Part shown: positions 1-64,000 of the stretch, piece by piece
How positions within the stretch are numbered: position 1 is the stretch's first letter
How the letters are laid out: every line of letters begins with the position of its first letter
Assembly: GCA_038049695.1 (NCBI GenBank)
Contig: CP142454.1
Span: forward strand, 74,935,501 to 74,999,500
Direction: 5' to 3'
DNA: 64,000 bases
Origin: Cinnamomum chago
Taxonomy: Eukaryota > Streptophyta > Magnoliopsida > Laurales > Lauraceae
Position numbers and translations under genes: made by a program
The notes under the pieces: model-generated
What the model saw: only the letters and a program-made list of their open reading frames with translations
What the model was told of the DNA's origin: nothing
Databases searched by the model: none

Positions 1-1400
1 ATTACATTAAGATTATATTTTGATTTACTAATTTGAAATCTTCTTTTTATTTTTGAGAGAGAGAGAGAATGAGAGACTTTTATGAGAAAAAAACTTCAAA
101 TAATTTATAGTCTTGGTAATTCTATCATTATGATTTTCCACTAGTTGGAATACATGCTTCAATTATTTGAATTTAGAACAGAGCTTTTCATCCATGTAGT
201 GGAGGTGTGAATACAAAATTACTGTTGGGAGTTTTGATATCGCAACTAATTTCATTCTTATTACATATATGTTTCTACATGATCGAGTTTCCATCCCACC
301 ATTAATAGATACATAAAAAAAAAACTACACAATTATAAATAGAAAACGATTGATACTCTTCTTCTCCCCCTCTATCTTATCCTCCATTGATTTGCAACTT
401 CTGATTTTGATCTCCTCTTATCAGTGGCATCAGTCCAAATGCCATGTTGTGTGATTGAATAATTCTTGATATTTTTTCCCCTATTTCTCTATTTTATTTT
501 TCTCTTGCATCTACCATGCTTGAAATCTCTACTAGAGATATTTTGGCAAAAGAGAATGAAAATAAAAAAGAAACAACTAGTTGAATACTGTAGTGTCAAA
601 AATTCAGGTGAGTTCCAGATGGACTATGTCTGACCTGTTAACATCAATAGATCCTCCTTTCCAGTTCGAGTGAGATTCTTCGGATGGGCCCTGTAAAATC
701 CAAACAAGGAAGTCTCGATCAGTGGGTCTGATCGAGTTCCCCCCGATGCTTAAGTCAACAACTGAGATAATGTAATGATTAGTTTTGGATATATTTTTGG
801 CCTACCTCTCTTCCCCTATCTTTTCCCCTTTTATTCCATTCTTCCCCAAACTCCCGATGCCTCTCCTCCCACGATCCTGCACACCTTCCCTAATAAGGCA
901 CATGAGGAGATCGTGGCCCATGTTCCTGGGACGTTCCTTCCCCACTCCTACTCTTTCAGCGGACGATCCCTCCTTCTGGGATTCATTAAATAAGTAGGGT
1001 CCTCTACAGATTTGGGTCCGTTTCGCAAGTTAGATCTAACCTGGCCCGGACCCGTCCTCAGATTATTGAGACTTTTCTCCCTCCACAAATACTTCCTTTA
1101 TTTCAATTTTTTACCGAAAAACCTTTATGGGGATTAATAGTGCAAGAGATTTCTACAACAGAGAATATCCCAAACACCAATTGCAATATCTACTTGCAAT
1201 AGTGTTTTTTCTATAAATTCAGAAATTTTCAAGCATGATGATGCACTATTGCTGTAAATTCAAAAGTTTAAAGCGCGATGACATAATATACTTCTCTAAG
1301 ACATATTTTTACATAGAAATCCCTATAGTATATACACTGATTTAAGTTTAGGAAGATGCTTCTGTGCATATGTGTTAGATCATGAGACTAGGGGGATGAA
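1..1400. other. Intergenic, no gene recognised
   Basis: AT-rich sequence without a convincing coding region. The two overlapping short ORFs near 775-997 lie in a C/T-rich patch, read in competing frames and resemble no family I know. A short GA run lies near 55-68. I see no RNA gene here. Confidence 0.6.
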
Positions 1401-1404
1401 AGAT

Positions 1405-1560
1405 CCATTTGAGGAGGCCTCAAATATCAAATTTCAAGTCAATCCGATAAACCTAATCCCTTGATACATGGCTCACAAGTTTAATGACTTCATATCAAAA
1501 GAAAAAATTGACCCTCGATCCAATTCTCTAATCCATTCAGATTGGTACAAGTCCACGGAA
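1405..1560. repeat. Dispersed repeat, copy 1 (partner near 10215-10380)
   Basis: This stretch and 10215-10380 share an ordered set of short matches: a 'caaa..tcaagtcaatc' block, a 'catggc..acaag' block, then 'aaattgaccct..atccaa' and 'cattcagat'. They look like two diverged copies of one unknown repeat in the same orientation. No ends or target duplications could be set. Confidence 0.45.
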
Positions 1561-1601
1561 TCCATTCCAATGGCATCCATGGAGGTCTGTATTTATGGTC
1601 C

Positions 1602-1702
1602 AATAGAGATTGGGTGAAAATACTAGTACTTGAGATTGATCGGGGCGGGGGCGGCGCAGTAGAGATTGGGGGAAAATACTAGTACTTGAGATTGATCAGA
1701 CT
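1602..1702. repeat. Tandem duplication, unit about 57 bp
   Basis: The block 'agagattgggtgaaaatac' followed by 'tagtacttgagattgatc' appears twice in a row with few differences, separated by a G-rich spacer. It is a short local duplication. Confidence 0.7.
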
Positions 1703-2070
1703 TGCTTGGACATATTACAAGAAATGTATTAAAAGTCTTAAACTAATTAAGTTTCTACACAACCTTGTGAAGAAAATGTATTTCTTTTTTCTCGTTAGGA
1801 TAAGCATGTGTAAGTTCACCAAGTTGAAATCATCAAGGGGCTTAATTCCTAATATGCTTGTCTCAACTTTCACAATAATTAAAGTCATTTAACATTGCTT
1901 CTACCTCTCTTTAAGTTTCAAAGGTTCATTTGCAGAGTATAGAACTAGCTTCTCAAACAAAGAAACGAATTAGTGAAATAAAAGGAAGAAGACTCATGTG
2001 GTTGTCTCAACAAGTAAACTGTGAAGGCAATCAGATTACGAAGGTTTAGACGATAAAAATAATCATTGCT

Positions 2071-2150
2071 AATCAATTGGTAGCTCAGTTGGTGAGGCAC
2101 CTCCGTAATTCCACTGAAACAACTAGGGATCAACCCCTAGTTGTACAATG
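2071..2150 (+). repeat. tRNA-like pol III promoter remnant (possible SINE head)
   Basis: 'tagctcagttggtgaggcac' fits the pol III A box (TRGCNNAGYNGG) of tRNA genes. About 40 bp further on, 'gggatcaacccc' is a poor B box. The segment cannot fold as a complete tRNA, so it is not called as a tRNA gene. A degraded tRNA-derived SINE head is the simplest reading; no tail or target duplication was found. Confidence 0.35.
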
Positions 2151-2157
2151 TCAATGG

Positions 2158-2756
2158 TGTTAGATTTGTGTCCTAGTTTGGCCAATGCTCCAACTCGGTC
2201 CTATTTAAAGGTAAGCTCAATTTTAAACTTGTTAGAAAATTTTGTCTAAAGTTTGAATGAAATTGGACTAAAGTTTTAAGGTCGTGTCTATTCCTTATAG
2301 AGTTGTGTCTATTCATAGAAAACTCTTCACCATGAAGAGACATGTCCTTTAGGTTCGTGACTTTTGTGAAAAGTCACAATTACATCTATAAATACCAGCC
2401 CTAATTGGATGAAAGGAGGGACAACATTTTTCATACATTGAGTCTTTAAGAGAGTACAAGCATAGTTTTTGTTCGCTGGGCACCCAAATTGTAGTGTTGT
2501 TTATGCATGCGTCATCATTATATCATAAGAGACAGGCGTTTAAGAATCATAAGCAATGTAGCGAGGGCGAATCTGTCTTAAGGACTTAGCATCAAACGCT
2601 AGCCTTGATCAGTCTTCCATTCTGTAGTTTTGCGATCGACTAATTGAAATTCTGGTTTCGGTCTCATTATAAGTTTGCATTTTGATTTCTAGATTTATGT
2701 TTGCATATTTGCATGGTTGTGAACAAAATCACAAAAGTAGAAATATTTTTCCTACA
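2158..2756 (+). mobile_element. Putative solo LTR (LTR-retrotransposon remnant)
   Basis: The segment opens with TGTTAGATTTGTGTCC and closes with TTTCCTACA, so it has the TG...CA ends typical of LTRs. It holds a TATA-like 'tataaatacc' near 2388 followed by a leader-like stretch. There is no internal retroelement domain and no second LTR. The flanking 5-mers (aatgg / agact) do not match, so either the ends are misplaced or the target duplication has decayed. Confidence 0.4.
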
Positions 2757-2782
2757 AGACTATCAGGGATGATAAAGACTGG

Positions 2783-3377
2783 GCACGTTTCAGGGGCGGA
2801 CCCAGGATTTCATCTTGTGGGTTGGGGGGCGTGGGGAGCTTAAATAAATATATTTTAACAAATCAAGATGGCTAATATTTTTTTCTAGACATATCTCCAA
2901 GTTCAAGCATGATATATATATTAAAATCAAAGACTAAATTTTGCATTAAAAATAAAACCAAGATCTAATTGACATAAATAATTGTATTTTAGTGCATTCC
3001 AACTTCCATAATCCATCAAAATGGAACTCGACGTCAGACGAGGAGATGGTTTGCACAGCGTTCTTCTTCAGTTCTTCCTATTAGAATGTTAGGGAGTAGA
3101 GACTTAGGGTTCTGGCCTTCTAGGCTTCCCTTTTCTAGCTTTGGGACTTGGAAGATGTCAAACGAGGAGATGGATGAAGTGTCGATTTGGTTTTTTTTTT
3201 TTAACTTTGTGCAAACAATTAGGGTTTGGGGGAGGTGGGGTGGGGTGGGGTTTGGAGTGGAGGGGGGGACTTGTTATAAAATTAATATATAAAGTAATTA
3301 AAGCATTTTATAAATAGGGGCTAGTGATTTGAGAGGGGGGTCATGGGCCTACACCTAGGTCCTCCCCTGGCACGTTT
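2783..3377. mobile_element. Non-autonomous hAT element, CAGGGGCGGA family, copy 1
   Basis: The element (2791-3369, 579 bp) begins CAGGGGCGGACCCAGG and ends as the inverted match CCTAGGTCCTCCCCTG. It is flanked by a perfect 8-bp target duplication, GCACGTTT, at 2783-2790 and 3370-3377. Eight-base duplications with CAGGGGCGGA-like ends are the signature of hAT-derived elements. There is no transposase, so movement would need a source element elsewhere. Related copies are at 33073-33485 and 59058-59865. Confidence 0.9.
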
Positions 3378-3929
3378 GGCTACAAAAACTTAGGGGTGAA
3401 GAATCCTGATTTCCATTGGATTAAGCAACATTCAGTTTGGGCAGTTTATATCCTAAAAAATCTTGGCATCTCAAGATCATCACTCGAGCAGATTTCGGCG
3501 TCTGACCCCGACATATTTTGAATTAGTGATTACTCTTAGTGATTAACCACAACAGGTGCCCAGCATCTTTGATTGCAAAAATTTGCCAAGTTTAACCATA
3601 AAAAAGTAATTAAAAAAAGGTTTAGCAAATTAAGGTTTTCCAAGTTTAACCATGAAGAAAACAAAAGATACATTTAAAAATAAATAAATAAGGCCAAGCA
3701 AATTCAGCTTAAAACTTCTTTCCCCTATTTGGCAGATGTTTCCACCCTAACTGAGATATGGTCAAGTGCCCCTGAGAGCTTTATTGAAAGAAATCGCCTT
3801 CTTAACAACTGGGGTGAAGGGATAGGCATATGTATGTATTTGCATGTTCCTTGCATATTTAACCCTACCTAGTCTGGAGCCAAATCCACTGATGGGAACA
3901 TGATACCTAAGTTCTAAAGATTATTTTGA
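3378..3929. other. Intergenic, nothing recognised
   Basis: Only a duplicated phrase ('ccaagtttaaccat' near 3587 and 3639) stands out. No gene is visible. Confidence 0.5.
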
Positions 3930-4230
3930 GAACATGGAATTGAGTTCCTAGAAAATCTATATAATGTACTCCTGAAGGTGACTAAAATTGAAAAAACAAA
4001 AGTGGAAGATTCATAATAAAAAAAAAATCTCTTCTTTAATAGAAAATGAATTAAGGAGACAGAGAAAATGAACACCCAGCGATCACCTTAGTAAATCGAA
4101 TCCTATGAAAGTAAATGTGCAATCTACATCTCTATCTTTCTCCCTCACCTCATTCATAATCCTTTGTTGGAGTATTTTACCATAAAATTTTTAGGAAATC
4201 AATTCCATGCAAACAAATGGGACTCCATAG
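3930..4230. mobile_element. Diverged MITE-like repeat, copy 1 of 3
   Basis: This shares an ordered series of blocks with 5560-5895 and 63574-63882: 'tagtaaatcgaatc', 'tctacatc', 'ctccctcacctc', then 'aatcctttgttggagt', and finally 'ttccatgcaaacaaatggg'. The copy at 63.6-63.9 kb has clear inverted ends (GGGCCTGTTTGTTTG / CAAACAAACAGCCCC), so all three are read as one MITE family. The ends of this copy are eroded. Confidence 0.5.
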
Positions 4231-4519
4231 AACTTATGTTAGAATTATTAAGCTTTTTTTTTTTAATTAATTGTCAATGGCTTTAAGTTATGGGTCAGTT
4301 TTGGACATGTTTAAATAAGCCAATCTTGTGTACCATTCCTCTCTTGTGGTTCTGGATTTTTCTTCCTTTTTCCCTCCCCCATTTATTTTTTTTCTTTTTA
4401 TATATCCAGATCTTGTAATTCCCATGCACTGATCATATGCCTGAATGTAAGTGGGCTTTAAGTTGTGGTTCAAAAATCTAAAACTCCATGTTGTCCATCT
4501 TAAGTGCAATCCCAGCCAA

Positions 4520-4605
4520 GTTGGGTTTCCAATGGGCTCATAGTGAGGGTTTAGCCAACCTTGTGTGTCTATGGGCCTCATAGTGAGAGTGTGACCAACC
4601 ATTTG
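4520..4605. repeat. Short tandem duplication
   Basis: 'gggctcatagtgagggtttagccaacc' is followed by a close copy 'gggcctcatagtgagagtgtgaccaacc', with 'ttgtgtgtctat' between. The unit is roughly 55 bp. The surrounding 4.6-5.1 kb also repeats a 'ttggtgggcc' phrase in diverged form. (Sequences are quoted in short pieces only.). Confidence 0.6.
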
Positions 4606-4698
4606 TCCATGTGGGCTAAACAGTTACAGTCATAGGCCTGACCCTTTTAAAATGCTATGCTTCAAGATCTTGGTGGGCCGTAATTATGCTTTTGGTAA

Positions 4699-4855
4699 TG
4701 TGACGTCCTGGAGTACCACATCGACTATAGAGAGGAAAGTGACTGTGATTATATGTAGAACTTGCACCCTTATCTAGCATAAGGCCTTTTAGTGGGTTGA
4801 GGCCTATAAAAAAACCAAAACCCTCTCCTAGAGGGCATGGTATCTGAGCCGACTA
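4699..4855 (+). mobile_element. TRIM-like LTR fragment with tRNA-Met primer-binding site, no 5S segment
   Basis: The first 70 bases (from TGTGACGTCCTGGAGTACC) closely match the start of the Cassandra-type LTRs at 46247 and 46653, including 'acatcgactatagagaggaa'. The sequence then diverges, lacks the 5S rRNA part, and runs into 'tggtatctgagccgac' at 4839. That is a primer-binding site for initiator tRNA-Met with one mismatch. A second LTR and target duplications were not found. I read it as a truncated relative of the Cassandra TRIM; a recombined LTR is also possible. Confidence 0.6.
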
Positions 4856-5167
4856 CAGAGACAAAGTGTAGGGTGAGCCGTGGCCAAAAAAGTAAGAACC
4901 ATTGAACTGACCCAGGCTAACTATGTTATGGATCCAGATTTTGATGGGCCTCAATTGTTGTCTTTGTAACCATTAAGCCCTTTAGAATTAAAGAGGGACC
5001 TGGGCCCACTTTATCTTAATATGGACCACACAGTTAGGGCCAGTGGCCTGACTTCTGCTGATTTTTATGGACCAGTATCTTAGTGGCCTGGAGTCATGTC
5101 CTTATTAGAGAGTATAACAGGTATGGGCCTGAACCAATTGATCCACAAAGACAATAAAAAAAATTGG

Positions 5168-5174
5168 AAAAAAA
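5168..5174 (-). terminator. Pol III T-run downstream of tRNA-iMet
   Basis: Seven A on the plus strand give seven T on the transcribed (minus) strand, 24 bases past the tRNA 3' end. This is the first run of four or more T after the gene. Confidence 0.6.
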
Positions 5175-5198
5175 TGAGCAGATTTGGAAGCAACTCTA

Positions 5199-5270
5199 TA
5201 TCAGAGCCAGGTTTCGATCCTGGGACCTGTGGGTTATGGGCCCACCACGCTTCCGCTGCGCCACTCTGAT
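5199..5270 (-). tRNA. Initiator tRNA-Met (CAU)
   Basis: Read on the minus strand, the 72 bases fold into a full cloverleaf. The acceptor stem is ATCAGAG/CTCTGAT with discriminator A. The anticodon stem is GTGGG/CCCAC around loop CCCATAA, with anticodon CAT complementary to 5236-5238. The T arm is CCAGG/CCTGG with loop ATCGAAA. The A1-U72 pair, the run of G:C pairs in the anticodon stem and the AUCG T loop are hallmarks of eukaryotic initiator tRNA, so it starts translation and is not the elongator. There is no intron and no encoded CCA. Upstream (plus 5271-5310) is a TATA-like stretch with CAA close to the gene, as in active plant tRNA genes. A run of seven T (plus 5168-5174) can end pol III transcription. 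It looks intact. Its 3' end plus CCA is exactly what the TRIM primer-binding site at 46496 would pair with. Confidence 0.95.
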
Positions 5271-5559
5271 TTGGTGATAAATTGATACAACTATTTATAT
5301 ATAAACAGAACATAATATAAGGCAATACAATTAACCAAGGATTGAGCCATCGTTTGCCACTTGATCGAGTCAATTCAGAGACCTAACGAGTCGAAAGGTT
5401 AAGACTCGACCTAAAATAGGTTATTTTATGGACCATAAACATGGAATGGCCTCATAGAATAATGAAAATGTGAGAAGCGGGGTTAACTCAATCCATGGGG
5501 ATTAGTGAGAAGTGAAAGGGGTTAGATTGTTGATCAGTAGGTTGCATGCAGTCACGAAA

Positions 5560-5895
5560 CCCCCTAAATTAAGGAAAAAAAAAAAACCTTTAGCTAAATG
5601 GGAATTTACACACATGCTAATGAAATCCTTAAATTATTGTTATTATTATTATTATCTAATTTCTTTCATGTAATTGAATTCCTAGGAATTTCAAGACTTC
5701 AATTGTATGTCGATACTTGGTTAAAGACGAAGAAACAAAAGTGAATATTAAAAATGACCATCAAATACCTAGTAATTCAAATCTTAGAAAATTAAGGTCC
5801 TATCTACATCGCTGCCTCATATTCCTCAGCCCTCACCTCTTTAATTAGTGATCATTCGACCTCATTTGACCATGAATTCTTATTTATATTCTTAG
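5560..5895. mobile_element. Diverged MITE-like repeat, copy 2 of 3
   Basis: It matches the 63.6-63.9 kb copy in order: 'accatcaaatacctagtaattca', 'aaggtcctatctacatc', 'ccctcacctctttaat', then 'catttgaccatgaattc'. It includes a short (TTA)n run near 5637-5653. The next element begins directly to its right, at the 5900 target duplication. Confidence 0.5.
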
Positions 5896-5899
5896 CAAA

Positions 5900-6446
5900 T
5901 TAACAAAAGGGAGAATTTCAATAAAAGTCCTTAAGTTTCGGCCTTATTTCAAAAAAAAAAAAGTTTCAAAACTTTTCAAATTAGTCCCTAAGTTTTTCGG
6001 GAAGTTTTCAACAAAGCACATCCATCTATTTAAAGTTACTTTTTGGCCATCCATCTATTTAAAGTTATTTTTCGGCAACTTTTTTTCTATTTTTTTAAAA
6101 TACCCAAATTACCCTTCATTGTAATAAAACTCGCATTCACTTCCTCTATATTTTCCTCATTTCCTTCGCCAGTGTCCTCACGGTGATCAAGGACACCCAA
6201 TATTCTCACAGCAATTGGCTGTATCTAATGGTTGCCGAAACCATGTCATGGCTTTTTAAATGAAGGGTAATTTGGGTTTTTTTAAAATATTGAGGGAAAA
6301 GGTCACCAAAAAATACCTTTAAATGGCCAAATGTCCTTAAAATTTACTGGAAAGTTAGGGGCTAATTTGAAAAGTTTCAAGACTTGTGTCCTTTTTTGAA
6401 ATAAGGGAAAAACTTAAGGCCATTTTGAAAATTCCCCTTAACAAAA
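5900..6446. mobile_element. Mutator-type MITE, copy 1, with perfect 9-bp duplication
   Basis: The element (5909-6437, 529 bp) is flanked by TTAACAAAA at 5900-5908 and 6438-6446. A 9-bp duplication is the Mutator superfamily signature. The ends form long imperfect inverted repeats: GGGAGAATTTCAATAAAAG at the left and the complement of GGGGAATTTTCAAAATGG at the right. The inversion continues for roughly 100 bases ('ttatttcaaaa', 'caaattagtccc', 'aagttt'). It has no ORF and depends on an outside transposase. Relatives lie at 40467-41140 and 50685-51178. Confidence 0.85.
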
Positions 6447-7190
6447 AGACACTAATTTAAAGACCAGGGTATTCCAAATGGTAGAGAGATCAAATAAATC
6501 TTAATCCTTAATTTAAGGGTGCCAAAGTTTTGTAATGAAGACAAATGATTGCATCGTGTGGTTGGCATGATGCCAATGGTAGCTAAATTCAAATTTTATT
6601 ATATGTAGAGGGCGGGGAGAAGCATTTTTATCTAAACATCTATTGTAAATATTTTACTATGGTGATTGATGCGTATCATCTCTTCTTATCATCAAGGACT
6701 AGCAAGAAAGGCTCGGGCTAAGCCGGGGAAAAAAAAAGAAAATCTAAACTTGGGGTTTTGTTTATAATATATTACAAAGAAAAATAATTTAAAATAATAT
6801 ATATATTACTTCTTTTTCTTGTATTATCTATACTCATAAGATATATTATGATCAATTATAATTTAAAGTGACAATTGAACCGTGAGAAATAACCTAACTT
6901 TTAATACAACTTTTGAGATGTTGGCAAGAACTTCCATTACTTACAATTCAACAAACTTACTAATGTATTGACCATATTGCATTACAGATAAAAAGAGTCC
7001 AGCAATGAGAAAAAATAAAACACTAAATATAATAAAATCTAAAAAAGATCAAGCTAAAAAGAAAAATGTGTCTGTAATTATAAAAGACAAAGGATAATAT
7101 AGTAAGTTTAAAAATCACATTTTAGAAAGAATTATAGTTTAAAAATAAAAAAAGCCTTTATTCATGAATAAAAAATCTTCATTAAAAATA
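6447..7190. other. AT-rich intergenic sequence, nothing recognised
   Basis: Low-complexity A/T-rich DNA with short (TA)n runs near 6800. No coding signal and no element ends were seen. Confidence 0.5.
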
Positions 7191-7196
7191 ATAATT

Positions 7197-7765
7197 GTTG
7201 ATTATTTTCTTTTTTAACTATCTTTATCAAAGACGTTTGATTTAATAGGAATGATAATCAAAGAAGAATTTGTTAGAAATCTCAAATGATATGAATTGTC
7301 CCATGTTAGACCCTGTTGATTAAGACATGCATCATTCTTCCTGAATTCAGCTTTTGGTTAAATAGACTTTAAAAATAGAAAACTTTTATGTTTCGCTCAA
7401 ATTTATAATTTCTTTTCTTATTTTTAACTTTCTAAAGAAAAGAAATTTGTTCGAAATATCAAATGATAAGAATTATTCCATGTAGGTTCCTGCCAATTAA
7501 GACATGCATTATTCTTCTTAAATTCAATTTTATGTTAAATATACTTTAAAAATATAAAACGTTCATGTTTCACTAAAAACTAGATTTCTAGAGTATTTTT
7601 TCTTCTTTTTAACTTTCTTTATCAAAGAGGTTTTTTTTTTCCAAAAGGAATGGTTATAAAAAGAATTATTAGAAATCTCAGATGATAAGAATGTCCCAAT
7701 CTAAGTCCCTACCAAATGATAAGAATTGTCCTATGTAGGCCCCTGCCCATTGATTAAAGAGAGAT
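7197..7765. repeat. Degenerate tandem repeat, period about 180 bp, about three copies
   Basis: The order 'agaaatctcaaatgatatgaa', then 'attaagacatgcatcattctt', then 'gactttaaaaatagaaaac' occurs at 7272 and again at 7449. Shortened third and fourth pieces start at 7667 and 7714. Copies differ by many substitutions and small indels, so the array is old. No function is apparent. (Motifs abbreviated.). Confidence 0.65.
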
Positions 7766-7769
7766 ATTG

Positions 7770-9270
7770 TAGGATATGTTAAGGAGAGTTGTGATAAGTA
7801 AGAGGAGAAACTTACCTTCTCATTTAATTTCATTTAAAAAGATTTATCAAACCATGTAACTCAAAGGCCAAGGCAGTTTTGAGGCTGATTTCAGTTGAAA
7901 TCAATGTGCTCGACATTGGATGAAATGGTCAATATCAATTGAGGCTGATTTCAATAAATCAGTCTCATTCCTATATATATAATGATAAATTAAATTTTGT
8001 GGAAAAAAAAGAAGAAGTATTGTGTGCATTACAAAATCAAAAAAGAAAACTTATTGCTATAAACTTTGAAACACAATTCAATGAAATATATTTATTACAT
8101 TGCCACTCTATTCCCAAACAACTAATATGAAAATACCCATCAAACCCCTAACTCACAAAACCAAAGCTACAACAAATCTATCAAACTACTTTACCCAAAT
8201 AAAAGGGTCAAAATGATGCCAAAACTTAAAACTAATGTAGCAAAGGTAGAAATCTAGTCCATGAAATGACAAGCAAAAAGGTAAAACAACCCCCAAAAAA
8301 GTTGAGAGGAAAAATACACGCAACAACTCAAAATCGATCAAATCCAATACGTACATACCTTAGCAAAATAGAATTCACCAAGTCTTATATTTAATTATAG
8401 CCTCTTAAATGACTAATATGCGAGTACTGTTAATACCCCTAACTGATAATAATGAACCAAAGATTGCTTTCTTCTTCTGTCATCACTTTCTATTTCTTTC
8501 TGCTTTCATGGTCTTCTTATTGTGGGTGTATATGACCGTAGGTATTTCTGTCTTTCTTTTATCTCATCCTATTAGTACGAGGGAGGATGAACTTGCAATC
8601 AAGTCTGGCCTTCAAAACCAAGACCTGGAGACTCTCTCAATGTGAATGAGGGAAGAAAGGGATGCGAAGAGAATGCAATGCATCGAACTATAGAAGGAAC
8701 ATCAATAACCGTAACATGTTTAAAGAAATATGGGGAGTTATTGGAGTAGCGAAGAGGAGTTACATGAAAAGCAGAGAGGAGTTACAAATTGTCAAAACAA
8801 ATTCCATGTGCTTAATGTGGAAGCTGAAAAGAACCCGATGTTAATATATTTACTCAAACATTTTGGAAGGAGTTAAAATGGAGGGTCAAAATTATATTAA
8901 TATGGTCAAAATCAAATTGAACTCAATTGGTTGATTTCTTCAATTAGAAACAGTCCCTTTCATATAGAATAATAGGCCATGCTCCAAAGCTAATTTCCTT
9001 GCTCCTAACTCCTATCAAGGGACGAAGTGTAGGACCGGAGTAGGGAGAAAAAAAAAGTGGTACATATTGGGGGAAAAAAGGTCAACTCCCTCTTCTCCTC
9101 AACCCAAATCAGTGCTAAGGGTTATTATTTACAATCCCATTTCAAAAGTTTGGGACCACTAAATGAATATCTTACACCTCTTACCTTTATCTAAAGTAGA
9201 ACATTACCTTTATCTAAAGAGATGTTCTACTGGTATAAGCATTTTCTCTCTTCGCATGCACACATACATT
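7770..9270. other. Intergenic, no gene recognised
   Basis: Short ORFs at 7939-8130, 8409-8645 and 8662-8844 have no family-like motifs, no splice-compatible neighbours and ordinary non-coding composition, so they are not called. A small 9-bp-stem inverted repeat (GTAGAACAT/ATGTTCTAC) lies near 9196-9230. Confidence 0.5.
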
Positions 9271-9289
9271 TAAAAAAAAAACCATGAAA

Positions 9290-9760
9290 CTACCTTTTTG
9301 CCCCCCCCCCCCACCACTCCCCTCCACCTCCGGCCTGGACCGGCGCCACTCCTCCCCTTCTCTCTCTCCCTCCCCACTGTTTTCTCTCTCCTCCCTTTCT
9401 CTCCCCCCCCCTCCCCCTTCCCCTTCGCCTCCGGCTGCAGCCGATCCCCTCCCCTCCCCTCCCTCCCTCGGTTGTTTTCTATCTCTCCCTCCTCCCTGTC
9501 CCTCCCTCTCCCTTCCTTGCAGTGGCCAAGGAAAGAAAGGGGGGAGGGAGAAGCGTGGAGCCGGAGGTCAAGGGGGAGGTGGGGGAGGGAAAGGGAGGAG
9601 GAGAGAGAAAACAACAGGGAGGGGGAGAGGGAGAGGGAGAGGAAGGGAGGGAGGGAAGGAAGGGGAGGAGAGGGATTGGCCGAAGCCCAAGGTGAAGGGG
9701 GAGGTGGGGGGGAGAGAAAGGGAGGTGGGTGAGCAAATAGGTAATTTCATGGGAAGGGTT
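9290..9760. repeat. Polypyrimidine/polypurine fold-back element
   Basis: About 230 bases of almost pure C/T (9300-9525) are followed by about 200 bases of almost pure G/A. The halves are not only complementary in composition. Specific islands recur in inverted order: 'ttttctctctcctccct' against its G/A complement near 9600, and 'cgcctccggctgcagcc' against 'ggagccggaggtcaag' near 9562. It therefore looks like a diverged inverted duplication. Long ORFs run through it in several frames, but they are low-complexity artefacts rich in S/P/L or G/R/E. Confidence 0.6.
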
Positions 9761-10214
9761 TTTTTTTAATGTGTGTGTGGGAAGAGAGGAAATGTATATA
9801 CGAGGAGAACATCCCTTATCTAAATGGGATATATCCACCGTAAGTGACTAAATTGCCTAAACCATCCTTTGTCTCCATAATATGGAACCATCGCATCCAA
9901 ATTATTTGCCCTTTTATAGAACCCACTATTTGTCTCCATGATAAAAGTGCCATCATGTGGTCACTATCATTTAAAAGTGCCATCATCATTGTGCTATTTA
10001 CGTGATCCCATAATGATATGTTATTTAGGTGGGTCCACCTTAAGATTTGATTTTAACTATATGTTAAAATGACATTTTGGTAACTCAAGGCCATTTTCTC
10101 ATACAACAGGATGACGTATTATCTATAATTGAACATTTAACAAAATATGTTAGAGTAATACTCATGTACAAGCTTTCTTTAAGGTCGCCCACTTGGAACC
10201 CCACAAATCATGAA

Positions 10215-10380
10215 GGATCCAATTGGGGCCAACCCAGAGATCAAATTCAAAGTCAATCTAACACTTATAACATATTCATCCATGGCCAACAAGCTTTACG
10301 ACTTTATATAGAGTAATAAAATTGACCCTTTATCCAACGGTTAACTCATTCAGATCTTTCAAAACCCTATGGGACCCGTG
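10215..10380. repeat. Dispersed repeat, copy 2 (partner 1405-1560)
   Basis: Same block order as the copy at 1405-1560, including 'aaattgaccctttatccaa' and 'cattcagat'. It ends about 230 bases left of the CACTA element. Confidence 0.45.
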
Positions 10381-10629
10381 TAAATAAAAGGGGTGAGTTT
10401 GAATGGTCTGCTTGGATGGACCAGTTGACTCCACAAGGTGTCTTATATTGTAAGACCATAAGGGAAGCTTGTTCATGAGCATTACTCAATATGTTATAAA
10501 CACTTCAAACTTACGTAAGTTTTTAATTAATCAAGGGTTTCCCTCTCCTAAGCATCATTTGGAGTGCCCCGTTGTGAGTCCCATCTAGGGCCAAGTCAAC
10601 ATGTGGGACACTACAAGAAAATACATTTT

Positions 10630-10945
10630 TAGCGTCGAACTTATAGCGGCAGCCACTGAAATGTGACATTATAAGACACTTATACGGGTGGCCATGTCTG
10701 ACCCCCGCTGTAACTCAATTTTTAAGTTACTTTTAACAGCGGCCTCTATTGTGACCATGGGTAAAACTATCGATCCAATGGCGCCACTGGTTCCAGCGAA
10801 ATTTTTTATTTGTACCGTCGAATATTTAGCGGCGGCCAATACTTTCAATGGTAAAATGAGTTTGTAGCGTCCATAAACTGTTGGGCGACGCTAAAAATTA
10901 TTTTTAGCGGCAGCCATAAGTGACTGCCGTTAAAAGTTATATTAC
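10630..10945. repeat. Left subterminal repeats of the CACTA element
   Basis: The motif 'agcggc(g/a)gcc' or its complement occurs about every 30-60 bases ('tatagcggcagcc', 'acagcggcctc', 'tttagcggcggccaa', 'tttagcggcagcc'). In this superfamily such arrays bind the element's DNA-binding protein. Confidence 0.75.
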
Positions 10946-10984
10946 AATTTCGGGCCCTACTCTCCCTCACTCACTCTAATTTCC

Positions 10985-11395
10985 CTCTTTCGCGTGCTCT
11001 CTCCCTCTCTCGCTCTCACCTCCTCTCGTCTCCCTCTCTCACTTTCATCTCAACTCCATCACGCAGCCCTCACCGTCACCATCAACACACAAATTCCTCC
11101 CACCATCTCCAAAAAAGCCCATCTCTGTTATGCTCCCGCCCTAATCTCGCTCACTCATCCCTCTCTCGCTCTCTACCTCTCTGGCCCTCATCTCCCTCTC
11201 TCACTCTCACCTCATTTCCATCACGCAACCCTCACCCTCTCCCACCATCTCTAAAAAAACCCATCTAAGAAAACCCATCTCGGTTATGCCCTAATCTCCC
11301 TCGCTCATCCCTCTCTCTCTCTCTCTCCTCATTTCCATCACACAACCCTCACCCTCTCCCACCATCTCCCAAAAAACCCATCTCTGTTATACCAG
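10985..11395 (+). repeat. CT-rich tandem repeat, about three units of 120-150 bp
   Basis: Each unit runs from a CTCTCTC-rich stretch through 'tccatcacgca(g/a)ccctcacc' and 'caccatctc..aaaa..cccatctc' to 'ggttatgc'. Three successive copies end directly before the tubulin fragment. The sequence resembles a plant 5' leader that has been duplicated; the ORF through it is not considered real. Confidence 0.65.
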
Positions 11396-11417
11396 GCGCA
11401 GACCCATCTCTCCTTCG

Positions 11418-11503
11418 ACAAGCACTACATGAGGGAGCGAAGCTGATTGACTCTGTCCTTGATGTTGTGAGAAGGGAGGCTGAGAACTGCGATTGTTTGC
11501 AAG
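11418..11503 (+). pseudogene. Captured beta-tubulin exon fragment
   Basis: Translation of 11428-11503 gives [15 protein letters not shown] followed by [10 protein letters not shown]. This is the conserved segment around residues 110-131 of beta-tubulin, the GTP-binding subunit of microtubules, ahead of its glycine-rich phosphate loop. The piece stops at an intact donor (CAAG|GTGG) that is followed by intron-like T-rich DNA, so an exon end and part of the intron were copied. Just upstream 'cactacatgag' fits the HYTEG codons only with one or two bases missing, giving a frameshift. K replaces the family's usual E in EGAEL. Too short to make tubulin; a gene fragment only. Confidence 0.85.
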
Positions 11504-11759
11504 GTGGTTATCTTTTTCTTCTTCTTCAAGTTTTAGGTTTTCTGTTTTTAGCATCAGATTTGATATTGTTGTTTTCAAATTTGTTTCTGGTTTTGTTAGT
11601 AGATCTTGAGATGTTCATTTCTGCTGTTTTGCTTCTGTGCTTGTCCATTTAGTGATTTTTACTGATCTTTTTTTGGTATTGATGATTTTGTTCACTGATT
11701 AGCAGGTTTGATTGATTGATGGGTATTCTTTTTTAGGTGATGTTAGATATTTCTGGGTC

Positions 11760-13440
11760 TTCGTTTCTAGTCGAAGCCCAGGTCCCAGTCACACTGTCGT
11801 TTTCAAGGCTTTCGCTTTCACTTTCAAACAAAAGATCGCGAGAGACAAAGGAAAACTCAAAATAGTGGAGTTTTCTTAACTACAAAGACATCGAGCTTTG
11901 CAAGTGCAAGAGACTCGAGCCCAATGACCGGCAATGTTGGCTATTATGGCGTCTTAAACAATATTATGGAGTTACAATATATCGGTGGGAATCGGATGGT
12001 GTAATTCATGTTGGAAGTAGGTGGGCCTTGTGGATAGGTTCTCAAAACTTTTTGACCCACTTGACTCAGGGATCAACTATCCAGAAGGCTATAACTCAAT
12101 CCAGGATGCAATCCCTCATTCTCATCAACCATGTACAGCAATATAACCTATCTAGAACATAGAAATCAGCAACTACATGCAACAAAATAATCTACAACAA
12201 GTATAGAAGCAGATTATACCTTTGGAGCCCAGTAGTGCTCTAATCGAGGAGAAGACAACCAACTAGAACAAGAACTCTTCTTGAAGCAATTAGAGATCTC
12301 CAAGACCTTGTTGTCTTCCACGCTATGACCCTCTATCAGATCTCTTTTCTCAAGAAGATGTGTGGGATCTCCAAAAGAAAACCCTACTAAAAACTCTAAG
12401 GAACTAGAAGGCAACTAGAAGAGAGAGAAGAGAAGAAAATTGCCCAACACTTGCACAAATAAAGAGGGTTGGGCGTGCACTCTTATGGCTGGACGTCTAA
12501 GGGGTGTATTCCCCTTTAAATAGCCCTCAAGTCTCCTCTCTTATCTCTCTTACTAATTTGTATTAGAAGTCACACTTCCACACAAATCAGTAGCTTACTA
12601 TTACCACTATTAGAAGTCTCACTTCAAATAGAAATAGTAACTTTCTAATTCCTTCCTTTTAGAGTTTAAGTAAGAATAGAATCTTTCTAATACTTGGGCT
12701 AGCGTGGGGACCACTAGGGATTCCTTAGAAAGCTGGCTCCAACTGGGACACCATGACCCCACATCTCATGTGCAATCCGGGCCCACAGTTAATTGCAAAT
12801 AATACCATTATATAAATGCAATTGCACTCCAGTCTTAGGAACAAATTATAATGAAGACCCTAAACTTCCCAATTACCACAAGTAGACCCCTCCATCATTA
12901 TCCATGGATCAATTGGAATAAATCTGTCTCATCCAATCTTAGATCCACATCTTATTATCCTTGAGCCCCAATTAATCACAGTGATCATCGGTACCATCCA
13001 ATTAACTCTTAATCGAGATGGGTGCGCACTTACTAATGATAAATCCATTAATTGGTATAAGAGGATAATGTAGATAGATTCAATCTTGATCATTGCATGT
13101 TCCCACAGTCCTACTACTACGTACCCAAGACACCGAGGTGTTGACCTACAGTTGGCTTCACTCATTAGTGACTCAAAGCAAATGAATAGACAGAAGCTTG
13201 AGTTCATCAATGTCTCATGATTGAGAACCTATTGCTAGGGAATTATGAGAGCAGTCCTTAAATCGAGACAGTATTTCATAAGGTGCTTCTCATGGTCCTT
13301 CAATACATCCAATGTACCAGCACTATGATCCAGAATCTTACATTCTGATGATCGAGACAGATCACATTATCTCATAGTGATCAAAATGCTGTAACATTAT
13401 CAGATGAGATACCCAGTCTCATCACTGGTTGTGAAGTCTA
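11760..13440 (-). other. Retroelement-like non-coding segment nested in the CACTA element
   Basis: The stretch 11990-13440 separates two T-rich intron-like parts. On the minus strand it reads like an LTR with leader: a TATA-like 'ctatttaaa' near 12520, followed by a transcribed-looking CT-rich part and a 3' end '..cctacttccaaca' at about 12008. No matching second LTR, target duplication or retroelement ORF was found, so this is a tentative reading. The portion 11760-11985 may hold another gene fragment but I do not recognise it. Confidence 0.3.
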
Positions 13441-13879
13441 ATTTTTTTTATCAGATGAGATCCTCCTAATTATATTTTAATTTGTTTCTTTGCTATCACA
13501 TTCTTATGGAATTTAGTGTCTTTTCTAGTTTGGTTTGTTTTGCAGGGAGCAGATGGATGATTGAGCAAAAGATGTTTTATTTTTAGATTTTTGATAATGA
13601 TGTTAAACAGTGTTGAAGTAGAATGGATTTGTTTTAGTTGTTGGTTTGTTGTGGATGATTAGGATAAAACTTGCTTGTTTAAATGACAGTTATGAGGTTT
13701 GTTATTTTGAATCTTTGCATAAATTTGTTGCAAGGTTAAAATGAGTTGCACTGTGTGGACTAAGGCACTAGAAATGGCAAGGAATTGGGCAAAGATAAAA
13801 AAGAGCCTTCTGATTTCATATCATTGCATCTCTATTGGTTTCTGGGTCTTTGCTAATTTCAGAGCTCAACTTTAAAAAG

Positions 13880-13951
13880 TTCAACTTCAAAAAGTCCTCT
13901 CCCAAGGTTATGACGATGCCGCATGGACGCTGCAAAGTAAAAGTGGCAGGT
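13880..13951 (+). other. Possible captured exon of unknown gene
   Basis: Reads KVMTMPHGRCKVKVA up to a clean donor (GGCAG|GTAAGCC). It sits between the retroelement-like part and the phosphatase exons. It is coding-like in codon pattern and splice site but I do not recognise the protein; it could also be chance. Confidence 0.25.
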
Positions 13952-14432
13952 AAGCCATAGGGCGAGAAAACCCATGTTTGGAATCACTTATACTTTTGAT
14001 GCTAACTAAGGGGCTAGATCTATTACAGATTTGCTGGAGAAGTAAGACTTGTATTGCATTATCCGAATCTGAATTCTATAAAATCTGGTGGTGTAAGTTC
14101 AATTTTTGTTTTAACTTGAATTGACTGTTGTTGTTATTTTCCTGCTTTCTATAGTTCCTACTCTATAAATTTATTTTTTGTGTTTGATTCTATAATAATT
14201 CATTCCTCTGATGTTTGTGTGTCTTCTCTTTGCATTCAAATAAGACCTACTTCCACCTTCGCGTCTTTAACTGACTGGTCTCATTATAGAGTATACCCGG
14301 TTTTGATTTGAGTGAGATATTAGTAGTGAAAAGTTCATTCCTCCCACTGTGTAATTGGGAAGTCAATTCTTGATTTCTATTGAGAGAGGGTTTAGTATAT
14401 TAACTTCTGAAGCTCAGTTACTCTCAGTGACC

Positions 14433-15903
14433 ATGAGAACTAGGAAACCAAAGCGCCTAGAGGTACATACAACTTGATTTGTTACTTTGTGAACTCAAGT
14501 GTCAAAGATAGGACATTTATCAATCGAATTACGCTTTCTTTCTACTTATGTTTGTGTGTGCAGCCTTTTTGGCCTTCCATTGTAATGAAAAAATGGCTAA
14601 ACATCAAGCCTAAGGTTAATGACTTCAGCTAAGATGAGGTTGATACAGAGACAGAGAGTGAGGATGATGGTATATGACAACAAACTATCTCCTTTTTTCT
14701 GGTCAATCTTGGGGGAGGATGATTGATTCACTTATACATCTAATTGCTCTTATTTATTGTAAAATTTTCTGTTTTATTGTCTGAAGATGGAAAAGGAAAC
14801 AACACGAATCAGGCTCACAGGATGGAGAGGAAGCGATCTGTAAGCCCAGTTCGAGCTTCAGGTAACTATAAATACAAAAAAAAAAAAAAAAAAAATCTTC
14901 TTCTCTATAGAGTCATCATACTCCAGCTCCTGTTAGAAAATTTAAGCTTGGTCGATCTCATGGTAATCTGATGTTATATCTGGTATTTGCACTCATGTAA
15001 CAAGATTGGAAATGAAAATTCTTGCAGCACACAACTGTTGCACTAAGAACACCTTATGATATCATGTTGGTTTATTGTAAGTTTCAAGTAGTATCACTTG
15101 CTTATAGGGGAAAAAGATAATTCCTACAACGGCAAGAATCCAGTGTGTTGAAACTCATCTTATGGACTAGCTGCATGCCTGCATCTCCTTCAGTGAGAAA
15201 TTATACATATGATCAACATATAAAGAACATAACCTGATAACCATGGCCTTGTTGCTGTCTTGTAGGCATTGAACTGAAAAAAGCTTAATTTCCTTTTAAT
15301 GAAACCTGACTTGAACCTACAACTCCATGGACCATGGTTGTGAGATAGTGTCAAACATATAACCTTATAATAATCATTAGATATTTCAGGATATTTATAA
15401 GAACTTAAGAACTTGGGGGGACAATATCATGTTAATTCTTGCTCCACCCACTTTACCGTCTAATCCGATACACCTTCCTCATCAGGCAAATGCTTTGGGT
15501 ACTTGGAAGTGAAGCATTTCATCAAATGATCAATAACGATATCATTTTTTCCCTCTTTTCCTTGTCTGATTCTTATAATGCATCTTTCTTGATCTGAATC
15601 AGCGTGTTTGATCTGTCCAGGAACGCCATCAAATGGTCCTCCATCGAAGCATAGGAGGGGGAAGTTAGAAACTCTTCGTGTCCAATACATAAAATCAAAG
15701 GATGTGAGGTTTGGAAAGTTTGTGTAGATTAAATACTCAGGCATGGATTTGTGAAACATTAAAATAATGTGTTATTTGTATTTTATCATGGTGTGTAGGG
15801 TAACAATTGGCACATGGAATGTTGCGGGAAGAGTTCCACATGAAAATCTTGAGATTGATGAGTGGCTCTGTATGAAAGAAGCAGCAGATATGTACATTCT
15901 TGG
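14433..15903 (+). pseudogene. Captured 5' part of a type I inositol-polyphosphate 5-phosphatase gene
   Basis: Five to six exon pieces keep the order of the plant 5PTase2-like genes, which encode enzymes that remove the 5-phosphate from inositol phosphates and phosphoinositides. Pieces: 14433-14462 (MRTRKPKRLE); 14564-14669 (PFWPSIVMKKWLNIKPKV, then DFS-stop-DEVDTETESEDD); 14787-14861 (GKGNNTNQAHRMERKRS..); possibly 14911-14957; about 15600-15708 (HRRGKLETLRVQYIKSKDVR); 15799-15903 (VTIGTWNVAGRVPHENLEI, then DEWLCMKEAADMYILG). GT-AG sites and phases agree between exons 2 and 3 and between the last two. TWNVAGR and YILG are the start of the catalytic domain. The FQE.VPLNAGNVLG exon and all catalytic residues after it are absent. 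The stop at 14630-14632 (TAA where the family has a Glu codon) kills the frame. A gene fragment carried by the CACTA element, not an enzyme gene. Confidence 0.88.
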
Positions 15904-16601
15904 GTGAGTACTTCCTAATGAAGATGAATTGTTGTAAGTACCTGCTTGCAAAGTTAGTAACATAAAATGCAAAGATTGGAAGGTCAGTTATCAGGCGTGG
16001 TTTCTTGATAGTAGGTAAAATATTGTTTGTATGCACGTAGAATGATTGTGGTGGCTCTTATGACTGAATGAATGAATTTAAGTTGAAAGGGGCGAAAGAG
16101 CTACATGGTCTTGCGAATTTCTTTTGTAATCTATCAGATCCTCGCCTACTTATTGACTTTACAAGTGCCTGGTCATATAAATAATTCTTACTGTCTCATG
16201 CCTTTTATGTTATAATTGATCATGTAGATGAAAACTAATCCTTACTGCCAGACGACGACATTGGCTTAATTGATAGCTTTAAAACATACAAACAAATTGA
16301 TTAACAATAGAATCATGTGTGATATGGTGGGGATGAACAATTAAATGTGTTTAGTTTCCCCCCTCTTGTGGCACCCATCAAGTGTACCGTTTTCTCTCTC
16401 TGTTGCTGCCAAGGGCGGGGACCAGCTCCTCGGAAGAGGAGTGAGGTTCTTTTCTTCGTTTTTAATGCTGATGCTGCTTCTTCTTCTTCTTCTTCCTTCT
16501 TTTTCTTTAGATTTTACTCTGGCTACGTACAAAGGCTACTAAAGCCATTTTAGTATAATGAGTCAAGGCATACAGAGTATGAAGGGAAAACGTGCTCTTA
16601 C

Positions 16602-16694
16602 TTATATATGTATAGCATCTATAAACACAATGCGTGGATTCCCTGCTGGATCATCGTAACCGTCCAACTGCTTGGGAACAGTGTAAGGGGTGCT
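16602..16694 (-). other. Coding-like stretch, possible captured exon, product unknown
   Basis: On the minus strand, after an acceptor-like TTTTTAG, the frame reads TPYTVPKQLDGYDDP then AGNPRIVFIDAI before a stop. The string is far more protein-like than its AT-rich surroundings. It lies in the part of the CACTA element downstream of the phosphatase fragment and in the opposite orientation. I do not recognise the family. Confidence 0.3.
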
Positions 16695-17549
16695 AAAAAG
16701 AGGGGTCCTTGATTTAAGTGCAGATTGCCTTTTGATACTTTTGGAATGCAAGTCCAAGAAGTGTTGGACAAGCATCCATAACCTTCACCCCGCTTCATCA
16801 GAGTATATTTGTTTACTCATTACTGTAACACAGGCAGAATTGGAATCCTCACAAGACAGATTTTAGATGTATGCGTGTGAGACTTTATTTTATATCCTTG
16901 TAAATTTAACATCTTCCAAGATTTTACTTGGCCAACACATACATGCCCATGGATCCATTTCCTGGAGGTACTCATGCAAGTTAAAGTCTCTCTCCTGCTA
17001 CATCAGTAGCCCAACTAGTGAGAAAAAGATTAGAAAAAAAACCAAAACCAAAGTTTTTCTCCTTGCAAAGATGGATCTACAGTGGGAAGGATTGTGCTGA
17101 AAGTATGTCATTTAACTTTTTTTATTGTATTTTAATTATGTCTTCAATATGTGTAGAATTACATAGTGATGGGCTAAACTCCAATTAGAGTAAAAAAGTG
17201 AGGTTTAAAACTTATGAAAGATTGATGCTGCTTTTCAGGATTGTGGGATATTATATGCAAGTCAATGACTTGATGCCACATCATCCATTTTTATTATTTA
17301 TTTTATTTTATTCACGATGGATAATCTTTTATACTTGATTTTTGTAGTGTACAACATCGATATGGCAACACTAGGTAACTTGAGTTGTATGGGTTAAATA
17401 TGTATATGTAAGCTTGTTTATAAAGTTTCTATAGAAATGATATTATTGCTACCTTAGTTGCAGGAATATGCTAAGATGGATCTTTGTAAATTATTGGCAG
17501 GTATTTTTGTGCTTATTGTGGCCTGCAAATTGATAAAATATATATATAT

Positions 17550-18010
17550 TGCTTTTAGCGGCGGCCAAATGACCGTCACTAAAAGCAACTTTTTTAAAAA
17601 ATTGTAAATATTGCTTTTAGCGTCGGCCACATGGCCCCTGCTAAAAACGTTAGCTTTTAGCGGCGGTCATGTAAAAGCAATATTTTCAAAAATATACTAC
17701 TTTTAGTGGCAGTCAGAAAGTTTCTACCGGCGGCCATTTTTAATACTACCGACGGCCAAAAAAAATAAACCCTGCTTTTAACGGCGCTCAAAGGGTCGCC
17801 GCTAAAAAAATTGATTTTTAGCGGCACCCATTTTTACTATAACCGGCGGCCAAAGGGCGACACAAAAATTTTTCTTCGTCGTCCCACAAGCCCACGAGTT
17901 TCTTTGCGACAAAAAACAATAGCGGTCGCCGCTAAAACCTTTACCGTCCAGACATGTACCGACGCCTACCGGCGGCCACACTAACCGACGCTAATAGGCC
18001 GCCGCTGAAT
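17550..18010. repeat. Right subterminal repeats of the CACTA element
   Basis: At least ten copies of 'agcggcggcc' / 'ccgccgctaaa' variants in both orientations, more regular than on the left side. Together with the end at 18028 they fix the right boundary. Confidence 0.8.
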
Positions 18011-18029
18011 GCAGTTTTTCTTGTAGTGT

Positions 18030-18497
18030 TGGGGGGTCAAAAGTTTTGAATGAGACCTAGGGATATACAAAATAGTAACACCCTTATGTTCTACCCTTTG
18101 ATCTATTGCCCACAAGTATTATTAGAAAGAATCATTTTTTTAGACCTAGGGATATACAAAATATTAAGCTCATTAAATCATCATAATCCTTTCAGATATA
18201 TCCCTTAAGTTTAATAGTTTTAGAAGATATCATTTTTCTTTAATGGGTTTTTTATCGGTGATTAACAATTAGAAGTGTCAAGCTTGGAGATTGTGCCAGT
18301 TCATAGGGGGTATTGCGTGTGAGAGGGATGGATTGATGATAGGGGTCCCACATGCAGATAAAAATAGTTGCTCACAGATAATTCTCACAAGATGATGCTC
18401 ATTTGAGAATTTCCTTTTGAGTAAAATTGCTAGTTTGAATCAGAAGAATCACAAATTAATCTACAGGCATTTACTTATCTATTGTTGAAGGCTTCAG
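18030..18497. other. Spacer between CACTA and hAT elements
   Basis: No gene. The phrase 'gacctagggatatacaaaat' occurs twice, near 18053 and 18143, about 90 bases apart. Confidence 0.6.
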
Positions 18498-20019
18498 CTT
18501 GGAGCTAGGGATGGCAGTGGACCGGGGAAAAACGGGTATTCGTCCAAACCCGCCCCGTTTGGACCGGGGATGGACTATACGTATTGGACGGTGGACATAT
18601 ATGGGGATACCCGTATAAACCCGTGCGGGGATGAAGGTGGGGATGGACTTACCCTTACCCCCGCCGCGTACCCGCCCCGCCCCGTCCCCGTTACCAGCTA
18701 AATAAATAACTAAATAAATATATATATATATATATATATAAATACTCTTTTTAGTCTTTTAGCCCTAATTTATTTGCTCCTTCAGCCGCCCACCTCTTCG
18801 GCTCTTCCTCTAACGACCAGTCAGCCTTCACATCTCAGGGAAGTCACCACCACCACCACGGAAGCCTTCACTCTCACTGCTGCCAATCACCACATCGGAA
18901 GGCTGATAAATTTTATGTAAGTTGATTGCTTTGTATATTGTAGAACCTTGTTTCTGCTATGATTTTTTTTTTTACTTCTAGAGCTTTTATTTGGATTTTA
19001 TTGATTACACTGTTTTGCTGCACAGATCTTATCCAATGCATGTCAGTTAGTCCGACTAATGGTGATCTAGTCTTCATATCTTTTATTTAACAATATTTAG
19101 GCGATTCTTTTTTTCAGTTCATCGATTGAATCTTCTGTTTTTCAACGGTTGAGAAATCGTAGAGAAAATAATAGACATTTAGAGGACTAAATTTCCCACA
19201 ATATTCAGACCGATGTGAAAAATTACCGCTGCTAGTCTAATGGTCAATCTTGGATTCTGCTTTTAGTTCGTTGAGATTGTTTCGTTTTCACTACAAACGA
19301 AAAGAATTTCGAAGATGGTAGACACTGTTTCGTTTATTTCGTTTTCTCACCAGCCAAACGGAGATTTAAGACAATGATTCACGAAATCTTCTATTGCTGA
19401 TTATGACACAAAAGACTTGAATAGATAGTATATTAGAGTCAAGTTTCAAAGTTTGTTGAATTTCGTTCTGGTGTATAGTGGAAGTTGTTTAATTTGTTAA
19501 TTAATGATGTAATAGTGATATGGTCCAATAGTATTATCGTGATATTATTTATTAAAAAATTAATTTTTTACTATCACTCAACACATAATTATATCAAAAA
19601 ATTAAGTCAATTTTTATTAGAGAACAAGTGATCACGTGTTCGTGTTTCAACCATTTATATAGTTCTCAATATTAATTTAATGACACATTAATATGACACA
19701 TTTTTCTTTCACTCTAATTTTAACTTTTTGGTTGAAGTATTACAACTGATCTACTGCTATTCCTTATTGAAATTATGAAAAGCACTTACAAGTTATGAAA
19801 AGCACTTACAACTGATCTACAACTTCCTCTTAACTTTTCATAAACTTATATTCCTTATTGAAATTAGTTTTTCACAAATAATGTTAGTGTCGACTTGATT
19901 GGAAAACAACAATGAATGACTGTTATTGTCTAAACATTTAGTTTTACACTTGATTGTTATTATATTCTCAACATGGAGACACTGAAGCTTGAATATTTAC
20001 ATGTAGTTGATTACAAACA

Positions 20020-22358
20020 ATGGAAGGAGAAGCAATGAGAAATAATATGTCAACTCCAGAAACTTCTGCAACACCGGGTGAAAGCAACCAACTTCCAATC
20101 TCTATTGATGAAAATCAATCTACCAACTCAACTCCGATGACTCTTGGTGAAATAGATAGGCATAGATCAATTGTGTGGAATCATTTCAAGAGGAAAACAA
20201 TTGATGGGAAGATAAAGGCTGAGTGCAATGAATGTAAGAAAATGCTTGTTGGTGGTGCTAAGAATGGAACTAGCCACTTGCATGACCATCTTAAAAGTTG
20301 TCCGAGGAAGAAATATAAAAATTTGAAGCAATGTTTATTGGTATCAAACCAATCAAAGAAGGATACCGAGAAAACAATGGAGAACTGGCGATTTGTTCAA
20401 GAGGAGGGGAGGAGGGGATCTTGCCAATATGATTATATTGCATGAATATCCTCTTAGTATGGTTGAGCATCACGGGTTTCAAAAATATTGTCACACTCTT
20501 CAACCAATGTTCAAAATGGTATCCCGCAACACTCTCAGAAATGATGTCCTTCAAATTTACAAAACCGAAAAGGAGAAAACAATGAAGTTGTTGGAAAAAA
20601 CCAAAAGTAGAGTTGCTATTACTACGGACATGTGGTCCTCAAACAATCAAATAAAGGGATACATGGCAATCACCACACACTTTATTGACAATTCTTGGAC
20701 ATTGCAAAGTCGAATTATAAGGTACTAATGATCTTTTATTAGCATGTGTTATTTATTATAAGGTACTAATGATCTTCCATTAACACGCGTTATTTATTAT
20801 CTTTAGATTTTTATATGTGCCTTATCCACATACCAAGGAAGTGCTTGTGGAGTGTTTGATGGATTTTGCTTTTTCGATTGGAACCTTGATAGAAAGTTGA
20901 TAACTTTGACTGTGGATAATTGTACCACTAATGATGCAATTGTGGCTATTTTGATCGATAAACTTCCATTTGGTTCATTAATATTGCATGGTCGGTTGTT
21001 CCATATGCGTTGTTGTGCACATATTCTCAACTTAATTGTCCAAGATGGTTTGAATGTGATTGGAGATGGTATTGAAAGAATTCGTGATAGTGTTGCTTAT
21101 TGGACAGCATCTCCCAAGAGAGTGCAAAAAATTGAAGAGGCAGCTAATCAGATACATATTCCAAGTAACAAGAAGCTTGCTTTTGATGTTAAGACTCGAT
21201 GGAACTCTACTTTTCTCATGCTTCAAACTAGTTTGATTTATAGAGATGTGTTTGCTCGCTTGAAATATCGAGATTCTCATTACAAGATTTGTCCGACTGA
21301 AGATGATTGGGAGGTGGCAAGAGAGATTTGTGAAAAATTGGAATTGTTTCATACTGCAACCAAATTGTTTTCAGGTACAAAGTATCCTACTGCCAATGTA
21401 TACTTTCCAACTATTTGTGGGATAAGAGTAGAAATATCTAAGTGGCTTCAAAGTCCCAAAGATGTGATAAAAGATATGGCCTTGAATATGTTGGAAAAGT
21501 TTAACAAATATTGGAGTGTGATTCATGGTGTTATGGGAATAGCCACTGTTTTAGATCCACGGTATAAGTTGGGAATTTTGGAGTATTACTATGAGAAAAT
21601 GTATGGAGGTGTGGAAGCTTTAAATGAAGTAACGAGGATTAAGGAGCTTTGCTTGGAATTAGTTGGCGAATATGAAGCGAAGTAAGGAAGTCATTATGAA
21701 CCACAACCTTCTCCTCCCCCTCTTCAATCAGATATTGATTCCAACTCTCCATTAATTGATGATCTTTCTGATTTTGATAAGTTTATACAAACAAGAGACA
21801 TAACAAAAGCACGTGGGAGGTCTGAGTTGGATTGCTACTTAGAAGATGGTATGATGCCAAGAACTTCAGATTTTGATGTACTGTCTTTTTGGAAGACAAG
21901 TGGTCCCAAATATCCCCTGCTCCAAATGATTGCTAAAGATCTTTTTGCTATTCCTGTTTCTACCGTTGCCTCGGAATCTGCTTTTAGCACAAGTGGGAGG
22001 GTGATCAGTCCACATCGTAATAGACTTCTTCCAAGTACAGTAGAGGCTTTAATGTGCTCTCAAAGTTGGTTATGTGCTGAAAGACGAGGTAATGAAATAT
22101 TATTTGTATGTGCATCATAATTTTTTTTTGGGGGGTAAAGTATGACTAATGCATTAAATTTTTTTTTTTTTGTTAGGTTCATCTACTTCGACGGGCATGA
22201 AGAGCTACACATTATTGGAGGATCTTGATGTTGATGATGAGGTATATTATTTTAGTTGAAAATTTCTCTTTGGAATATTCTAAATTTTTTTTCTTTTAAT
22301 GATATAGGAAAATGATGTTGAAGAAGTAGATTCTACCACCACCGATGGTGTTAAGTGA
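20020..22358 (+). pseudogene. hAT transposase (BED zinc finger, RICESLEEPER-like), disrupted
   Basis: It would cut and paste the surrounding element. The N-terminal part from 20020 (residues about 48-100) is a BED finger: WNHFKRK, CNEC, then HLHDHLKSC. Next come the RNase-H-like catalytic parts: ITTDMWSSNNQIKGYMAITTHF (first Asp region), TVDNCTTNDA, then HMRCCAHILNLIV and KTRWNSTF. The C-terminal dimerisation segment includes PLLQMIAKDLFAIPVS, TVASESAFS and GRVISPHRNRL. Exon 1 is 20020-20721, and exon 2 starts at 20807 after an 85-base intron. Small 3' exons are 22177-22241 and 22308-22358. Lesions are a frameshift at about 20395-20420, a one-base slip at about 20870, and an in-frame TAA at 21683-21685 with the same frame continuing to 22120. 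With three lesions it is unlikely to make active enzyme, unless some are sequencing errors. Confidence 0.92.
20719..20798 (+). repeat. Tandem duplication forming the transposase intron
   Basis: The 40-base unit starting 'aaggtactaatgatctt' and ending 'ttatttattat' is repeated back to back with about five changes. It includes the splice donor, so there are two possible donors before the single acceptor at 20806. Confidence 0.75.
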
Positions 22359-23042
22359 TGATTGAAGAAGTAGATTCTACCACCGATGATTCTACCACCG
22401 ATGACTGAAGTAGTATTTTGGATATTTGTTATTTGTGTTATTTTGGACATTTGTTTGGTTGAAGACTGGCCAGTTGGTCTGGCCTGACTGCTCTTGTCTA
22501 TTTTTTGCAAATTAACATGGGCTGTTGTGTAATGAAAGAAGAAAGGTTTGCTGCATCACTTTTGCTATTATGGGTTTTTTTAGGAATTTATTTCAAAATT
22601 AATTTATGTAGTGTACCTACGGTGTTATGACATTTAGTGATTTAGGTGCTGTTGTTTTTCATAGGAATGTATGTATCAGGTGTTCGTGGCAGCAGTGATT
22701 GGTTTGATTTCGCTGTTATGTATATGATTTTTTAGGAGTAGTTCTCAATTGATGTTCGTGTACTGAAAGTGTCATAATATTTCTCATACCCTTGATTCAG
22801 GTGTGATCTCCTGTTGCAAGGAAGCTGGGGGAAGGCTAAAAAAAAAAAAGGCTTAAGCTTAGGCGGGTACGGGGGAAACGGGGACGGGGAATATAAATTT
22901 ACCCGCGGACGGGGATGGGGATGAAAATTATACCCGTTAGCAGGGGTGGACCGGGGATGGACGAAGATTTTTTAAGCGGGTACGGGGATGGAGACCATGC
23001 CCCCCGCCCCCGCTTCGGTCCATTGACATCCCTACTTGGAGC

Positions 23043-24265
23043 ACTATATATGGATTTCTTTTAGTATCTTTTATACTATATATGGATTTATATTGATTGC
23101 ATAAATGGGTTTATAATTCACTCAATTTATAAATTTTATTAATTAAATCTTTAATTTAAATATGACTTTAATTCATAATTCAATTTTTTTTATATGCTTG
23201 TACTCTAAAAAACGTCCTGGCGGCCTCTTGCCAACTTATTCCTACTTTTACATGAATGCCTGTTAAATAAGCATGTGTTGAAAAAGCTGAAAGTGAAAAA
23301 AAAAAAAAAAAAAAGCCTATAAAACATGTTTCCATATGTGGCAAATAAAAATTACAGCAAAGCAGGTAATTACACTGACTTGTCTGCCTTGCCCTAATTT
23401 AGGAACCAATCAGGAGTGACACTTTCTCAACCTGCCAACTCAACCTAATAATTTAGGGCATACATCCACCCTTTTCATTTTAGAGGTGGGTTAAGGTTGA
23501 CATTTCTAACTTAATTGGTTGAAGGGACGAGTTCTAATCATGTACGTTCCTGCTCTTCAGCCCGCCAATCCAATCCGACTAATTGCAGTGTACCCACTGT
23601 CCCATTATAATTAATTAGGGGTGTGAGCGGACCCTTTTAACTTCTGAGAGGTACTTGGGCAGGCATTTTTAACCTGATAAATAAATGAGGTCGGTCCTAT
23701 GATCATTGTATCCATGTTACCCTTATCCTATCCATGACTCATGTACCGTAGCCTATCCATAACTCATGTACCAAGCGGATTCATTCTGATTCATTGTCCT
23801 AAAAACATCCGAATAGCCAAACATATTTGGATTCAAATAATGTAAATTTCTCAAGTAGTCTACTCATATACATTATACACATGGTGCAAAGCACCCATGG
23901 CATTCTACACTTCTATATTTCAAAAATGACAAAATTGTCCCCTTCTGACTTCTGAAGAACTGGAGATCTTCAACTGAGCAGACCCATTTGGTAAATTGAA
24001 GTTGTTCACCTTCTAAGTGCTTCAAGAGAGAAGAACCAAATCATAACAGCAATTCAGCGGTCATAGATAGCAGTTGTATTATCAGAAGTGGATCTGACCG
24101 TTGACAAACAACCCTTGTCCTGAAGAAGGGACGGGAAGCAACAATCTGGGGGCAAACAAGACGCCCCATGACTCCACAAAGAATCTAAGATGACTAGAAG
24201 AAGATATAGAAGTACTATGGTGGAGATGGCTAAAGAAAGAAAGAGCTCTTCTGTTACTATAAATG

Positions 24266-24269
<4 letters not shown>
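23043..24269. other. Intergenic, no gene recognised
   Basis: AT-rich with a 20-base A run near 23298. Short ORFs (for example minus 24054-24269) show no motif. Nothing else identified. Confidence 0.5.
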
Positions 24270-24325
<56 letters not shown>

Positions 24326-24463
24326 AGAGGCTTTTGAGTTAGAGGGTTATAAAGGGAGAGAGATGAAGAGGGTTTTGAGTTAGAAGGGTTATAAAGGGAG
24401 AGGAAGAGATGTATTCAATGAATTTGAGCAGTCAGGGGAGATTGATGAGAATGAAGTCAGATC

Positions 24464-24503
<40 letters not shown>

Positions 24504-24551
24504 GGGGTTGTTTGAGAGATTGGAATGCATTGAACCCATGACCCACATAGC

Positions 24552-24593
<42 letters not shown>

Positions 24594-24692
24594 GGGGTTG
24601 TTTGAGAGATTGGAATGCATTGAACCCATGACCCACATAGCAGAAAGAGAGAGAGAGAGATTGGAATGCATTGAACCCATGCCCACATATAA
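24270..24692. repeat. GA microsatellites with nested tandem repeats
   Basis: Pure (GA)n runs lie near 24272-24322, 24470-24497, 24553-24588 and 24644-24660. Between them, a 50-bp unit ('gatgaagagg..ttttgagttag') is doubled at 24321-24403. A roughly 91-bp unit with 'ggttgtttgagagattggaa' and 'tgcattgaacccatg' occurs at 24507 and 24597, with a third partial copy at 24659. Each longer unit begins with its own GA run, so the array probably grew by slippage plus unequal exchange. The minus-strand ORFs rich in SLSLSL are artefacts. Confidence 0.85.
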
Positions 24693-24966
24693 CTTGGTTC
24701 AAATAGGTCTTCCACTGCCGGGTGGGAGCTGCCACGTTTTTTGGGCACGTTGTGAACGATAAAAATATGACTTGGTCAGGTCAAGGATGACTGCAGCAGG
24801 AAAAAAAAAAAAAAAAAAAAAGACAATGCCAGGCCTGACCCTTTTAGAACTAAAGAGGATCCTGTTTGGGGGTTCACCTGCTCCAATGTTCAATTTTCCC
24901 ACACACTCAAGGAAGGCAATTTTTGTAGGGGACGGAATTGAATTTTCAGATATTATTCATGGTAAA

Positions 24967-25005
24967 ACTAAAAAAACACACCCGTGCTTAACACGGGCAA
25001 TATAT
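24967..25005 (-). mobile_element. Possible degraded Helitron 3' end
   Basis: On the minus strand GCCCGTGTTAAGCACGGG forms a small hairpin and is followed, about 10 bases on, by TTTTAG|T. Plant Helitrons end with such a hairpin followed by CTRR and insert before T; here C is T. The A-rich DNA to the right could be the element body. No 5' end was found. Confidence 0.3.
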
Positions 25006-25009
25006 ATTA

Positions 25010-26540
25010 AATTTATAAAAAAAAAAACTTATGATCAGTTTCTTTAAAATTAAATGCAAAAGGTTTTTGTCTGAGAAAGAAGGAAAAGAAAAGAAGAAAA
25101 GAAGCCCATAAGAATTCAATACCAAATACCATATAATTTTAAAAAAAACACACAAGCCCATTTAAATTGAAGATTAATGATAAAGAAAACTAAAAAATAA
25201 AATCAAAACAAACAAACAATATAAACTATAAATCAAATCCAATGAAATTTGAAAGACACATAGAAATAAAACATAGAGATGAAAATTCATAATCAACTCA
25301 ATAATATAAGCAATTTAAAAGAATCAAACACTCATGAGAAAAAAAAACTGAAAAATAGATCACAGAAGGACAAAGATAAAAGAACCCACAAATTCATGAA
25401 AAACCATCATAAAAAAAAACTAAAAACCCATCACAAGTGTGAAATTATAATATAAGAAATACAAAATAAAATGAAATAAATTTTATTAAAAAGGCTATAA
25501 ATATATATATAAACAAAAATTCATAGACAATACAATGATAAAAGAAATTTAGAAGAACCAAACCAACTTATGATAATCTAATACTCAAAAATAAAAATCT
25601 GAAGCCACAAAAGAAATAAGAAAAATCCATAAAAAGATTTCACAAAGAGAACTTAAAGAACCCAATGGAAGTAAAATAAATAATTAACTCATAATGATAA
25701 GCATTAAAAAGATTTAAAAAATAGAACAGAAAAAATAAAAATTCACAGAAAATCTCATGATAAAAAGTTATTCAAAAGAAAAAAAACCAAGAAAAACCCA
25801 ATACCCAAAAGTTGAAACAAAAAAGGAGAAAAAAGAAACTCACAATCTATGAAAACCATACAAATACAAATCATAAAAATATTGCAAATCTATAGAAATT
25901 TTAAAATGATGATTCTTTTGTATAAATCATATTAAAATGACATAACTAAAATTGCTCAAATAAAATATGATAAAATCAAAAGTAAATGAATTAAAAAAGG
26001 TTTACCTCTCAAATTAAAATGTTTAATAATTGCACCAATTGTCTTAAGGTGCTCACATTTTAAAATGAGTTGAACACTGATCTAAAATAAGCATGCAAAT
26101 GAGACATGAGACGGTACTAAAAAGATACACAAAGAAAATAAAAAAAAATATTAAAGTTGCTCTAAACAAATACAATGAACTTAAAAGTAAATGAATAGAA
26201 AAAATGAAAGTTCTCTTGTTGACATAGAGAAATAAAATTATATTGGAGAAAGTAGAAAATGATGTTAATAAGAGTGAGCTTAATTCTTTACTTAGATGGA
26301 CCAAGATTATTGGAGATTCTTTTTACCATTAGTCCCGCATTCTTACAAAAAAGTGTACAATCAAAATCAATAGATATAAAGGAAAGCAGAGAGTAGATTA
26401 AATAAAAAAAGACTAAAGATTAAATAAACCAGACAACCCAGAAATCGGCATTTCACATTCTAAAAAAAAAAGAAAAAAAATCATATAATCAGAATAAACA
26501 AAAATACTTGAAATTTCTTATATTAGTGACACTTATAGAC
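25010..26540. other. Strongly A-rich, strand-asymmetric region
   Basis: For about 1.5 kb the plus strand is dominated by A, with 'aaaa(c/t)ccatcata', 'aaaaatccataaaa' and 'aaattcatag' phrases recurring in diverged form. No ORF, RNA gene or inverted ends. A decayed repeat array or the body of the Helitron-like element to its left are the likely readings. Confidence 0.45.
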
Positions 26541-26544
26541 ATTG

Positions 26545-28730
26545 AGACCCATTAACACTCAAATGCTATTGCTTGATAGAAATAGGATGATATTGAGAGT
26601 TTCTTAATAGACAAAAGGCATGATGGAGAGCCCGAATCACAAAAAAAAAAATATTGGAAAACTCCAGTATTTTGTATTTTTTTCTATCAGAGAATGAATT
26701 TGACCGTGGAAATAACCCAAAATGAGGTGATAATTTGAGGTATCCCATAAATAGCAAGGATATTTGCCTTAATGATTGTGATTTTTAATAAATGGGGTCT
26801 ATCATAGTGTTCCACTCCATTTGCATCACGATTTATAAAATTTAAAGCCACACACACAAATAAGAAAAAAAATCAGACTCACCATTTCTCCCTCGGCAAG
26901 CGTACATTGTAGCACATCAGTTACATGGAAAGCTTCCTGCATCCTCTTTAGCTCCACACTGTTTGTGTGAGTTTTTCTTTTTTCAATAATATTGTCATTT
27001 TCTTATTAAGTATGAAACTTATTATTTTTGTTAATTAATTCATATATTATATATTCATTTGAGTTTAGTTTTATTGTAAAATGGTTGTCATAGAAAATTA
27101 ATAACTATATAGGAAATCATATAAAATAGTTATTTCAAAAGTTTGATCATCTATACTTAAAGTACAATGCATAAGTATGAAAATAATAACAACTGTATTT
27201 ATAGGGGTCAATATTCTAACAATTTAGTTATTTTTATAAATACCTCGTAGATAAATTCCAACTCACGATCAATATTCCAAAGTGGGGGCGCCGGGTCCCA
27301 TTCTCATTAACTAATTTTAAGTTTTTGTTGATAACTATTAGCAAAAGGATGGTTTGTGGTGTAATGATAGGGTTGTTCCTTTTAAATCCATATTGTCTTA
27401 AGTTCGAGTATCGGCACAAACTAGATCAATTTTTACCATGTCATTAAAAAGACACGGGTTAGGTTGGGTCTAAAAAGTGTGCTTCATCTCTGACCCGACC
27501 TAAATTACCCCGATTCGACCCATTTGCTTAGGTCAAACTAAATTAAATTGGTCAAAATCAATTGGTCACTTCGATTCATATATAATAATAGGTTCCGACA
27601 AAAGAATATTAAAGAAGCCGGAGAAGAATGAAGATAGCTAGGCGTCTCATTCTCACCATCATTTGATGAATGCACCTCACCAAATCCAGACTCCCATGGC
27701 AAAGGTACTGCGGTGGAGAAATATTGTATCAGCAGGGCTGGACCTAAGCAGAAGCATGTGGGTGTGGTAACGCCCATCACCTTAGTGCCCTTCCAAAACC
27801 TATATGAAAATTCTTGATCATCTTCAATACAATCCAATAAAAATCATGGGTCCATCTTCAAAATCCACATAAAAATCCTTAATTTGCCCCAAAGAACCAA
27901 ACTACGTACCTATTAAAATCCACACCCCTCAAACAAAAATCCTAAATTTGCCACTGTGTGAGAGCATGGACACTAGTACGAACCAACCTAGCTATGATTG
28001 ATCGTAGGATTGTAGATTAGGATAGTTTACAATAGAAAGTTTCCTCTTACAAGCAATGGGATGCCAGAGTTCTCATCCCACCGTAAGGTGGGACACCTCC
28101 AAATTTCATGGATGGGCCCAAAACAAAGACAACGGCTTATTTTTCCCGCATCCACTGCTCCTCCGGTCCCATTTACGAGAGGGAAAAATAAAGCAAAGGA
28201 TGTGGGGGTGAAGAAAAGAAGATGGATTTGTAAATTGGAGCCCAACTTTCATGACCATTTGTGTATTCATTGGATGACTATTTGTTGATCTGCAATATTT
28301 TTTTCTTCATTTGTAGGTGCTTCGACAAGAATACATTTATTCTTGGAAATTCAATTCCATGTAAACAAATGTACATGCCCTGATCTGATGGATTATACGG
28401 CCGAGATCTCCCTGATTAATTTCAGCCCTTCAATTGATGACTGATCATTGATGGCCCGCACAGTGCAGATAGTTGTGTCCATGCTATCACGCATCAGGAT
28501 CTCCTAGATTAACCATTTGCTTATACATTTCTATGAAGAGCATTTTTCTAACTCATTCTATGATTAATTAGAACATAGTCATAATGGAACACCAATTTTA
28601 CACATTATGTACTAAACAATAGCTAGAAATCAGCTTTTGGACCTGCGTTGTAGATCCAGGGATTGGCCAAATTAACCTGATCAAGTGAATGACTGAATCA
28701 TGCAGAGTCTTGGTCCTGGGTTTTCAACTA
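26545..28730. other. Intergenic, no gene recognised
   Basis: Short ORFs (minus 27538-27837, plus 28061-28288 and others) have no recognisable domain. At 27344-27415 'tggtgtaatgatagggtt' and 'agttcgagtatc' resemble tRNA A and B boxes about 45 bases apart, perhaps a decayed SINE head, but too weak to call. Confidence 0.45.
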
Positions 28731-28941
28731 TATCACTACACCAAAAATCGGAAATTGGAATGGAAAAGCGTTCCTAATCCTTCCGTTCCTAATCCGTTAA
28801 AGTGTTCCAATTTCCGTTCCAATTTGGTACCAACCGTTCCTAATCCAAATTGGAACGGAAATTGGAACACTTTAACGGATTAGGAACGGAAGGATTAGGA
28901 ACGCTTTTCCGTTCCAATTTCCGATTTTTGGTGTAGTATAT
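28731..28941. mobile_element. Near-perfect hairpin MITE with CACTA-like ends
   Basis: The element (28734-28938, 205 bp) starts CACTACACCAAAAATCGG and ends CCGATTTTTGGTGTAGTA. The two arms, about 91 bases each, differ by a single base (aatgg / aacgg near 28758), with a loop of about 20 bases around 28836. A 3-bp TAT flanks it on both sides (28731-28733, 28939-28941), as expected for the CACTA group, though the last base of the right end departs from CACTA. Inside each arm 'cgttcctaatcc' recurs. A transcript would fold into an almost perfect long hairpin suited to Dicer-like processing. Confidence 0.85.
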
Positions 28942-29439
28942 GCTGGAAACGTATGTAAAAAAAAAAAAAAAATTGTTTGCTTATAAGAATTGAAACCTCA
29001 GTTCAAGGGCTTCTTAGGCTTACACTACTTCCAAAATGAGGTAGCTGTACATAGAATTCTCAGAGAAATTCCATCATATAATGTTGGGTCCCACAAGTAT
29101 TCTTCTCACAGAAACCCCATTTCAGCCATTATGGTCCCTCTAAGTGGGCCCACCCTAATTACTATTCAAGCCATTCAAACTCGCATAACCTTAAGAATTG
29201 ACACTCACCTCTATTTGATACTGATCCTACTATGGACCATCTTTTAACTTAATATAACAAAAGGAACTGCACTCATAAAGTGATTAAATTTTATGCTTAG
29301 AAATCAAGAGTTAGGGATACAAAGAGTGTTAACATATTTGACCCAACAACTCCACCCTACACAATACACCCATCCAATGAACCGAATGCATTAGGTTGAC
29401 TAGAGAATAACACTTATCTATCTATCTATCTATCTATTC

Positions 29440-29905
29440 TATCTACTCTTATAAAAGAGAGAAAGATGAGTCCTTTTTTCACTACACACATAGCCAATCA
29501 AATGAAAGTTGTGGGGCCCACCCTTATATATATATATATATATATTTATGATGGATAAAGATATGGAACTACACGTATAACCAATCAAATGAAAGTTGTG
29601 GGGCCCATCCTTACTTATATATTTAAGATGAGTCCTTTTTTCACTACACGCGTACCCAATCTAATGAAAATTGTGGGCCCCACCCTTATATATATATATT
29701 TATTATGGATAAAGATATGGATAAAGATAGGGACATAATGGGAATTTCCCAACTTCTACTCTTATAAAATGTTAAAAAAAAAAGAGAGAAAGATGATTTA
29801 CTTTTTTCACTATACACATGCCCAATAAAATGCAAGTTGTGGGGCCCACCCTTGTATATATTTATTATGTACATGTATTTTATGTATGGATAAAGATGGG
29901 GACAT
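29440..29905 (+). repeat. Degenerate tandem repeat, four units
   Basis: The phrase 'ccaatcaaatgaaagttgtg' followed by 'gggcccacccttatata' occurs at about 29492, 29581, 29659 and 29824. 'gatgagtccttttttcacta' precedes three of them and 'tggataaagata' follows. Units are of unequal length (80-165 bases). They lie at the 5' end of the Helitron-like segment. Confidence 0.7.
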
Positions 29906-32900
29906 AATGAGAATTTTCCAATTTGTCTAAAATAGACTTTGGACCATGCTTGGATTTAGAGGGGTTTTAAGGATCCGGATCAAGATGATCTAGAAGACTA
30001 AAGTTTAGGAATTAAAAAATATCTACCCAACGGTACCATAATCTCAAAAATCTAAAATTACAAAAAAGACCCCTAAATTCTCTGAAAAATTGCTAATTAT
30101 ACCTCCCTACTATACCCAAATGAACTCAGATACAGACCGAACTTGGCACACACAATCCTAATAAATTTTTAATCTCTTATATTGAATGGATGCTGATATT
30201 TTAAACGTAATAAAATTTCATTTTAATACATTCTAATAAATCGAGTAATTTTTTTTCGATTTCTTTGTTTTTTTTTTAAGGTGGTAGAGAAAAGAAAAGG
30301 AAAATGTGGATAAGATTTGAATCTATCTCAAATCAATATCTCAAATGTTGTTTTTTCCCTCTTCTTTTTCAATTTTCTTTTAACATTCTTCTTATTCAGA
30401 TACTACAAGATTTTCAATGTAGGGAATTTTGTGGGTATGAAGTTTTTCCTCTGTGAATAATTGTGTAAGGAATAACATGATATTTTAATAGATTCTTCAT
30501 TGACTCTTAGCTTCTTTTCGAATGGAGTGAGTTTTCATACATGTAAGTGAGCAATGTCTACTGAAATTATTATTGTTTGATTCTGTCTTCTTCTTTAATT
30601 TTTTTTTTTAATGTTGTAATAAAATCTTCATTCTAAGAAAAATGGGTGCAACCAGAGTTAAGAAAATGATGATGAAGAGTTGGTTTTTTCTTTCTCATTC
30701 CTGTTTGGGCCAAAGTTAGGCCCATTGATAGCCTTCGTGCTCTGATAGTTTTAATTATATGTCTGTTTTATTTCTTGAATCTCAACTGCAGGCTTCCAAA
30801 TTGTGCGTGTTTTGTGTTTCCTTACTTTGTATTTAATTCTCACTCTATATTTGGAATATGAATTTGTGCATAGCATTTAAAATGTAAACTTTATACTGTT
30901 TTGTTATGTAAGATAGGAAAATGGAAAACTCAAACAGAAAATGTCCTGGTTGAGAAAAACAAAGTAGACAATAACTAAAAGGACGATGCTATGAGGCATG
31001 GAAAAGCTTTCCATTATTTGTTAGAGTTTGTTTTCGTTCTCCATAGAGTCGAAGGGGAATGGCTAATATTCAAAAGGCCAAAAACTTAATCCATATTTGT
31101 ATAAGAATTTGACATTTTATGTTGTTTCTTTTTCATGTTTTAGGTTTATGTTAGTTAAATTCTTACGTTCTAAACCAATGCCTCTTCAATCGTCACCCTC
31201 CAAACCCATCAAAAGTGGGATAGAACCAATAAGCATTCATTCATGGTTCTCATTGAATCATTTTATTCACTAATTTTCAAATTTTTATTCATTTTTATTT
31301 TGTCTTTTGTAAAATTAATTGTGAAATATGGTGCAATTAAAGAATCATTACGAAGGAAAAATATTTCAGATTTTATCATTCAGAAAGATTTTTTAGTCTT
31401 TCTTGGCATTATTTTGTCCACCCTGGTTAATAAACTAAGGCAAGTTGGGGAAAATAAAAGATTTTAACTATGCACTATTTACTCTATTATGTGGTTCATG
31501 GTGTACATACTGCCTTTTAACTCTGAAAACTGAAACGCCAGCCATGTACTTTTTCAATGATAAACCTTGAACTAAGATGGGATGAAAATAAAAGAAAAAA
31601 TGAATAGTGTATTTTATAATGGATCAAAAGAAAAGCAATCAAGTGTATTTTACTTACTACTTTTTTTTTTTTTTTGTGTTTCTTGTGTAGCCTTTTGGCT
31701 TTGGGGGCTTTTTGCCCATGCTTCCCTTCCCATTTTTCTCAATACAAATTTTACCCTTAAGCCAAAAAAAAAAAAAAAAAAATTGGTGTTCAATATTTAC
31801 AATTTTGTGGGCACTTTAGATACTTTGCCATCAGTTTAAAAGTCGCGACAAAATGTATTAGCTAGCTTGCTACTTTTGTTATTGTTGCTGGTGGCCAATT
31901 GGTGGTTGTGTTATAATTCAAATACCAAATTGACTACACACGAGAGAATTAACATTCTCTCAGGTTTTTTTTTTTTTTTACCTAAAACAATGCTAATTAT
32001 GCAAATAGTTTCTATTTATTTATTTATTTTTATTTTTATTTTTTGGTGGAACTAAAAGATACTTGAGTGGTATTTATATTTAAGATTTGAGGGTTAAGAA
32101 CATCAAAGGGCTCCGGAAGGTTTCTAGAAGATATGAGATTATTTTCTTTGTACGGACCCTTTCTTATTATTTTTTAAAATTAACCCTTTAATCTTTTGTA
32201 CATTAACCTTAAAAATTTGTAATTTGATGTTCCTTCAGTTGTATATTATTTATTATGGCCTTTGAAAAAGGTATAGGGACCTCCAAAACTTATAAGCACA
32301 TCCCATATATACCGGTAATTCGTTTGCATTATTGCTTTATGTTTAGTTTTTTCTTTTTCTCTTTTAGAAAAAAGTAGCAACTAATAAAATATCATAAATA
32401 AGAAAGTGAAATGTACAAATTTAAACTAATTTTATGTCCGCCCTGGTTTTTTCTCTCTTTTAATGAAAGTTACCATTAAAAAAATTTAAATATTATTTTC
32501 ACTTTTGCTTCATGTGTATGTATTTTGTTTACTTAGAATAATCGAGTTTTCAATCTGACTTAATAGTTGTATTGATCTTGATTTATACTCTTGTTGGAAG
32601 AGTAATCAGAAGTTGGATAATGTGATAACTACTACTAAATATTGGTTCTCTTCTGATATTAGTGATTGCCAAAGATAATTCCATAAATGCAATTTAGTGG
32701 TAGGTCTTATAGATTACTATCGTAAAATTGTTGTTGTTCAATCATTACAATTTTTAGTTTCTTAATATACAACTTTTGTGAATTTTTTTATATTATAAAA
32801 GGGCAGTTCAAGGGCATGAATATATTTATTTATTATTGCTCTTACTCATAAGGCTTAAATTGAAAAACGTTGATCATTTTCTAACACATTTATTTATTTC

Positions 32901-34662
32901 ATCATTGCGAGCTTCTTCTTGTTTTTCTTCTTTTCATATATTTCAATTAAATATCATGCATTTCTTTAAAGGGAAAATGAGGATCTCATAGAAACTCCTT
33001 GTTATGCTAGCGTTATTACAAACTCCAGAGTCAATGAATGAAGTGGTCATTTTAAGTGTAAACAACTAAAATCATGGGTGGCGCTACATGGATCTGAGTG
33101 GGGTCAATTGACCCCACTGAGATCTGGAAAATTATTTTAAAAAAAATATATTTATTGAATTGAAGTTATGTGAAGCTTTTAACCCCACTCAATGTCTAAG
33201 TTAATGGGTCATTTGTCTACCAAAACAAAATGGAATAAACAAAACTAAATGGCCCAATTTTTATTTTTTAAAGAAAATTTCATTTTTTTAGACATTTGTC
33301 GGTAAGTCTTTATTTACCCTAACTTAACCTCTAAATACGGTATTCTCCCCGTATTAGAAGGAGAAAATCTAATATTATTAAAAGTAGATGACAGATGTTG
33401 ATAAAAGTAAAAATAAATTTATTCGATTTGTGAAAGATAAGTCTTTTATTGACCCTACTAACTTGAATTTCTGGAGTCGTCACTGACTAAAATAAGTATT
33501 TGATGCTGAGCTGCAACAAATTCAGTTTGTCTATGTTCGTTTCGAATTTTTCTTACTTTGATTAGCACTCTCATCCTTTTTATAGAATATAGCAGAATAG
33601 TTGATTTAGAATACCTGTTTTACATTCTTATGTATTTCTTAAGAGGAAGGTCCAATTCTTTTAGTAGATTTGAATTTGTAGTTTTTTATTTTTTGGTATT
33701 TTTTCCCTATGGATATCTCAATTTGTGAGCTTCCATTTAACTGAACTTCTATGATTACTATGTATTATCTTTTTTTTACAGGGTATAAAATATAGCACTT
33801 TGTATCAAACAAAAGAAGATGCTAACTATTGGAGAGGTATTGCCTCTATTTACTTGGTAGTGGTCCGTCTTATAAAATAAAACAAAGCACATGTTAAATA
33901 CTAATATTGATCAACAAGTGCTCTGCAAATCTTACCCATCGGAGTTTATATCATAGTTCCACCATTGTTTATCCATGTCGCTTAAGGACAAACCAGATTA
34001 CTTCATTATTCTTGACGGTTGGTGTAAGATGTTATTCCTCTTTGTAAGTTAAGACTAAAAACACCATCTTAGTTTTGTTATTTTGATGTCCTTAGGTAAG
34101 ATATAATTAATTTTTCTCCTTAATAGAATTTGATTTTGTAGTGAACATATAATGTTCATGGTAATTTGTTAGAATAGTAAGCTCATCTGGTTCTTACTTT
34201 TTATTTTTATTTTTTATAAAACTGTATGCTATCAATTTGACATACTTTCAACTGGACTCCAATTTTAGCAAGTCAAGTCTACCAGGAAACTGATAAGTTG
34301 ATCTGACAGGTCAAATAAAGTAAATTGAAATTTCTTTGTACACATTCAAGATAAAATATCTAGAAATATGTGATTTATATCCTTAAAAAGTTATATAAAT
34401 TTCATATCGATTATCTTTTGAGATCTCATTTTTCTCACTATATCATTATTTTATTGTTTTCAAATGTATAGAAAAAAAGTAGTGTCAACAGTATTTGGAC
34501 ATTGCACGGGCCTTGCAATTTATAATCACTCATTTTTTTGTTGAAATCTTATTTTTATATTGAAGCTTCTACTGAATTTTTTAAAAACTTTATTTTTTAA
34601 AGATTTTATTAATAAAACTTTGTGATTGATGCACGTGCATTTCACGTGCAGGACTCCACTAG
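29442..34662 (+). mobile_element. Putative non-autonomous Helitron
   Basis: The left end reads A|TCTACTCTTATAAAAGAG, a form typical of plant Helitron 5' ends. The right end has a perfect 7-bp stem, GCACGTG/CACGTGC with a 5-base loop (34631-34649), then 13 bases to CTAG|T. Helitrons begin TC, end CTRR after such a hairpin, insert between A and T, and make no target duplication; all of this is met. The 5.2-kb interior has no Rep/helicase ORF. A second 5'-end-like 'tctactcttataaaatg' at 29755 suggests two overlapping or tandem elements. An hAT MITE (33073-33485) sits inside. The pairing of these two ends is an inference. Confidence 0.55.
33065..33493. mobile_element. Non-autonomous hAT element, CAGGGGCGGA family, copy 2 (diverged)
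   Basis: The element (33073-33485, 413 bp) is flanked by ACTAAAAT at 33065-33072 and 33486-33493. Its ends, CATGGGTGGCGCTAC and the inverted match of GGAGTCGTCACTG, are eroded forms of the family end. Near the left end 'agtggggtcaattgacccca' is a short palindrome. The target duplication is perfect even though the ends have decayed. Confidence 0.7.
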
Positions 34663-34849
34663 TATAAAAAAAATGTGACTAACATGTAGAGGTATTTCAA
34701 GCGAACTGCACTGTTTTGTATTGAGATTTGAGAATGATATAGCATGGAATTGACATTTTCTCTTCTTGCTTGTTGTATATAGCTAACAAAGTAGGTATGA
34801 ATAAATTATATATTCAGAGTACACAATTGAACTTATTTTCTGGATTTTT

Positions 34850-35640
34850 TTACACTCTTGCGGTCCCTCAATTTTTTATCTGAACTTTTGAGCATTTTGA
34901 TAGGCCTCATGGAAATTCTTTGAACTCATGTAGGGCCCAATTCAATATTCTCTCACAAATATGATAAGCCTTGACGCATAAAGTTTTATATATTAGATTC
35001 TCATGGATTTTGAGATGAAAGTGAAAATACAAAAATAGCTTAATTCCTCACATTCAAGATGTAAACTACATTTTCATATATATTTCATATCTTAGATCTT
35101 AAAATGTTTTAGAAAACACATTGAAAATAATGAATAGCTAAGCCCACTTTCTGAATGTGATCCCCAGTATGATCCCAACTTTTAAGACATTTTACTTGGT
35201 CCCTCAATTTTTTATCCGAACCTTTGAGCATTTTTATAGACAAAATAAACTCTAAGATATTAAGTTTCATATCTTACATCCTCTTGAGTTTTACTTTGGA
35301 GAAGTAAGTGAAAACACAAAACTAACACTATCTTATTGTTCTTGATTTTTTACACTCATGTGTGGCCCAAATTCATGATCCTAGCTAACTACTCAGTATT
35401 CTCATAAAAATGATAAACCCCAAGGCATGAAGTTTTATATACTAGATTCAAACAGATTTTTGCATGCATGCCAAAAATACAAAAATAGTTTAATCTACTT
35501 CCGAATTTTTCTAAACTCTTGTGCTCCGTATGTTAATGATCGAAATCGTTATACGTTCACAATGTTTCATTCTTAGATCCTAAAATATTTTTACAAGTGA
35601 GTTAAGAATATATAAATAGCGGCCTAATCCTACTTTATGA
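34850..35640. repeat. Degenerate tandem repeat, about three units
   Basis: 'ggtccctcaattttttatc' with 'gaacttttgagcattttgata' occurs at 34863 and 35199. 'catgaagttttatatactag' type phrases follow at 34978, 35257 and 35427, and 'gtgaaaatacaaaaatag' after each. Units are about 150-340 bases and strongly diverged. Confidence 0.55.
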
Positions 35641-38190
35641 TTTTTATTTTTATTTTTTTGCAATTTTTGTGAGCATAATATAATCAAAATCATTGAATAC
35701 GTATAAGACATACTATTTTTCTTAATAAATTAAAATAGTAAAAATGTTAACATGAAAAGGCCATAAGGTTGGATATTAGGGAGATCTCATCTTAATAAAA
35801 TGTTAGATCTCATTCAACCTTTTTTTTCGGTTTTCTTCCAATATCTCAATATATTTTTTTAGTGATTTCTTAACTTTATTTATTATTCACTATTTAAGAA
35901 ATCTTTGAATATGCATAGTATAGTATATGAATATGAGAGAGAATGATATAATGTATAGTGTTTTGCCATCATTCATGAATCATGCATAAATGTTATTTTA
36001 TCTGGCCATAACAAGTTTATGACACTTGCGTAAATGCTATTTTGCCTAGCCATAACAAATTTGTGACACTTGCATAAATGTGATTGTGTGTAACTAAAAC
36101 AAAATCTTGATCCTTCTACTATAATTGAACTTGATCACAAAATGTTCATTTTATGACCAACATTATTGTAAAGTTATTATAACCTATATATCAAACTAAA
36201 TTATGAACCTATGTATAGAATTTGAAATTTTAATGGGTTAAATCCAAGTTCTTTTTATTCAATGAGTCTAAAATGCTTTTATGAACTGATTACATCCCAT
36301 CTTGCAACCTATGATGGGTGTCATCTTCAAACATGTTACTCAATACATATAACGTCAATCTGTATTAAAATTATTTATCTTTTAAGCGTCATTCAATGTA
36401 GTCCCTTATTTATAGATTAGTTATTATAAAATTATTAAAAAAGGATATATCCATACATGCATATTAATGGCCAAAAATCCACGAAGCATAAAAGTATATA
36501 AATATATATATATATATATTAGGATTATATTATTTTTGGGTGGTTTACAAGGGTAAGTATTTTTTTGGCTATCGGTGGGTTTCCAATCGTTTGGATTCGA
36601 TAGCCCCAGTGTGGTAGTGCAGTTTCAAACCTATAACTTTTGGGTGTAAACCGTAGTCGTAGGCCAACAGAGCTTGGGTTGTTTACATGGAGTTAGGGAG
36701 TCAATATTCTATGTCCAACTCATAGAACTGTAGTCCGGACTTCAATTCAATTGTTATTAGTGATATATTTAATACCTTCTGGATAGCTCTTTCAAAGTGA
36801 TTTTATTAATTCTTAAATCCCACTATTTTGAGTCAATATTTTAATTTGTGCAAATATATTAAATCTTGTTTATATTTATTGTTACAAATGTAGTGGGTGG
36901 ACATGTATGTGTTTAGCATGGTTTATTATGCTAGTTAGGGTAAGAATAAATACTAGTGGGGTTAGGGTAATATGTATCAATTGATTTAAGCCTTGCATTG
37001 ACCATTCAATCATCACATAAGGCCTAAGCATCGTCATGCATGCACAGTAGTGCTTGAACTCTTGGACTTGGCTCTGGATTTTTTGCTAGATAAGATATCT
37101 ATTTATTTTTAATTTCTTTTCTACCAATAATATCTCAAAGAAAACATTCCAATATATTTTTATTTTGACCCAGTCTTAGCTTGGGCCTTTGTCACTAAAT
37201 TATCTCTTCTCAATAATATTTTCTCTAAGATTTTATATATCAAAGTTTATTTGAAAGGAGAATGTCATGTATGTAGTAAAACTATATTATCTGCAAATCA
37301 ATTTTGAATTTATTAAATTTCAAACATTTTGATCTTTTAATATAAAAATAAATGAAAAATAAGAAGAAACATTAGTTCTTTAAATTCTACAAAGAGAAAA
37401 ATTCATAAACTATAAAAAAAATAATATAAAGAGAAAGAAATAGAAAAGAATCTATCGAACACCAAAAGGACAAAAAAAAAATAACCCTAACTAACAACAG
37501 ATTATTTGCTTTGAAAAAAACGAAGTCATTCGAATCGTACTAATTTATGGTAGAAGCCAAATCCTCCATTAGATCAAATCCAATGATAAAGATCTAAGGT
37601 CATGATTCTCTACAATTTCACCATGAAAAAGAAAAACAAATAGAGACTATTAGAAACCAAATGAATATTGGAGAATGATAGAAAAAATTTAAAAAAAATC
37701 AATTCTTCAAATTATAATATAACCGAAAAAATCATAAATTATAAGGATACTTTAAAATGCAGTTGATTTAAGAATGAAAAATAGCGTAAGTTGCTAATAA
37801 AAATAGTAGAGAAAGCAATGAACTAACCATGCCCAATTATATTGAGTAGAAGCATCAAGTTAAAATTGTATTAAGAAGAAGAAGAAAGCACGCAAAATAA
37901 AATAAAAATCTCATACACTTTTATTGAATCGCTAGTTGGTATTGTTTACATGGATAGGATGGGTTCGATTAGGCTCCTCATTCAAAATTAAATTGATTAG
38001 TTACAAGATTTTAGATGAAAGTTATTATTCAGAAAAAAAATTACAAAATTTTAGCAAAGGATGATTGTAGAGATGAGAGATTATAGGAGAGGATGATGCT
38101 TAGAGATTACAAAATTAATGTTGAAAACCTAGATGGAGATTAGAAGAACTTAGGGAGATTATTTAGGTAAGAGAAGGAATCCTGTGAGGG
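35640..38190. other. AT-rich intergenic sequence, nothing recognised
   Basis: No ORF of note. A (TA)n run lies near 36498-36519. The phrase 'ataacaa(g/a)tttatgacacttgc' and 'ataaatg' is repeated near 36008 and 36052. Confidence 0.5.
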
Positions 38191-38480
38191 TTAGAGAGAT
38201 TTAAGGGATGGGGAGAGTTTTTAGAGAGATATAATGGGTTTAATTAAAATCTCCAAATCACCGTGTGATGGCTGGAGAGATTTAAGAGATGGAATGAAGT
38301 TTAAGGAAGGAAATCCCGTCCATGTGATGGGGAGAGCTTTTAGAGAGATTTAAGGTATTTAATTAAATCTCTAAATCACCATGTGTGGGTTCGAGAGATT
38401 TAAGGGATTGAATGATATTTTAGAAAAGAAATTGTGTGATGGGGAGAGTTTCTAGAGAGATTTAATTAAAATAGAGATAT
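38190..38480. repeat. Tandem repeat, three units of about 120 bp
   Basis: 'gatggggagag(t/c)tt..agagagat' recurs at 38207, 38327 and 38428, each preceded by 'gagagatttaaggga' and followed by 'tttaattaaa(a)tct'. 'aaatcaccatgtg' links the units. No coding capacity. Confidence 0.7.
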
Positions 38481-39120
38481 CTTAAGGATCCGGATCCCTG
38501 TTTTGACCAAAATGAAATTTTTTTTTGAGATGGGATGTGACATCTTTTTCATATGGCACCCCGTCATTGGTCCAACCAAACAAGGGGATCCATTTCCTAT
38601 ATTAAATTATTTGTAATGCCATGTGTTGTTTTATTGGAATGCTACGTGGCGCTTGTGTGTGTGAGATTGTATATGACCGAAATTCCACTTGTTCCTTTAA
38701 TTCTCATTTCAAGGAAAGTCTCTTTGAGCTAGCCAGTGCCGGTCTTTCTTTCTTACTACATCATAACCCACTAATATTTTAGTTTTTCTTTAAAATAATC
38801 TTTACTTCACTGAACTCCATTAGTAAAGCTCCCAAACAACCCCTGAAGTCTAGGCTTAATCCCAAAGTAGGCAATCCTAAGTTAGCAAAGATAACATGTT
38901 GTAAGCTATGGGCCACAAAATCACCGACAAAACAACTGTCCCGAAAGCCCCTTTGAAGCAAATGCCTAAGAAGCTACAGGACATAGAAGCAGCCCAACAA
39001 GTGGATTGAATATTTTCCAGTCGGCGGATTACCTTCGAAACAAAGGATTTGAAACTTCCTTGGGAGTGCTACACGACACCTGGGCATTTTTTTAGGAGAA
39101 AACGCCCCTCCTAATTGGCC

Positions 39121-39415
39121 CTATTAGGATGATGATGATCATGGAAGTCCATTGGATGGAAAGACCCATATGAAGCCAACTTATGTGCAAAATCTTGAGT
39201 CGATAATCATCTTATCCTTTTAATCTATGACCCTAAAACTTAATGATTTAGTGTCATCATTTTATTATGATTTCAATCCAATGGTGAGGAAAAGTTAGAT
39301 AAGTGTCAAACTTCGACTTATGACTATTCATGGGGTTAGTATATGTTAAAAGACTAGATTTACTCAATATGGGCCTCACAGACTAAAAAAAAAAAAAAAA
39401 AGAGGAGTGCAATAT
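39121..39415 (+). repeat. Dispersed repeat pair, copy 1 (partner 51232-51522)
   Basis: It aligns in order with 51232-51522: 'gatcatggaagtccattgga', 'ttatgatttcaa', 'gagttagatgagtgtcaaa' type blocks, and an A run followed by 'gaggagtg' at the right end. It is an unnamed repeat with no visible ends; both copies lie upstream of the two genes. Confidence 0.65.
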
Positions 39416-39419
39416 TATC

Positions 39420-40440
39420 AAAAGAGGATCAAATGGAAGACTCGACCCAAGAGATCATGTGAAGACTATTATTGTATTGTGAAGATTAACTATTTATACA
39501 ATGTCTATTTTTCATAAGGTAATATATATTTTGTTGGAAAGTAACCATTAGTTACTAGAGGGTTTTTTGTCACAAAATGGGAAAGTAAATTCTTAGCTAT
39601 AAAGAAGAGAAAAGAATAAATAAATAAATAGACTCTTACCTAACAAAATGCAAAGAATTTTACTCCATTTACCACCCCTTGCGTTTTCATCTCACTTCAA
39701 ATCACAAAGTTAGGATGGCCTCGGAGTCTGTGAACAAGTAGTTGATCCCACATAGGCATGATCTGATGATGATCATTGATTAAGGGCATCCAAGAGCTTA
39801 GGTTACATGTATCTAACCCTTGAATCCCTTATTAATCAGATGGTCACTGCACTAGCATGAGATGATATAATTTCTATGTGGGACCCATCCAATTATCAAG
39901 AGCCGAATTTCCCGATCCCATTGGTGGGAATGTGGGATGCAGTGAGGACTTTACATTCCTCACCACAAAACAGCTCATACCCAAAAGTCAAACCAGAGAG
40001 TTCCGACAAATGAGAGACAGGTATAGACAGATCCCAACCGTAGAAAGAACCAAGGGACAAGATACCACACACGTGCTTCGTGTGGTCATTCTCCACCGAC
40101 CGTGGCTGCCTTGGCGGTTTACTGACATGTCTACTCCACGTGGTCAATGTGGGACCCACACATGCCCACTGCTTTATTTATATTTATTAAAACAGAAAGT
40201 TCGATGTGTACCGAATGGGGACCGGTCCACATAGAACAGCTGTTATTATATCAGAAAGTCCAGTTGAACCGACTGGAGGGATCGAATTTTAGTCCGGTCC
40301 CCTCGAGGACCGTATGGAGGGACCGGGCCAGAATTCGGTCCCCCCGTGGTCCACATAGCACTGCTGTTACTATAAACGTGGAAGCGTAACCGTCTTTTCC
40401 AACAAAAGCCTAGAAAGCCCCTCCTCCTTCCATAAAATCA
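39420..40440. other. Intergenic, low-repeat; contains G-box cores
   Basis: No gene is called; ORFs on both strands (39878-40234 plus, 39896-40159 minus) overlap each other and show no family motif. CACGTG occurs near 40070 and, within a CCACGTGG palindrome, near 40136. The phrase 'ggtccacatag(a/c)ac..gctgtta' is repeated near 40223 and 40348. Any promoter role is a guess. Confidence 0.4.
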
Positions 40441-40466
40441 CAAAAACACCCTTCATTTGTTTATTA

Positions 40467-41140
40467 GGGGAAATTTTAAAATAGAGCCTAAGTTTTTCAA
40501 TAAGTTTTCATTTAAAGATAACTACCCATTTAAAGCTATTTTCCAAAGACATTTTCTCTCATTTTTTTTTTAAATTGACTTTCATTTAAAAGTCATGGCA
40601 CGCTCTTGACAACTACTATACACCGATAATCGTTGTAGGGACATTGGTTGATGAAGATCACTGTAAGGACTCTGATTAGGGAATGGAGGAGAAAATGAAA
40701 AAAAAGTGAAGTGAGTTTAATTTTAATGAAGGGAAATTAAGATATTATAAGAAAATTGTGAGAAAATTAGTTGTTGTCGATCACTATGAGGTCATTTAAA
40801 GTAAAAAAAATTTATCTTAAATTCATGGTATGCTTTTGATATCTACTACAACTTATTGTTGTGAGGATATTAGTTGTCGTAGATCACCTTGAGGATTCCA
40901 ATTCAGGAATAAAAGAGAAAATGTTAAAAGTGAAGGTAGGGTTTATTTTAATGAAATGCAATTTAGATATTTTAAAAAAAATCAAGAGAGAAATTCATCA
41001 AAAAATAACTTTAGGAGGCCAGTTGTCCTTAATTAAAAATTTACTGAAAAAACTTAGTTATATTTGAGAAAGTTTTGACTTTTGATACTTCTGTCTTTTT
41101 ATGAAATAAAGCAAAAATTTAAGGCTTTATTTGGAAATTA
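40467..41140. mobile_element. Mutator-type MITE family, copy 2 (diverged)
   Basis: The left end GGGGAAATTTTAAAATAG, followed by 'agcctaagtttttcaataag', matches the family. The right side 'gcaaaaatttaaggctttat' with 'ttggaaatt' is its inverted counterpart. The centre shares 'gataatcgttgt' and 'gatcactgtaaggactc' phrases with the other copies. I found no 9-bp duplication. It ends just before the 5' leader of the methyltransferase gene and may have shaped its promoter. Confidence 0.65.
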
Positions 41141-41159
41141 GCCATCTGCTAGAGAAGTT

Positions 41160-41336
41160 TCCCAGCACTTGGAAGGTTCTTTCTTTGCTTCTACCGTCCT
41201 CGATCTTTTTCTTCACAATCTCTTCTTCTGTCTGTTGCAATTTTGACTAAAAAACTGGAGAGAGAGAGAGAGAGAGAAAGAGAGATATTTGACAGTCAAA
41301 TCCATGGAAAAAGGGTTTCTTCTGTGAAATTGCAAG
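41160..41336 (+). other. Putative 5' UTR exon of the methyltransferase gene
   Basis: A CT-rich, then GA-rich leader ends at the donor TTGCAAG|GTGGGTGT (41336/41337). A leader intron of 1578 bp would end at TTGACAG|GTTC (42914/42915), 38 bases before the start codon. The transcription start is not visible; 41160 is approximate. The leader contains a short upstream ORF. Confidence 0.5.
41304..41327 (+). promoter_or_regulatory. Upstream ORF of seven codons (MEKGFLL)
   Basis: An ATG in the leader exon opens a seven-codon frame that ends before the leader intron. If the exon model is right, scanning ribosomes meet it before the main start, which could lower translation. Confidence 0.4.
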
Positions 41337-41730
41337 GTGGGTGTGAGTCATCCTAATATCTCTGTCCTTTCATTTCATTCATTCCTTTTTTATTGTTATT
41401 TAAGTGAATTGAATACATATTGATTGATAGAATCATTGGAATCTGACGCTTTCTCTGCTCTGGAATTTGGGTCAGTTCTGTTTTTCTTTGTTTCTCTGTC
41501 TTTTATCTTTTTGTGGATTTGTGTCGGATTTTTTTTTTGGTTTTTTGAATGATTGTGTTTTGATTTGTTTCTGGGGTTTGTTTAGAGATGATTTTGGTGG
41601 GTTCTTCTCTTTGTTTGGAAGACAAGTTGGAGATTTAAGTGGGTCTGTTTCTGCATCTGTTCTGATTTCTAGGGCTAGAGTTTCTGACTTGGTCTCTCTA
41701 TCTCTCTGTTGTTATTGTTGGTGAGATCTA

Positions 41731-41940
41731 TTGAAGGATTCAGGTGATTGTGTTTTCTGTGATAGGTAGGGTTTATATTTGCCGAAAATTTTGTGGTCTC
41801 TCATTATTTCTTGGTTGTTGGACTTTGGAAGGATTCAGGTGATTGTGTTTTCTATGATGGGTAGGGTTTATATTTGGCTAATTAACTTGAGAATTTTGGG
41901 GTCTCATTATTTCTTGGTTGTTGGACTTTGGTAGGTTTTT
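41731..41940 (+). repeat. 95-bp tandem duplication in the leader intron
   Basis: 'gaaggattcaggtgattgtg' through 'tcattatttcttggttgttg' and 'gactttgg' occurs twice in a row (from 41733 and 41828). The second copy has a small insertion. The duplication lies inside the intron and does not touch splice sites. Confidence 0.85.
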
Positions 41941-42952
41941 TTTTTTTTTTTTCTTTAGTAATTTAGTAATTTTTTTTGTTCTTTGTAGTGTTTGGTTTAT
42001 ATTTGGGTACTGAACTATAGAATCTAGAGTCTTTCTCTTGTTTGTTGGACTTTAGGAGTTTGATTGGAGAATTTAGTGAAGAATTCAGTGTTTGTATCTT
42101 CTTTCTGGGGTTTGGTTTTGCGTTTGGGCACCTAATTAAAGAGTCTGGGCCCCTCTCTATGTTTATTTGTAATCCTATAATTTTTCTTTTGTGATTTTGT
42201 GGTTTTTCTTTAGAATTATTGTTATGATTAGTGTTTGCTTAGTGTATTGTGAACTTTGGCGACTCCTTTTTTAGCTGCATGTTTTGGTGCTAGCGTTTAA
42301 GGATGTATGATGCTCCTACTTGGACTAAATATTTCCTGCATGGTTATTTGTGGCAGATAAAGTGCCTCATTTAGTATTTAATGTCCATGGGCTATGGATT
42401 TCCAATAAGTTGAGGTCTTGGTGCTTCTTGATGGTGGTAGCTTAGAGTTCAAAGCTCAAACAGTATTGGAATCAGTTGTTTGGTCATTTATTTTGAAATG
42501 ATACTACATAGTCGGTACATACCCTATCTAGTTTGTAAGATTTAGGAGATGGAGTTTTCTCCTCACTTCCACGCACTAAAGTTAGTTTGAGAGAAGGAGA
42601 ACTAAAAAGCTGGCCCGGATGAATGGGATAAGGATATGAATAACTTGTAGGAATTTTAGGAATATATAATATATTAGATGGTTGATTTCGTAGATCTATT
42701 AGCTACTCTTCAATTGTTCTTACTTCTTTAAGGAATAAAATCGAATGTCGCATTCAGCAGCGTGTATATCTAAAGAAATCTTCTCTATGTTTTCCTTTGT
42801 GGATATCCGAGCCACTTTATTGATGCTTGGGACTTTTGTTTCTGAGTTTTTTGGTGGTTTTCTATGGTTTCCTTTCATCTGATGTTTGTATATTTGAATT
42901 GCTGACTTTGACAGGTTCAAATAAATCTTTAGTTTAACGAATCAGATAAAAG

Positions 42953-45900
42953 ATGCGTGCACCATCTCTCCTTGCACAATGCTTGCCTGGCTTGTTGCCT
43001 CATGACAAGTCAAGCTATAGCATCACCACAGTATCTGAGAAGGATTTGCATCTTGCTTCACCAGCTGTTGAGATTATCCCTTCAAAGGTCTTAATCCTTA
43101 CCCTTTATCTATTCTCTGCCATGTTCATATATTATTATTATTATTATGAGGATTATTATTACTATTGTTGTTGTTTATTCTGATGATTAGTGATTCTGTA
43201 CTACATAATCCAGATTAACTTCGGTGCAATTTTCTTTGAAAATTCTATTAAATTTCATCAGCGAATTTTAACAATCTTATAAAGCTGGGGTGCATGTAAA
43301 GAAACAGGAATAAAGCAAAATAAATTGGGACAGTTGTAATTCCTCTCAATTTCTGCTTAAGAGTTAGATTTTTTGAAAAGAACCATAGTTATTAGTTAGA
43401 ATGATTATTTTTGTCTCCGTTCCTCTGGTAACTAAACAGATTGTTTCTTCCCCTTTGAACAGAATGCTCACCCATACAAGTATGCTGGAGAGAATGTTGA
43501 CTTGCAAGGACTCAACATATTCAAGGTATTGCATTTCTGAGCCTATCTCTCTGCTGTTCCTATGAATTACTTGTTTCTCTAAGTATAAGCTTTTTGATGA
43601 CCAAGGTTGTGTCCAGATGCTCAATAAAATAGTCTTGTGTCCAAATACATGATTCTCAAGCCCATTAGCAAGTGATATTGGATATTGGTGATTCTCCAAC
43701 TTAAGGAAAGAGATTATTAACATATGTCTCACGACTTGCAAATTAGTATCTTCATGTTTGAGTTCAACTGACCAACCCCACAAAACCCCAAGCAAGGAAT
43801 TTTTGTCCATGTAGAAAATTGCTGTAGTGAGCATTACAGAACCAAATCTTTATAAATTGCTGCTGCCATTAGTCCAGCTAAGTTCCAGTTTACCTAAAAA
43901 TTAGTTCAGCTAAGTTCCAAGTCTATCAACTTTATAATTCTAATGAACAAACTATGGACTAATGTTCAATTTGTGTAACTTGGGCATGTAAGTTTGTGGT
44001 ACAAACCAGGTTCCGAAATATATGAATCTCATATCTGGTCAATCAGAAACAGAGTACTGCAGAACTTTTTCACTTATTTGCCAATTAGGATAGCTTCATA
44101 CCCTGCAGTTTCAGAGGTTTCGAAAACATTGTAGAATTCAAATAGCCCTCAAAGGATATTTTAAATCGTTTCTTTGTTCTTTAATATCAAGGTTAAGTGG
44201 TTCCGATCCTTGTGGAAGTCAATAGCCGTTTAAAGAAACTTAAATCATTGGGAAGGGGAAGAACACTTGCTAAAAAGACCTGCACTTACTTATGTGAAGG
44301 ATTCATATATAACCTTTTCATTTGTAAATGTTACATATGTGAAACACATTACCATGTGTGTCAAAATTATCATTTTCACATGAGTAAGAGAGTATATCCA
44401 AGGGTTTTAGGTGTGTTTAGATTTTTTAGACTTTTCCACAAATTTCCCAAAAGCTATGAAGATTAAGATATGAAAACTAAATGTATTGATGCTTATCGTA
44501 ATTATGAGAATATTGAACGGTTAGAGTTGGGGCCCACAAAATTGCAGAAAATTAGATCTCTAGGCTGGGATTTTTTGGACATTTTCACAAACTTCCCAGA
44601 ATCTTTAAAGATTAAAGATATGAAATTAGACGTCTTAGGGTTTATTAGGCCAATAAAGAAGATGAACAACTTGGATTACCAATTTGGGGCCCACAAAACT
44701 GCAAAAAAAGGAAGAAGAAGAAAAAGAGTGGTTGAAGGGATTTGTTCTTCATCTCACAGCCTATGCCCCGCGGACGTCCCTATTGCAATTGTACTAGCAC
44801 CTTTCCCCATTCACATGCATAACCATTTACCAACTTCTCAGGTATGTAACTGATTCACCGAAAATTAAATTACCTCATTTACACACCATTATCACACCTC
44901 ATTTACGATTGTGATGCATAAATGAGTGCAAAGCGCAAACAAACATGATCATGTGTAAGTGTTACGCATGTGTATGCAACATTTACACATGTAAATGAAT
45001 GCCAACAAACAATTCCTAAATGAAATTTAGGCCAGTTCTCATCACACACGCAGACTCACATACAAACATACATATGCACATACATACACAAAGAAAATAC
45101 ATTAACATCGTATAAACAGCATACAAGTGTATGCCAGTCTCTGTTTCTTTCATTTCTGACGAGACAGACTGCTTTGCAAAAGCGTGTTTATCTTGCTGCA
45201 CCATTCAACCATCTACAGGTGTTCAATCATTTGTGCAGGGGTTGTTTTCTTTCTGAAACCGGTCTTTGCTTCTGTTTGTTTTAAGAGAACAATTATTGTT
45301 GGGCTTGGAAATGACTTGTCTATTAACCATTTTACAGGGAAGAGTTAGTGTTGCTGATATCATTGGGTTCACCAGTTCAGAAATGATATCATCTAAATCT
45401 GAAGGTAAGTTGAATTTTTCATAAACTTAGTGCTAAATAAATTTCCTTTTTGACAAAAGGCTTTACATAAGTAACCCTTAAATAGTCTATTCTGCTTTTG
45501 CAGGATCTCTGAAATCCTGGGAGAGTTCTATTGATCTTGTCAATGTCCTTAAACTTGAAATTCGTGATGGGCAATTGAGCTTTAGGGGCAAAAAGATTCT
45601 GGAGGTACACTTAACACTTATTGAAAGCTTGTATTATTATTATTATTATTATTATTATCTATGAGACTCGCACATGCGAGTTGATGGGAACTCGCACATG
45701 CAAGGAGAGACAACTCACACATGTGAGGTAATGGCAACTCACATATGCAAAGGAGTGGGGAGGCCAGGTTCGAAGCCTAGACCTCCCAATGAGAACTGTT
45801 GCTCCTTACCATTGAGGTAAGGAGCCGTTCTTGAAAGCTTGTATTATTATTTTCAATATTTTGCATGAGCTTTTGGTGTTCTCTTTTAGTACCTTTTGTT

Positions 45901-48733
45901 GTTGTTCTTCTTCTACTTTTATTTGAAAATTTCAAAAACTCATCCCCGTGAATTACTTGTCATGAAAATTTACATCTCTTCACCTAACACGGTTACATTT
46001 TTTGCAAATTAGACAAATAAAATTCATACGGATTCTAAATTTGAATCCTTTGTAGACAACACCACTTACAAAGTTTCATTTCCAGTAAGATACATGATCA
46101 GTTTACACCTGGGGCTGTTCATCATCAGGAAAGCTGGTCCCTATTTAATCCCAGTCCAATCAATGGTTTTGGACTGTGCTTTCAGAAAAAGAAAATAAGC
46201 TAATCTTTGTTCAAGTCTGAATTGATCCTAGCGACAGAATGGGATATGTGACGCCCCGGAGTCCCACATCGACTATAGAGAGGAAAGTGAATGGGGTTAT
46301 ATGTAAAGTTTAGACCCTTACCTTGCATGAAGCCTTTTAAAACCGTGCGGCCCCGGAAAAATGTAAAAACTCCGAGGTTAAGCGTGCTCGGGCGGGAGCA
46401 GTACTAGGATGGGTGACCTCCTGGGAAGTCCCCGCGCGTGCACTCGGGCCAAAGCGGACAATATCATGCATGTGTGAAGGGTGATGCGTTACAAATGGTA
46501 TCAGAGCCGACTCTCGACTAGTTCGAGTGTGGGTCCCCTGCCGTGGTCTGGTGCAAGTGGGCGGGTCTCCATGTGGGCGAGCCAAGAGGGCTGACAGGCT
46601 ACAGGACTGGCAGGCTACTGCACAGGGACGTGCAGCCCTAAGGGGGGTTGAATGTGACGCCCTGGAGTCCCACATCGACTATAGAGAGGAAAGTGAATGG
46701 GGTTATATGTAAAGTTTACACCCTTACCTTGCATGAGGCCTTTTAAAACTGTGCGGCCCCGGAAAAATGTAAAAACTCCGAGGTTAAGCGTGCTCGGGCG
46801 GGAGCAGTACTAGGATGACCTCCTGGGAAGTCCCCGCGCGTGCACTCTGGCCAAAGCGGACAATATCATGCATGTGTGAAGGGTGAGGCGTTACAGGATA
46901 ACTCCTCCAACCTGAGCCAAGTTGACTCAATGAGTTTTCTTAATACTAATGTATGGGAGTTTTTGGTGTTCTAATCTTGTGCCATCCTTTTCTATGAATG
47001 AGAATCTTTTCTGCTGTCCTGCTTCTAGTTAGATGTGCAGCATCAATTAAATTAGTATAAACCTATTAACTGCCATTGAACATGTAGATTTTGTGGAATG
47101 ATCTAATCGAACCATCATGTTTCCTCTCCATGTGGAGCTAATTTCTCTCCTTGGTATTTTCTGCAGCTTGGTTGCAACTATGGACTACCTGGGATTTTCG
47201 CTTGCCTGAAAGTATGTTTGACCGGCTTGAACTTATAATTTTCATCTAGAAAAATGTTGAAATATATCACCTGCAGAGCAGTCGTTAATCTTGCATTGTT
47301 TTAATTCTGCCTCCACCTTTTTCAGGGTGCTTCTTCAGTGCATTTTCAGGACTTGAATGCAGAAACTTTGAGGTGCACAACCATACCCAATGTTCTTGCC
47401 AACCTTGACCAAGCTCGAGACAGACAAAGCCGGCAGCCTGAGAGCCCTCTGACACCATCAAGGCAAGTATTAGCCCCTGAAGTTCATTTTTATGCGGGGG
47501 ACTGGGAAGAACTCCACACCGTCTTGTCTGTTGTGAGGACGGAAGGGTTTGAGATGACTCCCGGGCTGAGACTGAGCTTCTCTGAGGAGGATTTCATGGA
47601 TGGCTGTAGTAGCCAGGATGGCAGTGTTGTTGGTCTTGATTCATCCTCAAGGAGGTCGAGGAAGCTTTCAGGAAGCCGTGCATGGGAGAGGGCAAGTGAA
47701 TCAGATCCAGGAGAAGGTGGTTATGATGTGATTCTGATGACGGAAATACCATATTCTCTGACCTCCCTGAGGAAGCTATATGCACTCATCAAAAAGGTTT
47801 GTTGCTTCTCTTTTTCCATGAATTTTTTACAGTCTATATGTTGGAAATGGAAAATTTTCTTTCCCAAGCCTGAAACAGGTAGGAGTTTTATGAGGTACCA
47901 AAAAAACTCAAATATGCTGATATTTGAAGCCAACTGATTAAATTTTTTATCTTAAGTTCTTGACTACCAAATTTTTTTTTTTTTTTGTGAAATTTTCAAA
48001 AAAGTACAAAACCTGTGTCATTTTCCAAAACGTACGTCAAGATTTGAATATTTCAAAAAAGCATAAAAAATTTCTACTATTCTTTTAATAAAGTCCTCTC
48101 CAATAAAAATGTTTTAAAAAAATGACAAAAGTACCATTCCCTTATGATAGGTTTTTGTCTTTTATTAACCTTTTCCCTCCCGAAAACCAACCATTTTGAT
48201 TTGCTGAAGTGGGCCCCACTAGGTCATTTAGGTTAGACTTCATCATTTTTCTTAAATGATTTATTAAAGAAAAGTTTTGAAAAATGACATAAGGGTATTT
48301 TTATCATTTTTGAAACTTTTGTCTTACAGTGGACTCGATTGAAAGAAATATGGAAAACTTTTATACTCTCTTGAAATATTTAAATTTTTAAATATTTTTA
48401 AAAAAAATAATGCTAAAGTTTTATACCCTTTTGAAATCTTCCCTTTTTTTTTTTATGAATAAAAGGTGTGCATGTTAATGTTTCTATCCTCATAGCCTTG
48501 TTAGTTCTGTAAGGAGGTTGTTGCAACATTGTCTAACTGGGTTCCTTCTTTCCAATAAGCAGTGCTTGCGGCCACCTTATGGGGTGCTATACTTGGCAGC
48601 AAAGAAGAATTACGTTGGTTCCGGTGGTGGAGCGCGGCAGCTTCGAGGCCTGGTGGAGGAGGAAGGTGTTTTCGGTGTACATGTTGTGACTGAGATGGCT
48701 GACAGAGAGATCTGGAAGTTCTTTCTCAAGTGA
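42953..48733 (+). CDS. Histidine protein methyltransferase 1 homolog (METTL18/HPM1-like)
   Basis: Exons join in frame: 42953-43087, 43463-43525, 45338-45404, 45504-45604, 47167-47211, 47326-47796, 48563-48733; 1053 nt, 350 residues, all GT-AG. The N-terminal part (MRAPSLLAQCLPGLLPHDK, later NAHPYKYAGENVDLQGLNIFK) and the core match the plant members of the METTL18/Hpm1 family. In yeast and animals these are SAM-dependent enzymes that methylate a histidine of ribosomal protein uL3; the plant substrate is inferred. The SAM-binding motif I is ILELGCNYGLPG (residues 120-131), with Asn where the family commonly has Gly or Ser. HFQDLN (143-148) holds the acidic residue after strand 2, and YDVILMTEIPY (270-280) is the later core strand. 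A Ser/acid-rich insert (about 215-265, EEDFMDGCSSQDGS) is typical of plant copies. There is no signal peptide or membrane segment. The start is the first ATG after the leader intron and matches family N-termini. Introns carry a SINE, a TRIM and a MITE, but no exon is damaged. Confidence 0.93.
43088..45337. other. Introns between coding exons 1-3 of the methyltransferase gene
   Basis: The intron 43526-45337 contains a diverged tandem pair at about 44415-44705 (unit about 155 bases: 'ttttccacaaatttcccaaaa', 'gattaagatatgaaa', 'ggggcccacaaaa(t/c)tgca'). A stretch rich in 'catttac' and 'catgtgt' phrases follows (44880-45000). The ORFs here (44197-44853; minus 43364-43834) are intronic and show no motif. 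Confidence 0.6.
45621..45851 (-). mobile_element. tRNA-derived SINE with 21-bp target duplication
   Basis: A 21-base direct repeat, TTGAAAGCTTGTATTATTAT plus T, lies at 45621-45641 and 45831-45851 and encloses a 189-bp insert. Read on the minus strand, the insert starts 'ggctccttacctcaatggta', which has an A-box-like centre, and carries 'aggcttcgaacctgg', a B box in a T-arm-like stem. It ends in an (ATA)n tail next to the duplication. That is the layout of a pol III SINE. Between the B box and the tail are four tandem units of about 24 bases (45664-45760), each with 'aactc(g/a)ca(c/t)atg'. It lies in the intron 45605-47166, antisense to the gene. Confidence 0.85.
46242..46900 (+). mobile_element. 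Cassandra-type TRIM retrotransposon carrying 5S rRNA sequence
   Basis: The complete element is 649 bp (46247-46895). The 5' LTR is 46247-46493 (247 bp) and the 3' LTR 46653-46895 (243 bp), both TGTGACGCC...GCGTTACA. A 5-bp duplication GGATA flanks it (46242-46246, 46896-46900). The primer-binding site TGGTATCAGAGCC (46496-46508) is complementary to initiator tRNA-Met. A G-rich tract 'aaggggggttg' (46640-46650) precedes the 3' LTR. Only 159 bases separate the LTRs and there is no protein, so it moves with borrowed enzymes. Both LTRs contain a 5S rRNA-like segment with the internal pol III control region. The LTRs differ by six substitutions and one 4-base deletion, which suggests a moderate age. 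It sits in an intron of the methyltransferase gene, same orientation. Confidence 0.95.
46364..46434 (+). other. 5S rRNA-derived segment in the 5' LTR
   Basis: 'aactccgaggttaagcgtgc', then 'tcgggcgggagcagtactag', then 'gatgggtgacctcctgggaa' match the 3' two-thirds of plant 5S rRNA, covering box A, the intermediate element and box C. The 5' part of 5S rRNA is missing, so this is not a 5S gene. The 3' LTR copy (about 46770-46836) has lost four bases, turning GATGGGTGACC into GATGACC between the intermediate element and box C. Confidence 0.9.
47987..48443. mobile_element. Probable Mutator-type MITE in the last intron
   Basis: The left side 'gaaattttcaaaaaagtaca' and right side 'ataccc' + 'ttttgaaatcttccc' form an imperfect inverted pair, extended by 'attttccaaaac' and matching inner phrases. 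T runs border both ends and hide any duplication. The ends resemble, but do not equal, those of the 5909-6437 family. The intron is 47797-48562. Confidence 0.5.
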
Positions 48734-49030
48734 ACAACTTGCCCCTTCCCTCAACTCAGCTTAAAAAAGAGAGTTCTATTATCTACCACTCACACATCTG
48801 TATAAAATACACACAACTTTTGTTGAATTTTTTTTTTATTCTGATAATAAGGTCGGAAGTTGTAGAATGGGATCATTGCGGTAAATTTGCACGCCACCAT
48901 TTGTAAAAATTTTCTTTCCTTGAATTAATCTGTAAACTGAGATATTTATTTGAATTGGATTTATGTTCTTGAGTTCTTTTAATCTGTAAACTGAGATTTA
49001 TTCGAATTGGATTTATGTTCTTAAAGTTGT
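48734..49030 (+). other. 3' UTR region of the methyltransferase gene
   Basis: T-rich sequence with a 50-base tandem duplication: 'aatctgtaaactgagat' ... 'gaattggatttatgttctt' from about 48929 and again from 48980. No perfect AATAAA is seen close to the stop, and the poly(A) site is not identifiable. Confidence 0.5.
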
Positions 49031-49855
49031 TTTATTATGTTTAATCATTCGGCAATGTTTGCAAATGAAAGCATTTGTTTTTGGATGGTTTGTATCAACG
49101 GATCACTGTCTTGTGAACACTGGTAGCTTGCAATGTTGTCATGTATGAGATACTGAGATTGGATGGGTTTGGGATGAAGGTTGGAAATATCTCTGGATAC
49201 TAGAAATGTCCATGGATAACATTAAATCCTTATCATTATGAACAATATCCAGTTATCAATCTAGCAGTTGAATCATCTCCTGTGACTGACTGTGAGAGTG
49301 AAATTTGGTGAAGGCACATGGAAGAGGACATTTATTTCTGGTAAGTTAGATTTTTAATAGGTGGGGCTGCACTGAAGTATATAGCTTTGTGAATTTCTCA
49401 TGAGTATGAGCCTAGGATCTAATTGCATAGACAAAATCCCTAGTGGGGTACACTTATTAAAAAAAATTATGAAACTATGATTACATGGCGAAAAATACGA
49501 GTTAATCCTAGATGCATCCACTGGACATTGTTATTACTTACTTACTTTTATATGTTCCACTTGAGGGAAATACCCCTCAAAACTCAATTAAAATTCATAT
49601 GTCTTTAAGACTATGAGTCTACATATTAAAAATATATCCACCGTCCAAAGTAAATGCCTGCCAAATTTCACTATCATTATGAGAAGCCCCATTGTCAAAT
49701 AATCATGAATAAACACATGAAATAACTTAATAGCTTGTCCAATTATAGTATGAATAATATAATTTATTTTAAGCCCAAAAACTTAATAGGGTGAAATTTT
49801 ACCATATTTAGTAAAAGAGAAAGGGCTTTTTTTTTCTTTGGAGCTGCTATATGCA
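49030..49855. other. Intergenic, nothing recognised
   Basis: No ORF, RNA gene or element ends identified between the methyltransferase 3' end and the fold-back element. Confidence 0.5.
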
Positions 49856-49869
49856 CAGTCGGAGTTGCT

Positions 49870-50347
49870 CCCTGCACATCTGTCCATGGGACCCTTGATG
49901 GACCCCTCTTAAAAAAAGACAAAAATGCCCCTCCATTTCTTCTCTTCCCTCTCCTTCTCCTTACTCGTCCCTCTCCTTGCTCGATAGCCTACCTCTACCC
50001 AACTCTGTCTCCTCTCCCACTCCTTCTCCATCCTCGTCTCTCCCCCTCTCCTTCTCCATCCTCTCTCCTTTGTCGCCGCCCAACTCCACCCCCTCCATCT
50101 CTCCCTCTCCTTCCCCTTCTCCCTATCTTCCCTCTCACAGCGCCCACCTTCGCCCTCTCTCTCTCTCTCTCTCTCCTTGATTGTCCTCCATCTCCCTCCC
50201 TCTCCCGTTTGGCCACTTAGGGCCGAACAAATGAGTATATTGTTTGGCCCCTGGTGGCCGAAGTGCCGAACAAATCAGTATATTATTCGAATACTAGGGT
50301 TGAACAATACTCAGGAGAGGGAGGGAACGGAACGAACGAACGATGAT

Positions 50348-50402
<55 letters not shown>

Positions 50403-50665
50403 GGAGAGAGAGGAGGTGGGCACTGGGAGAGGGAGGGATAGGGAGAAGGAAAGGAAGGGAGGAGGGAGGTGGGCCGCCGAGCAAGGAGAGGGAATAGAAG
50501 AAAGGGAGGGGCGTTTTCATCCTTTTCAGAAGGGTCCCATGGATGGATGTGCAGGGAGCAACTAAGGAGAGGGAATAGAAGAAAGGGAGGGGCGTTTTCA
50601 TCCTTTTCAGAAGGGTCCCATGGATGGATGTGCAGGGAGCAACTTTGGATGTGCAGGGAGCAACT
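49870..50665. mobile_element. Fold-back element with polypyrimidine and polypurine halves
   Basis: The left end 'gttgctccctgcacatctgt' and 'ccatgggaccctt' is inverted at the right as 'aagggtcccatgg' and 'atggatgtgcagggagcaac'. Between them, a C/T-rich half (49930-50210) is followed by a G/A-rich half with a (GA)22 run (about 50349-50393). The right end is multiplied: a 77-bp unit containing the end is repeated (ends at 50562 and 50643) and a third short end follows (to about 50664). The several long ORFs in it are low-complexity artefacts. The architecture is like the 9290-9760 fold-back. Confidence 0.75.
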
Positions 50666-50684
50666 TCCCTTCTTTTTTTTTTTT

Positions 50685-51178
50685 GGAAAATTTCCAAATA
50701 AGGGATAATTAAAAAAAGGGACACAAGTTTCAAAACTTTTTAAATTAAGGCTTAAGTTTTTCAATAAGTTCTCAGTTAAGGACAAATGATCGTTTAAAAG
50801 TAGTTTCTGATAATTTTTTCCCTCAACTTCTTAAAATACCAAAATTATCCTTCATTGAAAGATTACACCCAATTCACTTCCTCCATCTTCTCCTTATTTT
50901 CTTCGTCGTTGTCCTCACAGTGAATGATGACAACCAACATCCCCACGACGATCGACGACATATAGTGGTTGTCGGAAACATATCGTGGTTTTAAATGAAG
51001 AGGAACTTGGATATATTAGAAAAATTGAGGAAAAATGTCGCTAGAAAATATTTTTAAATGGTTGGATGTTCTTAGTTGAAAACTTAATGAACAACTTAGG
51101 CTCTAATTTGAAAATGTTTTGAAACTTATATCCTTTTTGAAATAAGCAAGAACGTTAAAGCCTTATATTTGAAGTTTT
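50685..51178. mobile_element. Mutator-type MITE family, copy 3
   Basis: 'aaatttccaaataagggata' and 'gggacacaagtttcaaaact' at the left match, inverted, 'aatttgaaaatgttttgaaa', 'ctttttgaaataag' and 'aagccttatatttgaag' at the right. The centre shares 'cttcattgaaag', 'tcacttcctccatcttctcc' and 'gtgtcctcac' type phrases with the 5909-6437 copy. No clean 9-bp duplication is visible because T runs flank it. Confidence 0.7.
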
Positions 51179-51231
51179 TTTTTTATATAATTAAATAATT
51201 ATAGGGCAGTGCCCGTGCCCTTTCTAATTTG

Positions 51232-51522
51232 GGTCATTGAGATGCATGATAATCATGGAAGCCCATTGGATTAAAAGATCTATATGAAACCTATCTATAC
51301 GTAAAATTTCAACTCTGTATAAGATCATCCTAACCATTTGGTCAATAACCCCAAAATCTAATAGTTTTAGATGCATGATTTTCTTATGATTTCAAATAAC
51401 GGTAAGGAAGAGTTAGATGAGTGTCAAATTTGAATTTGTGATTATTCAGAAGGAGAGGAGGTAGTGTGTGTGATAAGATTAGATTGACTTAAGGTAGGAC
51501 CCATGTTAAAAAAAAAAAGAGG
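51232..51522 (+). repeat. Dispersed repeat pair, copy 2 (partner 39121-39415)
   Basis: Same block order as the copy at 39121, ending in an A run and 'gaggagtg'. It occupies the DNA about 400 bases upstream of the FTA start codon, so it lies in or near that promoter. Confidence 0.65.
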
Positions 51523-51699
51523 AGTGGAAAACGGGGCGTTTTTAAAGTTGGGCATCGAGAATTACCCATAATTGTATTGAAGTCCTGTAGATTAGAATTT
51601 ATGAAGTTTTTTATAATTTTTTGAAGCAAATTATATTTAATAAAATCCTAAAAGCATTTTACGTGGAAAGCACTTTCCCATGATAATTCCAAGAGAGAA

Positions 51700-51924
51700 T
51701 CTAACACCAAATCCCATCAAATTCTAAGCAAAACATCGAAATCCTTTTCTCGACTCTCCTTCTCCATCAAAATTCTTCATCAAGGTGCCTTCCGCTCAGA
51801 GGAACCCAAATCCTCCTCATTACATAGCCAAAACCAAGAAATCTCTCATAAATCCCTCTCTCTGAAAAGACCCTTCAATATCCATAGGACCATCTGATCT
51901 TCGTCAATCTTTTTTTCACAAAAA
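51700..51924 (+). other. Putative 5' UTR of FTA
   Basis: The C/T-rich sequence between about 51700 and the ATG, with 'tccctctctctgaaaag', looks like a plant leader. No ATG lies closely upstream in a strong context. The transcription start is not determined. Confidence 0.4.
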
Positions 51925-54900
51925 ATGGATTCAGATGAAGAAGAGAGACTCCCATACAGCCAGAGAAAAGAATGGTCAGACGTGATTCCTCTCCCTCAAG
52001 ACGACGGCCCCGATCCAGTCGTCTCCATCGTCTACAAAGATGAATTCCGCGAGACCATGGATTACTTCCGAGCCGTATATCACTCCGATGAAAGGAGCGC
52101 TCGCTCTCTTGATCTCACCTCCGATGCAATTGAATTGAATCCGGGGAACTACACTGTAAGATTATTAGTAGTTTTCGCCCCCATTACATCTTTTTCTGTC
52201 TAGTCTCTTTCTTTCGTTCAATTCATGAGTAACTTGATTGGATTTGTGAAAAGTTCGGTTTTTTATGCTGTACAGGAAGTGGGAAAGGAAACCCCTGAAT
52301 TCTATTGAGTTTAGTGAGGGCAACTTGATTGAATTTGTGAAAAAAATCGATTTTTTTGCAGTATAGGAAGAAGGAAAAGAAACCCCATAATTCTATTGCC
52401 TTCGTTTGGGGCCTGTTTGGATCTTTTTGAACTGAGTGCAAGTAACTCAATTTATGTTGAACAAGGTTCAACGTTTGGATATCATGTGCTACAATCAGCG
52501 CCATAATATCATTCTTGGGAAATTATTGTTTCTGGAAAGATGTCACAGAAAATAGATTGATTTTGATTGATTGAAAATGCTTTTTAATATGTTTTTTTTT
52601 TTACTTTTTATTACCACTTTATCCCAATAATTACTTGCTTGGATCTCAAAAAACTGAGTGATAACTTCATTCAAGCATTGTTGAAATGGCCTGGATGCTT
52701 GAGTTTGTTTAGGATAACTTGATTGAATTTGTGAAAAGTTCCAAATTTTTTTTTCAGGCCCCAGAATTCTATTGAGTAGTTTTAGGGCCTGTTTGTATCT
52801 TTCTAAACTGAGCCCCCGTAACTGGGTTCAACATTTGGATATCATGTGTTACAATCATTGTCATAATATCATTCTTGGGAAATTATTGAATGAGAAAATT
52901 GTCAGATTTTTTTTTTAATTTTTTTATGTGGGGTGTGTGGGGGATGTTATTCACAGAAAATGGATTGATTTTGATTGATTGAAATACTAAAAGTATAAAA
53001 TAAATTAATTGCTGTTAAGTTTTTTTTTTATATATTTTTTAATGTTTTATTACCACTTTCTCCCAACAATTACCAGTTTGGATCTTCAAAAACTGAGTGA
53101 TAGCTTCATTTAAGCATTGTTGATGGTTCAATGGCTGGAGTCATGGAAGTGGGTGGTGCTAAACAGGGTGACCATCCCAACCACCCCTATTAGGGGTGGG
53201 TTTGGTAGTTGAATTTGGGACGGTAAGGGGTGTAAGCTTAAATTAGAGAGCAATGAATAAAAAAAAGGAAGGAAGAAGGAAGATTTTGATATATTGGTGA
53301 TGTAAGTAGGGGTTTTCACTTTGAACTTGTTTTAAATGGTAACATAGAACTGTCAAGTTTTGTTGAGTGGTAGTGAAGCTGAGTAATGGGGAATTCGAAG
53401 CCATGCCACTGAAAGACTGTACACATGAGGACAAAGGACCCCCTTTTGGCTTTTAAGTTTCTTCTTCCCTTAATTGCAGAGGGGAAGGATTCATCAAGCT
53501 TTGGTTCATCACCACCACCTTCCATGTGACATAGATGTTGAGTCTCCAATTACTTTTTTTATCCTGAGATTCTTCAAGCTTCAACCATCATCACCTCCTT
53601 CTATTTCAGCTTGGGCCGATGGAATTTGACTAGCCCTTTAGCCACCTGGTCTTCACAACTTAACCATTGCTTTAGCCCTTGCTTCTGCTTTTGTTAACAT
53701 TATATTCCTTGCTTGGTCCCTAAATCTACAGGGAGAGAAATTGTGGAATCCAGGTGCTTGACTTTCCATTCCCATTAAAGGTCAGTTGTGGCTAGTTGTT
53801 TGAATAGCTATGATGCCCATTTACAGAAAGATACAGGGATCGGGAATATGACTTTGCACTTTTGGAAATCTAGGATATGGAAACAAATATGGCTGCCCTA
53901 ATTTTTCCTTTAGAAGGCTTTTAAATTAATGAAATTATCTTTCTTTATGTTCCTTTCTAACATTTTGTACATTGGAAAATAAGAAAATTAAAGCAATTAT
54001 ATGAAATAATGGACTTGGTAAGGAGGATATGCTAAACTTGTACCCTAGAAGTATCGGTGCACTATCGGGTACAATATGAGCATCGTAATGATCCAACACA
54101 AATAATTTTTTTTTTAATGGTAAATCCAACGCAAATACGCTAGGTTCATTTAAAAAAAAAAAATACATTGGCTTGTACAAGTATCCGGGTGTCCTAGTCG
54201 AATAGTAGCTGTCTAATATGTGAATAATTGTACAAGGCACTAAGGATAAATTCTAAGAAGTGAATGAAGAATTGAAGTTTCATCATCTCTCTCTGCTTAT
54301 CAAAAACTTCTGTTGTCACTTTTCCTACATTAATGGGTGCCCCTCTTTGTTGCTCATCTCATTTGCTAGTAATGGTATTTCCGACATCTGCCAATGGAAA
54401 ATTTCATTGTCATTTCTGTTTTCAACTATGATGCCCAGATACGGCAGGGACACGCCATAGACATGGTGGGGACACAGATTTTACATGTAAAAAGTGAAGT
54501 ATCGGATACGATACGTTGCCCATTTTAAAGTATCCGTGCATCATAGGTTTTCAAGTATTTTGCTATAGCAAACTTCATATTTTTCTTAAAAAAAAAAGAG
54601 GGTATTTTGCTATTGCAGAATTTTTAAGCAAGACATGGTAGATGGGTGTACTTGAGGTTTTAGAAATTTTCGTATCTTTTCTCTCAGGGGAATACATACA
54701 AACTTTTAAGTAGGTTGAGCCTAATTATATTTATACTTGGAGACTTGCCTAATGTGTGGAGGGAATCGGAGATGTACTTCACTATCCGCTGCTTTCTGTA
54801 AACTTTATCTTCCTCTCACTTTAAAGAAAAAAAAAAAGAAAATAGTTAAATCAATAAATATGTTAATGTGTAAGTTCGTGAAAAATTATTGGGTGTAAGT

Positions 54901-57900
54901 TTGAATTCTTGGGATTTATTGCTTTGCCATTGTGCCAAGCTTCAGTTTGGCCACCTGTTACTCCTTTTCCATGTGTCCCATCCAAATTAGATAACTCCTC
55001 ATATTGACGTTCCACCCTCACTTTGAACTTCACAAAAAATAACGAGAAATTGCACATTGAATTCGATTTTGAAGTTTTCTTTGTCACGTACTCTGTATAA
55101 AAGGAGCATTTTCATGTTCAGTGACTTCTCAACAGCTATACATGTGTGTTTCAATGATATCTTTTAAAGTACAAAGCTTGTGGATTTTGTCTCTGTGAAA
55201 CCATTAGCTGACATATACTTTTTATTTAATTTTTTTTTGCAGGTGTGGCATTTCAGACGTCTGGTGCTTGAGGCAGTCGGTGCTGACTTGCATGATGAAA
55301 TGGACTTTGTTGAACACATAGCTGAAAATAACTCCAAAAACTATCAGATCTGGTAGGAAGCAACACATCCATCAGATAAACATTGCATTCATGAAATTAT
55401 GTGGTCAATAATTGTGTTGGTTGACACAGCACGGGGAAGGGAGAATATCCAATGGGCTAATCTCCAAGCCAAAGGGCTTAGGGTAGGATGTCTAGGTCTC
55501 ACACCAAAGACAAGAAGAACTCACTATAGGGAAATCTCAATCTCAACTTTCATTCAATTGTAATCTGTCCCCAGGAGAAGGGATTGCATCTCTAGCTTGG
55601 AAAGCAAGTCATAAAAAAATTAGAAACTATCTAATTGTTACTAAATCATAGTAATTACTAAAAAATCTTGGAAAGCTATTGGAAACTGCCGTTGGGGAAT
55701 CCCTCCCTACTGGGCCTTGTTGGACTTGGGCTTTCTAGTATGAACCTTCAGGCGACGTCCAGTAGTCTGGCCTGCATCATTGGCAATTGGCAACAATACT
55801 GTTTCAGAGCATGTTCAAACATGCATCTCAGGACATGAAAGAGGATTTGTAAAAGATTAACCAAGGCCACGATTTTGTCCATTCCTATTGATTGCACATA
55901 TGTCCAAGATATATCCATTCTACATCACATGACTCTATGAATTTAAGTAGTTTCTATCCACTCTACTCAGTTCTATTCCTAGTTACCTTTCTATTTTTTG
56001 TAAGAGGCTTCTATCCACTTATCTTAGTTTTATTATTCTGTTGCCCGCTTTTTTTACCGATTATGTTCTAAGTTTGATCTTTTTGTTGCTCTGAAAACAA
56101 TACAAATTTTGCTTCCTGAATAAAGCATATCATTCATCCTTGTATATGGTATTGTTTATTATGGGCTTCTATCCACTAAGTTCTATTCTTCTGTTGTCTC
56201 TTTTTCCCTCAAAAAGAACAGAAAAAAAAAATATAAATTGGATCTTTCTATTTTTTTTCTTTTTTCTATTTTTTTTTCTGTGTGAAAACAATCTAAATTC
56301 TGCTTTCTGATTAATGCATAGGATTCATCTACATATTTGGTCTAACCAATATATTTGTTACTGTTAAAAAAAAAAAAAAACAATCTGTTCTAAATAATGT
56401 GCTTCTATCCATAGTTTTCAAAATCAGAATCGTATCGCAAATCGTTCATACCCGTGAATCAAATCGAATCGGGAATCGTATCGTAAATTGTAGGATTTTT
56501 TTATTTTTCTAATAAAATTGAAAAATTATTAAAAATTAAAAGAAAAAAGAAAAAGTAATATTCATAACCATCCATCTTCCCATTTATAGCAATATAAATA
56601 TAATAACAAGTAAGTCCATCAAACCATCATATCAAGAACATCATGACATATTAATATATATATGAAATAAATGATGTGTAAATAGTTAAATAATTCTAAC
56701 GTGTCAATTAGGATATCTCTTGAAGTTAAGTAAGTGTTCAAGAAGAGAAAAATCAAGATAGATTAAAAAAAAAAAAGAAGATAGCACCATACGTACGGTC
56801 GAATGCTTTAGTTAAATGCATGTTCTTTATTCATCTTTAAAACCTTATCAAAGCCGTAAAAAATTCTTAGGATGTTTCATTAACTACTAAATATAACTAA
56901 CCTTTTAAAAATAAAAGCATTAAAAGAAAGAAAGAAAAAAGGTAAAAGATTATTAATATTAACTTATTGGTTGTAGCTATTCTTGCTTATCCGAGTCGCT
57001 CGAATCATATAATTCGATGAAACGAGTATCAAATCGTAGGAGTCACATCTGAATCCTAAGATTCATTTGTAAATGGAATTCGTTGCATAGATACAAATCG
57101 TTTTCCTTAAGATTCGATATACGAATTGGGATTCAAGATTCAAATCGTAGAATTCTAATAACTATACTTCTAAACACACTTAATTATACTCTTCTTTTGC
57201 CATCTCTTTTTTCCCTGAAAACTATCTAAATTTGATCTTTGGCTATGCATATGATTCATATGTGTGTATTGCATGACCAATGTATTTTTTTTTTCACTGT
57301 TCAAAAATAAATAAATAAAAGCCATATATTTCTGTAGGCATCACAGGAGGTGGCTTGCGGAGAAACTGGGAGCCGAAGCCAGGAGATGGGAACTCAAGTT
57401 CACTCAAAAGATACTTGCTCTTGATGCTAAAAATTATCATGCATGGTCTCACAGGCAGGTATGCTGTGCCCCCTTCATGATTCTTACATGTTTTTGAGAA
57501 GTACATTGACAATTGATATGACCTTTTCCAAAAAAGAAAAAAAAAGAACAAAGAAAAAAAGGCCACCAGTTTAAGTTCAACAGAGGATCATTACACTTGT
57601 TTTTTCAAAATTATATCTAATTTATAAAGATATTAGCCCATATTTGGCGGATAATTTTTGCCTCTATTTGTCAAAATCTCTAAATTGAGTAGTGATTTTA
57701 AAAATAGAGGCGTTTGGCAGCGTCACAATGCCTCTAGATGGTGTAGAGAAATAGAGCAATGCCTCTATTTTCCACAGCCCAACTTTGGCTGCATGTGGAA
57801 TTAAGAGGGAAAATAGAAGAGGAGAGTAAACACTGATTATACCCATTCACGCCCCAGTCCATTTTTTTTATTTTTTATTTTTATCAAAATAGAAGACTCT

Positions 57901-60861
57901 CAATCACGATCGAAACCGTTGGAAATGTTCACAAGATCACACAAAGCTATGAGACCAAATTTCAGGCATTGGATCATCACCAATCTCGAGATATGCAAAA
58001 AAAACCGTGAGCCATTGGATATAATTTGCTATGATCTGTGGGCCCCAAAAGCAACATCAAAACCATTAGATCTCTTTGGAAGGCTGAAAATGGCTATGTG
58101 GTCAATTTTTAAGACTTGATAGTTGATACCTTGTGGATCTTGAGATATTTGCAAAACAAAAACAATGATTGATGTGTTATTCTCAATATTGGATTTTTCC
58201 ATGAGCAGTAACGTTTTTCAATTTTTATTATTATTTATGGGCGTGTAAAACGAGATCCAAACCGTTGGAAATGTTCACAAGATCAAACATGATCATGAGT
58301 TCACCCATTGGATCATCACCAATCTCTAGATATGAGCAAAAAAGTGAGCTAGTGGATTCAATTTTGTGGTTTAGGTGGGCCCAAACAAAAGATCCAAACC
58401 GTTAGATCTCTTTGGAAGGCTGAGCACGGCTATGGGGTCAATTTTTATTACCTAATACCTTGTGGATCTCAAGAAATATGTGAAAAACTCTCAACCACTG
58501 ATATTAAAAAGTCTATTTAACATAGATCCTTGCATTACCAAACACCTTTTTTTTATTCTAGCCTCTTTTTTCTATGGCTCTTTCTTTTTGTGGGTCTATT
58601 TTGAATGGTCTTTAAGAAAAAAACTAGTGATCCCAAACAAGGCCTTACTCAGCTAGGTGGTGGTGCTCTTTAGATTAAGAAGGATAGTCTTAATGGTAAC
58701 TAGTATTCTTGACACTTGTTGCACTTAAACAACCAGTCTCTTTTTTCACAATTATGTCAACTATCTGAGATGTACTTTTCTCTGGATGGGATGCTATTGT
58801 ATGATCCTGTACCTTACTAGTCTTTGGTTTGTTAAGGCACCCAATTTTGTAGGTTGTGGTTATGGTTTGGTGATCCAGATCACTCTAGGGCCCCACATTG
58901 TTGGGGTTTGTCCTGAAAAGTCCCCAGACCTGAACAGCCAAACACTCTGAACTGTGGCACTTATTCCATTGACCATGAATGATGGTAAAAAAATTTAAGA
59001 TCATTTAATTGTATGTGTTCCCCACCAATAGTAATGTTTGTATCTTATCTTCTGATCCAGGGGCGGATCCAGGACTTCTAATCTGGGGGGGCTGCACTTA
59101 AGTTACACTAAAAAAATAGCAATAATGTCTCACCAAAAACTATAAAAAATAGCAACAATGTCCCACCAAAGATAGCAACAATGGGCGCTTGATAATGCGA
59201 CATTATAACCTAAGATAGTAAATAATCATCAATATACAATACATAAGACCGGTTTTAATTTTTTTTTCCTAAGTTTTTTTTTTCTTTTCATTTTCAACTC
59301 ACAATGAAGTGATGAACAAACAAAGTTATAGAGGTACTGTAAATGGGAAACCCAATCTCACAACGTGGCAGGCTGACAGCTTCTAGTAACACAAAGAGCA
59401 AATCTTTCTCCACAACCACAAAGAATCAAGATGAAGAATAGAAAGAAATTACAAAACCTCCATTTCAGAAAACCATAAAAAAAGAACAAAAAACCAGAAA
59501 ATGAACAAACCCATGTAATAAAAACACCCCAAATTCGTACTTGAGATCCAGAGGGCACAACCACAAAGAATCAAGATGAAGAATAGAAAGAAACTACAAA
59601 ACCTCCATTTCAGAAAACCATAAAAGAAGAACAAAAAACCAGAAAATGAACAAACACATGTAATAAAAACACCCCAAATTCGTACTTGAGATCCGGAGGG
59701 CACAACCACAAAAAATCAAGATGAAGAATAGAAAGAAACTACAAAACCTCCATTTCATAGAACCATAGAAGAAGAACAAAAAATCAGAAAATGTGAAAAA
59801 CTAGTTTTTTTTTTTTTTTTTGCTGAAAGGCCACCCCAGCCGCCCCCCCCCTAGATCCGCCCCTGTTCTGATCAGGAAAACTTGGGGGTCTCCCCAGTTT
59901 ATAATGGTGGGTCACTCTTTTCAATGGTCTAGATCAACATGATATGGGCCAATATACAGAATCAGCAATGCAGCCAACTGTACACTTCGTTGAGTGGAAG
60001 GGTCTTGCCAGTTGTTGTGTTTATATTTAATAATCGTATGCACCAATGCTTTTAAAAGCGTTTAGGGCTTATGCATCAAGGCTCATCTAAAGGCAACGCT
60101 TCCCAAAAAAGGCCCCACACCTCAATTCTGGGGTGTGGTTTGCATTGAGGACGTACATGTCACTGTATGAAGCTTATTTGAGGCGTGCACCCTAAGTAAA
60201 GAATGCACTTTATCTTGTTTTTAAGAAAAAAAGAAAGGGAGGGCAGTTTGTAATTTTAAGAAATCAAAAAAATATTAAAAGGCTATTTTAATTAGATACA
60301 AACCCAATAGCTATTGTTTCTGCTTCTATTTATATATTATTTTTTATTGTACTTATTTATTTATTTTAATAAAAAGTGCATTGATGGCTTATGCTACACC
60401 TTTTGAGGCTTATGGCTTACACTCCACTCTTTGAGCAATTGAAACAACTTGCCTCTTGCTTCAACATTTTGAAACATTGGTCTCTAAAATGCTTGTATTT
60501 CAGCTTCATTTAGTTCTAGACAGTGTTTATGGCTTATGCTCCACTTTGTGAGGCTTATGCTCCGCTTTTTGAGGCTTATGAGTTATGCCCACACTTTGAG
60601 CAATTGAAATGTGTTGCCTCATGCCTCAACATTTTACAACATTGGTCTCTAGTCTCTACAATTCTAGCATTTCTGTTATGAATTTGTCAGTCATAGATAA
60701 AGGTCTCTTGACACTCTGGCTTGTGGCCTTCTGATTGTAGATTGAAAAAAATGTATTTCTTGCAGTGGGTCCTTCAGGTGTTAGGTGGGTGGGAAGATGA
60801 GCTTGACTACTGTCAGAAGCTCCTTGAGAATGACATCTATAACAATTCTGCTTGGAATCAG
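51925..60861 (+). CDS. FTA: Protein farnesyltransferase/geranylgeranyltransferase type-1 alpha subunit, 5' part
   Basis: The alpha subunit shared by farnesyltransferase and geranylgeranyltransferase I pairs with either beta subunit to attach isoprenoids to CaaX cysteines in the cytosol. Four exons join in frame: 51925-52155, 55243-55352, 57338-57458, 60766-60861, giving the first 186 residues of a protein that is about 330 long in Arabidopsis. The rest lies beyond the window. The N-terminus reads [39 protein letters not shown] leads into the PFTA repeats. The repeats show [13 protein letters not shown] (71-83), [31 protein letters not shown] and NNSAWNQ, with the W-x-H-R-(R/Q) signature that forms the helical crescent around the beta subunit. 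The start ATG has a good context (AAAAAATGG). Introns are 3087, 1985, 3307 and more than 3138 bp, all GT-AG, and are packed with repeats. The exons are undamaged. Confidence 0.95.
52210..53125 (+). repeat. Nested tandem duplications in FTA intron 1
   Basis: A unit 'aacttgatt(g/a)aatttgtgaaaa' ... 'ccc(a/t)gaattctattg' occurs at about 52231, 52320 and 52709. A longer unit, from 'gggcctgtttggatctttt' through 'ttggatatcatgtgctaca', 'aatatcattcttgggaaat' and 'aactgagtgata', occurs at 52410-52695 and 52785-53115. Copies are about 85% alike by eye. The first unit copies the exon-proximal intron sequence. Confidence 0.75.
53126..55242. other. Remainder of FTA intron 1
   Basis: No gene. 54050-54540 holds diverged phrases of a 'tatc(c/g)g(g/a)' type ('agtatcggtgcactatcggg', 'gtatcggatacgatac', 'aaagtatccgtgcatcat'), perhaps an old repeat. 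ORFs on either strand are short and without motifs. Confidence 0.5.
55353..57337. other. FTA intron 2: LTR-like and 'aatcgtatcg' repeats
   Basis: 55425-55800 reads like a piece of retroelement LTR or leader on the minus strand ('tttcattcaattgtaatctg' with neighbours), but no ends could be set. 56410-57165 is bounded by 'atagttttcaaaatcagaat' with 'cgtatcgcaaatcg' and by 'tcaaatcgtagaattctaat' with 'aactat', a weak inverted pair, and may be a MITE. The rest is AT-rich. Confidence 0.45.
57640..58645. repeat. Repeat element with 340-bp internal tandem duplication, FTA intron 3
   Basis: 'aaaccgttggaaatgttcac' with 'aagatca', 'cattggatcatcaccaatct', 'ttagatctctttggaaggct' and 'taccttgtggatct' occurs at 57911-58145 and 58260-58495. 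The block is bounded by 'atatttggcggataattttt' on the left and 'gatcccaaacaaggcc' on the right, which look like remnants of transposon ends of the 'ggccttgtttggg' type. The ORFs at 57919-58119 and 58462-58656 are not considered genes. Confidence 0.65.
59050..59873. mobile_element. Non-autonomous hAT element, CAGGGGCGGA family, copy 3
   Basis: The element (59058-59865, 808 bp) starts CAGGGGCGGATCCAGGAC and ends CTAGATCCGCCCCTG. The duplication TTCTGATC is perfect at 59050-59057 and 59866-59873. Inside, a 144-145-bp unit is repeated about 2.5 times (starts near 59425, 59569, 59714). It accounts for the repeated minus-strand ORFs, which are artefacts. The clean ends suggest it is the youngest of the three copies. 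Confidence 0.95.
60040..60660. repeat. Tandem repeat of 'gaggcttatg' units, FTA intron 3
   Basis: 'ttgagcaattgaaa' ... 'gttgcctc(a/t)tgcctcaacat' ... 'acattggtctct' occurs at 60430-60485 and 60596-60652. Each is preceded by several 'gaggcttatg(c/g)' phrases. The unit is about 165 bases. Confidence 0.7.
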
Positions 60862-61429
60862 GTACAGTGTTTCAGTTAACATGGATGTGCTGCTTTTTTC
60901 AAAAAAAGAAAAGAAAAAAGGATATGCTGCCATCAGTATGGTGCCAGTGGCAGCTATCACTGATTTAACATGATCGGCCAACGTTTGTTTGATTCAACTC
61001 GATTTTATCACATGCCGCTCTATGTATAAGCACTGGCCGAAGTTTCTCTTGAATCGAAATGATGCTCATGCACCCTTAGATCGACCATGTGTGAAATTAT
61101 AGTTATGTGGTTTTTTAACTCTTGTTCAATCCAACAATCTATGGCATTCCATTTGGAGGAAAGTTTGGGCCACTTCCTATCTAGTGGGGCCATGTGATAT
61201 GAGTGGGTATAGGTTAAATTAGTTTCTTAGGTGCTGCCTTCAACTTGACATCAGATCATTTATCTAATATTCTTTCCTTGAATCTATGTCAAAAATAAAA
61301 ATGGAGAAAAGGTCTTCCATACATGCTTCCTTCCATGCATTGTTTGTTATTCCGCTGAACACTAATGCTGATGGTCCTACTTAACATTGTATAGAATTTT
61401 GGGTTAGAGCTTTTAAATATTTACTAGTT

Positions 61430-62870
61430 TAGGCCAAGTGTTAGTGAGGTGATGAGTCTACTCAGTGACTCAGCTGAAGGGCTTGCCCAACCCATATGAC
61501 TCAGCTCAAGTCAGGGACTGCGCCATGTGACTTGCTGAAAAAACAAAACCTATATGGATTCGAAACCATGATTTCTCAAATGTCAAGACTCAGCAACTTT
61601 GCTATGGAGTCATTGTTTTGATTGGTCACCGGGTTGATTCAACTTGAAGTCTCAACTGGGTTGACTTAACTTGTCTTGGTTAGATTGGCCACCAGGTCGA
61701 GTCAACTTGACCAAGTCTAGCCTGAGTCAACCAATTCTTAATTCATTTAACCAAATGACTGGCCCTTGGCCTAGGTATAATATTTTTGAGATTCTCAGAA
61801 AGTCTTTATAAATCTGTCTTGAGTCCAGGTGACTCAGGTGTAGTCTAGTTGAGTCTTCATAAGTTCTCAAGTGGTGCATAGAATATGGATGCTTCCACAA
61901 ATTAACTTTTAACATTATAAGCCACGGTCAAATCAGGCCATGGCTTGCCAAGGTGGCGAGTCTACTAAGTAACTCAGCTAATGCACTATGCCACATACTG
62001 GAAGAAAAACTACATGGGTTCGTAAACATGACCTCTAAAATGATCAGACTACCAACTTTCCTATGAATCGTTATTTGAAAACCCAAAAACTCGTATTGTT
62101 TTGATTGGCCACCGGGTTGACTCAATTCGGCCTCTCATCTGAGTCTTGGTTGAATGATGTGAATGTAATTCAGTATAGAAAAATATTTTAGAAAAACATC
62201 CGACTAACTCTTACCAAATTCTTCTTGATTCTTACCATCTTGACCCAGTCTAGGCCAAGTCAACCAATTCTTGACTTAATCAACTGAGTTACTGACTCTA
62301 GACCAAGTCATAATGGTTTTGTGATTCTGACCAAGTCTAGAAATCTTTTTAAGATAAATGGAGTCTAGTTGAGTCTTCATATGTTTTCAAGGAGTGCATC
62401 GAATATGGATGCTTAATGAATTACTTTTAACTTTTTAAGCCTTAAAACGTTTTCCCCCTTCCCCTGAAAGATAAAGCTTAAAGTAAGCTTATTTGCCCCT
62501 AATTTCATTCTTTAATGTCTTGGTTGAGTAATGAAACTCAGTATTAAAATGGTTACGAAACAAAAAGAAAACATATAGCTAAGCGTGACCAAATTTGCCC
62601 CTTTCTGACCTTTTTTTTTACCGAGTCTTGACGGAGTCTGCGCCAAGCTGGTCGATTCTTGAATTAGTCCATGGAGTTACCGACTCTTGACCAAGTAGTA
62701 ATAGTTTTGAGATCCTGACCAAGACTTCAGAATTCGCTTGAGTCAAGTTGGCTTGCACAAGTTGAATGGCTCAATCAAGTTGAATCTAGTTGAGTTTTCA
62801 TAGGTTTTCAAGTAGTGGATTGAATGTTGATGCCAACATAATTCCTTGAACTCTAATATTATAAGCTTAA
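61430..62870. repeat. Degenerate repeat array in FTA intron 4
   Basis: Three diverged copies carry 'ctagttgagtcttcata' + 'gttctcaag' + 'gtgcatagaatatggatgc' (61845, 62367, 62786), preceded by 'accaagtc' and 'gagtcaac' phrases and by 'gccaccgggttgactcaa' types (61627, 62107). The period is 420-520 bases. No ORF is meaningful. Confidence 0.65.
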
Positions 62871-62879
62871 ACTATTTTT

Positions 62880-64000
62880 TATTTCTTCTTTGGAAGATAA
62901 AGCTTAAAGTAAAGTTATCAAATCCTATTTTGATTCTTTAATGCTTGGCGTTCTAGGTAGACCATCATACTATGGAACTGCATGGTAGATGGATCACTCA
63001 CTAAGCCTTTCACTCACTTGAAAGTTTTAGTCATTTAAATTCTAACTTCAAGATTGTTGTTAAACTATTAAACTTTGATGGTCTTAAAGGCAAACAAGTA
63101 AGTGCTCTACAATTTGTATAAACTTTGGGCTAAAGCCTAAAATTCCTCTAATATTTAGATAAAATTTTGGGTAATAGTATATCCATGAATATTAGTCATG
63201 TCAATGAACTGAATTAATAAATAATGATTCCAATGTGCAAACTAGAGGCTCAAAATTATTGCGTAAATTTTGGGTTGAGGATCATATAATCCCTCAACCA
63301 AACGTAAGGTTTAAGAAATTTTTTTGAGCCAAAGTCTAATGCTTTCCCCTTCATTTTATCTCTTCCATCTTTGACAAGCACTTGAATGATGATTTATAAA
63401 TTATAATTTTATTTACAATATTGATTGTACAAAAGCATAGCTAAGGTTTCTCAAATAGTGTTTTCTTTCCAAAAAAAAAATAAATCTTAGAACTTGTTTT
63501 ATTATTTAAAAAACAAAAAATTGACTTGAAGAAAGATCGCATCCCTAATGTTTATATTCTTTTGATAGGTTTCCTAGGGCCTGTTTGTTTGTATTAGAAT
63601 ACATATAATTCATACCATTAGTAGTTAAAAATGAAGATCAAAAGGTGAATTTCCAAAAATGAGCATCAAATAACCTATCATTTCGGGGATAGAATCGAAA
63701 GACGATGGGAAATGAATACCAGCCATCACCCTAGTAATTCAATACATAACAAAGTGAAGGTCCTACTCCTATCAACATCTCCACCTAATATCCTTCACCC
63801 TTCACCTCTTTAATAATCCTTTGTTGGAGTTCATTTGACTATGAATTCCTATGTATTTTAATGCAAACAAACAGCCCCTAATGTTTATTTATTTTTTAAA
63901 ATTGAGTACAAAAAATGTTTATATTGACAAGAGCCCATCGTGCGGTTGGAAGTTGCTCATTGTTGCAACTACAAGGTTGGAGGTTAAGTAATGTTGCAAT
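62880..64000 (+). other. FTA intron 4, continuing beyond the window
   Basis: Apart from the MITE at 63574-63882 I see no exon here. The next expected FTA exon, following ..NNSAWNQ, was looked for and not found before 64000. Confidence 0.6.
63574..63882. mobile_element. MITE with CAAACAAACAG ends, copy 3 of 3
   Basis: The left end AGGGCCTGTTTGTTTG is inverted at the right as CAAACAAACAGCCCCT. The length is about 309 bp, with no ORF. Inner blocks ('ccctagtaattcaata', 'tcttcacc..cacctcttt', 'ttgttggagttcatttgac') match 3930-4230 and 5560-5895. The bases next to the ends do not give a matching target duplication; 'ccctaatgttta' occurs on both sides but 25 bases away on the left. Confidence 0.75.

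Follow-up and report, generated by a model that had tools for sequence, protein, structure and literature searches.

The 64,000-nucleotide stretch of Cinnamomum chago DNA analyzed here (the window) contains, at positions 10609-18028 (C4:74946109-74953528), what is very probably a CACTA (En/Spm) element, internally deleted and non-autonomous, of a lineage in which TNP2-bearing relatives and ancestors repeatedly took up host-gene DNA. Pieces from four separate genomic sources lie in its interior, and no fewer than three of these sources are ordinary plant genes, in agreement with the original prediction that at least two host genes had been captured.

Ends and transposase remnant of the element

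The 7.42 kb lie between exact 13-bp inverted ends, CACTACAAGAAAA being found at 10609-10621 on the plus strand and at 18016-18028 on the minus strand (13/13 bp). With up to one mismatch allowed, these two matches are the total for the window (shuffle mean 0.28; two or more in 5 of 100 shuffles), and the same pattern returned 1190 forward and 1231 reverse matches across the 1.06-Gb genome, where reversing the pattern as a control gave 52 and 50. The 5′ subterminal repeat region (10609-10960, plus strand) is of the “tubulin” CACTA sublineage, with main blocks 93% identical to L055 (C10), 92% to L056 (C4:93.3 Mb), and 88.5% to L077 (C4:13.2 Mb), while the 3′ subterminal repeat array and terminal inverted repeat occupy 17545-18028 on the minus strand. 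The subterminal motif TTTAGCGGC, counted on both strands with at most one mismatch, has 15 copies in the two ends combined (835 bp) and none in 11400-17540 (shuffle mean 0.68). The element thus carries the CACTA-type terminal inverted repeats and the subterminal repeats at both ends that define the superfamily, and the inverted ends and matching arrays originally proposed to enclose 7.4 kb are confirmed.

The interior had been described as free of recognizable TNP2 transposase. This is nearly right, but a 195-bp remnant of the DUF4216 region persists at 11814-12008 (plus strand), interrupted by an LTR repeat. The remnant is 95 to 96% identical to L067 and L068, whose translations match Pfam DUF4216 (PF13952), although its 63 residues have no Pfam match by themselves; it is slightly nearer the C11 relative (96.4%) than the C4 one (95.4%), a difference that is not decisive. 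The LTR-repeat insertion inside it (12009-13436) is truncated: 39 other long copies at 91 to 96% identity were found (40 scored among 7915 first-look candidates), and three copies read at other loci extend beyond the right edge of the window copy. CACTA sequence that immediately follows the TNP2 reading frame in relatives resumes at 13460-13524 (plus strand; 98.5% to C2:12383400-12383336, with the first 50 bp 100% identical to C11). It is followed at 13529-14168 (plus strand) by sequence that lies downstream of a TNPA-like (Transposase_24) open reading frame (ORF), forms the left border of the cargo interval, and is 91 to 92.5% identical to C5:42.218 and C6:35.378. From 13529 onward, the sequence is that of the C11/C2/C5/C6 lineage, in which TNP2 on C2 matches PF13963, PF02992 (1.7e-79), and PF03004, so that the superfamily transposase is present in relatives; DUF4216 (PF13952) is found in those at C11 and C4. 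Judged against these family relatives rather than by packFinder, transposase sequence in the window amounts to the 195-bp remnant and 65 bp past the TNP2 frame, in keeping with the Pack-CACTA definition of no transposase match above 250 bp.

Captured host-gene fragments and their donors

Behind a TC-rich leader with internal repeats (10961-11421, plus strand), which is common to sister tubulin-carrying elements, lies a captured piece of a beta-tubulin gene (11422-11694, plus strand) comprising the end of exon 1, with its donor GT at 11504, and the start of intron 1. The short tubulin peptide matches Pfam Tubulin at an E value of 0.11 at best, and the predicted tubulin exon end is identified through a beta-tubulin gene at C1:8115389-8115657 (84.5% identity). 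On C4, tubulin and TNP2 copies are arranged as head-to-head inverted pairs.

The largest captured fragment (14174-16324, plus strand) comes from an inositol-polyphosphate 5-phosphatase gene, which we take to be of type I and to resemble plant CVP2-type enzymes. It includes 5′ flank, introns, and five coding exons (14433-14462, 14564-14669, 14787-14861, 15621-15708, and 15799-15903, all on the plus strand), and aligns to a single continuous part of a gene at C6:73.636 Mb (93.6% by BLAST; 94.7% ungapped). Ordered, intron-bearing exons on the same strand as tubulin had been expected, and the five exons are indeed collinear with the C6 gene and keep GT/AG at the introns between them; exon 2 has one in-frame stop. 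The peptide itself could not be identified directly in Pfam or among PDB sequences, so its identity rests on the C6 gene, which matches PF22669. A 52-bp stretch at 14911-14962 was considered as a sixth exon and rejected: it breaks the frame, and without it a single frame with one stop remains. With these exons between the ends, the element carries a host coding fragment above the 50 bp that we took as the Pack-CACTA threshold from the relevant part of PMC8903248.

Two further donors contributed. A 69-bp sliver of a glycyl-tRNA synthetase (GlyRS) exon (GGDEQLNVFSFPPLVAPIKCTVF; 16326-16394, plus strand) recurs at 100% identity in sister elements on C5 and C10. Of these, the C5 piece matches PDB sequences of GlyRS and also NCBIfam TIGR00389, in the latter case under the full-length cutoff. 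Next to it, 16393-17258 (plus strand) is a fragment of about 865 bp from a locus at C7:57.33 Mb, apparently non-coding and aligned in two blocks (87.6% and 95.2%). The CACTA 3′ non-coding region then follows (17256-17544, plus strand; 92% to the C5 and C10 elements).

Searching the genome with 14380-15960 gave 34 matches, 13 of them whole-length at 93 to 100%: the window, eight on C2, two further ones on C6, one on C11, and the donor-type gene on C6. Seven of the copies (L010-L016) are continuous from about 14430 as far as 17368 or beyond. The C2 copies were considered as the donor gene and rejected because CACTA sequence flanks them on both sides (13955-14157 and 17195-17368) and they also carry the GlyRS and C7 pieces, whereas the C6:73.636 gene continues into further exons. 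The C5 GlyRS piece had 27 matches, of which 12 were the same 69- to 71-bp sliver; 11 of these lie at loci with a whole 5-phosphatase match and one, at C6:25.29 Mb, adjoins a partial match. The 5-phosphatase copy at C6:49.36 Mb has no GlyRS sliver among these matches.

Host DNA was therefore captured at the DNA level, introns included, with sources on three or more chromosomes. The proposed search for parent loci has yielded donor-type loci for tubulin on C1 and for the 5-phosphatase on C6, as well as the C7 locus, and the pieces are thus derived from unrelated genes. Further genomic copies, a search for which had also been proposed, do exist: the composite of 5-phosphatase, GlyRS sliver, and C7 piece recurs in the examined window-type copies on C2, C6, and C11, so that a single capture followed by spread is the simplest account. 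Collinear remnants of real neighboring host genes are contradicted by these scattered donors and by the recurrent composite; nothing was found in favor of such an origin, which has practically no chance of being correct.

One element or two joined halves

No target-site duplication flanks the element, its borders reading GGA and TTG instead of the 3-bp repeat expected for CACTA and Pack-CACTA elements, whereas 11 of 11 sampled elements of the family have perfect 3-bp duplications. When both 400-bp flanks were searched for an empty site, no scored match except the window touched the bases adjoining the element. Farther from the element, both flanks contain a dispersed diverged repeat.

The missing duplication would be explained by an in-situ hybrid, in which a deletion near 11799-11813 joined the tubulin-type 5′ half to the 5-phosphatase-type 3′ half of nearby CACTA insertions; the ends would then never have moved as one unit, and the outer flanks would therefore not match. 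In that case the two termini would belong to different elements, which had been named at the outset as a refuting observation; we consider this quite possible, if short of probable. The 5′ part up to 11798 is nearest the tubulin sublineage and the 3′ half nearest the 5-phosphatase sublineage, 3′ ends near tubulin copies (C4:13.24 and C6:13.16 Mb) are 69 to 77% like that of the window while the best C2/C11 ends reach 81 to 83%, and a published model, as outlined in part of PMC8903248, has neighboring insertions fusing. Among scored matches to the tubulin and 5-phosphatase pieces, no second locus has the 5′ and 3′ combination of the window. Yet the tubulin piece and a comparable 3′ half occur together at C6:35.37 Mb, albeit with different 5′ surroundings and no 5′ terminal inverted repeat found, and C4:64.10 and 63.75 Mb each have tubulin and DUF4216 at a distance of 7.4 to 7.5 kb from one another. 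The order in the window also appears collinear with one ancestral element, and a tubulin relative at C4:13.24 Mb likewise has no duplication, provided that its two ends belong together.

Apparent successive capture of cargo

On the reading of an internally deleted element, its TNP2-bearing relatives and ancestors picked up host-gene DNA repeatedly. They probably did so by gap repair with template switching, in which the mending of an internal break copies in host sequence, as suggested by the lack of any internal ends or subterminal repeats found near the cargo. The window copy has lost most of TNP2 and the TNPA ORF and carries the LTR insertion; it is now a passenger that, if it can move at all, depends on transposase provided in trans. 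Cargo could instead have entered by tandem insertion, with two elements flanking a gene and their outer ends moving everything in between, as in the published Pack-CACTA model. The pieces are, however, short internal gene slices from unlinked loci, which makes such an entry unlikely. The absence of subterminal motifs from 11400-17540, against 15 in the ends, points the same way but is weakly informative, as 0.68 would be expected there by chance; the word TTTTGTAGTG at 17340-17349 resembles a terminal inverted repeat, but the interior has two in total, within the shuffled range (mean 0.53; maximum 4).

Sister elements carry different genes in the same region, namely a GH1 beta-glucosidase with topoisomerase I, or a DOMON/b561-like sequence (DOMON and b561 both below Pfam cutoffs) with GlyRS, and short remnants of GlyRS and the C7 piece adjoin other cargo; the beta-glucosidase elements hold a C7 remnant in which 59/63 (C6) and 59/62 (C2) aligned bases are identical to C7. 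Successive cargoes therefore appear to have overwritten one another. We tentatively propose, as one possibility, that the lineage has a cargo interval immediately 3′ of the TNPA-like ORF, where host DNA would be repeatedly overwritten by break repair while the element borders persist. Each turnover would leave a remnant of the cargo it replaced, as with GlyRS next to 5-phosphatase, or C7 next to beta-glucosidase and topoisomerase I, and the order of captures could then be read like layers. This order is inferred from the remnants, the identities being too close for ordering by divergence alone. Since the GlyRS fragment is scattered over 12 places, its sliver could have been captured independently.

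All six named pieces (tubulin, 5-phosphatase, GlyRS, beta-glucosidase, topoisomerase I, and DOMON/b561) run in the same direction as TNP2. Six of the listed antisense ORFs were scanned, five having no match and one a chance-level match; as the scan covered these six alone, we make no claim of a sense bias. The element at C4:25.70 Mb has two sense ORFs, one of them proline-rich, with no Pfam match.

Captured exons and function

Pieces on the same strand and preserved GT/AG introns might suggest that the composite works as a chimeric gene, or is maintained as a source of siRNAs against tubulin or 5-phosphatase, for which the C4 head-to-head tubulin and TNP2 pairs could make hairpin RNA. We regard either role as highly improbable. 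Divergence is alike in exons and elsewhere, both between the window and C11 (14/456 exon and 65/1694 non-exon differences) and between the window and the C6 gene (24/441 and 88/1688); these counts include the doubtful stretch 14911-14962 as exon, and the test is weak, since a comparison of the C6 and C3 host loci likewise reveals no exon constraint (12/441 and 30/1688). Together with the nonsense codon in exon 2, this similarity weakly speaks against a selected protein, and a tubulin piece 84% identical to its donor would be a poor siRNA guide. Transcription across the intact splice sites could nonetheless give a chimeric RNA.

Relation to known gene-capturing elements

The Tpn1 family of morning glory comprises En/Spm-like elements that capture host genes, which by description resemble the window element in this respect.

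Soybean Tgm-Express1, a 5.7-kb CACTA element, is similar in size and in holding fragments of several unrelated host genes, exons and introns included; in the part of PMC1947982 concerned, chimeric alternatively spliced transcripts are demonstrated for it, whereas any from the window element are hypothetical, and a cargo history can be proposed here from TNP2-bearing sisters. With Pack-CACTA (Pack-TYPE) elements, as characterized in the part of PMC8903248 that treats them, it shares CACTACAA ends, host coding fragments, and no transposase match above 250 bp; that text also describes stepwise acquisition within a cluster. It differs in having no target-site duplication, TNP2-bearing relatives that share the cargo region, and no internal termini at the cargo borders. 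Jozin-type elements of Chenopodium are transposase-encoding CACTA elements with captured gene fragments, and their authors remark on capture-prone regions; in the relevant section of PMC8978399 these fragments lie 5′ of ORF1, whereas the main cargo of the window lineage lies 3′ of the TNPA-like ORF and varies among sisters.

The kind of element is thus already known (Pack-CACTA, Tgm-Express-like), and its record of apparent overwriting is unusually clear. For the uptake of unlinked gene fragments by DNA transposons, PMC13317346, in the portion bearing on this point, still allows for an undiscovered mechanism. With donor-type genes, TNP2-bearing relatives, alternative cargo, and remnants in one genome, repair-based capture and fusion of neighboring insertions can be compared at the level of individual junctions.

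Ends and flanks of the element

The window element, a CACTA (En/Spm) element of ~7.42 kb carrying host-gene pieces (10609-18028), carries CACTACAAGAAAA at its two ends (10609 and 18028) in exact inverted form, with no other copy in the window (up to 1 mismatch). The subterminal motif is dense at both ends, with 15 matches there and 0 in the interior (0.68 expected), confirming the original prediction of inverted ends with matching subterminal arrays. Throughout the genome (1.06 Gb in 14 contigs, here C1, C2, etc.), CACTACAAGAAAA was counted 1190 times forward and 1231 times in reverse, whereas its reversed control gave 52 and 50. The window itself spans C4:74935501-74999500. The 3-bp flanks were identical in 11/11 plus/minus end pairs on C1, picked by eye among the places listed and 3.8-15.2 kb apart. 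The window element has no matched 3-bp flanks, with GGA on one side and TTG on the other. Flanks are also unmatched at C4:13.24 Mb, in a member of the tubulin sublineage (CACTA relatives sharing the window's 5′ part), if both ends belong to one element. Therefore, end rearrangement may be common in this sublineage, given these two cases, the second conditional. A dispersed repeat lies just 5′ of the element (10212-10488); it is found across many contigs, mostly at 77-80% identity.

Backbone and transposase remnants

The 5′ part of the element (10609-11798) is that of the tubulin sublineage, as judged from C10 and C4 elements (main blocks, 84-97%). In two tubulin-type elements, ~42 bp of the 5′ end is tandemly repeated with two successive TIR copies (L056:26-110, from C4:93.3 Mb, and L055:1-60, from C10). 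Most of TNP2 is gone, and the original observation of no recognizable TNP2 is nearly right, except that 11814-12008 holds a remnant 95-96% identical to C11 and C4 copies whose translations match DUF4216. This remnant is broken at 12009 by an LTR repeat truncated on its right side (12009-13436) and very abundant in the genome (7915 first-look candidates, 40 of them scored). From 13460, immediately beyond the TNP2 frame, the sequence is again that of CACTA elements; 13529-14168 is the part that follows a TNPA-like ORF lost from the window copy. The matching C2 lineage keeps matches to Transpos_assoc, Transposase_21 (E 1.7e-79), and Transposase_24, split over several reading frames. An in situ hybrid of two CACTA elements is a serious rival explanation for the window copy, which is made of parts of two sublineages and is missing a target site duplication.

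Composition of the cargo

At 14174-16324, the cargo is a single uninterrupted stretch of a gene for an inositol-polyphosphate 5-phosphatase. As anticipated, it carries several ordered exons with introns: five exons form a single joined frame with one stop, in exon 2, found in the window copy only (0/8 other aligned element copies), and at least one of those eight has a different stop, in exon 1. Processed cDNA is excluded as the capture source because introns are retained. The donor-type gene at C6:73.636 Mb, which matches Exo_endo_phos2, extends beyond the equivalent of 16324 into later exons, and a second host locus (C3:42.50 Mb) is 98% identical to it and interrupted by ~3 kb. Since both are about equally close to the window piece (94.7% for C6 versus 94.9% for C3), either could be the donor. 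Exon and non-exon divergence are alike among element copies, showing no selection on the captured exons; since the C6 and C3 host loci likewise lack such a difference, this test would hardly be able to reveal it.

Adjacent to this piece is a 69-bp sliver of a glycyl-tRNA synthetase (GlyRS) exon (16326-16394), identical to the larger GlyRS piece in C5 and C10 CACTA elements. The C5 piece matches GlyRS chains (E 4.6e-20) and TIGR00389, with no match in Pfam. A ~400-bp GlyRS fragment from the C5 element (L063:1040-1460), searched against the whole genome, was found at 12 places including the query (92-100% identity), the candidates being genes, retrocopies, or transposon cargo. A C7-derived fragment (16393-17258) matches C7:57.33 Mb in two blocks (88% and 95%), a locus at which no gene could be named, and CACTA sequence returns from 17256.

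Relatives with the same or alternative cargo

Further genomic copies of the cargo were sought, and the composite of 5-phosphatase piece, GlyRS sliver, and C7 fragment was found on C11, C6, and C2 (12.36-12.75 Mb). The 5-phosphatase query was covered whole by 13/34 matches, donor-type gene counted, and seven copies (L010-L016) are unbroken to at least 17368. The sliver occurs at 12 places, 11 of which are loci of whole 5-phosphatase matches, window counted; none was found at the C6:49.36 Mb 5-phosphatase copy in the genome search with the C5 GlyRS piece. On C2 (12.34-12.75 Mb; L018-L023, L028-L031), eight 5-phosphatase composite copies follow one another at intervals of 28-37 kb, except at two larger gaps (~101 and ~117 kb). 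One adjacent unit pair shares long blocks 97-99% identical at ~36-kb spacing, and one unit read contains TNP2, beta-glucosidase, topoisomerase I, and a TPT-transporter-like fragment, the last below the Pfam cut-off.

The C6:35.37 Mb element and one C2 unit read have similar borders with beta-glucosidase and topoisomerase I pieces instead, identified by Pfam on C2 and by DNA match and reading on C6. Both keep ~63 bp of the C7 fragment between cargo and CACTA 3′ end (59/63 and 59/62 aligned bases identical to C7). The same region is GlyRS on C5 and C10; on C5 it also carries a DOMON/b561-like gene, with Pfam scores below curated cut-offs. At C4:25.70 Mb, the left border is ~216 bp longer, as on C5, followed by a proline-rich ORF with no Pfam match. 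Left cargo borders vary by up to some 230 bp among sister elements. In the simplest order that we infer, GlyRS cargo would have been replaced by 5-phosphatase and C7, leaving the GlyRS sliver, and these by beta-glucosidase and topoisomerase I, leaving the C7 sliver. Alternatively, the GlyRS sliver may stem from a separate capture event, since the GlyRS fragment is dispersed in the genome.

In the published neighboring-insertion model for Pack-CACTA capture (PMC8903248; PMC13317346, a recent review), all DNA between two neighboring insertions moves together. Over this model, we favor cargo having been copied in during repair of a break inside the element, because the donors are unlinked, the gene slices are short, and the interior has no subterminal motif against the 15 in the ends. 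A soybean CACTA element is reported to hold five gene fragments and to show chimeric splicing (PMC1947982), Pack-TYPE clusters are described as acquiring their fragments step by step (PMC8903248), and Chenopodium CACTA elements bear transposase along with captured genes (PMC8978399). No description of cargo overwriting in one interval was found in titles and abstract openings on Pack-CACTA/CACTA gene capture, mostly outside subscription journals.

The beta-tubulin piece and its sublineage

The 376-bp tubulin query (11385-11760) gave 34 scored matches, namely, the window, 26 others (92-97%), a C1 beta-tubulin gene (84%), and 6 short exon matches (79-87%). The C1 gene bears out the beta-tubulin piece predicted inside the element; in the 3 kb read, its first exon is open up to CLQG and matches Pfam Tubulin, and one further exon is open. 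Because the 26 other copies are at 92-97% versus 84% for the C1 gene, these identities indicate that the piece is old and multiplied together with the CACTA family. On C4, tubulin and TNP2 CACTA halves form two head-to-head inverted pairs (64.099-64.118 and 63.753-63.769 Mb; region L068), and an inverted DUF4216 pair was seen within L068. Judging from its layout, such an arrangement could yield hairpin RNA against the family.
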